DNA of 34,744 bases, from positions 1 through 34,744 of IMG/VR virus record IMGVR_UViG_3300032308_002617; one strand, written 5' to 3'. The notes under the pieces were generated by a model. It searched no databases. It was given only the letters and a program-made list of their open reading frames with translations, and had not been told where the DNA came from. The first letter of the stretch is position 1. Every line of letters starts with the position of its first letter. The DNA is from a virus. Of the stretch, positions 1 through 34,744 are shown piece by piece. Position numbers and translations under genes: made by a program.

Positions 1-33
1 CAGAGTTTTAATAAAAGACAAGAATTAAAAACT

Positions 34-106
34 TGGAGATGACATGACTCGAACATGCAACCTTGACCTTGCAAAGGTCTTGCTCTACCAATTGAGCTAC
101 ATCCCC
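34..106 (-). tRNA. tRNA-Ala (anticodon TGC)
   Basis: Complete cloverleaf on the minus strand, 73 nt. The acceptor stem GGGGATG pairs with CATCTCC, the D stem is GCTC/GAGC, the anticodon loop TTTGCAA gives anticodon TGC, and the T arm has the normal loop TTCGAGT. The discriminator is A and no CCA is encoded. The 27:43 position is an A-A mismatch, so the anticodon stem has only four good pairs. It is the downstream end of a minus-strand tRNA cluster interrupted by an oppositely oriented HNH gene. Confidence 0.93.
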
Positions 107-206
107 TTGATATTATTTATCAAAAGTTTTAAATAGTAAATAATTTGCTTAAAAGTATTAATTTAGTATTTTTAAATATTTTTATTACTTTTGTATCAAT
201 TAAAGT

Positions 207-214
207 GTAAATAT
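207..214 (+). promoter_or_regulatory. TAAATA box before HNH gene
   Basis: GTAAATAT lies 4 nt before the ATG at 219. The same octamer occurs just before more than twenty other starts in this window and resembles the T4 late promoter core TATAAATA. At this distance the transcript would be leaderless or nearly so. Promoter activity is inferred. Confidence 0.45.
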
Positions 215-218
215 TAAT

Positions 219-845
219 ATGAAACAAAAAAAGTGTATCAATTGTAATCAATTATTTGACTGTATTCAATATGTAAATAATAAAAAAATTCATTGTTATT
301 CAAGAAAGTTTTGTTTTAAGTGTTCTCCTTTTAATTTGCACAATACTAGAAAAAATATTTCTAAGAGCAAAAGACCATCATATATTGATTCTTTATCTTT
401 AGAAGAATTTAAAAAAATTATTAAAGAATCTTTTTCTAGAAAAGAATTTTTTCGAAAAATAAACATGCTGGCTAGTGGGGCATCTTTTAAAATTTTAAAT
501 AGAAGAATAGAGCAAGATAATGTTGATATTTCTCATTTTAAAAAACCCCAAGAATTTAATGCGTTTAAAAATAAAATTCCATACGATAAGATTTTAATTA
601 AAAATTCTAAATATAATAGCACCACTTCTTTGAAACACAGGTTAATTAAAGATGGACTATTAAAATATTGTTGTGATGTTTGTAAAAATAATGGAAATCA
701 TATGGGTCATTCTTTATCTCTTCAATTAGATCATGTTAATGGAATTAGAAATGACAATAGATTAGAAAATTTGAGAATATTATGTCCTAATTGTCATAGT
801 CAAACCAAAACTTTTGGTAATAAAAAAAGAATTGGTAGGGAGTAA
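219..845 (+). CDS. HNH homing-type endonuclease
   Basis: 208-aa protein with an N-terminal Cys pair region (CINC near residue 6, then CFKC) that probably binds zinc. The C-terminal HNH nuclease core is LQLDHVNGIRNDNRLENL followed by LRILCPNCHSQT; the DH pair, the N of ENL and the final H of NCH are the metal and catalytic residues of this fold. A CDVCKNNGNHMG stretch supplies the usual CxxC in front of the core. It is monocistronic and opposite in direction to the flanking tRNAs. Its last four codons and stop run into the 3' end of tRNA-Val on the other strand, as if the gene inserted at that tRNA end. It is likely a selfish DNA endonuclease whose target may be the tRNA region; the target is not shown by the sequence. 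Confidence 0.88.
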   Translation: MKQKKCINCNQLFDCIQYVNNKKIHCYSRKFCFKCSPFNLHNTRKNISKSKRPSYIDSLSLEEFKKIIKESFSRKEFFRKINMLASGASFKILNRRIEQDNVDISHFKKPQEFNAFKNKIPYDKILIKNSKYNSTTSLKHRLIKDGLLKYCCDVCKNNGNHMGHSLSLQLDHVNGIRNDNRLENLRILCPNCHSQTKTFGNKKRIGRE

Positions 846-906
846 TGGAGTCGAACCATTCACCTACGGATGTAAACCGTATGTTTTACCGATAAACTAA
901 CTCCCC
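833..906 (-). tRNA. tRNA-Val (anticodon TAC), CCA encoded
   Basis: Acceptor GGGGAGT pairs with ACTCCCT, giving a G-U at 1:72. The D stem is GTTT/AAAC, the anticodon stem/loop is TACGG-TTTACAT-CCGTA (anticodon TAC), and the T loop is TTCGACT. Discriminator A is followed by genome-encoded CCA at 833-835. The 3' acceptor strand overlaps the stop codon end of the HNH gene on the other strand. Confidence 0.92.
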
Positions 907-908
907 AT

Positions 909-995
909 TGCACCTGTAGGGAATTGAACCCTAACCTAGCCTTTATCAAAGGAAACGGGTATAAGCCGTCTTGCTCTACCGTGAGCTACAGGTGC
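909..995 (-). tRNA. Class II tRNA with apparent anticodon TAT
   Basis: 87-nt tRNA with a long variable arm: acceptor GCACCTG/CAGGTGC, D stem GCTC/GAGC, anticodon arm GACGG-CTTATAC-CCGTT, variable stem CCTTT-GATA-AAGG, T arm TAGGG-TTCAATT-CCCTA, discriminator A. Long variable arms belong to Leu, Ser and (in bacteria) Tyr tRNAs, yet the anticodon reads UAU, an Ile (AUA) anticodon. Leucine identity (A73, long arm) with a changed anticodon is the simplest reading. A true Ile(TAT) or a decayed tRNA are alternatives. There is one extra A between the D stem and anticodon stem. Confidence 0.75.
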
Positions 996-1002
996 TAAAA
1001 TG

Positions 1003-1085
1003 TGGGTAAGGAAGGATTCGAACCTACTAAGCCAATGGCGTCAAATTTACAGTCTGAAGTAACTCTCCAACGTTACCGCTTACCC
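1003..1085 (-). tRNA. tRNA-Tyr (anticodon GTA)
   Basis: 83-nt class II tRNA. Acceptor GGGTAAG pairs with CTTACCC, the anticodon arm is TCAGA-CTGTAAA-TTTGA (anticodon GTA), a long variable arm follows, and the T loop is TTCGAAT. Discriminator A; CCA is not encoded. A plus-strand open frame over this gene is only a tRNA shadow. Confidence 0.92.
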
Positions 1086-1089
1086 AAAA

Positions 1090-1160
1090 CTGCCCCCCTA
1101 CGATTTGAACGTAGAAAAAATCCTCCAAAGGGATCCGTGATACCATTTCACCAGAGGGCA
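1090..1160 (-). tRNA. tRNA-Gln (anticodon TTG)
   Basis: 71-nt tRNA with acceptor TGCCCTC/GGGGGCA, D stem GTGA/TCAC, anticodon arm GATCC-CTTTGGA-GGATT (anticodon TTG) and T arm CTACG-TTCAAAT-CGTAG. U1-A72 and discriminator G are typical of Gln tRNAs. It sits only 4 nt upstream of tRNA-Tyr, so both come from one precursor. Confidence 0.9.
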
Positions 1161-1208
1161 AATCATGCTATAATTATGCCACATTTACAAAAAGATACAA
1201 GTCTTTTT

Positions 1209-1216
1209 GTAAATAT
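1209..1216 (+). promoter_or_regulatory. TAAATA box before 1223 gene
   Basis: GTAAATAT, 6 nt before the ATG at 1223. It is the same late-promoter-like octamer seen before many leader-bearing genes here. Activity inferred. Confidence 0.45.
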
Positions 1217-1222
1217 TAAATA

Positions 1223-1585
1223 ATGAATAAAAAAGATTTAAATATGTTATCCGAAGCTTATCAAAAAGTTTTAAAAGAGGAATTTCCTGATTGGGATATG
1301 AAAATGTCAACGGGAATGAATTTAGATAAATTTGATCAATCTAATTTCTATACAACAGAAGATGATCGTGAGGAAGAAAACGATTCTTTCTATAATCAAG
1401 CCAAAGAAGCTATAAGATCTAGTATTTCTGGCATTACACAACAAATTCAAAAAGACGCAGCAAACAAAAATCTTGATCCTAGACAAATGGAAAGATTTTT
1501 AAAGGAATTTCAAAATCAAATTAATTTAGATATAGAAGCTGCACAACAAAAATTAAAAGATTCTTATATAAAATTTAATCGTTAA
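1223..1585 (+). CDS. Leader-bearing small protein (KDQ class)
   Basis: 120-aa acidic, Gln/Asn-rich helical protein of unknown function. Its N terminus, MNKKDLNMLSEAYQKVLKEE, matches the module found on at least six other proteins in this window (consensus KDQxxLExxYxxVLxE). The remainder (EDDREEE, then long predicted helices rich in Q and K) has no fold I recognise. The start is set by the TAAATA box immediately upstream. The gene ends four bases inside a convergent minus-strand gene. A virion-packaged or prohead-core role is inferred from the shared leader only. Confidence 0.8.
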   Translation: MNKKDLNMLSEAYQKVLKEEFPDWDMKMSTGMNLDKFDQSNFYTTEDDREEENDSFYNQAKEAIRSSISGITQQIQKDAANKNLDPRQMERFLKEFQNQINLDIEAAQQKLKDSYIKFNR

Positions 1586-1779
1586 TTTTTCTTTTTTCTA
1601 TTTTTAATCCACTGAGTTTTAAACCTAATTGTCCAATCAATCACTGCTCTTGCGAACCCGATATCATATCCTGCTTTTTCTGATTCATACCACTTGTGCT
1701 TCATGACTTCTTCTCTCATTGCCAAGAATTCTTTGTATAAAGAAGTATTTGTCACGTTCACTATATTCATATTTATCAT
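1582..1779 (-). CDS. Small conserved WxSEKAGxDIG protein
   Basis: 65-aa protein whose central part, KHKWYESEKAGYDIGFARAV, followed by DWTIRFKTQWIKNRKKK, reminds me of a short motif (W-x-S-E-K-A-G-x-D-I-G ... DW) seen in small bacterial proteins of unknown function. I cannot name the family. Met1 (1779) or Met4 (1770) may be the start; no Shine-Dalgarno sequence is visible before either. It is convergent with the gene at 1223 and divergent from the gene at 1815. Confidence 0.65.
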   Translation of the reverse strand: MINMNIVNVTNTSLYKEFLAMREEVMKHKWYESEKAGYDIGFARAVIDWTIRFKTQWIKNRKKKN

Positions 1780-1814
1780 ATTAAATTGATTAAATTTGAA
1801 GTAAATATAACATA

Positions 1815-2147
1815 ATGAAAAGTAAAGATCAAGTTTTATTAGAAAAAATTTATAACGAAGATATTTCGAATCCTTCTGTTATGTCTAGCTATCAAAATTT
1901 TCGCTTTGAAGAAGCTGATAAATTAGATGTACTTATATCCAATTTTTTATACGAATTTGTTGATAAAGCATTAAAAAATCCTGATGTGTTAAAACATTTT
2001 TCCGAAAAATATTCACTATCTCCAGAAGATTTAGACCAAAAATATATGTTAATTCAAAGACTTTTATTTGATTTTGCAAAAGAATCTACATTCGTAGATA
2101 TGAGTGCATCAATACAAGATAAAATCGCACAAAAGTTTGCAAAATAA
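1815..2147 (+). CDS. Leader-bearing small protein (KDQ class)
   Basis: 110-aa acidic helical protein starting MKSKDQVLLEKIYNED. The first ten residues are identical to those of the next gene (2147), although the two proteins then diverge. LLE at residues 8-10 fits the (L/I)xE consensus cut by T4-type prohead proteases. GTAAATAT at 1801-1808 lies 6 nt before the ATG. The stop overlaps the next start as TAATG. Function unknown; a capsid-targeted protein is inferred from the leader. Confidence 0.82.
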   Translation: MKSKDQVLLEKIYNEDISNPSVMSSYQNFRFEEADKLDVLISNFLYEFVDKALKNPDVLKHFSEKYSLSPEDLDQKYMLIQRLLFDFAKESTFVDMSASIQDKIAQKFAK

Positions 2148-2488
2148 TGAAAAGCAAAGATCAAGTTTTATTAGAACAAGCTTATAAAAAAGTTTTGAAT
2201 GAACAAGAAAAGCAACTTAGTAAATTTGTATCAAATGATATTGCTAAAGTTGTATCAAAATTAGATTTTGAAAAACTTGATAATGAAGATTTTGTAAAAA
2301 TTGCTTTAAAAAATCCCGCAATCATAGATCATATGCGAGATTGGATTTTTCAATTAGTAGATAGTGGAATATACGGAGACGATCCAACTGATGATGATGT
2401 TAGAGCATTGTCGCCTGAAATAGTTGTGAGATTTGTGAAAAACGAAATTGGTGGTAATTTGGCTGACTATTTTTCTTTATTACGTTAA
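2147..2488 (+). CDS. Leader-bearing small protein (KDQ class)
   Basis: 113 aa, starting MKSKDQVLLEQAYKKVLNEQ, the fullest version of the leader: LLE at 8-10 and LNE near 17-19 are both (L/I)xE sites. The body is acidic and helical with DDPTDDDVRAL near the C-terminal third; no recognised domain. It is translationally coupled to the preceding gene by a TAATG overlap. The pair shares leader codons almost exactly (AAAGATCAAGTTTTATTAGA in both), so the leader was probably duplicated or exchanged at DNA level. Confidence 0.82.
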   Translation: MKSKDQVLLEQAYKKVLNEQEKQLSKFVSNDIAKVVSKLDFEKLDNEDFVKIALKNPAIIDHMRDWIFQLVDSGIYGDDPTDDDVRALSPEIVVRFVKNEIGGNLADYFSLLR

Positions 2489-3498
2489 ATATTCGTTTGA
2501 TCACCAGAGAAAATAATATCATTTGGCTTTAATCCATTGATATTCCTGTTAACTAATTCTTTTTTAAGAATATCTTTTAATTTATCAAAAGAATTAGTTT
2601 CCAAAGATGTTTCGTAAAAATTATTGATTCTGAAGATTCCAACCTTTTCAAACACATCACATTTATTGATGATTACTTTGGTTGAACCTGAAAGATTAAT
2701 AGCATTGTTTAATCTTCCAAAGTTTAACCAATTTACAATTCGCTTTCTACCTGTCGTAGATCCAAACTCTCCCCCAAGTTCAATTAGTTGATTGAGTTTT
2801 GCATCATTCCAAAGACATTCTGGAAACAAAGGATCGACTCCACTTTTGGTATCATAAATTTTTGCCACACCGATAATGTCACGAATTTTCTTTGGAGAAA
2901 ACCCAAGAGAACAAGCATTGTGAGGAAATGTTTCAGAGCTTGTCACAAAAGGATAATCACCATAATTGATATCCAACCAAATACTTTGAGCACCTTCACA
3001 AAGAATTTTTCCTTCTAATTTTCCATCCCAAATAAAATCTTTTAATGGGTTAAAGTTAAGATATTTGACTTGGATGCCAACACGATTTGCTTTATCTGCA
3101 TAACAAGGAGCAATACCTTGACCAGTAGTTCCAAGTTTGGGTTTTAGATGTTTCAGATCATATTCAATATGTGCATCTGTAATGACATGAACATTTGGAT
3201 GAACTTTTACCAAAGATGTATCGAATCCGTTTTCTTTTAGATATTCAATTTCTTTGAGAAACTTATCGACATTCAAAACACAGTTTGGACCGATAACAGA
3301 TTTTTTTCCGTGAAAAACACCAGAAGGAATCAAATGGGTTTTATATTTTTTACCATCCAAATAAACAGTATGTCCAGCATTTGGTCCACCATTCCAACGA
3401 CAGACCATATCATAGTCTTTCGCCATCGCACTTGAAATTTTACCCTTGCCTTCATCACCCCAAGCAAGACCAACGATAACATCAACGTGTTTAATCAT
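2485..3498 (-). CDS. purA: Adenylosuccinate synthetase (PurA), short form
   Basis: 337 aa, shorter than usual bacterial PurA (about 430 aa) and closer to archaeal and phage members. The family reaction is IMP + aspartate + GTP to adenylosuccinate, the first committed step to AMP. Visible motifs: GLAWGDEGKGK (catalytic Asp15), NGGPNAGHT (His43), TTGQGI, TTGRKR near 245, and the guanine-binding INKCDVF near 278. Phage PurZ enzymes that make 2-aminoadenine have Ser in place of this Asp (GSEGKG); here Asp is kept, favouring IMP as substrate. It overlaps the upstream small gene by ATGA and therefore belongs to a three-gene minus-strand unit. It pairs functionally with GuaC at 29035. Confidence 0.93.
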   Translation of the reverse strand: MIKHVDVIVGLAWGDEGKGKISSAMAKDYDMVCRWNGGPNAGHTVYLDGKKYKTHLIPSGVFHGKKSVIGPNCVLNVDKFLKEIEYLKENGFDTSLVKVHPNVHVITDAHIEYDLKHLKPKLGTTGQGIAPCYADKANRVGIQVKYLNFNPLKDFIWDGKLEGKILCEGAQSIWLDINYGDYPFVTSSETFPHNACSLGFSPKKIRDIIGVAKIYDTKSGVDPLFPECLWNDAKLNQLIELGGEFGSTTGRKRIVNWLNFGRLNNAINLSGSTKVIINKCDVFEKVGIFRINNFYETSLETNSFDKLKDILKKELVNRNINGLKPNDIIFSGDQTNI

Positions 3499-3640
3499 TG
3501 CTCAAAAAATCATTAGGAACCCAAATGTTTTGAGGAAGGTTTTCGTCATAATAACAGATATATGTTTGTGTATCTGTTACATCTAAAATTGAATGAAGTT
3601 CTACTTTAGTTTCATCTGGAAAAGTACAATATTTTTTCAT
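3491..3640 (-). CDS. Small protein upstream of purA
   Basis: 49 aa if started at the ATG at 3640 (MKKYCTFPDETKVELHSI), chosen because a promoter-like repeat (3648-3676) ends just before it; an in-frame upstream ATG at 3676 would run through that promoter. It looks like a small beta-rich domain (DETKVEL, TYICYYDE, IWVPNDF) with no name I can support. Its stop overlaps the purA start (ATGA), so the two are probably co-translated. Confidence 0.65.
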   Translation of the reverse strand: MKKYCTFPDETKVELHSILDVTDTQTYICYYDENLPQNIWVPNDFLSND

Positions 3641-3645
3641 TGTTT

Positions 3646-3987
3646 TTATTTTATCACGATTTGGTTTTTTGTCCAATTAAAAATCATATTTTTAATATAC
3701 ATCATACATTCAATACCTGATTGTGTTTTAATTTGAATTCTTTTATAATTTTCACCTTCCCACTTATCAACTAAATCAATTAATCTGTCTGGAATATCAA
3801 CAATTTGACCCTTTATCGACTGACCTTTTGATGGAATTGCTATTTTATAAATTTGATTATTTAAAATGAGATTTTCGGTTTTATAATTTTTTACTGTTTC
3901 TATTTCTTTTTCAGTTTTAAATAAAATATTAAATTCTTCTAATTGAATATTTTTTTTTCGAAGAGTTCCATAAGAAAATATTTTCAT
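3646..3987 (-). CDS. Gamma-glutamylcyclotransferase-like (AIG2/GGCT) protein
   Basis: 113 aa. The opening MKIFSYGTLRKKNIQ carries the FxYGTLR signature of the GGCT/AIG2-like fold. The second half, KGQIVDIP then DLVDKWEGENYKRIQI, matches the family's second half, in which a Glu around EG..Y.R is the catalytic acid. Characterised members cleave gamma-glutamyl amines or peptides to 5-oxoproline; the substrate here is unknown. It is the first gene of the minus-strand unit AIG2-like / 49-aa protein / purA. The ATG lies about 7 nt from the -10 of a sigma70-like promoter, so it is probably an early gene. Confidence 0.8.
   Translation of the reverse strand: MKIFSYGTLRKKNIQLEEFNILFKTEKEIETVKNYKTENLILNNQIYKIAIPSKGQSIKGQIVDIPDRLIDLVDKWEGENYKRIQIKTQSGIECMMYIKNMIFNWTKNQIVIK
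3648..3676 (-). promoter_or_regulatory. Sigma70-like promoter, copy 1
   Basis: On the minus strand: -35 TTGGAC, 17-nt spacer, -10 TAAAAT, then about 7 nt to the ATG at 3640, so the mRNA would be essentially leaderless. It is embedded in the 3' end of the upstream gene. A near-identical copy with the same 17-nt spacing is at 3994-4022. Confidence 0.5.
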
Positions 3988-3993
3988 TTTTTT

Positions 3994-4022
3994 ATTTTAT
4001 TACAATTTGATTTTTTGTCCAA
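3994..4022 (-). promoter_or_regulatory. Sigma70-like promoter, copy 2
   Basis: TTGGAC, 17-nt spacer, TAAAAT on the minus strand, with the start codon of the AIG2-like gene about 7 nt beyond the -10. About 40 bp around it match the copy at 3648-3676, pointing to a local duplication of the gene end plus promoter. Confidence 0.5.
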
Positions 4023-4040
4023 TCAGAAATAAGTATTAAA

Positions 4041-4535
4041 GTGATTGATATTATAAAATTAATTCAAGAAGAGGTTGAAGACCCCAAAACTGTAAATATT
4101 ACTATTAAAATTCATTCCGTAAAAATACCCTTTAAAGTATTAAGGGATAACTGGATGAAACACAATCCCGACAGTGTAAAAAAAGGAGACGTTGTTGTTT
4201 ATCCAGCAGCAGTCGATAATTTAATTTGGTATCGCTTAAACGATCTTAAAAAAATGATAATACCAATGGATATAGGAGAATATTCTGTGGTACTTGCTAG
4301 GGCTAGATTTGAAGGAAAGGATAAACTTGAACTTTTAAAAGAAATAATTAATTCTAAATTAATAGAGTTTTTTGTTCAAGATGTTAAAGATTTAGCAAAA
4401 GGTGAAATTGGTAGTGGTCATGGTAACATTCGTGCAATTGCAAGATCTTACAAAAAAAAGGATATATTAATTCTTCCAGATCATGAAAAATTTAAATTTA
4501 ATTTTGATATTACATATATAAAAGAAATAAAATGA
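4041..4535 (+). CDS. Uncharacterised protein, GTG start
   Basis: 164 aa with GTG start (reads as MIDIIKLIQEEVEDPKTVN); no closer ATG is available and a TAAGTATT box sits just upstream. The N-terminal IIKLIQEEVED is a weak match to the leader modules on neighbouring proteins. The body is mixed alpha/beta with several Lys-rich strands (RSYKKKDILILPDHEKF) and no motif I recognise. Its stop overlaps the next start (ATGA), coupling it to the M14 peptidase and suggesting the two act together. Confidence 0.75.
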   Translation: MIDIIKLIQEEVEDPKTVNITIKIHSVKIPFKVLRDNWMKHNPDSVKKGDVVVYPAAVDNLIWYRLNDLKKMIIPMDIGEYSVVLARARFEGKDKLELLKEIINSKLIEFFVQDVKDLAKGEIGSGHGNIRAIARSYKKKDILILPDHEKFKFNFDITYIKEIK

Positions 4536-5098
4536 AATTCGATGCTTTAGTAGAAAATCTTTTAAATCCAAACGTTTTTGTGATTGTTAGTGGGTTGCAT
4601 GGTGATGAACCTGCTGGAAATACTGCTGCAAACTATTTTAAAAATCTCCCAAACGTCAAAGTTTATTCTAATTTAAATAAAACTAAGAAAAGAAGATTGA
4701 ATGGAAAAGATCCCAATCGTCATTTTGACACTGATGATAAAAACGATTTACAAGACAGACTTCTTTCTAAAATAGAAAAACTGAATCCAACACTTGTTAT
4801 TTCTTTACACGAAGATGATGAAGTAGATGGAGTTTATGCTTATTGTTCTCCAGAAATTGAAGACAAGGTAAAAGGTGCTTTAATGAAAAGTAAAATCCAA
4901 CTGGCAGTAAAAGCACATGGGGATGTTACAGATCAAGGTGTTATTTCAAATGGTCAGCAACCATATAAGGGAACTTTAGAACGTGCATTGAGAAGAAGAA
5001 ACATTCCATATTGCACACTGGAAACTCCTTGTGCTGATGAAGAATTTGAAACAAGAGCAAAAACTCTTATTTCTATTGTTAGTGATTTAATTGTATAA
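4532..5098 (+). CDS. M14-type zinc peptidase/deacylase with leader
   Basis: 188 aa. After the leader MKFDALVENLL the protein has the M14/AstE-AspA fold signature: SGLHGDEPAG (zinc ligands His23 and Glu26), KDPNRHF (Asn62-Arg63 substrate clamp), SLHEDDE (third zinc ligand His93) and LETP (catalytic Glu164 position). Family members are zinc carboxypeptidases or N-acyl-amino-acid deacylases; in a phage, cleavage of peptidoglycan peptides is plausible but inferred. LVE at residues 6-8 is a prohead-protease-like site. If it is packaged and processed, the mature enzyme would begin just before its first beta strand, at NLLNPNVFVIVSG. Confidence 0.85.
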   Translation: MKFDALVENLLNPNVFVIVSGLHGDEPAGNTAANYFKNLPNVKVYSNLNKTKKRRLNGKDPNRHFDTDDKNDLQDRLLSKIEKLNPTLVISLHEDDEVDGVYAYCSPEIEDKVKGALMKSKIQLAVKAHGDVTDQGVISNGQQPYKGTLERALRRRNIPYCTLETPCADEEFETRAKTLISIVSDLIV

Positions 5099-5101
5099 AT
5101 A
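5094..5101 (+). promoter_or_regulatory. TATAAATA late-promoter-like box
   Basis: Exact T4 late-promoter core TATAAATA, overlapping the stop codon of the peptidase gene and 5 nt before the ATG at 5107. This is the best single match in the window to the T4 consensus. Activity inferred. Confidence 0.6.
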
Positions 5102-5106
5102 TTATT

Positions 5107-5358
5107 ATGGCGAAAAAAGACCAAAACAGTTTAGAAAAATTATATGAAACAGTTGCTTCTTGTTGCGACTCAAATAAAAAAAATTCTATATCACCTAAAG
5201 AAATTAGATTAAGAATGACCATTTCAGCAAATGCTGAAGAAATAAAAGAATATTCTAATGCTATTAATCACCCAAGTTCCATATCTATGCTCTGTCAAGC
5301 TATGGAAAATATAAACAGAGTTTATAAAGAACTTTTAGATAGTTGTAATCAAAAATAA
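5107..5358 (+). CDS. Leader-bearing small protein (KDQ class)
   Basis: 83 aa starting MAKKDQNSLEKLYETVAS, a KDQ-class leader with SLEKLY in place of LLEKIY. The rest is helical (ISPKEIRLRMTISANAEEIK, then SMLCQAMENINRVYKELL) with four cysteines, two of them adjacent (CC). No recognised domain. It is expressed from the TATAAATA box immediately upstream; the next gene is convergent, 6 nt away. Confidence 0.8.
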   Translation: MAKKDQNSLEKLYETVASCCDSNKKNSISPKEIRLRMTISANAEEIKEYSNAINHPSSISMLCQAMENINRVYKELLDSCNQK

Positions 5359-5364
5359 TTTAAG

Positions 5365-5484
5365 TTAATAGATAAAAAGATATTTGTCTGCTTTTTCTGA
5401 ATCGCCCATAGATTTTGTGCTATAACATCCAGAAACAAGTAAACAAATACTAACAAAGATAATAGTATATAATAGTTTTTTCAC
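5365..5484 (-). CDS. Small lipoprotein
   Basis: About 39 aa from the GTG at 5484: a KKLLYTIIFVSICLLVSGC signal with lipobox LVSGC, then a short polar tail (STKSMGDSEKADKYLFIY). It should be exported, cut before the Cys and lipidated. Any extension further upstream reads through tRNA-Asn and is a shadow, so the start must lie near 5484, though no ribosome site is visible. The size resembles Rz1-type spanin lipoproteins, but there is no adjacent Rz partner, so I give no function. It may be read from the tRNA/ncRNA transcript. Confidence 0.6.
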   Translation of the reverse strand: MKKLLYTIIFVSICLLVSGCYSTKSMGDSEKADKYLFIY

Positions 5485-5495
5485 AATAATAATTA

Positions 5496-5567
5496 CTGAT
5501 GCGGTAGGACTCGAACCTACAACAGCCTGGTTAACAGCCAAGTGCTCTACCATTGAGCTACGCATCA
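5496..5567 (-). tRNA. tRNA-Asn (anticodon GTT)
   Basis: 72-nt cloverleaf: acceptor TGATGCG/CGCATCA, D stem GCTC/GAGC, anticodon arm CTTGG-CTGTTAA-CCAGG (anticodon GTT), T arm GTAGG-TTCGAGT-CCTAC, discriminator G, no CCA. Its 5' end directly follows the 3' end of the large structured RNA, so RNase P cleavage of a joint precursor would define both ends. Confidence 0.94.
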
Positions 5568-5568
5568 A

Positions 5569-6165
5569 AAAATTCGGCTGTCTTTACATACCATCATTTT
5601 CCTTTCGGGTTTTCCCTTTCGGAATCAAGTACGGACTCTCTATCCTTTCGGACGGTCAACTTACGCACACCGTATGCGGGTCATGGCAACCATCCCCCTT
5701 ATTACTGGAACGACCAGCTTCATCTCATCAGTGGGTTCTGACTAGAATCTCGTTAGGATTCTCGGATTTTTAAAAATTGGTGTTTTTGTCGCAAACAGGA
5801 CCAGACTGATGTTTAAGTTGCGCCTTAAACTGCTGGCTTCTGGTTAGCAATAAGCCAACAACAGAAGAACACAGAACCTTTACCCCTTTCGGGACAAGGG
5901 TTTTAGCCTATATAGCTTTGGTTAACCCAGAACCTACACTCTTCTTTTTCAACCCCGACTTATGCAGTGCTTATCCCACTATGGAGACTCTATATGTCTG
6001 ATCAGAACACGGACACGTATCCGTTATATAGAGAGGTAGAGTTGCATACCTTTTTATAAACCAATCCATTTATTGCAGAGTTGTTAATTGGTTAAACCTA
6101 TCTCTGACCTGATGGGTTTCGCATCAGGATTTTTAGTGCTGGTTCGACTAGCCAGCACTAAACTT
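5569..6165 (-). ncRNA. Large structured RNA (ROOL/GOLLD-like)
   Basis: About 600 nt without a credible gene, higher in GC than the surroundings, running straight into tRNA-Asn. Read on the minus strand it contains several GAAA tetraloop hairpins (UCC-GAAA-GGA, UUCC-GAAA-GG, CCC-GAAA-GGG), consistent with a minus-strand RNA. Long helices: 6132-6142/6152-6162 (11 bp), 6108-6114/6122-6128 (7 bp), and 5988-5995/6026-6033 (8 bp) enclosing 6009-6013/6020-6024 and the palindrome at 5997-6006. Size, phage context and tRNA adjacency match the ROOL and GOLLD classes of ornate phage RNAs, which assemble into symmetric RNA cages. Class membership is inferred; I could not test a covariance model. The exact 5' end is uncertain. 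Confidence 0.7.
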
Positions 6166-6206
6166 TTAAATTTTTCAAAGAACTATATCTAATTTACCAG
6201 ATATAT

Positions 6207-6332
6207 TTAATCAGTCAATGTATTTTCTTCTTTTGGTGTAAAAATGGGTTCTAAACTTTTAATAAGTTCATTGAGTTCAGTAATTGTTAGTTTACTGATT
6301 TCTTCCATAATTTGTTTTAATTTATCACTCAT
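6207..6332 (-). CDS. bL12 (L7/L12) N-terminal-domain-like microprotein
   Basis: 41 aa: an opening MSDKLKQIMEEISKLTITEL followed by NELIKSLEPIFTPKEENTLTD. The pattern of a short helix, then (I)xxLTxxELxELxKxLExxF, is that of the dimerisation/L10-binding N-terminal domain of ribosomal stalk protein bL12. The flexible hinge and factor-binding C-terminal domain are absent. It could bind L10 and block or replace stalk copies, reducing factor recruitment to host ribosomes. It is the last gene of the ten-gene operon; its ATG lies 8 nt inside the upstream lipoprotein gene. Similarity was judged by eye on a short sequence. Confidence 0.6.
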   Translation of the reverse strand: MSDKLKQIMEEISKLTITELNELIKSLEPIFTPKEENTLTD

Positions 6333-6492
6333 TTGTAGTTATATCTTTTTTAAACCAAGGTTTTTTCAATACAGTTCCATCCCAAATGCAAGGAGTTTTC
6401 CAATAGTTATTTTCATTAATGGCGGGTTTTACCATTTTATCTGTAAGCGTTGTGCATCCAGTTAAAAGTAAAGATAAAATTATAATTTTCAT
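6325..6492 (-). CDS. Small lipoprotein
   Basis: 55 aa: MKIIILSLLLTGCTTLTDKM, a short signal peptide with lipobox LLTGC followed by a polar domain (NNYWKTPCIWDGTVLKKPWF) with one further Cys. It is expected to be lipidated in the cell envelope. The ATG overlaps the preceding stop (ATGA) and its own 3' end overlaps the bL12-like start, so translation is coupled along the operon. No family recognised; an envelope or superinfection role is possible but only inferred. Confidence 0.75.
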   Translation of the reverse strand: MKIIILSLLLTGCTTLTDKMVKPAINENNYWKTPCIWDGTVLKKPWFKKDITTNE

Positions 6493-7031
6493 TCTTTTAC
6501 TTTATAACAAATTCTACCTTGTCCGTCAAGATCATATCCATGTTTATCTAATTCTTTTCTAACATCAACATCTAATTTATCGGCAAACATTCTTGAAATA
6601 TTTTTTTCAAACCAAGATATTCTTTCTTCATTTTTTTGATAGTGTTTAACAGCGAGTGGGGTATATAAAAAACCATCTTTAATATTTTTTAAAGTAGTTT
6701 CAAATTCACCCCAAAAATTTTTAAAACGAGTTAATGGAGTCGATGTTCTGTGAAATTTAGTATAGATCTTATCAAACCCATATGGGTTATATTCTTCTTC
6801 ATAAGATCTAAAATCCAGAGGGTTGTAGTTTTTCAAAAACATCCAACGGTTTTTAAGAATAATAAAAGTATTCTTTAAACGATCTTTAATCGTCCAACTA
6901 TAATCTGGTTTTGGTTTTTCTGGTATGTAAAGCGCATTTATACCTATGCTTTTTTTAATGTTCTTTTTCTTGTGTGCTTGATTTTTGCCACATTCTTCTT
7001 CTAGAATTTTTACATATTCATTTGTATTCAT
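6489..7031 (-). CDS. Uncharacterised operon protein
   Basis: 180 aa, basic and aromatic, rich in Tyr, Phe, Trp and Asn (NPLDFRSYEEEYNPYGFDKI, FKNFWGEF). No signal peptide, membrane span or motif I can name. The C terminus reads KHGYDLDGQGRICYKVKE. Coupled by ATGA overlaps on both sides, so it is co-expressed with a two-TM protein upstream and the lipoprotein downstream. Function unknown. Confidence 0.78.
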   Translation of the reverse strand: MNTNEYVKILEEECGKNQAHKKKNIKKSIGINALYIPEKPKPDYSWTIKDRLKNTFIILKNRWMFLKNYNPLDFRSYEEEYNPYGFDKIYTKFHRTSTPLTRFKNFWGEFETTLKNIKDGFLYTPLAVKHYQKNEERISWFEKNISRMFADKLDVDVRKELDKHGYDLDGQGRICYKVKE

Positions 7032-7210
7032 TTCTCATCCTCCATGATTTTTCTGTAAAGACTGCTTACAACAACTTGACCAACTATACCAAAGAATATA
7101 ATTGCGGTCCAGCTTTTCGGTTCTAAACCCCAACCATAGATAAGAGTTGCCACACTCAACCCGATAGATGTGGTGACTACTGCAATTAATGCTACTAGTT
7201 TTGTTATCAT
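7028..7210 (-). CDS. Small two-TM membrane protein
   Basis: 60 aa. Hydrophobic segments at about residues 4-26 (VALIAVVTTSIGLSVATLIY) and 34-51 (TAIIFFGIVGQVVVSSLY), then a charged tail RKIMEDEK. Its stop overlaps the following gene (ATGA). Inner-membrane location is likely. The size would allow a holin-like or superinfection-exclusion role, but nothing in the sequence decides this, and its place in an early-type operon argues against a holin. Confidence 0.72.
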   Translation of the reverse strand: MITKLVALIAVVTTSIGLSVATLIYGWGLEPKSWTAIIFFGIVGQVVVSSLYRKIMEDEK

Positions 7211-7213
7211 ATT

Positions 7214-7561
7214 TTATTGATTATGATACCAGCTATTTGAAGTAACCAGATCTTTATACTTGACATTATACTTTGCCAAGAAGTCTTCAAACTCAATATT
7301 TTCTTCTTCGTTATAAACAAAATCAAAAAGCCATTCTTTGCCTTTTTCGTTAAGTTTTAAATCCAGAGCTAAAATATCATATACCAAATCAATATGTGAT
7401 TGAAGTCTGTTGATAAATTCTTTGTCTCTGTAGATTCGATCTTCGGGATGATCACCGTCTAGTGTGTAATGTTCCTCCGTAATTGTTGATTTTGAATCAT
7501 AATATGGTGAACATACATCTGTTGATGGATATGGTTTAAATTTATTATTTTTCTTTTTCAT
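7214..7561 (-). CDS. Uncharacterised operon protein, C-terminal WYHN
   Basis: 115 aa, acidic in the middle (YNEEENIEFEDFLAKYNVKY), no recognised domain. It ends SNSWYHNQ, which resembles the end NNWYHNE of the protein at 8147; the two are otherwise unlike. The start overlaps the upstream stop (7558-7561). Function unknown. Confidence 0.72.
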   Translation of the reverse strand: MKKKNNKFKPYPSTDVCSPYYDSKSTITEEHYTLDGDHPEDRIYRDKEFINRLQSHIDLVYDILALDLKLNEKGKEWLFDFVYNEEENIEFEDFLAKYNVKYKDLVTSNSWYHNQ

Positions 7562-7881
7562 AAATTTATAGCAGCTTCTTCTCTTTCTTTTTTCTTTTCA
7601 GTATATATTCTTTGTCTTTCTTCGACTTCTTTATCCGATTGTGGAGTATCGCAAAGTTGCCAAAATGCTTTTGTGATCAATCTTTGTTGTTCTCTTTCAG
7701 AAGGTTCTCCGTTTCCAACACGATGCATATAAGACCACATATCTGCATTGTGTACAAGTTCTCTAACTCCTGTATCATTACAACACATTACACACATATT
7801 GATCTTATGTAAAAATTTTTCATACATTTCGATCTTTTGTTTTTGTGTAGGTTTTTTCATAGAATCTAAATTGCTTTCCAT
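7558..7881 (-). CDS. Uncharacterised operon protein
   Basis: 107 aa (Met1, or Met8 at MKKPTQKQK). The middle has MCVMCCNDTGVRELVHNADMW: a C-x2-CC cluster plus His that could bind metal. The rest is charged helix ending in KEVEERQRIYTEKKKEREEA. The 5' end overlaps the previous gene by 16 nt. I do not recognise the family. Confidence 0.7.
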   Translation of the reverse strand: MESNLDSMKKPTQKQKIEMYEKFLHKINMCVMCCNDTGVRELVHNADMWSYMHRVGNGEPSEREQQRLITKAFWQLCDTPQSDKEVEERQRIYTEKKKEREEAAINL

Positions 7882-8150
7882 TTCTCTCCTTTATATCCTA
7901 GACCAAATTGACCCCAAAAACCATCCTTTCCTTCATTGAGATCAAATAGATTGTTTTCAATTTGTTTGTATTCCTCATGAGAAGGAATGACGATAGCACA
8001 GATTTTTTTGTTATTTGCTTTTTCAAGAATTCTCACTCCATTCTTAAACAATTGATTTTTCACAATATAGTTTTTATAGATGAATAATTGCTTTTTTGGA
8101 ATAAAAATGCAATAGGAATTAGTAAAGACTTCTGATGGTATCGTATTCAT
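7866..8150 (-). CDS. Uncharacterised operon protein
   Basis: 94-aa basic, beta-rich protein (YCIFIPKKQLFIYKNYIV, KKICAIVIPSHEEYKQIENN) ending with an aromatic/Gly stretch GFWGQFGLGYKGEKW. No domain recognised. Coupled by ATGA to the gene at 8147. Function unknown. Confidence 0.72.
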   Translation of the reverse strand: MNTIPSEVFTNSYCIFIPKKQLFIYKNYIVKNQLFKNGVRILEKANNKKICAIVIPSHEEYKQIENNLFDLNEGKDGFWGQFGLGYKGEKWKAI

Positions 8151-8503
8151 TCGTTATGATACCAATTGTTTTTTTCTTTCTTCCAATCAGGTGAAGGTGG
8201 ATTGCACATACCATGAACCCATTTGTTCTTTTCGACTTCTAAAGAACTAGAAGTCTCTTCTAAACCATCAGTATCACCCATACAACAATAGTCTGTATCA
8301 TCGATGACATCATAACCACTTTCTGGTACAACTTCCAAATGTCCATCAAAGACAAAGCCACAAGCTTTCAAGTAACACTCAAAATTCCAAAGCATTTGAG
8401 TAATAGTTACTTCTCCTGTTGGTATATCAAAAATGACTTCAACTGGTGAAAATTGTTCACAGCTTTCTTCGTATGTATATTTAAATGTATGTTTTGCTTT
8501 CAT
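8147..8503 (-). CDS. Uncharacterised operon protein, C-terminal WYHN
   Basis: 118 aa, acidic. The first half looks beta-rich (KHTFKYTYEES, VEVIFDIPTGEVTITQML) and includes FECYLKACGFVFDG; a Cys pair follows in DTDYCCMGDTDG. The C terminus NNWYHNE matches that of the protein at 7214. Coupled by ATGA to the metalloprotease gene upstream. Family not recognised. Confidence 0.72.
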   Translation of the reverse strand: MKAKHTFKYTYEESCEQFSPVEVIFDIPTGEVTITQMLWNFECYLKACGFVFDGHLEVVPESGYDVIDDTDYCCMGDTDGLEETSSSLEVEKNKWVHGMCNPPSPDWKKEKNNWYHNE

Positions 8504-9150
8504 AGTTTTGTTTGTTGTTTATAAAGATTACTATACTCGATACGAACATCAATGTCAACCCCTCTTCCAAAATCTGGTTGTTCATATCCATATTGAAGAT
8601 ATGCTTGTATCTCATCATCAACGACTTTTGCGGCATATCCCATTTTTAAAATATTTTTTTTGAATGCTTCGTAATATTTTTTTGGAAGTCCTTTAGTCAA
8701 AGCATCCATTTTCTTTTTGTATTCTTTATTGGTGTAATAAAGACCATGACAGACTTCATGTTTAAAGATATCACCTTTTGTGTCACCACAACCAATCACG
8801 TATGATTCATTTGTCGCAAGATATTTTAAATTCAAAACAGCCAGAATATCATACATTAGTTTATCATAAGGAGACTCTATCTTGTTTAATTTGTTATAAC
8901 AATCGTTTATTTGTCTCAAAGGAATGTTGAAACCAGACCAATCTGAACCATAACTAAATCCCCAACCTTTTTGCTCATGATACCATTTCATATAGTCCCA
9001 GATTGAAAATTCTTTGCCACGAAACTTAGGACTTGGGCTTTCATAATATTCTTGGGCGCGACAAAAAAGCATGGCGCGATCATATTTGTCTTTAACAACA
9101 ACTGCAAAAATATTAGGTTTTACTTCTTTGATGTAATGTTTTATTTTCAT
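8500..9150 (-). CDS. Zincin-like metallopeptidase
   Basis: 216 aa with the zinc-binding helix FKHEVCHGLYYT (His131, Glu132, His135) and a possible third ligand Glu180 in DDEIQAYLQYG about 45 residues on, as in gluzincin-type peptidases. The N-terminal 120 residues are aromatic and may form a substrate-binding domain. No signal peptide, so it is probably cytoplasmic, acting on host or phage proteins. It is the second gene of the operon driven from 9336-9364 and thus likely expressed early. The family could not be named; peptidase activity is inferred from the motif. Confidence 0.72.
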   Translation of the reverse strand: MKIKHYIKEVKPNIFAVVVKDKYDRAMLFCRAQEYYESPSPKFRGKEFSIWDYMKWYHEQKGWGFSYGSDWSGFNIPLRQINDCYNKLNKIESPYDKLMYDILAVLNLKYLATNESYVIGCGDTKGDIFKHEVCHGLYYTNKEYKKKMDALTKGLPKKYYEAFKKNILKMGYAAKVVDDEIQAYLQYGYEQPDFGRGVDIDVRIEYSNLYKQQTKL

Positions 9151-9329
9151 TTTTCATCCTTAACCCATAAAACATTACCGTTTACTTCTTTCTGGTAATA
9201 TTCCATTTTTGCCATATCTTTGATTAATTCATTACGAAGTTTAATTGTAAAAATTTCTGTTATAGTTCCTGCTGTAATAATGAACAAAGAAATAAACACA
9301 ATAGAAATAAAAACAATTTTTACGTTCAT
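9147..9329 (-). CDS. Single-TM membrane protein, operon start
   Basis: 60 aa with one N-terminal membrane helix (VKIVFISIVFISLFIITAGT) and a polar tail of about 35 residues ending NVLWVKDEK. It could be a signal anchor with the tail outside. First gene of the ten-gene operon; the ATG is 6 nt from the -10 of the promoter at 9336-9364, so its transcript is close to leaderless. Function unknown. Confidence 0.7.
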   Translation of the reverse strand: MNVKIVFISIVFISLFIITAGTITEIFTIKLRNELIKDMAKMEYYQKEVNGNVLWVKDEK

Positions 9330-9335
9330 TATTGG

Positions 9336-9364
9336 ATGATATTACGAAATGATGTTTTTGTCAA
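9336..9364 (-). promoter_or_regulatory. Sigma70-like promoter of the ten-gene operon
   Basis: Minus strand: consensus -35 TTGACA, 17-nt spacer, -10 TATCAT, then 6 nt to the ATG at 9329. The best host-type promoter in the window. It drives the overlapping genes 9147 down to 6207, suggesting early expression by the unmodified host polymerase. Confidence 0.65.
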
Positions 9365-9438
9365 ATGAAAATGAGGATCGAAAAGTCTCTAATCCTTTCT
9401 AATAAGATTACAACTCGTAATGCTAAACCTATATACCA

Positions 9439-9511
9439 TCGGGCAGAGAGGACTCGAACCTCCGATACCCTGCTCCCAAAGCAGGTGCCATAGCCACTAG
9501 GCGACTGCCCG
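9439..9511 (-). tRNA. tRNA-Pro (anticodon TGG)
   Basis: 73 nt: acceptor CGGGCAG/CTGCCCG, anticodon arm CCTGC-TTTGGGA-GCAGG (anticodon TGG), T arm GGAGG-TTCGAGT-CCTCT, discriminator A, no CCA. TTGCTT-N16-TAATAT on the minus strand about 10 nt upstream could be its own promoter. Confidence 0.93.
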
Positions 9512-9554
9512 TAATCTAATATATTACCAAAAACTTAAAATAAAGCAAGAACTA

Positions 9555-10337
9555 TTATGCTTCAATGTTATATTGTTTAAGCGGAGCAGTCATTCCGCCG
9601 CTAGGAGATCTACGCATATTACCTAATGCTTTTCCTAAATCATATCCATAATATGCGGCTCTTTTTAAGATTTCATATTCAGAATTTGTTTTTGGTAAAG
9701 ATAATTTATTATTTGTAAGAAAATCTAAAGCTTCTTTACCTAATTGATCTTTTTCTGAATCTGAAATTGAACCAAAAAATTTTTCAAAATCAACTGGATT
9801 ATTGATTTTAGCAGGAGCAGTATTACCAAATGCTTCTGCATTTAAACCAACTTTTGTTGATGATCCAACACTAAATTGTCCTCCGCTAGTTTTAATTTCT
9901 GACATTTGACGTTTTAATACAGCAAAAATTTCATTTTTCATCGCATTCTCATCGTTAATAGGAATGTTTAATCTTTTTAAATCTTTTACCAAACCATTCA
10001 ATGCTGAATTGATATATGTATTATATTTTGCACCTTGAGCAGTTTCCTTTGATGCTTTAACTTGAGCTTTACCTTCTCGTTCTTCTTTTCTGGCTTTTTG
10101 ATAAAGTTCTGATTGTTTAGGATCTAAGCCTAATGCTTTAGCACCAGCACCTACTGCTTTTTGAACTAAACCGCCTTTTGTTTGTTGATATGCACCACCA
10201 ACTCTTTGACCAAGACCTTTAACAGCACCAATAGCTTGTGCGCCTCTTGCTTTGGCTACATCCCAAATGCCTTCATCCAATTGCTGATTATAAATCTTTG
10301 CATAGGCTTCATTAATATTGATGTCATCTTTTTTCAT
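9555..10337 (-). CDS. Leader-bearing Ala/Gly-rich protein (possible internal head protein)
   Basis: 260 aa. The N terminus, MKKDDININEAYAKIYNQQ, is a KDQ-class leader with the cleavage-like INE at residues 7-9. Next comes a low-complexity Ala/Gly/Gln region (GAQAIGAVKGLGQRVGGAYQ and on to about residue 72), then a charged linker and a helical C-terminal domain. Amphipathic Ala/Gly-rich stretches after a leader are typical of internal or ejected head proteins, but the assignment is inference. GATAAATA at 10344-10351 lies 6 nt before the ATG. Confidence 0.78.
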   Translation of the reverse strand: MKKDDININEAYAKIYNQQLDEGIWDVAKARGAQAIGAVKGLGQRVGGAYQQTKGGLVQKAVGAGAKALGLDPKQSELYQKARKEEREGKAQVKASKETAQGAKYNTYINSALNGLVKDLKRLNIPINDENAMKNEIFAVLKRQMSEIKTSGGQFSVGSSTKVGLNAEAFGNTAPAKINNPVDFEKFFGSISDSEKDQLGKEALDFLTNNKLSLPKTNSEYEILKRAAYYGYDLGKALGNMRRSPSGGMTAPLKQYNIEA

Positions 10338-10343
10338 ATATTA

Positions 10344-10351
10344 TATTTATC
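10344..10351 (-). promoter_or_regulatory. TAAATA box before 10337 gene
   Basis: GATAAATA on the minus strand, 6 nt before the ATG at 10337 and overlapping the end of the upstream gene. Same class as the other late-promoter-like boxes. Confidence 0.45.
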
Positions 10352-10616
10352 CGTTTTTTTCCATATTTGCTAATTTTGTATAATATTCTGGATCTTCAAA
10401 CAAATGATCCATTGCTATTTTCTTGGCGGTTTCTCTATCAACTTTTGGTTTTTTAGCTTCACTTTCTACGTGTTCTTTAGTTTCTACACCAATACCATCA
10501 TCTAATTGTTTTTTTAAAGCTTCAATATCAACGTTGTGTTTTTTGGCAATATCTTCCAAAGTTTTTCCTTTGGCTAAACCATTTAATGTATTTTCTATTA
10601 AAGTGTTAAATTTCAT
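10347..10616 (-). CDS. Leader-bearing small protein with DUF5661-like region
   Basis: 89 aa. Leader MKFNTLIENTLN (LIE at 6-8). Residues about 18-35 (KTLEDIAKKHNVDIEALKKQ) look like a small helix-turn-helix. The second half, GVETKEHVESEAKKPKVD then AKKIAMDHLFEDPEYYTKL, resembles the phage DUF5661 pattern (GxxxExEH ... A..IA.DHL.E.P.YY..L); that name is from memory and unverified. Function of the family unknown to me. It overlaps the preceding gene by ATGA. Confidence 0.75.
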   Translation of the reverse strand: MKFNTLIENTLNGLAKGKTLEDIAKKHNVDIEALKKQLDDGIGVETKEHVESEAKKPKVDRETAKKIAMDHLFEDPEYYTKLANMEKNG

Positions 10617-10819
10617 TTTACGTAAACTTTACAAGAAGGGTTAATTGATAAAAAAGAAATTGCTTCTTCGTATTTTTCAAAATCGACAGTTTCTCCGTTT
10701 GGGAATACTGCTTGAAATAAATTTTTTGAAAATTTTAATTGTGACAAAGATTCTTCAATAGAAAGTTTGATTGAAAAATCTGATGTTTTATCCATAAATG
10801 AGTTTCCGCTATTGTTCAT
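10613..10819 (-). CDS. Small protein with box-driven start
   Basis: 68 aa starting MNNSGNSFMDKTSDF, then a compact alpha/beta stretch (FSKNLFQAVFPNGETVDFEK) and a C-terminal CKVYVK. IKLSIEES in the first third is a weak leader-like segment. GTAAGTATT lies 8 nt before the ATG. It overlaps the 10347 gene by ATGA, so the two plus the 9555 gene form one minus-strand set. No family recognised. Confidence 0.68.
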   Translation of the reverse strand: MNNSGNSFMDKTSDFSIKLSIEESLSQLKFSKNLFQAVFPNGETVDFEKYEEAISFLSINPSCKVYVK

Positions 10820-10846
10820 ATTAATACTTACATTTCAGATTAAAAA

Positions 10847-10933
10847 TGGCGGGTGACTGAGGTATCGATCCCCATTCCTTTCGGAACCGCTAGTTTTCAA
10901 AACTAGGTTTAACGCCAGTTAAATTAATCACCC
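10847..10933 (-). tRNA. tRNA-Ser (anticodon TGA), CCA encoded
   Basis: Class II tRNA: acceptor GGGTGAT/GTCACCC, anticodon arm CTAGT-TTTGAAA-ACTAG (anticodon TGA), long variable arm built on GGTTCC-GAAA-GGAA, T loop ATCGATA, discriminator G, CCA encoded at 10847-10849. The structured region 10934-11220 is immediately 5' of it. Confidence 0.92.
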
Positions 10934-11220
10934 AATTAAATTTTTATTATATTCTTTTGCTTCTTTTACGAAATAATCCCCATAAATTTAGTTTTTGAAA
11001 GGTTTTGCTCTAGAAATTGTCCTTTCCTCAACGAAGCCTCCGAGAGTTCCCAGAACAATCAACGTCAAAGCCTGTGTTGATCAATGCATGGAGTCAAAGT
11101 TTTATGCAGCTTAACTCATCCAGCGAACAAGTTCACCAACACACTAACAGGCAAGATCCCTTGTTCTGATTCGGAAATGAACTGCTACCGAATCGTGTTA
11201 ATAATTTATCAAATATCTTT
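10934..11220 (-). ncRNA. Structured RNA directly upstream of tRNA-Ser
   Basis: About 290 nt with no credible gene, bounded by the stop of the 11228 gene and the 5' end of tRNA-Ser. Helices readable by eye: 11168-11174/11188-11194 (7 bp), 11125-11131/11160-11166 (7 bp), 11058-11063/11076-11081 (6 bp), 10997-11002/11021-11026 (6 bp). The 60 nt next to the tRNA are AT-rich and look like a linker. The arrangement (structured RNA, then tRNA on the same strand) repeats that at tRNA-Asn. I checked for RNase P and tmRNA hallmarks and did not find a convincing set. Class unknown; strand taken from the tRNA. Confidence 0.5.
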
Positions 11221-11227
11221 CTTATTG

Positions 11228-11797
11228 TCAAATAATATTTACATCACATTGATAATAAAGTCTTTTCAAGTTATACGATGCAACATCATTAAATTCTGCA
11301 AGTTTGCTATATTGTGTTTTTATATTCTCATGCAAACTTTTCATATCACAATTTACCCAATTAGAAACAATTTTAGAAAAACAATTATTAGACTCTTCAA
11401 CTAATTGTTGATTGGTTTTTACATTACAAAAATTTGCTTCACTAACTTCGGAAATAAACATACCCGAATAAAATCCATTTAATTGATATTTCTCAACAAA
11501 CTTATCGGCGTTACACCAAAGATAAAAACATTCTTTTTTATTTTTCAAAAAAGGAACAAAATTTTTGTCAATGACATAACCATTATTTGTATTAAAGTTT
11601 CCAACCGAAAATAATCCTTCAGGTGAACCATGGCCCATCATCATAATTCTATCGTGAGTTTTTATTAATTCAAAAACTTCTTGTTTTAGAATTTTTGAAA
11701 AATTATTCTGAATAACAGTTTTATTGTCAATTTTCTCGTAGATCGTTTCCAAAAAAACAGTAGAGGTATCTTTTGGATGAATGATTAATGTTTTCAC
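11228..11797 (-). CDS. Clan-CD (caspase/CHAT-like) cysteine peptidase-like protein
   Basis: 189 aa. Two motifs fit the catalytic dyad of clan CD peptidases: DRIMMMGHGSPEGLF, a strand followed by His-Gly (His56), and ECFYLWCNADKFVE, a strand ending in Cys95. The segment between has the expected length for the core of this fold. Similar His-Gly ... WCNA proteins occur, as far as I recall, as uncharacterised proteins in phages and bacteria. A peptidase role, for example against host regulators, is inferred. It is separated by only 4 nt from bS21 upstream, so the two are likely co-transcribed. Confidence 0.65.
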   Translation of the reverse strand: MKTLIIHPKDTSTVFLETIYEKIDNKTVIQNNFSKILKQEVFELIKTHDRIMMMGHGSPEGLFSVGNFNTNNGYVIDKNFVPFLKNKKECFYLWCNADKFVEKYQLNGFYSGMFISEVSEANFCNVKTNQQLVEESNNCFSKIVSNWVNCDMKSLHENIKTQYSKLAEFNDVASYNLKRLYYQCDVNII

Positions 11798-11801
11798 ATC
11801 A

Positions 11802-12032
11802 TCACTTATAACTGTTTATTTGCTTTTTGTCAAAAGATTTTTTCTTAATCAACTTAAGTCTTTGTCTTAATTTTCTTTCTCTTCTTTCTTTTGGAGTTTC
11901 AAAAGCTCTTTTTGACCTTACAGTATCCATCACACCTTCTGTTGTAAGTTTATTTTTCAATCTTTGTAAAGCCTTGTCCAAAGCCAATTTTGGATCACCT
12001 TTTTTGAATATTCTCACTTCTGCATTAATCAT
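11802..12032 (-). CDS. rpsU: Ribosomal protein bS21 homologue
   Basis: 76 aa, strongly basic. The sequence follows the bS21 pattern: an N-terminal strand (AEVRIFKKGDPKLALDKALQ), ALxRxKxKxxxxGVMDTVR, then RAFETPKERRERKLRQRL and a Lys-rich tail. bS21 sits on the 30S platform near the anti-Shine-Dalgarno end and affects mRNA selection; phage-encoded copies are known from marine viruses and are thought to replace the host protein. The protein is full length. Since most starts in this phage lack a Shine-Dalgarno sequence, a phage bS21 could tune 30S subunits to them (inference). Confidence 0.82.
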   Translation of the reverse strand: MINAEVRIFKKGDPKLALDKALQRLKNKLTTEGVMDTVRSKRAFETPKERRERKLRQRLKLIKKKSFDKKQINSYK

Positions 12033-12085
12033 ATGATTAATTTATTTTTTGGTTGTATAAGTCAAGGGGTACGGAAAATTAAAAA

Positions 12086-12160
12086 TGGAGGGCCATGTCG
12101 GTACTGCCCCGACTTCTCTAGTTTGGAAGACTAGCACATTACTTTTGATGTTAATGACCC
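12086..12160 (-). tRNA. tRNA-Gly (anticodon TCC) with unusual T loop, CCA encoded
   Basis: Acceptor GGGTCAT/ATGGCCC, D stem ACAT/ATGT, anticodon arm CTAGT-CTTCCAA-ACTAG (anticodon TCC), discriminator T, CCA encoded at 12086-12088. The T stem GTCGG/CCGAC is intact but its loop is GGCAGTA instead of the near-universal TTCRANY. The same loop type (GGCAGCA) occurs in the tmRNA at 23898. Confidence 0.88.
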
Positions 12161-12222
12161 ATTAAATGTTTTCAAAGATATTCGAACTCTTTATTTTTTA
12201 ATGATTTAATGTAAGTATATAG

Positions 12223-13149
12223 GTGGAAAACAAAAATGTCAATTTTAAAAGATCTCAAGTATTTATTGATAAAAATTGTTTAACCTGTAATAAAACATTT
12301 TTAATTTCAAAATATTCTAAAAAAGATCATTTGAAAAAATTTTGTTCAAGATCTTGTAGTGTTATTTTTAATAATAAAAAACGGATATTATCCGATGAGT
12401 GTAAAAATAAAATAAAAACATCAATTTTAAAACGTATAGAAATAACAGGAACTTGGGGATCTGTAAAAAATAAAAAACCTATTTTGAAACGATTATGCAT
12501 ACAATGCAATAAAAAGTTTTTACCTCCCAATAAAAATCGAAATCGAAAAACATGCTCCATAGAATGTCATAAAAAATATAAAATTGAACACCTTCCAAAA
12601 TGTTCTGGTGGATATAGAGAGGGTTCTGGTAGAAGTAAACATGGATATTACAAAGGAATATATTGTGGATCTACTTATGAATTGTGTTGGGTCATATACA
12701 ATCTAGATCACAACATTAAATTTAGTAGATTTCCTTCTTTTTTAGAAAAAAATAATTTGAAATATTATCCTGATTTTTTACTTGATGATAAAAAAACTAT
12801 TATTGAAATAAAAGGATATGAAAACAAAGAATCTGTACAAAGAAAAACTGAATTAGCAAAAAGCTTTGGATACAATGTTAACGTATTGAGAAAAAAAGAA
12901 CTGCAAGATATATTTGATTATGTTATTTCAAAATATAAAACTAAAAAGTTTGAAATTCTTTATGATGAATATAAACCAAAGTATGATTATATATGTAAAA
13001 ATTGCAATTCTACTTTTAGTAAAGATAGAAAATTAAAAACAATTAACACATTTTGTTCAGTAAAATGTTCAGGACATTATAATGGTACTAATAGACTTAT
13101 TAAAAAAATAACATCCCCGACTGGAATTGAACCAGCGATAACAGGATGA
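12223..13149 (+). CDS. PD-(D/E)XK-type homing endonuclease with zinc fingers
   Basis: 308 aa from a GTG start (no better in-frame start; GTAAGTATATAG just upstream fits the phage box). Zinc-finger-like Cys pairs appear near residues 19-22 (CLTC), 41-45 (CSRSC), 92-95 (CIQC), then CSIEC, and again at the C terminus (CKNC, CSVKC). The core YYPDFLLDDKKTIIEIKGYE is a PD-(D/E)XK nuclease motif (Asp, then E-I-K). Basic and Asn/Lys-rich, as for free-standing phage endonucleases. The last 38 nt run antisense into tRNA-Glu, so the residues SPTGIEPAITG are a translated tRNA complement. It lies between tRNA-Gly and tRNA-Glu in the opposite orientation. Confidence 0.8.
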   Translation: MENKNVNFKRSQVFIDKNCLTCNKTFLISKYSKKDHLKKFCSRSCSVIFNNKKRILSDECKNKIKTSILKRIEITGTWGSVKNKKPILKRLCIQCNKKFLPPNKNRNRKTCSIECHKKYKIEHLPKCSGGYREGSGRSKHGYYKGIYCGSTYELCWVIYNLDHNIKFSRFPSFLEKNNLKYYPDFLLDDKKTIIEIKGYENKESVQRKTELAKSFGYNVNVLRKKELQDIFDYVISKYKTKKFEILYDEYKPKYDYICKNCNSTFSKDRKLKTINTFCSVKCSGHYNGTNRLIKKITSPTGIEPAITG

Positions 13150-13183
13150 AAACCTGCTGTGATAACCACTTCACTACGGGGAC
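13112..13183 (-). tRNA. tRNA-Glu (anticodon TTC)
   Basis: 72 nt: acceptor GTCCCCG/CGGGGAT, D stem GTGA/TCAC, anticodon arm GCAGG-TTTTCAT-CCTGT (anticodon TTC), T arm GCTGG-TTCAATT-CCAGT, discriminator G, no CCA. Its 3' half is overlapped on the other strand by the 3' end of the endonuclease gene. Confidence 0.93.
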
Positions 13184-13190
13184 ATAAAAA

Positions 13191-13352
13191 TTATTTTCTA
13201 TACTTATAAAGTTGTTCCATGAATTGTTTATGAGCTTTTTTCTCTTTCCACGAAATCCAAAAATATGCTGCAATTGATCCAATCGACAAACCAACCAAAA
13301 AATAAGTTGTAAAAATTGCCAACCAACGAAGAAGTAAAAATGTGATGTCCAT
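13191..13352 (-). CDS. Small membrane protein
   Basis: 53 aa: one long or two tight membrane helices (LLLRWLAIFTTYFLVGLSIG then SIAAYFWISW) and a basic tail KEKKAHKQFMEQLYKYRK. The ATG at 13352 follows TTGACT-N16-TATATT by 10 nt on the minus strand, a reasonable sigma70-like promoter. Likely an inner-membrane protein; family not recognised. It lies 7 nt upstream of tRNA-Glu and may share its transcript. Confidence 0.65.
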   Translation of the reverse strand: MDITFLLLRWLAIFTTYFLVGLSIGSIAAYFWISWKEKKAHKQFMEQLYKYRK

Positions 13353-13390
13353 AATAGAAATATACCAAAATACTTTTATTAGTCAATGAT

Positions 13391-13729
13391 TTATTCTGTT
13401 TTAAAACCTAATTCTTGAGCTTTTTTAATTGTTTTTTCTTGAGGATGTTTTGCATGGTACTCAGAAAAAACTACATCACCATTAGGATATACAAAATATC
13501 TATTAACTCCACCACCACCATAAACAATAAAATCCCCTTCATTATTTTCAGAAATTTTCTTTAACCATTCTATAGCACCTTTAACAGTATAAGGTCCATC
13601 ACCTTCTAAAACCCATTCGCCTTCCATTACTTCAAAAGCGGTTAAAACATCGTTTTGATTTTTTCTAAGATTTAATGTTGTTTGTATATTTTGAGCATTT
13701 TCCATCCATGTAGCAAATGACATTTTCAT
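13391..13729 (-). CDS. Leader-like small protein
   Basis: 112 aa. The N terminus MKMSFATWMENAQ resembles the MKFxxLxEN type of leader (start at 13729, or Met3 at 13723). The rest is a compact alpha/beta protein with GEWVLEGDGPYTVKGAIEWL and IVYGGGGVNRYFVYPNGDVV, no family recognised. TGTAAATA at 13737-13744 lies 7 nt before the first ATG and, on the same strand, just past a strong terminator hairpin, so this gene probably starts a new transcript. Confidence 0.75.
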   Translation of the reverse strand: MKMSFATWMENAQNIQTTLNLRKNQNDVLTAFEVMEGEWVLEGDGPYTVKGAIEWLKKISENNEGDFIVYGGGGVNRYFVYPNGDVVFSEYHAKHPQEKTIKKAQELGFKTE

Positions 13730-13746
13730 GTTTAATTATTTACAAA

Positions 13747-13775
13747 AACCCCCTTCTTTTTTGGAGAAGGGGGTT
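13747..13775 (-). terminator. Strong hairpin terminator
   Basis: Perfect 11-bp stem AACCCCCTTCT/AGAAGGGGGTT with a 7-nt loop. On the minus strand the stem is followed by TTTTTGTA, and on the plus strand by AATTTTAT, so it could act both ways but fits the minus strand best. It separates the 13832-16069 genes from the 13391 gene. Confidence 0.8.
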
Positions 13776-13831
13776 AATTTTATGTTTATAGCAATGAAAT
13801 TAAAAAATTATTGCCTAGCACCACTAAAATA

Positions 13832-13930
13832 TCAAGTGTTGCTGGGAAAAAATTCTGTAAGCATTGCTACATAACCAAAAAACATAAACCCTAAATTGAT
13901 TAGCGTCAAAATTGTAACAAATATCGTCAT
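13832..13930 (-). CDS. 32-aa membrane microprotein with strong ribosome site
   Basis: The peptide is a single membrane helix: MTIFVTILTLINLGFMFFGY followed by VAMLTEFFPSNT. The reason to call it is its ribosome-binding site, AAGGGGGTGAT, 4 nt before the ATG, nearly a full complement of the 16S 3' end and by far the strongest such site in the window. Expected to insert in the inner membrane. Function unknown. Confidence 0.6.
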   Translation of the reverse strand: MTIFVTILTLINLGFMFFGYVAMLTEFFPSNT

Positions 13931-14000
13931 TTAAATCACCCCCTTTCACACCTTTATTTAGCACTATCTATGCCAACTAACAAGTTAATATTTCGTAACA

Positions 14001-14222
14001 TTATTGGATCTTGGGCATTAAAATTTTAACTTGCCCATTTCCTTTTGAAATACCAGTAGGATGTTGAAAAAATCTTTTTGGTAGTTCTGTTATAGATCCT
14101 TCATGATATTTTGGATCTAGGAGAGACATATCATTACCTTCTAAATAAACATAAGATTCGCCTGTTAAAAGACAGGTTACTTCTTGTTCAGGATTTTCAA
14201 AATGTTTAGATGGTATATACAT
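14001..14222 (-). CDS. Uncharacterised small protein
   Basis: 73 aa (MYIPSKHFENPEQEVTCL...), beta-rich and acidic, containing LTGESYVYLEGNDMSLLDPK and a C-terminal GNGQVKILMPKIQ. No family recognised. It follows the methyltransferase gene by 25 nt on the same strand and may be the last gene of the glycan-modification unit. Confidence 0.6.
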   Translation of the reverse strand: MYIPSKHFENPEQEVTCLLTGESYVYLEGNDMSLLDPKYHEGSITELPKRFFQHPTGISKGNGQVKILMPKIQ

Positions 14223-14247
14223 ATATTAATGGCATATCCGTGAGGAA

Positions 14248-14814
14248 TCACATTTTTTCAAAAATTAATAATGTATCCTTAAACCAAGGTGTTTCATCCA
14301 AATTAATATTTCTAACATTATTTGTTACTTCATTTAATAACTTAAAGCCTCTTTTAGTAAATTCCGGAATTATTTCATTATTATTTAAACAATTAACATG
14401 ACCAAAACCACACTGTCCTCTTATTGCCCAAGAGACAATCAAATAGTTATCACAAGCATTACAAATGTTGTTTAAATAAATATCCATAAATTCAGCAGGT
14501 ATATGTTCACCTACTTCTAATGAAATAACTATACCCTTTAGGGTAGACTCAAAAGGAATTGTTAAATCTCTTTGTACAATATCATTAAAAACCTTTTGAT
14601 TAGGTATGTTTCCTTCAAAACCTACAAGATGTCTAAATCCTGCATTTTCTAAATCCTTTAAATAATTACCTAACCCACAGCCAAAATCTATAATTGGTGA
14701 ATTTTTACAATCCTTTAAAAAATCACATATCCATTTACTTAATTCTTTACAATGCCTATGATAATGATGTGCTATTTCACTATTCCAATAACCTGTTTCT
14801 GCTATTTCTTTCAT
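14248..14814 (-). CDS. SAM-dependent methyltransferase (class I)
   Basis: 188 aa. Motif I IIDFGCGLGNYLKDL near residue 41 is the SAM-binding Gly-rich loop, followed by LVGFEGN (acidic end of strand 2, motif II) and IVISLEVGEHIP (motif IV region). The C-terminal part contains GHVNCLNNNEIIPEFTKRGF, as in small-molecule and sugar methyltransferases. Its ATG overlaps the upstream gene's stop (ATGA). The context (second methyltransferase and glycosyltransferase) suggests sugar O-methylation; the acceptor is unknown. Confidence 0.85.
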   Translation of the reverse strand: MKEIAETGYWNSEIAHHYHRHCKELSKWICDFLKDCKNSPIIDFGCGLGNYLKDLENAGFRHLVGFEGNIPNQKVFNDIVQRDLTIPFESTLKGIVISLEVGEHIPAEFMDIYLNNICNACDNYLIVSWAIRGQCGFGHVNCLNNNEIIPEFTKRGFKLLNEVTNNVRNINLDETPWFKDTLLIFEKM

Positions 14815-15383
14815 TTTTTAATTTTTATAAACCAACAATCGTTTTCTACTTTATCGGGAGAACCAAACAATTCTCTAAAAGCTTCTCCGACTCCTTTCCA
14901 AGCTGTATAATCATGTCCAGCCATAATAGAATCTTTTTTCATTTTAGGAAGCCAAGCTAAAATATCTTTTTTTACTGTTTCATAACTATGACCTGCATCT
15001 ATAAAAATAGCGTCTACGCTATTGTCTTCAAAATTATTAGCAGCTTCATATGAATTAGATACGATAACTTCTTTAATGTAATCATTTACATGTTTTACAT
15101 TTTCTGAAAACTCTTCAAACATTTTAGAAACATTTACACTTTTATAAGCTTCAACTTCTTTAATATCTGCAGAATTAGTGTCTCCTTGAAAGCTGTCTAT
15201 TGTATAAAAATTAACTTTTCTGTTTTGGTTAGCTATTTCCGTTGCAATAAAACAAGTAGATTTACCTTTATAAGCTCCTAATTCTACAAATATTCCTCCT
15301 TCTGGAACAGAATTTAATAATTCTAAATACTGTTTTTCCATGTTAAACCATCCTTCTAATGATTTATAATTGTGTTTTATCAT
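14811..15383 (-). CDS. SAM-dependent methyltransferase (Methyltransf_24-like)
   Basis: 190 aa. GGIFVELGAYKGKSTCFIA is motif I; NFYTIDSFQGD supplies the acidic residue after strand 2; AIFIDAGHSYETVKKDILAW with MAGHDY further on is the signature of the family that includes macrocin/cephalosporin-type O-methyltransferases, where Asp and His can bind metal. It is coupled on both sides by ATGA overlaps, between a glycosyltransferase and another methyltransferase, so the three probably act on one glycan. Confidence 0.85.
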   Translation of the reverse strand: MIKHNYKSLEGWFNMEKQYLELLNSVPEGGIFVELGAYKGKSTCFIATEIANQNRKVNFYTIDSFQGDTNSADIKEVEAYKSVNVSKMFEEFSENVKHVNDYIKEVIVSNSYEAANNFEDNSVDAIFIDAGHSYETVKKDILAWLPKMKKDSIMAGHDYTAWKGVGEAFRELFGSPDKVENDCWFIKIKK

Positions 15384-16069
15384 ATTGTTTTTGCTAATTT
15401 TAAATTATTTTTAAATTCCATTCTTATTTTTTCTTCTTCTTCTTCCATATATTGTGCCCCCCATTTATTTTCAATGTTTTCTTTACTCATTCTATTTTTA
15501 TAATTTTTATACTTATTTACTAAATAATCTTCATTTAAAAATTTCATGTGTAATAATTTAGGATTTTTTTCAGAATATATAACATTACCCTCTGGAATAC
15601 ATGAATGGCAACCTACATCATAATTTATTTCTACAATCTCTTCTTTGTTAAAGCATATTGATTTATTATATAAATCATCCTCAATCCCATGTTTAATATC
15701 TAATATATTAGATAAGTTTTCAATATTACACACGTTATATCCTTTAGATTTAAATATAGTATGATTACCTTTTAAATCTTCTGGTTTTAAATTTAGAAAC
15801 TCATCGGAATCACAAACTATAACCCATTTTGTATCTGCACTTTTCCAGCAATTATTTTTAATTTCAATATATTTACGGTCACTTAATTCATTATTAGTAG
15901 AATAACTAATTACTTCACATTTATTACTGAGCGCAATTTGTTTTGTTTTATCTGATGATTCGTTATCATAAATTATTATTTTACAATCAACAAATATGTC
16001 TCTATACCATTTAATAAAATAAGGAATAATAAATTCTTCATTATATGTTATTGTGTAAATTGTTATCAT
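15380..16069 (-). CDS. Glycosyltransferase family 2-like
   Basis: 229 aa, GT-A fold. The N terminus MITIYTITYNEEFIIPYFIK is the nucleotide-sugar strand typical of GT2-like enzymes, IIIYDNESSDKTKQIA is the second motif, and WVIVCDSDEFLNL is the metal-binding DxD. A Lys/Glu-rich tail follows. It is the first gene of a three-gene overlapping unit with two methyltransferases. A 50-bp piece of this gene is repeated exactly upstream of it (16087-16136). Donor and acceptor are unknown. Confidence 0.85.
   Translation of the reverse strand: MITIYTITYNEEFIIPYFIKWYRDIFVDCKIIIYDNESSDKTKQIALSNKCEVISYSTNNELSDRKYIEIKNNCWKSADTKWVIVCDSDEFLNLKPEDLKGNHTIFKSKGYNVCNIENLSNILDIKHGIEDDLYNKSICFNKEEIVEINYDVGCHSCIPEGNVIYSEKNPKLLHMKFLNEDYLVNKYKNYKNRMSKENIENKWGAQYMEEEEEKIRMEFKNNLKLAKTI
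15890..15939. repeat. 50-bp exact direct repeat, copy 1 (inside GT gene)
   Basis: The sequence beginning ATTATTAGTAGAATAACTAA and ending TGAGCGCAATTT occurs here within the glycosyltransferase gene and again at 16087-16136. The copy in the gene is the parent, since it is in frame and needed for the protein. Confidence 0.9.
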
Positions 16070-16086
16070 ATTAAATTTTTTTAATT

Positions 16087-16136
16087 ATTATTAGTAGAAT
16101 AACTAATTACTTCACATTTATTACTGAGCGCAATTT
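16087..16136. repeat. 50-bp exact direct repeat, copy 2 (intergenic)
   Basis: Exact copy of 15890-15939 located between the glycosyltransferase start and tRNA-Met. It looks like a fragment left by tandem duplication or by insertion of the glycan gene set beside the tRNA. Confidence 0.9.
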
Positions 16137-16154
16137 TTTTAAATAATATGTAGG

Positions 16155-16227
16155 TAGCGGGAGTGGGGATCGAACCCACCTAAAAGTGCTTATGAGACAC
16201 TTGAGTTCACCAGAACTCTATCCCGCA
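16155..16227 (-). tRNA. tRNA-Met (anticodon CAT), initiator-like
   Basis: 73 nt: positions 2-7 GCGGGA pair with TCCCGC, while 1:72 is a T-T mismatch. D stem GAGT/ACTC has A11:T24; anticodon arm AGTGT-CTCATAA-GCACT; T arm GTGGG-TTCGATC-CCCAC; discriminator A. The 1:72 mismatch and A11:U24 are hallmarks of bacterial initiator tRNA, but the three G-C pairs of the anticodon stem are missing. An elongator tRNA-Met or an Ile2 tRNA with modified C34 remains possible. Confidence 0.85.
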
Positions 16228-16236
16228 ATTAAAATA

Positions 16237-16307
16237 AGCCCCACCAGAGAATCAAACTCTGCTCTCAGGTTTACAAAACCCGTGCATCGTCACAATGCTT
16301 GAAGGGC
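16237..16307 (-). tRNA. tRNA-Thr (anticodon TGT)
   Basis: 71 nt: acceptor GCCCTTC/GTGGGGC with one T-T mismatch at 6:67, D stem GCAT/ATGC, anticodon arm CGGGT-TTTGTAA-ACCTG (anticodon TGT), T arm CAGAG-TTTGATT-CTCTG, discriminator T. Ten nt upstream of tRNA-Met on the same strand. The T loop begins TTTG rather than TTCG. Confidence 0.88.
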
Positions 16308-16349
16308 ATCTATTAATAACTTACACCAACACCCCAAAACAATCAACCA

Positions 16350-16514
16350 CTAATTTAAAATAACGTCTTCTTTTTTTATTTTTTGCTCAAAACAAGCAAT
16401 ATAAGGTTTAACTACATAATAACCATCTTTTTCATATAAAACTTTCACGGTTTGTCCTTTTCTCAAAACTTTATGAGAATCGGTATTAACAATTCCGTGT
16501 CGATACGTTTCCAT
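16350..16514 (-). CDS. Small SH3-like protein
   Basis: 54 aa: METYRHGIVNTDSHKVLRKG followed by QTVKVLYEKDGYYVVKPY and a Lys-rich end. The alternating strands and KVLRKGQTVKVLYEKDGYYVV look like a small beta-barrel (SH3 or KOW-like), possibly binding nucleic acid or protein; this is a fold impression only. The start overlaps the previous stop (TAATG). Confidence 0.65.
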   Translation of the reverse strand: METYRHGIVNTDSHKVLRKGQTVKVLYEKDGYYVVKPYIACFEQKIKKEDVILN

Positions 16515-16897
16515 TATTGAAAAAATTTTAAAAGTTTAGGATTTTTATGCAAAACTTCTGCAGCCATTTGCACAATTTTTGGACTTACGTTTAAGACTTC
16601 TGGATTATTGTTAATAAAAAGTTGAGTATTGATACCTGCCAACATCATCGAAATAATCACAACAAGCGGACTAAAATGGTGAGACTTTATTTTATTTTTT
16701 ATATAATTTATAATTTCTTCTTTGTTGTCTCTAATATCTTTAAAAACTTCAACCATCGTTTTGATAGAAAAAACATCGTATCCCTTCGGAGCTTTGATAT
16801 TTAAATACATGCGTCCTTTTTTATTATCTCCGATTTCCAACGCTTCTTTAATTAAAAAATATTCTTCAAATTTTAAATTTTTATTGTAATTTTTCAT
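16514..16897 (-). CDS. Leader-like protein with hydrophobic helix
   Basis: 127 aa from Met at 16897 (MKNYNKNLKFEEYFLIKEAL); an upstream Met at 16912 is possible. LKFEEYFLIKEA is a leader-type segment like LKLSFKEYYMLSES in the upstream neighbour. A hydrophobic helix follows near the middle (SPLVVIISMMLAGINTQLFI) and a basic amphipathic end (LHKNPKLLKFF). It overlaps the upstream gene by 17 nt. A virion or ejected membrane-interacting protein is inferred. Confidence 0.72.
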   Translation of the reverse strand: MKNYNKNLKFEEYFLIKEALEIGDNKKGRMYLNIKAPKGYDVFSIKTMVEVFKDIRDNKEEIINYIKNKIKSHHFSPLVVIISMMLAGINTQLFINNNPEVLNVSPKIVQMAAEVLHKNPKLLKFFQ

Positions 16898-17270
16898 TTT
16901 CAGATACACCAAATCTATTAGTTGACTTTAAAGTTTGTCCTGTTGTTTTTAAATTTTTTGCACCACTAATAGCATATCGGGCTAATGGTTTACTTTTACG
17001 TAATTTTAAAATTTTGATAATATCTGCAAAAGGAATAAGAGAAATTGCCGATATTCCAGCGTTGATGATGTGTTTTTTTCTTTCGTCTGTAGTTTTTGAA
17101 TAGGCTGCACGTAAACCGGAAATTATTACATTCAATGCGTCTGCTCCGGTTCCTATTGTTGGCTCAAATCCGGCAACATCTAATGCAGTTTGAATTTTAT
17201 TTAAAGCTGAACTTTCACTTAACATGTAATATTCTTTAAAACTTAATTTCAATGAACTGTTATTTGCCAT
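16881..17270 (-). CDS. Leader-like protein with pre-toxin-like hydrophobic domain
   Basis: 129 aa from the ATG at 17270 (MANNSSLKLSFKEYYMLSES), chosen because the GATAAATA box ends 5 nt before it and an earlier ATG (17285) lies in the palindrome. After the leader come ALDVAGFEPTIGTGADALNV and INAGISAISLIPFADIIKIL, a pattern of two hydrophobic helices (LDxAGxxPxxGxxAD ... ISxIPFAD) seen in membrane-inserting regions ahead of polymorphic toxins and in phage structural proteins. No toxin domain follows here. It may help DNA or protein entry at infection; inferred. Confidence 0.75.
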   Translation of the reverse strand: MANNSSLKLSFKEYYMLSESSALNKIQTALDVAGFEPTIGTGADALNVIISGLRAAYSKTTDERKKHIINAGISAISLIPFADIIKILKLRKSKPLARYAISGAKNLKTTGQTLKSTNRFGVSENEKLQ

Positions 17271-17277
17271 AGCAATA

Positions 17278-17316
17278 TTTATCATAAAATTTGATTATAT
17301 AACATTTTATGATAAA
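17278..17316. promoter_or_regulatory. Palindromic divergent TAAATA-type promoter
   Basis: Perfect 13-bp inverted repeat TTTATCATAAAAT/ATTTTATGATAAA with a 13-nt AT-rich spacer. Each arm ends in a GATAAA box pointing outwards, one toward the gene at 17270 and one toward the glycosyltransferase at 17327. The symmetry suggests a true bidirectional promoter and sets both start codons. Confidence 0.6.
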
Positions 17317-17326
17317 TTTAATTAAT

Positions 17327-18181
17327 ATGTTTACCTTAGGAATGGCAACTTATGATGATTATGATGGTGTTTATTTTACAGCACAATCTGCAAAATTATA
17401 TCACGAAGATATTACAGAAATTGTTATTATTGATAATAACCCAAATTCAGAACATGGAAGAGCATGTAAAAATTTGACAAATTGGCAAAATTCTAAATGT
17501 CCTGTTAAATACGTAGAATATACCGAAAAAAACAGTTCCTTTGTCAAAGGTGAAGTTTTTAAACATGCCAGTAATGATTATGTTATAGTGTGCGATTCTC
17601 ACGTTTTATTTTCTAAAGATTCTGTAAAATCTTTAAAAGATTATTATTTGAATGATCATAAACCCTATGATTTTATCCAAGGTCCCATGTTATATGACGA
17701 TTTAACATTATATAGTACACATCTTGAACAAAAATGGAGAGATAATTTTTACGGTATTTGGAGCACTGAAAAAACAGATGAAAAGTATTTTGAAATTCCA
17801 GCAATGGGTATGGGTGCTTTTTCTTGTAAAAAAAGTGAATGGTTAGGTTTTCATCCTCTTTTAAAAGGATTTGGTGGAGAAGAATTTTACATCCATGAAA
17901 AATATAGAAAAAACGGAGGTAAATGTATTTGTTTACAAGATTTTAAATGGACTCATAGATTTAGCAGACCTACTGGAATACCATTTCCAAACATTTTAGA
18001 AGATAGAGTATATAATTATTTTATTGGTAGATTTGATATAGGTTCAGATTATCAAGATATTGTCGATCATTTTAGTAGCGGAAGTTTAAATAAAGGTATA
18101 GTTAAAACTGTTTTTACAAAAGCTTATAGAGATTTTTATCAAAAAGAACCTGACACAAAAGAAATGAAAATATTTTTATGA
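17327..18181 (+). CDS. Glycosyltransferase (GT2/GalNAc-transferase-like)
   Basis: 284 aa from the ATG at 17327; a more upstream ATG at 17309 overlaps the promoter palindrome. GT-A fold: LGMATYDDYDG, EIVIIDNNPNSEHG, then VIVCDSHVLF with a DxH metal motif as in polypeptide GalNAc-transferase-type enzymes. IPAMGMGAFSCKKSEW and GFGGEEFYIHEKYRKNGG match the acceptor/GGEE region of that group. Probably glycosylates a virion protein, a phage glycan or a host structure. The next gene, 15 nt downstream, is a second glycosyltransferase. Confidence 0.85.
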   Translation: MFTLGMATYDDYDGVYFTAQSAKLYHEDITEIVIIDNNPNSEHGRACKNLTNWQNSKCPVKYVEYTEKNSSFVKGEVFKHASNDYVIVCDSHVLFSKDSVKSLKDYYLNDHKPYDFIQGPMLYDDLTLYSTHLEQKWRDNFYGIWSTEKTDEKYFEIPAMGMGAFSCKKSEWLGFHPLLKGFGGEEFYIHEKYRKNGGKCICLQDFKWTHRFSRPTGIPFPNILEDRVYNYFIGRFDIGSDYQDIVDHFSSGSLNKGIVKTVFTKAYRDFYQKEPDTKEMKIFL

Positions 18182-18196
18182 TTAGGCAGAATAATT

Positions 18197-18928
18197 ATGT
18201 CAAAACCTGGAATTTCTTGTTACTGCAGTACCTATGGAAGATCAACACATCTTTTAGAAAATTCAATACAATGCTTCTTAGATCAAGATTACGATGGACC
18301 AAAAGAGCTTGTAATTCTCAATGATTTTGACAAACAAGAGCTTGTTTTCGATCACCCAGAAGTAAAAATTATTAATAGCCCAGAAAGAATAAAACCACTA
18401 GGCAAAAAATTCAATGATAATATATTACTTTGCAAGTATGATATATTAGCTTGCTGGGAAGATGATGATGTTTTTCTCAAAAATAGGCTTTCTTACAGCT
18501 TCGAACATATGAAAAATGGCATTTTTCATACCCCACAAGCTTTTTTTGAACGTGGTATGAAAGACATCATATTATCTCAAAACATTTTTCATTCCACCCA
18601 CATGTTCACAAGAGAATTGTTTGATAAAGTTGGTCGCTATACAGAAACCGATCAATGTAGCATCGATGTTTCTATTATGGAAAAATTTAAAAAAGAACTT
18701 GGACATTATCAACAAGATATGGATGTAAAAGATAGATGGTATATTTATGTTTGGGGAGGAGCTGGATCATACCACGGCTCAGGATGGGGACCTTCAAATG
18801 AAAACATTTCAGATTCAGCAGCACAAATAGTAGAAATGCAAATTGAACAAGGCCATGTAAAAACTGGAAAAATTGTACTTGAGCCAAAATTAAGATACAA
18901 TTTTTATGAGTATCTTCCAAAAGAATAA
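18197..18928 (+). CDS. Glycosyltransferase family 2
   Basis: 243 aa. ISCYCSTYGRSTHLLENSIQ (first strand and helix), ELVILNDFDKQ (second motif) and ILACWEDDDVFLKNRL, where DDD is the metal/nucleotide-sugar motif. The C-terminal half (FTRELFDKVGRY, then GSYHGSGWGPS) fits the acceptor domain of GT2 enzymes. It uses a somewhat higher share of G/C third positions than the first glycosyltransferase. Likely co-transcribed with it. Confidence 0.85.
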   Translation: MSKPGISCYCSTYGRSTHLLENSIQCFLDQDYDGPKELVILNDFDKQELVFDHPEVKIINSPERIKPLGKKFNDNILLCKYDILACWEDDDVFLKNRLSYSFEHMKNGIFHTPQAFFERGMKDIILSQNIFHSTHMFTRELFDKVGRYTETDQCSIDVSIMEKFKKELGHYQQDMDVKDRWYIYVWGGAGSYHGSGWGPSNENISDSAAQIVEMQIEQGHVKTGKIVLEPKLRYNFYEYLPKE

Positions 18929-18947
18929 CTATCAGCAGTTGCCTTCT

Positions 18948-19154
18948 TCAATTATTTGATTCAGACTTTACATGAACTGTTCCAACAAAGGGTGTTATAT
19001 CTGTATAATCTGATAAATCTGCTATAGTCCCAACGGACAGTAAAGAATCAGAATGAATTACAACTCCGGTATTATCTTTGTCTGTAACTAAAAACACAAT
19101 TTGTTTATTGTTGTTATTTTCCCATTTTACTATTTTGCCTTGTTTGTAATTCAT
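18948..19154 (-). CDS. Small beta-rich protein
   Basis: 68 aa: MNYKQGKIVKWENNNNKQIV then FLVTDKDNTGVVIHSDSLLS. A pattern of short strands with Asn/Asp turns, possibly a small barrel. No family recognised. Convergent with the glycosyltransferase gene (19 nt apart). The 147 nt upstream of it hold no gene; an imperfect hairpin TCTCT/AGAGA at about 19241-19259 is the only structure I see. Confidence 0.6.
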   Translation of the reverse strand: MNYKQGKIVKWENNNNKQIVFLVTDKDNTGVVIHSDSLLSVGTIADLSDYTDITPFVGTVHVKSESNN

Positions 19155-19301
19155 ATATAATAATATATCTAATTTTTTAAAAAAATCAATTAAAAGGTTT
19201 TTGAGTATATGTTATATACAGGAATCCATCGATGGACACTCTCTGTTACACATAGAGAAATCATATTAGATTTGTAAGTTTTTTTTAGTTATCAAATTTC
19301 A

Positions 19302-20543
19302 TTACCGTGGCACTATTCCTGGAATATCAATGGGTTCTGGAGGAGGAATTACTATTGGTCCTACAGGGCGAGGAGGAGGAGGGTCGATGAACTGTTTCCA
19401 TTCGTCATTATAAAGTCTTTCATTAAATCTATCATATGTTGCTATCGGAAAATTATAGACAGGTATTCTGACATAAATGTATTGTGATGTTGTTGCAAAT
19501 TGTAAAGTTAAAAGTCCTGTATATGTAGGTGATTCAGCGGTTGGACTAAATGTGAATGTAACCAAATTACCCGATGGGGGATATATACCAGTTATTTGTG
19601 CGGATATTAAAGGGGAGGAACTTGCAAAAAGGTCAGGGTTTGAAGAACTAAGAGAAATTAAAAATTTTTCTTCTGTAGGTTCTGTGATATTAAGTATTCT
19701 TAATGGGCGGGGAGTTATATCAAAAGGCGTACTAGTTATACTAGGGGTTGAGGCTGCTAGTACATCAAATATCATCCGGTAGCCTGTGGCAGGGGTAGCG
19801 ATTGTTAAATTATTAAAAGTGGTGGGAGGAGTTGGAGAAAGTACTAATCTGGAAGTAGTTCCAGAAGAGAATGTGTTTTTGTTCAATTTTACTCTAACCT
19901 GATAAAAATCTGTAGGGTTATTATATTCATCGTATATGGTTACCTGAGGACTGGGACTGATTATTAGACCCGCTCCAATTGAATCCGGTGGTTGCCTATC
20001 AATAGCTATCCTTTTAACTGAAGCGGGTATAATCATAAACTGTGCGCTTGTATCATCACTAGTAAAGGGTTTAAACTCTACTAAACTGCCATCGTGATTG
20101 AAACATTTATATCCTATACGATATAATCCTGATTTTTCTACTCTTAAATTATTAAAAACACAATACCCATTAGCATCTGACGCAACTGTAACAGTAGAGT
20201 CAGATGAAAAGGTTTCTGAAGATAATTGATCAATTGAACCATCCCAGAGTGTAGCAGTTACATTTACATTCCTTCTAGGAATATCGGTATTAATATTTGT
20301 AACACGGACAGTCAAGGACTGTTGTGTATAAGGAGGTTGAACAGTAAGACCGATAATGACTTCTCCCGCTACTACTGTTAATGGTCCGGTAAGTACTTGT
20401 AGAGATATAGGAGGTATCGAGTTCGTCCCAACAACAATCGTATCTTCAGGTATAGAGGTCAAAAAATTTGAGGGTTTTTTAAAACCTAAATGTTTAGCAA
20501 TCATTAATCGTTTTTTTAAACGCCGATTAAAATTAAAAGTCAT
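19302..20543 (-). CDS. Virion appendage protein with Ig-like repeats
   Basis: 413 aa. After a basic start (MTFNFNRRLKKRLMIAKHLG) the protein is made of several beta-sandwich-like units rich in Thr, Ser, Val and Pro, e.g. LTGPLTVVAGEVIIGLTVQP, then DANGYCVFNNLRVEKSGLYR, IDRQPPDSIGAGLIISPSPQ and TEEKFLISLSSSNPDLFASS. The set resembles invasin/Big-type Ig repeats. The C terminus is a Pro-rich tail (PPPPRPVGPIVIPPPEP). Probably an exposed head or tail decoration. The box AGTAAATAAATT before the ATG fits late expression. Its base composition looks slightly richer in GC than its neighbours, which could reflect recent acquisition. Confidence 0.75.
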   Translation of the reverse strand: MTFNFNRRLKKRLMIAKHLGFKKPSNFLTSIPEDTIVVGTNSIPPISLQVLTGPLTVVAGEVIIGLTVQPPYTQQSLTVRVTNINTDIPRRNVNVTATLWDGSIDQLSSETFSSDSTVTVASDANGYCVFNNLRVEKSGLYRIGYKCFNHDGSLVEFKPFTSDDTSAQFMIIPASVKRIAIDRQPPDSIGAGLIISPSPQVTIYDEYNNPTDFYQVRVKLNKNTFSSGTTSRLVLSPTPPTTFNNLTIATPATGYRMIFDVLAASTPSITSTPFDITPRPLRILNITEPTEEKFLISLSSSNPDLFASSSPLISAQITGIYPPSGNLVTFTFSPTAESPTYTGLLTLQFATTSQYIYVRIPVYNFPIATYDRFNERLYNDEWKQFIDPPPPRPVGPIVIPPPEPIDIPGIVPR

Positions 20544-20546
20544 AAT

Positions 20547-20804
20547 TTATTTACTTTTTTTCCAAGATATTCTTTTAGAACCTTTTTTATATCTTTTGCG
20601 AGAATTGCACATTGATTTGGTTGGGCGACATGCAGGATATCCTCTTCTTTTTTCGCCTTTTTGTCTGCCACAGGGTTTTCCAGTCTTACAATCTATCCAA
20701 CCCTTTCCTTTATTTCTTTTAAACCAACCATGAAGTCCTTCTTTTTTTTCTAATTTAAATTTGGACTCGACTAAAAGTTTTTCAACTAAGACATCAAATT
20801 TCAT
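20547..20804 (-). CDS. Leader-bearing basic Cys protein (LHGWF...CKTGKPCGR family)
   Basis: 85 aa from the ATG at 20804, which overlaps the preceding stop (ATGA). Leader MKFDVLVEKLLVES (LVE at 6-8), then GLHGWFKRNKGKGWIDCKTG, KPCGRQKGEKRRGYPACRPT and a Lys/Arg tail. The four Cys (CKTGKPC, ACRPTKSMC) may bind zinc. I recall this LHGWF..GW.DCKTGKPCGR..YPACRPT pattern from small proteins of phages and giant viruses of unknown function. Very basic, so DNA binding is plausible; with the leader it could be a packaged DNA-associated protein. Confidence 0.78.
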   Translation of the reverse strand: MKFDVLVEKLLVESKFKLEKKEGLHGWFKRNKGKGWIDCKTGKPCGRQKGEKRRGYPACRPTKSMCNSRKRYKKGSKRISWKKSK

Positions 20805-20971
20805 TTGCTTTTTTTCCAAATTTTACCTTGGCGACATTTAACTACGGCACCAGATTTATAAGCAGAAGTTTTTTTACCATAAACTTGATCTGCTTTTCGC
20901 AAACAACGATCTCGTTTTACTTTTTTAGAAGCTTCTTCTAAAACATTATCGATAATGTTTTGTAAGTTCAT
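20801..20971 (-). CDS. Leader-like basic protein (KADxxYGKKTSAYKSGAVVKC)
   Basis: 56 aa. A leader-like N terminus MNLQNIIDNVLEEASKK (VLEEAS) is followed by RDRCLRKADQVYGKKTSAYK, then SGAVVKCRQGKIWKKSK. The SAYxSGAxVKCR stretch is familiar from small phage proteins often found beside the LHGWF/CKTGKPCGR type, as here. AGGA 5 nt before the ATG is a modest ribosome site. It overlaps the start of the gene at 20547 (ATGA) and the stop of the gene at 20968. Probably nucleic-acid-binding; function unknown. Confidence 0.75.
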   Translation of the reverse strand: MNLQNIIDNVLEEASKKVKRDRCLRKADQVYGKKTSAYKSGAVVKCRQGKIWKKSK

Positions 20972-21363
20972 TTTCCTTCATCGGCAGGAGTAATATCATC
21001 TGGATCAATATCATCCAAATCAATATCTTCAATTTCTGTAGTATCTTCCCCGTCATTGTCGAATTTTAAGCTCATTCTTTGTTTTAAAAATTCTTCTGGG
21101 TCCAAGCCTTTTGGTTCTTCTTCGGATGATGTTTCTTTCGTAAAAATATCATCGACCAAAGGTTTTAAAGTATTTAAAAGTTTTTCCAATCTTCCATAAG
21201 CAGAGCCAAATTCTCCGCTCATTAAATCTTGTTCGATTTGTTTAAGTTCTTGTGGAGCACGTTTTTGTGCTTCAGATGCGCTATCATCTTCGTCAAACCC
21301 ACTTATTTCATTTATCATTTTCAAATAAGTTTCTTCTAATATTCTTTGATCTTTATTTTTCAT
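20968..21363 (-). CDS. Leader-bearing acidic protein (KDQ class)
   Basis: 131 aa starting MKNKDQRILEETYLKMINE (ILE at 8-10 and INE at 17-19), followed by a strongly acidic body with EEEPKGLDPEEFLKQ and a C-terminal run of Asp/Glu (TTEIEDIDLDDIDPDDITPA). Acidic small proteins with a protease-cleavable N terminus recall prohead core/scaffold or internal proteins. TGTAAATA at 21370-21377 lies 6 nt before the ATG. It heads a unit with the two basic Cys proteins downstream. Confidence 0.8.
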   Translation of the reverse strand: MKNKDQRILEETYLKMINEISGFDEDDSASEAQKRAPQELKQIEQDLMSGEFGSAYGRLEKLLNTLKPLVDDIFTKETSSEEEPKGLDPEEFLKQRMSLKFDNDGEDTTEIEDIDLDDIDPDDITPADEGK

Positions 21364-21369
21364 ATTAAA

Positions 21370-21377
21370 TATTTACA
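21370..21377 (-). promoter_or_regulatory. TAAATA box before 21363 gene
   Basis: TGTAAATA on the minus strand, 6 nt before the ATG and next to the stop of the 21373 gene. Same class as the other late-promoter-like boxes. Confidence 0.45.
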
Positions 21378-21621
21378 CTATTTCTTTGACTTTTGCACAT
21401 TTTACAAAATCTTTTATGATAGTTTCGTACTGTGGAGTTTTTCTTTTAAAATTTTTACTTTGTGCGTATATCGCGCCAACATACGATTTTGCTTGTTCTG
21501 GAGATGCTGCAGTTGTTTCTCTTGTAAATGCATATTTATAACAAGAAACTTTGTACCTTTTTCTAGTATTTTCTTCTGAATTTTCTTTTATTAAAAGTTG
21601 GAATACCAAATCAAATTTCAT
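21373..21621 (-). CDS. Leader-bearing small protein
   Basis: 82 aa from the ATG at 21621 (MKFDLVFQLLIKENSEENTR); an upstream in-frame ATG lies inside the 21623 gene. Leader MKFDLVFQLLIKE ends in IKE, an (L/I)xE site. The basic body YKVSCYKYAFTRETTAASPE, then QAKSYVGAIYAQSKNF, looks like a small beta-alpha unit in which AASPEQAKSYV is a helix; no family named. Directly follows the fibre-type gene. Confidence 0.75.
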   Translation of the reverse strand: MKFDLVFQLLIKENSEENTRKRYKVSCYKYAFTRETTAASPEQAKSYVGAIYAQSKNFKRKTPQYETIIKDFVKCAKVKEIV

Positions 21622-21622
21622 A

Positions 21623-22219
21623 TTAAGCTTTTGTAATAGTAACAAACGTTGAAGCAGTCCATTTATATGTTTTATTCAAACTACCCAAAACATTAATATC
21701 TAAAGATTTAGATGTATTATTTGCTGATACATTCGCATCAACATTTGAATCTTCTTTCACATGAACAATTTTTGTCGGATATCCAACAATAGTAGTAGTG
21801 TTAGAAAAATCTCTTTTAATTGTTCCTGAAAATTCAAAACTATTAACAGAATTGTTTGTTATTTCGTAGGAAGAAACTAAAATTTTATACAAACATGCAC
21901 TACTTGGAGATAAGGTAAAACTAATAACAGATCCTGCCGGAACTGTTTGTAAGCCGGAAGTGGCTCCAACAAAAGTTGATATTTGAGTTTGATTTAAACT
22001 AGTACCTATTGAAAAAGGACCCAGAGCACTTAAAGTTCCTTGTATACTTAAATTTCCTTCAATTATTGAATCGTTTAAAATATTTTTTGTTAAAGTTGAA
22101 AATGGAATAACAAAAGTTTCTGCTGGATTTCCAAAATTTGCCGGAAAATAAGCAGAGGCAAAATTTTCCCCACTATAAACTGGCAATTCACTAATTTTTT
22201 TACTTGGATATGTAGGCAT
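21623..22219 (-). CDS. Head/tail fibre-type structural protein
   Basis: 198 aa: the N terminus MPTYPSKKISELPVYSGENF is the KISELP type of start found on phage fibre and head-decoration proteins. The rest is Ser/Thr/Asn-rich beta structure (STFVGATSGLQTVPAGSVIS, then SPSSACLYKILVSSYEI). AATAAGTAT precedes the ATG. Likely a virion surface protein. Confidence 0.72.
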   Translation of the reverse strand: MPTYPSKKISELPVYSGENFASAYFPANFGNPAETFVIPFSTLTKNILNDSIIEGNLSIQGTLSALGPFSIGTSLNQTQISTFVGATSGLQTVPAGSVISFTLSPSSACLYKILVSSYEITNNSVNSFEFSGTIKRDFSNTTTIVGYPTKIVHVKEDSNVDANVSANNTSKSLDINVLGSLNKTYKWTASTFVTITKA

Positions 22220-22231
22220 TTTATATACTTA

Positions 22232-22612
22232 TTAATCAGGTCCTTGGTTTCTTTCCAAATATAACAATCTTTCGTTTATCGTATCATATTGTTTTTGTTG
22301 TGTTGTTAATAAAGAATTTATGGTTTTAATTTGTTCATTATAAGCAACTTGTTGATTGATAATAGTTTCTAACTTTGACTGTATGATTTCAAATCTGTTT
22401 TTTGATTGTTCATCTTGTTGTTTGTCTGATGTTGTCTGTTTTTGGATAAATTCATAAAAAGCAGCTTGTCGAACATAATTGGTAGATAACCACATCGTAT
22501 AATATCCGACACTTAAAAAAATTATTAAAGTCATCAAAGGTTTTATAACCAAATTTATAAATGCTCGATGTTTTTCTTCAATTTGATTGAATTTGTTTAC
22601 CATATTTGGCAT
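22232..22612 (-). CDS. Single-TM coiled-coil protein
   Basis: 126 aa from the ATG at 22612 (MPNMVNKFNQIEEKHRAF), selected because AATAAATA ends 14 nt upstream while an earlier ATG (22639) precedes the box. One membrane helix (LVIKPLMTLIIFLSVGYYTM) followed by a Gln-rich coiled coil (KNRFEIIQSKLETIINQQVA, then LLTTQQKQYDTINERLLYLE). The topology, one anchor with a long coiled coil, resembles i-spanins such as Rz, but no o-spanin partner is adjacent; other virion or envelope roles are possible. Confidence 0.68.
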   Translation of the reverse strand: MPNMVNKFNQIEEKHRAFINLVIKPLMTLIIFLSVGYYTMWLSTNYVRQAAFYEFIQKQTTSDKQQDEQSKNRFEIIQSKLETIINQQVAYNEQIKTINSLLTTQQKQYDTINERLLYLERNQGPD

Positions 22613-22655
22613 AATAGATATATTAATATTTATTGCCAAATGAAAACAATTTTAC

Positions 22656-22694
22656 TGTCAATTTTATTGACAATTAAAAATTTTGAGTTAGTAT
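22656..22694 (+). promoter_or_regulatory. Sigma70-like promoter with inverted repeat
   Basis: -35 TTGACA (22667-22672), 16-nt spacer, -10 TAGTAT (22689-22694), giving a start near 22701, just at the ATG used below. A 7-bp inverted repeat TGTCAAT-TTT-ATTGACA (22656-22672) overlaps the -35 and could be an operator. The downstream gene encodes an HTH protein, so autoregulation is possible (inferred). Confidence 0.55.
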
Positions 22695-22701
22695 GAGAAA
22701 T

Positions 22702-23874
22702 ATGAATATACATTCAGATCGAAATATTAAACGTAAAAAAGTTTTACAACTTCACGGAAGAGGTAAAACCAAAACAGAAATTTCGGAACTGTTAGGAGTT
22801 CCAAGATCAACCATTCACGATTGGGTTACAGGTCGCCGCCGCAATACTACTGTTAAGACAACAGTTCAAAATTCTTTTGATGAGAATGACAACCCCATCA
22901 ATATTATTACTGAAGAAGAAACTACGGAATCTTTTGAAACTCCTTATCTTGCAGGAATGACCAAAAATGATTTCCGCCAAGAACGTTTGAAAGAGTTTTT
23001 GGAAAATGTTAAATACGTCCAATATCCTGCTCCAGTAAAACCTAAAACATATTCGGTTGCCAACAAATCAACAATGATTATTGGTGACACTCACTTTGGT
23101 TTTGAGTGTTGGGATACGATCAACATCTTTCTTCAGGCTGTTGAAGAAATGAAACCAGAAAGAATTATTCTTAATGGTGATACGGTTGATCTTCTTTCTA
23201 TTAGCAAGTATTCTAAAGATGCTCGTCATGGTCATAGTATCAATGATGAAATTGAGGCTTATCATAAATTTCTGAAAATTCTTCATGATATTACAGAACC
23301 ATTTAAAGCAGAGATTCTTGAAACAAATGGAAACCATTCTGGTAATGGTATCGAAGGTCGTTGGTGGAGATATATTTCTGCTAGTGATGATATCAAACAA
23401 CTTTTAGAGCTTCCACAAATCGCAGAGAATCTTTCTTATACAAAGGTGTTTCATCCTCAAGCTGATTGGTCAAGAATTCGCTTGGTGGATGCTACCGATG
23501 ATATGGATTCTCTCGTAGAACTACCAAACAATGTTTTCGTTTATCATGGTGATATTGTTCGCAAACATGGTGGTTTCTCTGCTAGAGGTAATTTTGAAAA
23601 ACATTTTGCTTCTACTATTACAAGCCATACTCATCGTTTGGGTTCAACATATCAAACCATTCCAAAGATTGGTTCTCGTCCAATGGAAATTATTGAGAAC
23701 CATGAAATCGGATGTGCTTGTAAATTGAATCCTACCTATGTTAAAGGTGCAAATTGGCAAAACGGTTTTTGTATTGTCAATTATTCCGAAGATAGCACAG
23801 GAGTTGAATTGGTTAAGGTCACTAATAAAAAAGCCACAATCAATTCATTGGGTAAAACCTTGAAGGTTGACTAA
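22702..23874 (+). CDS. HTH domain fused to metallophosphoesterase
   Basis: 390 aa from the ATG at 22702, since the earlier ATG overlaps the -10. Residues 5-50 contain a helix-turn-helix (KTKTEISELLGVPRSTIHDW) of the resolvase/transposase-like type. After a linker, a calcineurin-like phosphoesterase: IIGDTHFG (Asp129, His131), LNGDTVDLL, ETNGNHSGNG, VYHGDIVRKH and TSHTHRLGS give the two-metal site. Such enzymes cut phosphodiesters or remove phosphates from nucleic acids and nucleotides. The HTH suggests DNA targeting, so a nuclease or DNA-end processing role is conceivable. A tmRNA gene starts 23 nt downstream on the same strand. Confidence 0.85.
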   Translation: MNIHSDRNIKRKKVLQLHGRGKTKTEISELLGVPRSTIHDWVTGRRRNTTVKTTVQNSFDENDNPINIITEEETTESFETPYLAGMTKNDFRQERLKEFLENVKYVQYPAPVKPKTYSVANKSTMIIGDTHFGFECWDTINIFLQAVEEMKPERIILNGDTVDLLSISKYSKDARHGHSINDEIEAYHKFLKILHDITEPFKAEILETNGNHSGNGIEGRWWRYISASDDIKQLLELPQIAENLSYTKVFHPQADWSRIRLVDATDDMDSLVELPNNVFVYHGDIVRKHGGFSARGNFEKHFASTITSHTHRLGSTYQTIPKIGSRPMEIIENHEIGCACKLNPTYVKGANWQNGFCIVNYSEDSTGVELVKVTNKKATINSLGKTLKVD

Positions 23875-23897
23875 ATAGATCTGTTCTTTGAAAATTT

Positions 23898-24353
23898 GGG
23901 GGTGAATTAGATTTCGATTTATAATTGAAATTTATATCGCATGTCGAGGTTAATCGATGGCCTCGTAAAAAATCGATTAAAAATTAAGAGCAGATAATAC
24001 TGACTCAATCTTAGCTGAAGCTGAACATATCTTCAACAACGCCGACGAGTATCTCGTAGGTGCTGAAGACGAAATGCTCTTAGCAGCCTAAGGTCCTTAT
24101 AACTAGATCCTCTAAGGTTATATTGATAGCAGAGGGTATTAGATTGTTGGTAGTTCTGATATAATAAAAAAATATCAACCGTTTATAGATTGCGATAATG
24201 TCTATAGGCAGACTAAAAACTCGGTTAGTATCGCCAAGCAGCCTAAAGTCTTCGTTACCGTATGGTGGCTGAAATGCTAAAGATACTAAAACATGTAGAA
24301 ATATAAATGTAGATTATAAAGACTCGGAGGGCAGCACTCCGACACCTCCACCA
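23898..24353 (+). ncRNA. ssrA: tmRNA (ssrA), phage-encoded
   Basis: 456 nt, one-piece tmRNA. The 5' end GGGGGTG pairs with CACCTCC at the 3' end, followed by A-CCA (24350-24353) and a T run. Downstream of GCATGTCGAGG the RNA has pseudoknot 1: CGAGG (23945-23949) pairs with CCTCG (23961-23965), and TTAATCGAT (23950-23958) pairs with ATCGATTAA (23972-23980). GGCCTCGTAAAAA is almost identical to bacterial tmRNA. The tag frame begins 9 nt after PK1. tmRNA with SmpB rescues stalled ribosomes and tags the peptide for proteolysis. The T arm CGGAG/CTCCG has the odd loop GGCAGCA. The 169 nt from 24354 to 24522 show no gene. Confidence 0.93.
23990..24091 (+). other. tmRNA tag-peptide reading frame (33 aa)
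   Basis: Resume codon GCA, then 33 codons to TAA. The tag begins ADNTDSILAEAEHIFNNADE and ends AEDEMLLAA. The C-terminal LAA is what ClpXP-type proteases read in bacterial tags, but this tag is two to three times longer than most (commonly 8-15 residues) and unusually acidic. Confidence 0.85.
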
Positions 24354-24522
24354 TTTTTTAACATTACAATAGCAGCAATAAATTCATACATTTCTTTATG
24401 TGAAAGAGTATTTTTTGCATAGTACCCATTTAAGAATTTGTTCTTATTATAAGGGCTGGTAATGGTTGGGGTTTAGGTTACACAACAACACTAGCATCTA
24501 CAACAGGCGTCTTTTCAACCGC

Positions 24523-24726
24523 TCAAGGCTCTGGTCTTGGTGTTGGTTTTGGTGTTGGTGTTGGTGTTGGTGTACTAAAATTACGTTTACTTTGAAGTTT
24601 TATTGAACTTACTTCAAGAGTAATCCCGCGATTCAAGACAATTTTTTGAGTCATGAAAACAACTATTGTCGCAAAAATAAGCCATGTACTGGTGCTTGAA
24701 AGGATTGAAGTAAACAATTTGATCAT
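24523..24726 (-). CDS. Membrane-anchored protein with Thr-Pro tail
   Basis: 67 aa: N-terminal membrane helix (STSTWLIFATIVVFMTQKIV), short basic region, then a low-complexity tail STPTPTPTPKPTPRPEP. The repeat is encoded by a GGT-GTT type tandem tract on the plus strand and may vary in length. Seven nt after the stop of the 24733 gene. Pro-Thr tails of this type span the cell wall or periplasm in other systems; function here unknown. Confidence 0.6.
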   Translation of the reverse strand: MIKLFTSILSSTSTWLIFATIVVFMTQKIVLNRGITLEVSSIKLQSKRNFSTPTPTPTPKPTPRPEP

Positions 24727-24732
24727 ATTTTG

Positions 24733-25095
24733 CTATAGCTTATAAACAAAAGCTGCTCCGTAAGTTAATGTGATGCCATTAATTGGACCGTTAAAAGAAA
24801 AACTAGCAGGAAGTTCAAAATTATACAAAGATCCAACCGAAGAATTGTTTGCAGACAATGCTGCAATTTTACACGCTGAAACAATTTGAATGGTAGAAAA
24901 TTCTCCCCAAGCACTTTGTCCACCAGTTAAAAACAAAAATCCAGATTGACCTAAAGTACTTTCTGTTGTTACATCATAAACAGCTTGTGCAAAAAAAGGT
25001 CTGCTTCCATCATTACTAACAGGAATCCATGCATTATTGAAACTGACATTTGGATTTGGGACGCCAGAAGTTAAATTGGGTGTGAGTGTGATCAT
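24733..25095 (-). CDS. Short appendage protein with shared N-terminal module
   Basis: 120 aa. The N terminus (ITLTPNLTSGVPNPNVSFNN, then AWIPVSNDGSRPFFAQAVYD) is homologous by eye to the start of the 554-aa protein at 27166, in the pattern TLTxxLxxxPxxxNVxxNNxWxxVxNxxxRxxFAQAxY. The C-terminal half is beta-rich (SACKIAALSANNSSVGSLYN). Probably a virion surface protein that attaches at the same site as the long fibre. GATAAATA at 25102-25109 precedes the ATG. Confidence 0.72.
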   Translation of the reverse strand: MITLTPNLTSGVPNPNVSFNNAWIPVSNDGSRPFFAQAVYDVTTESTLGQSGFLFLTGGQSAWGEFSTIQIVSACKIAALSANNSSVGSLYNFELPASFSFNGPINGITLTYGAAFVYKL

Positions 25096-25101
25096 TTATA
25101 T

Positions 25102-25109
25102 TATTTATC
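25102..25109 (-). promoter_or_regulatory. TAAATA box before 25095 gene
   Basis: GATAAATA on the minus strand, 6 nt before the ATG at 25095, overlapping the stop of the upstream peptide gene. Confidence 0.45.
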
Positions 25110-25251
25110 TTTTAAACCAGTTTAATATCTTTTTTCCTATTTTTTTAAAAAAAGATTCTTTTTTCTTTTTAATTTTCTTTTTAACTGTTTTAATTTCTTT
25201 TTCAAGAATAACTTCTTGATCTCTATATTTTCTATTTTTGCTATATTTCAT
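25105..25251 (-). CDS. Highly cationic small peptide
   Basis: 48 aa from the ATG at 25251; further upstream extension would run into the 25253 gene. Sequence: MKYSKNRKYRDQEVILEKEI, then a Lys run (KTVKKKIKKKKES), then FFKKIGKKILNWFKR, a textbook amphipathic cationic helix like those of membrane-active peptides. RDQEVILEKE resembles the KDQ-class leader, and cleavage after ILE would free the basic part. DNA condensation in the head or membrane activity are both possible; neither is shown. Confidence 0.65.
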   Translation of the reverse strand: MKYSKNRKYRDQEVILEKEIKTVKKKIKKKKESFFKKIGKKILNWFKR

Positions 25252-25252
25252 A

Positions 25253-25651
25253 TTATTTAACAATAGTACTGTCTGGAATATCTTCTTCTGGAACAATATA
25301 CACATCTATATTTTTTTTGTTTTCAACATCTTTAGCTTTTTTTAATCTATTAAGACCATCAGATACAGATAATCCATAAGATTTATTCTTAATAACAAGC
25401 AAAGGATATGATGTATCTGCTCTCATCATTCTGGTATTTGATTTTTCTGGATCTGCTTTGTTTTGATCGTTCCACCATTTGAGATCGTGTTCTAATTTGC
25501 TAATAGGAAAATCTTTTTGGAAATATTTATTTTTATTTTTTTCAGCAAATTTAACAACAGCTTCTACAGATCTTTTAACTCCATTATCATCTGTCATAAT
25601 ACCATCTTTAAAACTTTCTGTAACATTATTGTAAAATTCTTTAAACTTCAT
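25253..25651 (-). CDS. Leader-bearing protein with ParB-like region
   Basis: 132 aa from the ATG at 25651 (MKFKEFYNNVTES), placed by CTAAATATAGGA just upstream, which also contains AGGA as a ribosome site. The second half, SYPLLVIKNKSYGLSVSDGL, then NRLKKAKDVENKKNIDVYIV, follows the ParB/sulfiredoxin-type pattern (hPhhV..x.Y.h.DGxxRLxxA...). There the DGxHRL Arg/His residues bind nucleotide or DNA; here DGLNRL keeps only the Arg. Activity therefore uncertain. The start overlaps no gene but the box sits in the end of the 25653 gene. Confidence 0.72.
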   Translation of the reverse strand: MKFKEFYNNVTESFKDGIMTDDNGVKRSVEAVVKFAEKNKNKYFQKDFPISKLEHDLKWWNDQNKADPEKSNTRMMRADTSYPLLVIKNKSYGLSVSDGLNRLKKAKDVENKKNIDVYIVPEEDIPDSTIVK

Positions 25652-25652
25652 A

Positions 25653-26480
25653 TTAATTCCTATATTTAGCATTGTGTGGTAAAATTTTTTCTTTTATTTT
25701 TTTTACAATTTTATAATCTTCTTCCACAACTTCTTCTTCATCATCAAATTTTTTATTTGCTGCTATGTTATAAGCCAAAACTAAAGCAATAGCCAAAGGA
25801 TCAAATACGATGATAATAGCAAGCGTGAACCATTTAACAATTGTATTAATATCTGTTCCAAATAATTCTGCTGCATATTTAAGTGTTCCAATATCTTTTT
25901 GTTTACCACTTTGTTTTTGTGCTTCCAGTGTTTGTAAATCAAGGGCTTTTATTTCTTCAAATATTTGATTCATTCTTCCTTTAGATTGCGTAATTTCTTC
26001 TCCTGACTTTTTAATATCTTCATAAACGGGTGCTGCTGATCTACGAGACATTGATGGGAGTCTTTGTTCTTGAGAGAGACGAGATTGATTTAAGGTATCA
26101 ACACGCATTGTCAAAGACTCTAATTCTTTTTCAAGTATCGCTTTTTGCGATACCAAAAATTCTTGTTGTGTTTCTGCTTGAGAATATTCAATAAGACTTG
26201 TTTGATATGCGGATGTCAAAAATCCAAAAATACCCATTGATGTAATTCCCATCAGAGTTAAAATGGCAACAAGAATATAAGTTTTTAACAAAAGATTAGT
26301 CTTGTGCCAATATCGGTAAAGAAAACTTGTTGCTACAAGCTTACCGACTTCCAAAGCTCCTGCCATAACAAGAACAGAAATAAATGCTCCTGCATAGAGT
26401 GTAGCAATACCATAAACGGAAAAATATGCTGCAACACCAGCAATAATAAATGCGGTTAACGCTAAAATACCTACGAACAT
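25653..26480 (-). CDS. Polytopic membrane protein with coiled-coil loop
   Basis: 275 aa. Membrane helices at about residues 2-22, 28-52, 66-90 and 215-240, with a large central soluble part (110-205) predicted as coiled coil (VSQKAILEKELESLTMRVDT, then RMNQIFEEIKALDLQTLEAQ). The second helix contains AGALEVGKLVATSFLYRYWH. C-terminal tail acidic then basic (DDEEEVVEEDYK). Function unknown; it could remodel the host membrane or anchor a phage complex. GATAAATA at 26490-26497 lies 9 nt before the ATG. Confidence 0.75.
   Translation of the reverse strand: MFVGILALTAFIIAGVAAYFSVYGIATLYAGAFISVLVMAGALEVGKLVATSFLYRYWHKTNLLLKTYILVAILTLMGITSMGIFGFLTSAYQTSLIEYSQAETQQEFLVSQKAILEKELESLTMRVDTLNQSRLSQEQRLPSMSRRSAAPVYEDIKKSGEEITQSKGRMNQIFEEIKALDLQTLEAQKQSGKQKDIGTLKYAAELFGTDINTIVKWFTLAIIIVFDPLAIALVLAYNIAANKKFDDEEEVVEEDYKIVKKIKEKILPHNAKYRN
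25662..25669 (-). promoter_or_regulatory. TAAATA box before 25651 gene
   Basis: CTAAATAT on the minus strand, embedded in the last codons of the 25653 gene and followed by AGGAATTAAT and the ATG. One of the few cases with both a box and a Shine-Dalgarno-like AGGA. Confidence 0.45.
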
Positions 26481-26488
26481 AACTATTA

Positions 26489-27154
26489 CTATTTATCTAA
26501 ACTTTTTAAAGTTATGTTACCTTTATTACTTATTTTACAGTATGTAACTGGTAGATCACACTGAGAACCTAAATTAACACATTCTATTCCATTGACGTTC
26601 TTATGCTCTGGCATGTGAGTATGTCCAAAAACAACAACATGACAATCTAAAAATTTTCCGTGATTAGCTACTCTTTCCATAACTTTATCAGCAGATGATC
26701 TCCAAGTTTTAATTTTCTTTTTTAATTTTCTTGTAAACTTTTGGGTCTTATCTATTTTTTGTAAAAAATAATAAATTCCAGATGCGATTTCAGTTAACAA
26801 TGGTCTTAATTGAATTATATAATCCCATCTATCCCCATGAACAAAGTAAAACTTTTTACCACCAATTGTTTCAATATGTTCTAATTTAAAATCAAAACCA
26901 AGCAAAGCACTTACGGTTTCCAAACTTTTATCGTGATTTCCTTTAATAAAAATACATTCTTTGGTTTTAGAAATTTTTCTCAATGCAGATAAAACTTTCC
27001 ATTGTTTTTTACAAAGTCTATGAATGTTGAAAGAATCTAAAAGATCACCACAAATTATAAGTTTGTCGTACTCGCAATCTTCTAATATTTTTAATGTCAA
27101 TTCTGCCTGACATATTGGACTTCCTAAATGAATATCTGATAAACAGAGAATCAT
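26489..27154 (-). CDS. Metallophosphoesterase (calcineurin-like)
   Basis: 221 aa with the full motif set of the fold: LSDIHLG (Asp7, His9), CGDLLD (Asp37), IKGNHD (Asn73, His74), FVHGDR (His106) and VFGHTHMP (His178, His180). The order and spacing, and the start LCLSDIHLGS, resemble UDP-2,3-diacylglucosamine pyrophosphatase-like and other small phosphoesterases. Between His106 and the last motif lies a basic insert (KTQKFTRKLKKKIKTWRSSA) as in LpxH-type caps. Substrate unknown. Eleven nt downstream of the fibre gene. Confidence 0.85.
   Translation of the reverse strand: MILCLSDIHLGSPICQAELTLKILEDCEYDKLIICGDLLDSFNIHRLCKKQWKVLSALRKISKTKECIFIKGNHDKSLETVSALLGFDFKLEHIETIGGKKFYFVHGDRWDYIIQLRPLLTEIASGIYYFLQKIDKTQKFTRKLKKKIKTWRSSADKVMERVANHGKFLDCHVVVFGHTHMPEHKNVNGIECVNLGSQCDLPVTYCKISNKGNITLKSLDK
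26490..26497 (-). promoter_or_regulatory. TAAATA box before 26480 gene
   Basis: GATAAATA on the minus strand, 9 nt before the ATG at 26480, overlapping the stop of the upstream phosphoesterase gene. Confidence 0.45.
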
Positions 27155-27165
27155 AAAAAGGTAAA

Positions 27166-28830
27166 TTATCTACTAATCTCTTCCCAATCCATGGATGCCC
27201 ACATTCCAGTTGTACTACTGGAACTATTAATAGCCGCAACTAATGTGAGTTCGTAAGGAGTGCTGGTAAAATAATTTCTTTCCAGTTGAAATTTAAAGAG
27301 AGCTTCTTTTAGAATATCAACATTAGGAGAGTTTGGATTATTGGAACTCACATACCCACTAGCTAAAATTCTTCCTCCTGCAAAACTGTCACCAGTAATA
27401 TTATATTGCACTGCACTATCTGCACCAGCACTCAACCACTGTCCACCTGTTGTTGTTCCAAATGCTCTAACTTGCCAATTGTAATTTTTATTATTCCCAT
27501 CCCCTAAAATGGATAATGCTGTCAATATAACAATAGCATCCAATCTATCTGTTCTTAATTTAATTGAAATGATAGGATAATATGTATTTGCAGCATCAAA
27601 GGTTATTGGATCATTAATTGGTATAGATACTGCTTGTTGTAATCCACGAAGTTCATAACCACCTTCTGAAATTACAGTAGAACATACTTGTTTTAATGTT
27701 TTAGTACCTCCTGTTGTAGTTCCTTTATTAACAATCTCATATCTCAGAGGCAAGGAAGCTGTGGTGATATAAGTTGAAGCAATTCTGTTAGCATGGTGAA
27801 ATGAATGACAAACAATAAATTTACCATCGATAACAAACCCAGTTCTTACTGTTCCTAAACCAAGCCATTCAATATCTGCCCATAAAATTTGTGCTTTTGT
27901 AATATCTAAAGTAAAACCAGAAGGTCCAGTTCCATCTAATCTGTCACCATTCCAAGCTGATTTAGGTACTATAGTTTCTGAAGAAGGAGAACCATTAACT
28001 AAAGTTCTTTCAACAAAACTCATTACACCATCATCTAGTTGAAAATAGATACCATTATCTTGTCCAAAATAACCTACTCTTTGTCTTAAATTATTTGTAG
28101 AAGGAGCCATGACAAAGGTGTTCATGACTAATAACGACTTGCCGGGTTGATAGGAAAACACTTTTGTTGTTTCTCTTATTGCACTAGCCCCTGACGTATT
28201 GGTGACATTTAACTCCATTAATCCCTGTAATGCGTTGAATGAAACCGAACCATCATTTGCTGATAATGTAGACCATAAATTATTATCTCTATAACGATGT
28301 GAAGAATCAAATAAAGTCATGGGAGAAGATGTTCTTAATCTTCCAAAGGCATCAAGTTGAGTAGGTTCTTGGGATGTAGTAATTTGTGTAACGGGATTTA
28401 AAACAGTAACTGAACCAGAAATAGGTAAAGTTTGAATTGTACTAATTGCTACTGTGTTTGTTATATTAACATTTAAAGATGATGTCGATTGTGTTACTGT
28501 AGCAAAATTGCTATTTTTATCACCAATCGTTATGTTATCGTCTTTTGACTCCAAATCTTGTGAAATAACTCGTAGTGCATTTAAACCTCCCCCTGCATCA
28601 ACAACATCTGCTTTTCTATTTGAGTCTCCGTCTTTTAGTTCTACAGATCCGATGTTTAAATTTCCAGAAGAAAGAGATACATTGAATTGGTCAAAATTTG
28701 TAATGTAAGATGCCTGTGCAAACAGTTCTCTGTTTGCACTGTTTTGTACATGAACCCAAGAATTATTGTATCCGACATTCGAATTATAAGGAACTACAGA
28801 GAGTTGATTGGTTAGCGTATAGTATGCCAT
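27166..28830 (-). CDS. Long fibre/appendage protein
   Basis: 554 aa from ATG at 28830 (MAYYTLTNQLSVVPYNSNVG); a TTG one codon earlier is less likely. Residues 1-50 are the module shared with the 24733 protein. About 80-180 are Ser/Thr/Val-rich strands, followed by a large globular beta domain with FDSSHRYRDNNLWSTL, TFVMAPSTNNLRQRVGYFGQ, then FHHANRIASTYITTASLPLR. The C-terminal third contains ILTALSILGDGNNKNYNWQV and ends TTGMWASMDWEEISR. A structural host-recognition or decoration protein is likely. GATAAGTAT is 7 nt before the ATG. Confidence 0.8.
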   Translation of the reverse strand: MAYYTLTNQLSVVPYNSNVGYNNSWVHVQNSANRELFAQASYITNFDQFNVSLSSGNLNIGSVELKDGDSNRKADVVDAGGGLNALRVISQDLESKDDNITIGDKNSNFATVTQSTSSLNVNITNTVAISTIQTLPISGSVTVLNPVTQITTSQEPTQLDAFGRLRTSSPMTLFDSSHRYRDNNLWSTLSANDGSVSFNALQGLMELNVTNTSGASAIRETTKVFSYQPGKSLLVMNTFVMAPSTNNLRQRVGYFGQDNGIYFQLDDGVMSFVERTLVNGSPSSETIVPKSAWNGDRLDGTGPSGFTLDITKAQILWADIEWLGLGTVRTGFVIDGKFIVCHSFHHANRIASTYITTASLPLRYEIVNKGTTTGGTKTLKQVCSTVISEGGYELRGLQQAVSIPINDPITFDAANTYYPIISIKLRTDRLDAIVILTALSILGDGNNKNYNWQVRAFGTTTGGQWLSAGADSAVQYNITGDSFAGGRILASGYVSSNNPNSPNVDILKEALFKFQLERNYFTSTPYELTLVAAINSSSSTTGMWASMDWEEISR

Positions 28831-28850
28831 CAATCATACTTATCAATAAC

Positions 28851-29054
28851 CTATTCTTTAATTGCAACAATTAATTCTTTCCAAGATAAAAATTTTTCTG
28901 GAACTTCCGGAACTTCCCAACCAAAAAACCAAAATTTTTCTTTTCTATATTGAGCAATTTCAAAAATTGCTTTTCCGTCTTTATCTTTTTCAGGGAATTC
29001 TATCAAATAAAGATATTCATCCTTTAATATTGGGTTATCGATGCGTAATGACAT
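28851..29054 (-). CDS. Small uncharacterised protein overlapping guaC
   Basis: 67 aa from the ATG at 29054 (MSLRIDNPILKDEYLYLIEF), which lies 20 nt inside the 3' end of guaC in another frame; an upstream ATG at 29096 would overlap further. Mixed charged/aromatic protein with KFWFFGWEVPEVPEKFLSWK near the end. No family recognised. Probably co-transcribed with guaC. Confidence 0.62.
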   Translation of the reverse strand: MSLRIDNPILKDEYLYLIEFPEKDKDGKAIFEIAQYRKEKFWFFGWEVPEVPEKFLSWKELIVAIKE

Positions 29055-29976
29055 AATCAGTATTATTAAAAATTTTAAGATTTGTACCTCCCGCATAACT
29101 TATAGAACTTTGCAATGCTTGAGTTATTTGTTCTAATCTTTCTTCTAAAGTATCTGCTAATTCTAATTCCAACAAAGTTCCTTCGATATGATTTTTATGT
29201 CCTTTATTATGTGAACTGGCAGAGCCGTAATAAACTTTTCTTCCGTTTACAGTTGGTGCAGGAGAATCGGAACAAGAGGCAAACATAGAACCTGCCATAA
29301 TCCAATTTGTTCCAGCCACTAGAGCTTTTGCAATGTCTCCATAATGGTTTACTCCTCCGTCTGCAAATAAAGGAGTATTTGCAATTTCCGAACATTCTTG
29401 AAGAGCCGTGAACATTGGAACATGAAAACCTGTTTGAAAACGGGTCGTACAAGCCTTACCGGGTCCAATTCCAATACGAATCCCATTTGCGCCATAATCT
29501 TCCAAAAATTTTACGCCATCCTTTGTAGTGACATTTCCAGCAATAATAAAAGTATTGGGAAAAAGCGATTTAATTTGCGAAAGTCTTTGTTTGACTTTGA
29601 TGTGGTGACCGTGAGCGACATCAATTGTGATAAAATCGACATACCACCCATTTTCATAAATTTCTTGCAATTCTTTTAAAGAATCTTCATTTACTCCGGT
29701 AGAAATGCTGACAAATTTAAATTTTTGTTCATTGGCATTTTTGACAAAAGGAACTGTGATATTATCAAATCGGTGCATGATATAAAAATAGTTATTGTCG
29801 GAGAGCCATTTGGCCCAACTTTCATCAATCACAGTTTTCATGTTGGAAGGAACAATAGGAATTTTAAATTTAAAATTTCCCAATTGTAAAGATGTATCTG
29901 CCTTTTTTCTGGTTTGCAATTCCGAGTATCGGGGTACTAAAAATACATCATTATAATTCAGAGCAACTTTATTCAT
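29035..29976 (-). CDS. guaC: GMP reductase (GuaC)
   Basis: 313 aa, TIM-barrel without CBS domains, as for GMP reductase rather than IMP dehydrogenase. Motifs: LNYNDVFLVPRYSEL at the N terminus, TIDVAHGHH, GNVTTKDG, GIGPGKACTTR with catalytic Cys176, FADGGVNHYGDIAKAL (phosphate loop), KVYYGSASSHNKG and the C-terminal LQSSISYAGGTNLK, which matches the Bacillus-type GuaC ending. The reaction is GMP + NADPH to IMP + NH3. With PurA (2485) it would send guanine nucleotides to adenine nucleotides. A sigma70-like promoter is at 29986-30013. Confidence 0.9.
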   Translation of the reverse strand: MNKVALNYNDVFLVPRYSELQTRKKADTSLQLGNFKFKIPIVPSNMKTVIDESWAKWLSDNNYFYIMHRFDNITVPFVKNANEQKFKFVSISTGVNEDSLKELQEIYENGWYVDFITIDVAHGHHIKVKQRLSQIKSLFPNTFIIAGNVTTKDGVKFLEDYGANGIRIGIGPGKACTTRFQTGFHVPMFTALQECSEIANTPLFADGGVNHYGDIAKALVAGTNWIMAGSMFASCSDSPAPTVNGRKVYYGSASSHNKGHKNHIEGTLLELELADTLEERLEQITQALQSSISYAGGTNLKIFNNTDYVITHR

Positions 29977-29985
29977 ATCCGTTAT

Positions 29986-30013
29986 ATAATAGCAGATACT
30001 TTCCGAAAATCAA
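29986..30013 (-). promoter_or_regulatory. Sigma70-like promoter of guaC
   Basis: Minus strand: TTGATT, 16-nt spacer, TATTAT, then 9 nt to the guaC ATG. It partly overlaps the 3' end of the 30010 gene. Supports early expression of guaC. Confidence 0.5.
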
Positions 30014-30213
30014 TCTTCATTTTTATATTTTTTTACAATTTGCAATTCAAAAAATTTGTCGTATTTGTATTTTCCTTCAATTACCTTTGCCAAATACTTT
30101 TCTTTATTAAAAGAAAATTTGATCAAATCTCCCATACGAACATCCACATCCAAAGATTCATTAAGGTCGATATAAAAGCAATCGTCTTCTTTAAAAATTA
30201 AATTATCAAACAT
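30010..30213 (-). CDS. Small beta-barrel-like protein
   Basis: 67 aa: MFDNLIFKEDDCFYIDLNES, then VRMGDLIKFSFNKEKYLAKV, then ELQIVKKYKNED. The strand pattern with GDLIKF...KYLAKVIEGKY suggests a small OB or SH3-like barrel; no family named. Two nt downstream of the membrane protein gene at 30216, so the two are co-expressed. Confidence 0.62.
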   Translation of the reverse strand: MFDNLIFKEDDCFYIDLNESLDVDVRMGDLIKFSFNKEKYLAKVIEGKYKYDKFFELQIVKKYKNED

Positions 30214-30215
30214 TT

Positions 30216-30434
30216 TTAATCACTACATTTTTCAATAATTTTGAAATGTTCCGCTAACTTGCATAATGAATATATTACAGTATGATACAACAAAATTCCC
30301 AAAAAGGAAGACAAAAACATAAAAAGAAACAAAAATAAAAAACTGGAGGTCGATGTCATTGCTCCGATAAAAAAAGCGGAAGCTCCAGAAAACATTCCTA
30401 TAGATAATAGTGTCGATGTAATATCAGTTAACAT
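30216..30434 (-). CDS. Small two-TM membrane protein
   Basis: 72 aa, very hydrophobic: segments at residues 8-28 (LLSIGMFSGASAFFIGAMTS) and 31-58 (FLFLFLFMFLSSFLGILLYH), then a polar tail LAEHFKIIEKCSD. Topology and size are compatible with a holin-like protein, but no lysis gene is adjacent and the call is open. Divergent from the nucleotidyltransferase gene at 30489. Confidence 0.62.
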   Translation of the reverse strand: MLTDITSTLLSIGMFSGASAFFIGAMTSTSSFLFLFLFMFLSSFLGILLYHTVIYSLCKLAEHFKIIEKCSD

Positions 30435-30488
30435 TGATATTAAGTAATTATTCTTTTGAATTCCTTTTTTCGCAAATAAGTATAAACA

Positions 30489-31169
30489 ATGAACAATTTA
30501 AATCCCAAAGTCTGGAAAGATATGAACCGTCTCCACGAAGAAATTCGGGAAAAATTGTTACAAATCGCCAAAATTTTTCTCAAAGATATTGAAACTCCGA
30601 TAAGACTAAAACAAGTACTGTTCACCGGATCTTTGGCATCTTACCAATGGCGACCCACCAGCGATTTCGATTTACATCTGGTGGTGGATGTCCTTGATGA
30701 AGAATGTTTGGATACTGTCGAGGACTATTTTGAAAGCAAAAGCAAAATCTTCAATACAGATCACGAGATTTTTATCAAAGGTTACAAAGTAGAAGTGAAT
30801 ATAAAAACAAAAGAATCTATTTTGGAAGGAAAAGGCATTTATGATCTTTTGGAAAAAAAATGGATCCAGTTTCCCCAAAAACCGGATCGAATGATGGAAG
30901 ATCCTCAGGTGTTGAAAATTGTCGAAAAAATAAAACAGGAAATTGCTGCAGCAGTTAACAACAATGCGGGTATTGAAACTTTAAAAGATATCCGCAATAA
31001 AATCAAAACTTTGAGAGCCGAAGGTTTGAAGGAGGATGGAGAATATTCGGTGGGAAATTTGGTCTTTAAAAAATTAAGACATGACCAAGCAATCAAAAAA
31101 CTTTACGACTATAAAAAAGAAGTTTTGAATAAATCTTTGTCTTTGGAAAGTTTCAAGTTCCGTAGGTAA
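30489..31169 (+). CDS. Nucleotidyltransferase (Pol beta superfamily)
   Basis: 226 aa. VLFTGSLASYQWRPTSDFDLHLVVD has the signature GS(x9)SDxD: Gly47-Ser48, Asp59, Asp61; the third carboxylate may be Glu102 in YKVEVNI. The C-terminal half is helical (KIVEKIKQEIAAAVNNNAGI, then KDIRNKIKTLRAEG) and may bind the substrate. Families with this core transfer NMPs to RNA, proteins or antibiotics; the substrate here is unknown. AATAAGTAT is 6 nt before the ATG, so it may be late. The 3' end overlaps a minus-strand gene by 17 nt. Confidence 0.8.
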   Translation: MNNLNPKVWKDMNRLHEEIREKLLQIAKIFLKDIETPIRLKQVLFTGSLASYQWRPTSDFDLHLVVDVLDEECLDTVEDYFESKSKIFNTDHEIFIKGYKVEVNIKTKESILEGKGIYDLLEKKWIQFPQKPDRMMEDPQVLKIVEKIKQEIAAAVNNNAGIETLKDIRNKIKTLRAEGLKEDGEYSVGNLVFKKLRHDQAIKKLYDYKKEVLNKSLSLESFKFRR

Positions 31170-31293
31170 AACGAATTTTGTTTTTTATTTTTTGGGAAGG
31201 TTTTTCCTTCTTTGCCCATTTGATATTGTCAAAATTGTTTTTGAATTTTTTACTGAAACAATGTCGGGGTTTGTCACCTTTACCTGCACTCAT
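31153..31293 (-). CDS. GKGDKPRxCFSKxFxxNxDxIxW phage protein
   Basis: 46 aa: MSAGKGDKPRHCFSKKFKNN, then FDNIKWAKKEKPSQKIKN. The opening (GKGDKxRxCxSxxFxxNxDxIxW) is a pattern I recall from many phage genomes as a small conserved protein without known function. Very basic. GTAAATTTATC lies upstream of the ATG as a degenerate box. Convergent with the nucleotidyltransferase gene, overlapping its last 17 nt. Confidence 0.72.
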   Translation of the reverse strand: MSAGKGDKPRHCFSKKFKNNFDNIKWAKKEKPSQKIKNKIRFTYGT

Positions 31294-31323
31294 TTGATAA
31301 ATTTACCTTATCGGTAAAAAATA

Positions 31324-31809
31324 TCAAGAAAAACTTATTTCCGATTGTTGGGGGATAACTTGCCATTTTCCGTCAATTTGCTTTATCGACAACTCTATGG
31401 AAGTAGGATAAAGGGAATATGCTTGTTTTAAAGCTACCCCAGTTGTTTTGAAATCGGAAGCATCCACCCCTTCGGAAAAATCCACCAAAGTTTTCGGGCC
31501 GGAAAAATCCTCTTCGTTGTAATCGTCTTCGATAACAATACGGAAAGGCATAATCTTTTTGGGATGGACGAGAAAATCTTTTATGCCCCACTTGCGGAAA
31601 TCAAATTCTATTTCATAGATCAGAGTCAGCTTATCAGATTCAATTCCCAAAGAATAACTATCCGGATCGACATTATCAACCATGATATCTTCAATTTCCG
31701 CAATAAAACGATTGTCTTCAACTTTGTCAGTGTATTCTTCTTGATATAGTTTGACAGGTTTGACCTTGGCATACATTTGTTCCAAAAGTATATGATCTTT
31801 GTTTTTCAT
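31324..31809 (-). CDS. Leader-bearing protein (KDQ class)
   Basis: 161 aa starting MKNKDHILLEQMYAKVKPVK (LLE at 8-10). The rest is an acidic, beta-rich domain (DRFIAEIEDIMVDNVDPDS then LTLIYEIEFDFRKWGIKDFL and SIELSIKQIDGKWQVIPQ), with no family I can name. GGTAAATA at 31816-31823 lies 6 nt before the ATG and overlaps the stop of the neighbouring 53-aa gene. Probably virion-associated by virtue of the leader (inferred). Confidence 0.78.
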   Translation of the reverse strand: MKNKDHILLEQMYAKVKPVKLYQEEYTDKVEDNRFIAEIEDIMVDNVDPDSYSLGIESDKLTLIYEIEFDFRKWGIKDFLVHPKKIMPFRIVIEDDYNEEDFSGPKTLVDFSEGVDASDFKTTGVALKQAYSLYPTSIELSIKQIDGKWQVIPQQSEISFS

Positions 31810-31815
31810 TTTTAA

Positions 31816-31823
31816 TATTTACC
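31816..31823 (-). promoter_or_regulatory. TAAATA box before 31809 gene
   Basis: GGTAAATA on the minus strand, overlapping the upstream stop codon and 6 nt before the ATG at 31809. Same class as the others. Confidence 0.45.
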
Positions 31824-31980
31824 CTTCTCCTCCTCCATCTCCACTTGCTGTGGAATCAAAATATGGATAACCGGCACCCCACCAGAATCCTCCTTGAACT
31901 TTTTGAGAACGAGTATTCTTTTTTCTTTTTTTAGTTTTCTTTTTCTTTTTTTCCAAAAGATATTGTTTGAATGAAATCAT
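31819..31980 (-). CDS. Leader-bearing basic/Gly-rich peptide
   Basis: 53 aa: MISFKQYLLEKKKKKTKKRK, then KNTRSQKVQGGFWWGAGYPY and a Gly-rich acidic end. The leader ISFKQYLLE is the one most like T4 capsid-targeting sequences (MKTYQEFIAE type), with LLE before a run of Lys. Cleavage there would leave a poly-Lys peptide suited to DNA binding. GATAAATA at 31989-31996 lies 8 nt before the ATG. Family not recognised. Confidence 0.72.
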   Translation of the reverse strand: MISFKQYLLEKKKKKTKKRKKNTRSQKVQGGFWWGAGYPYFDSTASGDGGGEG

Positions 31981-32385
31981 CTAATATTTATTTATCTGCA
32001 AATGCGGAAACAAATCTTTGACGGCTTTGGACAAGGTATATTTTTCCAACTTTTTAAAAGGAACCCATTTGTAATCAATATGTTCAGAAGAAAGTTTTGG
32101 TTTAAATTCGGAAGAAATTTGCATAATAAAAGAATAACACCAAGCATCGTTTTCTATTTTTTTATAGTGAACAAAATCAACAATTGTTCCATCCGGTAAA
32201 AAACCAATTTCTTCCTTGGTTTCCCTCTTCGCCGTTTCCAAAGGCGTTTCTCCCTTTTCTCTGTGACCTCCCACCAAGCTCCATTTCTTATTCGGTTTTT
32301 GCAGCATCAATATTCTTTTATTCGGTGTGATAAACAAAAATCCCGCCCCTTCATAATCTTTAGTGGAAAATTGAGAAAAATTCAT
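31981..32385 (-). CDS. Nudix hydrolase
   Basis: 134 aa with a complete Nudix box from Gly40 to Phe62: G-x5-E-x7-REx2EE-x-GF (GHREKGETPLETAKRETKEE, then IGF). The N terminus MNFSQFSTKDYEGAGFLFIT leads into the first strand. Nudix enzymes hydrolyse nucleoside diphosphates linked to another group (mutagenic dNTPs, NADH, ADP-ribose, capped RNA). The substrate cannot be told. GCTAAATAAT precedes the ATG. Confidence 0.88.
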   Translation of the reverse strand: MNFSQFSTKDYEGAGFLFITPNKRILMLQKPNKKWSLVGGHREKGETPLETAKRETKEEIGFLPDGTIVDFVHYKKIENDAWCYSFIMQISSEFKPKLSSEHIDYKWVPFKKLEKYTLSKAVKDLFPHLQINKY

Positions 32386-32402
32386 TTTATTATTTAGCCA
32401 AT

Positions 32403-32430
32403 TTGACTTTTTTAAAAACTATCATAATAT
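32403..32430 (+). promoter_or_regulatory. Sigma70-like promoter before NUMOD4-HNH gene
   Basis: TTGACT, 16-nt spacer, TAATAT, then 8 nt to the ATG at 32439, leaving almost no leader. Confidence 0.5.
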
Positions 32431-32438
32431 AATAAACT

Positions 32439-33107
32439 ATGAGCTATAACGAAAATCTGAACAATAACGAAGAAATCTGGAAACCTGTATATTTGGAAGA
32501 ATTTAAACATATATACGAAGTATCCAACAAAGGAAGAGTCCGCAAGGGAAATTTTATCAGAAAAGAAGTTCTGGATAAAAAAAAGTACAAAGTAGTAAAC
32601 TTGTATAATGGCAAATATGTAAAAAATATGAAAATTCATCGTTTGGTCAAATTCAGTTTTGAACCAGTAGAAAATCCGGAAAATTATCAAATCCATCATC
32701 GGGATGGTCAAAGACAAAACAATAATTTGTACAATTTGCAACAATTGACCCATAAAGAACACCTAGAATTGGAAATGAAAAAAGGAAACAATAGAGCAGG
32801 GATGTGTGGTAAAAAAAGTCTAAGATTCATGGGTATTATAGGTAAATTTGACAAGCAAGGATATTTGATCAATTTTTACGAAGGATTATACGATTTGGAA
32901 AGCAATGGATATTATGGAAGATCGGTGTATGATGTTATCAACAAAAGAAAAAAATCTCATCGCGGATTTTTCTGGAAAAGGTTTCCCAAAAAACATAAAC
33001 CGATAATTGGAAACCAATATGATATGAATGATCCTATGTTTGAAAAAACTATCAAGAAAAATAAAAAGAAGCCGGAAAAAATCGTTCAGTTAGCTTTCAA
33101 GTTTTAA
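32439..33107 (+). CDS. NUMOD4-HNH homing endonuclease
   Basis: 222 aa. N-terminal NUMOD4 motif EIWKPVYLEEFKHIYEVSNK followed by GRVR, then the HNH core YQIHHRDGQRQNNNLYNLQQ and LTHKEHLELEM (HH, N, H). The C-terminal part (SNGYYGRSVYDVINKRKKSH, then RGFFWKRF) is a NUMOD-type DNA-binding module that reads specific bases. Typical free-standing phage homing endonuclease. It is transcribed from its own promoter and followed at once by direct repeats and another HNH gene. Confidence 0.9.
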   Translation: MSYNENLNNNEEIWKPVYLEEFKHIYEVSNKGRVRKGNFIRKEVLDKKKYKVVNLYNGKYVKNMKIHRLVKFSFEPVENPENYQIHHRDGQRQNNNLYNLQQLTHKEHLELEMKKGNNRAGMCGKKSLRFMGIIGKFDKQGYLINFYEGLYDLESNGYYGRSVYDVINKRKKSHRGFFWKRFPKKHKPIIGNQYDMNDPMFEKTIKKNKKKPEKIVQLAFKF

Positions 33108-33109
33108 TA

Positions 33110-33129
33110 AAACCTTTAGGTAAACCTTT
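33110..33129. repeat. 20-bp direct repeat, left copy
   Basis: AAACCTTTAGGTAAACCTTT, present again at 33929-33948. The two copies flank the HNH gene at 33145. The unit is itself one and two-thirds copies of AAACCTTTAGGT. Confidence 0.9.
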
Positions 33130-33144
33130 TAGTATTTTGAAAAA

Positions 33145-33930
33145 ATGCAACAATTAGATTTTTTTGAGATAATTGAGAAGCCGACATTAGTTTGTCCTGT
33201 GTGTGAAAAAATTTTTGAGAAAACTACACACAATAAAATATGTTGTTCAAGAAAATGTATCCAAAAATTCCATAATCAAAAAAGAATATATGGTGTTAAC
33301 AGAATATATGATGAAAAAACAAAAAAAACCAATCTATTATATTACCAAAAAAATAAAGAAATAATACTGAAAAAAAACAAATTAGATTATTTAAAAAATA
33401 AAGAAAAGAGAAACGAACAACAAAAACAATACCGTCTTAAAAATAAAGAAAAGATAAAAGAAAGACAAAAACAGTATCGTCTTAAAAATAAAGAAAAGAG
33501 AAAAAAATACGATCTTATTAATAAAGAAAAAATAAAAGAATGGACAAAACAATATCGCAAAGAAAATAGAAAAAAAATAAACGAACGTAGAAAGAAAAGA
33601 TTGCAAACAGATATTAATTATAAAATTGCAGAATTTTTTAGAACAAGAATTCGAGAAATTTTATTGAATCAAAAAACAATGAAATCAGCTAAAACAGCAA
33701 AGCTTTTAGGTTGTTCTTGGGACGAAGCAAGAATATATATTCAATCTCAATTCAAAGAAGGAATGACATGGGATAATCATGGAATGTATGGATGGCATAT
33801 AGATCATATTATTCCTTGTGCTTCTTTTGATTTGAAAGACCCTGAACAGCAGAAGAAATGTTTCCACTATACCAACCTTCAACCATTGTGGGCACACGAA
33901 AATCTTTCCAAGGGAGCTAAGATAGAGTAA
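33145..33930 (+). CDS. HNH endonuclease with zinc finger and charged repeats
   Basis: 261 aa. An N-terminal zinc-finger region (CPVCEKIF ... CCSRKC) is followed from about residue 65 to 150 by a Lys/Glu/Gln-rich repeat of roughly 15 residues (NKEKxKExQKQYRLK, four to five units), probably a long basic helix. The HNH nuclease comes at the C terminus: WHIDHIIPCASFDLKD, then HYTNLQPLWAHENLSKG. This layout is common in phage HNH proteins. Flanked by a 20-bp direct repeat, so probably a mobile insertion. Confidence 0.88.
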   Translation: MQQLDFFEIIEKPTLVCPVCEKIFEKTTHNKICCSRKCIQKFHNQKRIYGVNRIYDEKTKKTNLLYYQKNKEIILKKNKLDYLKNKEKRNEQQKQYRLKNKEKIKERQKQYRLKNKEKRKKYDLINKEKIKEWTKQYRKENRKKINERRKKRLQTDINYKIAEFFRTRIREILLNQKTMKSAKTAKLLGCSWDEARIYIQSQFKEGMTWDNHGMYGWHIDHIIPCASFDLKDPEQQKKCFHYTNLQPLWAHENLSKGAKIE

Positions 33931-33948
33931 ACCTTTAGGTAAACCTTT
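33929..33948. repeat. 20-bp direct repeat, right copy
   Basis: Exact copy of 33110-33129, starting in the stop codon region of the HNH gene; here the 12-bp unit AAACCTTTAGGT is present twice in full before AAATATT, which leads into the box of the next gene. Confidence 0.9.
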
Positions 33949-33949
33949 A

Positions 33950-33957
33950 GGTAAATA
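33950..33957 (+). promoter_or_regulatory. TAAATA box before GNAT gene
   Basis: GGTAAATA, 5 nt before the ATG at 33963 and merged with the end of the 12-bp repeat. If the HNH gene is an insertion, the GNAT gene kept or regained its promoter through the repeat. Confidence 0.45.
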
Positions 33958-33962
33958 TTTGA

Positions 33963-34496
33963 ATGCGGGACAAAGACAGTGTTATACTGGAAAATCTTTA
34001 TAAAAGTATTTTGAATGAAAACAATATTCAAATTTCTTATATAAATGACAAAGACAAAGAAATTTGTTTAAAAATTTTTGAACAAGCATTTCCCCAGTAT
34101 AATTTGAAAGATTATATAAAATATTTCGAAGATACTGTAAAATGGGAAAAATCTTTAAAAGCAGTTGTCAACGGTAAAACAGTAGGAATTTATTTGTTGG
34201 GAGATCGTTCATTGGAAGATGCCATCAAAGAAGAAAAGGCAATTCCCAAAGAAGATTTGTCCGATTATAAAAATAAAAAAGGATTGGAAGGAGTAGTCTT
34301 GGCAGTTTTACCAGAATATCAAAAAATAGGAATTGGTAAAAAATTAAAAAATTCAGTGGAAAATTTACCTTACGATTACCTTTATGGACTCCAATATAAA
34401 AAATTGGGCAATTTGGAACATTGGATAAAATCCCGAAGAGTTGTTGCAGAATCAGAAGGACCAGAAGCAGTTTATATAACTTTAAAAGATTTGTAA
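33963..34496 (+). CDS. Leader-bearing GNAT acetyltransferase
   Basis: 177 aa. A KDQ-class leader MRDKDSVILENLYKSILNEN (ILE at 8-10, LNE at 17-19) precedes a GNAT domain: ISYINDKDKEICLKIFEQAF (first strand and helix), LKAVVNGKTVGIYLLG (strands 2-3), and motif A GVVLAVLPEYQKIGIGKKL with the acetyl-CoA pyrophosphate loop QKIGIG (120-125). Acetyl-CoA-dependent N-acetylation of a protein or small molecule is expected; the target is unknown. With the leader it is a candidate virion-delivered modifier that would act at the start of infection (inferred). Confidence 0.85.
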   Translation: MRDKDSVILENLYKSILNENNIQISYINDKDKEICLKIFEQAFPQYNLKDYIKYFEDTVKWEKSLKAVVNGKTVGIYLLGDRSLEDAIKEEKAIPKEDLSDYKNKKGLEGVVLAVLPEYQKIGIGKKLKNSVENLPYDYLYGLQYKKLGNLEHWIKSRRVVAESEGPEAVYITLKDL

Positions 34497-34552
34497 TTTA
34501 TTTTTGGGTGATTTGAAAAACTTAAGATTTTGTTTATATGTCAATCAGGGAT

Positions 34553-34744
34553 ATGCTTGTGAAAGTTACGATTCCAAAGAATAATCAAGCATTTGATAAA
34601 ATTTAAGGTAGTACCCTATATCTACTATATAGGGTGGCATTGCCGAAACTTAACATTTTCTAAGTCCCAGTATAAGGGCAAATTTTCACAGCATGGGTCC
34701 TATGACACAACATGCTGAAAAATTTTTGGTGTGTCGTGTCATAG
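34553..34744 (+). ncRNA. Structured region, cut by window end
   Basis: Downstream of the GNAT gene there is no convincing gene (only a 22-codon frame at 34538). The region is full of inverted repeats: 34553-34559/34586-34592 (7 bp), 34613-34621/34627-34635 (9 bp, ACCCTATAT with loop CTACT), 34689-34695/34711-34717 (7 bp) and 34700-34708/34736-34744 (9 bp, CTATGACAC/GTGTCATAG). The last two cross, as in an H-type pseudoknot. Strand not certain, because the inverted repeats work on both. It may be the start of another large RNA that continues past the window. Confidence 0.45.

Follow-up and report, generated by a model that had tools for sequence, protein, structure and literature searches.

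A one-piece tmRNA of large uncultured T4-like phages with a long conserved tag and linked D-loop and T-arm versions

Phage-encoded ssrA genes have been described in Bxz1, Wildcat and other mycobacteriophages, in Bacillus phage G and in the methylophage Melnitz, for the most part with no phage-specific role assigned to them (PMC4131195, PMC9004378), and a gene of phage DS6A that consists of the tRNA-like domain only has been proposed to inhibit host trans-translation (PMC4131195). The usual tmRNA tag is 10 amino acids long (PMC11915505), the LAA of the E. coli tag is a ClpX signal, and both SmpB binding and function depend on D- and T-loop contacts (PMC3968760). A T-loop with GG in place of the two U residues was noted in 2005 in the mitochondrial tmRNA of Reclinomonas (PMC1168896). 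Neither tmRNAs in phages nor introns in the T-loop nor T-loops of the GG type are new; what appears to be new in the family described here is its tag, the coordinated switching of its elbow and its boxA-like leader.

The DNA that we analysed, hereafter the window, is a complete IMG/VR record of 34,744 bases, in which the initial annotation had proposed a phage-encoded tmRNA with a 33-residue acidic tag, to be checked with the Rfam tmRNA model and ARAGORN. We found that RF00023 covers exactly the proposed 23898-24353 (+), over model positions 1-374, with 91.9 bits (cut-off 47 bits; E 1e-34). The MFE of the 456-nt mature RNA, encoded CCA included, is -126 kcal/mol (z -5.2) and beats all 100 shuffles, with the acceptor, much of helix 2 and the T-arm hairpin contained in the fold. 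ARAGORN reports nothing for this gene. Judged from sequence and predicted structure, 23898-24353 (+) is confirmed as a complete one-piece tmRNA gene. Elsewhere in the window we note an adenylosuccinate synthetase-like protein at 2485-3498 (-), which matches the PHROG 'PurZ' (phrog_1211) but carries the PurA-type Asp in GDEGKGK, and an IMPDH/GMP reductase-like gene at 29035-29976.

The acceptor stem (GGGGGTG/CACCTCC) pairs in all seven positions, between GGGGGUG at 23898-23904 and 24343-24349, includes G3-U70, and its 3' strand runs on into A73 and the encoded CCA (24343-24353). It is followed by the D-loop (AAUUAGAUUUCGA, 23905-23917) and by the 5' strand of helix 2 (23918-23943), which pairs with 24292-24320 in the MFE fold. 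In the Rfam alignment, pseudoknot 1 (CGAGG-TTAATCGAT..CCTCG..ATCGATTAA, 23945-23980) precedes the resume codon GCA, which lies at the consensus position, 23990, and opens a 33-aa frame that ends in LLAA at the TAA of 24089-24091. The region of pseudoknots 2-4 (24092-24291), assigned from the Rfam alignment only, matches weakly and with low posterior values, and a CAGCCTAAAGTCTTCGTTACCG block within it is conserved in relatives. The T-arm (24324-24342) has a stem of 6 bp (UCGGAG/CUCCGA) and the loop GGCAGCA at 24330-24336. The diagnostic parts listed in the initial annotation, the acceptor with CCA, pseudoknot 1 and the LLAA frame, stand. It overlooked the boxA-like leader, the T-loop introns of relatives and the elbow, which departs from the canonical form: the T-loop reads GGCAGCA for UUCRANN, without U54/U55, and the D-loop has AG for GG. 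The canonical loops do not strictly define a tmRNA, as functional bacterial ones have this version too.

With the standard one-piece tmRNA (RF00023) the gene shares the G3-U70 acceptor, the stemless D-loop, helix 2, pseudoknot 1, the resume Ala codon, the LAA end and CCA, and it differs in its 33-aa tag, GGCAGCA T-loop, weakly matching pseudoknots 2-4, phage carriage and boxA-like leader. T-loops of the form GGCAGNN or GGCGGUA link it to alphaproteobacterial tmRNA (RF01849) and to one-piece tmRNAs of Sulfobacillus and others, although alphaproteobacterial tmRNAs are permuted two-piece molecules with other tags, whereas the phage gene is one-piece and has sister genes with other elbow versions. 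The Melnitz tmRNA is likewise permuted, in contrast to the one-piece molecule of the window.

Further relatives were gathered through DNA patterns and the tag alignment, and by tblastn 92 viral contigs, of up to 218 kb, encode a relative of the tag. Because the family was collected through the tag and pseudoknot 1, distant relatives with other tags are missed. A script extracted 63 non-redundant complete tmRNAs; it demanded a paired acceptor stem, so that acceptor pairing among the 63 is no independent test. G3-U70 is kept in 61 of these 63 members, and acceptor pairs 4, 5 and 6 vary on both sides. Four contigs from other metagenomes (L121-L124, 39 to 212 kb) have this tmRNA gene too, again next to the gene for the 393-aa HTH-phosphoesterase. 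The T4-type major capsid protein gp23 is encoded on six of the largest contigs (195-218 kb), and the gene carrier is a large uncultured T4-like phage. As the best cyanophage matches share only about 34% identity with this gp23 and psbA is absent in the 9 records examined, a host assignment as cyanophage was rejected. The tag alignment had no match in 84,980 bacterial and archaeal species genomes or in 50,697 phage records, and host assignment by tag failed, a relative being encoded in no bacterial species genome searched. A candidate Bxz1 tag sequence had no match as a query and is not used here; the likeness to Bxz1 relatives suggested in the initial annotation holds in generic terms only, the tag being absent from every isolate phage in the collection.

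Several related loci are unusual. A tag of the same length on the 91.9-kb contig L125 has a sequence, AKAITSAVEAVKSAWSNVVEFFAPEENYCLMAA, quite different from the family core. At the 3' end of a version C gene (L162; elbow versions are defined below), about 15 nt separate A73 from a later CCACCA (CCTCCAGCTCTACTTCGACTCCACCA), which looks like the outcome of an insertion or duplication. On a 107-kb viral contig (L040:950-1130) we observe the 5' half of a tmRNA only, up to the tag AEPSFALAA and its stop, with a terminator-like hairpin directly after the stop; it scores 40.5 bits, below the cut-off, a search of the record for the 3' half found none, and the gene would be truncated or split.

Next, we investigated the tag. 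In the window it reads ADNTDSILAEAEHIFNNADEYLVGAEDEMLLAA, and its 33 residues, against the usual 10 (PMC11915505), bear out the statement that it is much longer than in most bacteria; the length is 32-35 aa in 62 of the 63 extracted tmRNAs. The tag is bipartite, with an acidic core, DNT..[IL]LAEAEYIFNNADEFL, that is conserved, and a linker that varies and terminates in, for example, YLLAA, MLLAA or YALAA. The core lies at 23993-24055 in the window (DNTDSILAEAEHIFNNADEYL), with invariant columns L8, E10, A11 and N16 across 53 tag genes; the ends are mostly [YMC][AL]LAA, and the MLLAA of the window (24074-24088) would by analogy be a ClpX-type degron. The 53 distinct tag genes encode 43 distinct peptides, with a pooled pS of 0.585 and pN of 0.151 (pN/pS 0.26). 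In 1377 of the 1378 pairs, pN is the lower of the two. By this measure, the tag is kept by purifying selection over the full frame, from the normal resume codon on. Together with the Rfam match and the relatives on gp23-carrying viral contigs, this upholds the proposal of a phage-encoded tmRNA with a 33-residue acidic tag.

A shorter tag could be read from ARAGORN, which calls ADEEMLLAA in L121, L122 and L124; the real tag would then be of this short C-terminal type and the upstream frame untranslated RNA. We consider this extremely unlikely, given that the normal resume position opens the full frame and that the upstream codons show the strongest amino-acid conservation while their third positions are free. 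Furthermore, the tag start assigned by ARAGORN is not consistent between relatives, and of the 22 genes that it detects just 1 is given the full tag. Since the whole frame is conserved as protein, its nine-residue tag is wrong.

Conservation is higher in the core than at the C-terminal end, which would suit another reading, in which the core redirects tagged proteins, for example to the phage head or to a phage protein, in place of degradation. Many small proteins of the window (at 1223, 1815, 2147, 5107, 20968, 31324, 33963 and others) share the N-terminus M(K)xKDxxxLExxYxK, like T4-type capsid-targeting sequences of internal head proteins, and such N-termini are common among proteins of the phage family. 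We built a profile of this N-terminus from 8 window proteins (MKNKDQxLLExxYxK) and found the tag unlike it, with 29-60% of tag shuffles scoring as high, so that mimicry of capsid-targeting N-termini, one version of the redirection raised in the initial annotation, was rejected. The C-terminal end is moreover of degron type in nearly all members, and redirection in general appears quite improbable. A PDB search with the tag gave weak matches only (E 0.03 or worse). In the reading that we retain, the end plausibly acts, by analogy, as a ClpXP degradation signal, and the acidic core would most likely offer that protease or an adaptor a second point of recognition or a handle for unfolding.

Upon comparing the elbows of the 63 tmRNAs, we observed three versions. 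Version A (39 members) has the D-loop CUGGUUUCGA and the T-loop UUCRAYU, version B (14 members) the D-loop AAAGGAUUCGAC and the T-loop UAUCRUAN or NAUCGNNN, and version C (9 members) the D-loop UAGAUUUCGA or UAGAUUCGA and the T-loop GGCAGNN. The window gene, with UAGAUUUCGA and GGCAGCA, belongs to version C, the form of the Rfam alpha_tmRNA model and also of one-piece genes of Sulfobacillus and others. D-loop and T-arm versions are concordant in 62 of 63 genes, including all nine with version C (Fisher 4e-11 for version C, for related and thus not independent genes). The only mixed gene among the 63, L199, has the T-loop of version A and the D-loop of version B, in which GG is kept; in L172, a 64th gene, the D-loop is of version C and the T-arm is A-like, with a broken stem. 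Within each version the T-arm stems vary by paired changes while the loop is constant; in version C, five different T-stems all pair 5/5 around a constant GGCAG.

These observations bear on the possibility that the gene is a decaying or decoy tmRNA whose tRNA-like domain would sequester the SmpB of the host and inhibit trans-translation there, the role proposed for the DS6A gene. The non-canonical T-arm would fit such a role, and a similar domain-only molecule inhibits tmRNA (PMC4131195). However, the full tag is under purifying selection, the stems covary around a constant loop, and the version C elbow is normal in functional alphaproteobacterial and other bacterial tmRNAs, which also led us to reject version C as a phage-only or broken T-arm. 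We thus regard a decoy as very unlikely and favour a working tmRNA.

The concordance of the two ends could also arise without any coupling between them, if the genes simply descend from a few old versions, and the version labels are indeed clustered on the tree. On a tree built from the interior only, however, there are 15 version changes, and on supported branches 8 of 8 independent pairs co-switch both ends (p 0.008), so that at least eight such pairs have changed both. In the clearest switched pairs, sister genes differ in the two loops or arms only, with the interior and upstream flank 91-96% identical. For instance, L171 (version C) and L175 (version B) are 91% identical upstream (580 nt) and 96% in the interior, whereas identity falls to 34% in the D/helix-2 arm and to 50% in the helix-2/T arm, and between L171 and L174 the D-loop and T-arm change while most of helix 2 stays. 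Shared ancestry without coupling is accordingly quite unlikely, and repeated linked D-loop/T-arm exchange inside one phage gene family appears to be new. The versions also affect detection: ARAGORN misses 41 of the 63 genes, namely all 23 with B or C T-arms and 18 of the 40 with version A. This standard detector overlooks two thirds of the family and shortens the tag of almost every member that it does report, so that surveys built on it undercount phage tmRNAs and misdescribe them.

Two version A genes (L106 and L111) carry a group I intron (RF00028) of about 255 nt in the T-loop (L111:2569-2803, L106:3844-4078 (-)), with the 3' exon intact. The introns lie after T-loop position 7, the usual place of group I introns in tmRNA (PMC11915505), and differ from the known ones in being on viral contigs. 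Their P1 pairing uses UCAACU of the canonical T-loop, and because this site is absent from versions B and C, escape from the intron is one possible driver of elbow switching. More broadly, the family might escape T-loop-directed parasites or host defences by swapping its elbow among three interchangeable versions while keeping the phage-specific two-part tag, an idea that we offer tentatively and consider rather unlikely. The threats may be integrases directed at the ssrA 3' end, tRNA-cleaving nucleases, or group I introns whose pairing partner is the canonical T-loop.

The mature 5' end adjoins a boxA-like element, TGTTCTTTGAAAA at 23882-23894 (+), which matches the consensus of the rRNA boxA antiterminator (TGYTCTTTRAMA-like). 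A motif of this TCTTTRA type occurs within 30 nt upstream of the 5' end in 59 of the 63 members, compared to 1 of 49 other ssrA genes, with 1.8% expected per 30-mer; its most frequent distance from G1 is 13 nt, and the upstream sequence around it is often unrelated. From this we infer that the element may serve antitermination. Pairing of the leader with the 3' trailer was rejected, the complement occurring in only 2 of 63 members. A second boxA-like element of the window, at about 6184-6168 (-), precedes an ORF-poor, strongly structured stretch of ~600 nt at 5563-6166 (-) (MFE -174.8, z -3.5) that ends at tRNA-Asn and that Rfam does not match at E<=5. Relatives share this arrangement: partial homologs, found in L165/L138, L150/L111 and L153, are also boxA-led and followed by a tRNA. 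In these phages the element may thus be a marker of long untranslated RNAs. The stretch resembles GOLLD/ROOL and may well be a new large ornate phage RNA of that kind. On the minus strand of L121-L123 (about 10396, 10511 and 9332), a conserved untranslated stretch of about 220-270 nt, boxA-led and different in sequence from that of the window, stands before a tRNA-Ser.

As far as is known, host-supplied SmpB is the rule for most phage tmRNAs. A search for SmpB in 15 phage records found none, whereas 10 of 14 control genomes were positive; some contigs are fragments, and the absence is therefore no proof, yet on this result host SmpB must be used. Overall, we put the probability that the whole explanation is correct, a working one-piece phage tmRNA with a selected two-part tag and a jointly replaced elbow, at roughly 85%. 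The boxA-like leader would help transcription past Rho-type termination, and host RNase P, AlaRS (through G3-U70), SmpB and EF-Tu would process, charge and deliver the tmRNA to ribosomes stalled during infection. There it would add Ala and 33 residues, the ribosome being released at UAA. Ribosome rescue by the phage tmRNA is likely. The [YM]LLAA/YALAA end would then route the product to host ClpXP-like proteases, with the conserved acidic core as the probable second recognition element or unfolding handle. D-loop and T-arm would form one functional unit, the elbow touched by SmpB and the ribosome, exchanged jointly among three working versions.

These findings indicate that phage tmRNAs are selected as tagging RNAs and are not relics, since the long tag is conserved over about 90 viral contigs; it is demonstrated here as selected coding sequence and is found in none of the cell genomes searched. 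The boxA-like leader suggests that these phages borrow host rRNA antitermination for untranslated RNAs. The most surprising point is the coupled elbow exchange: D-loop and T-arm lie about 330-400 nt apart in the gene and are replaced together, which raises the question of the driving pressure and provides a natural experiment on the elbow contacts that SmpB and the ribosome accept.
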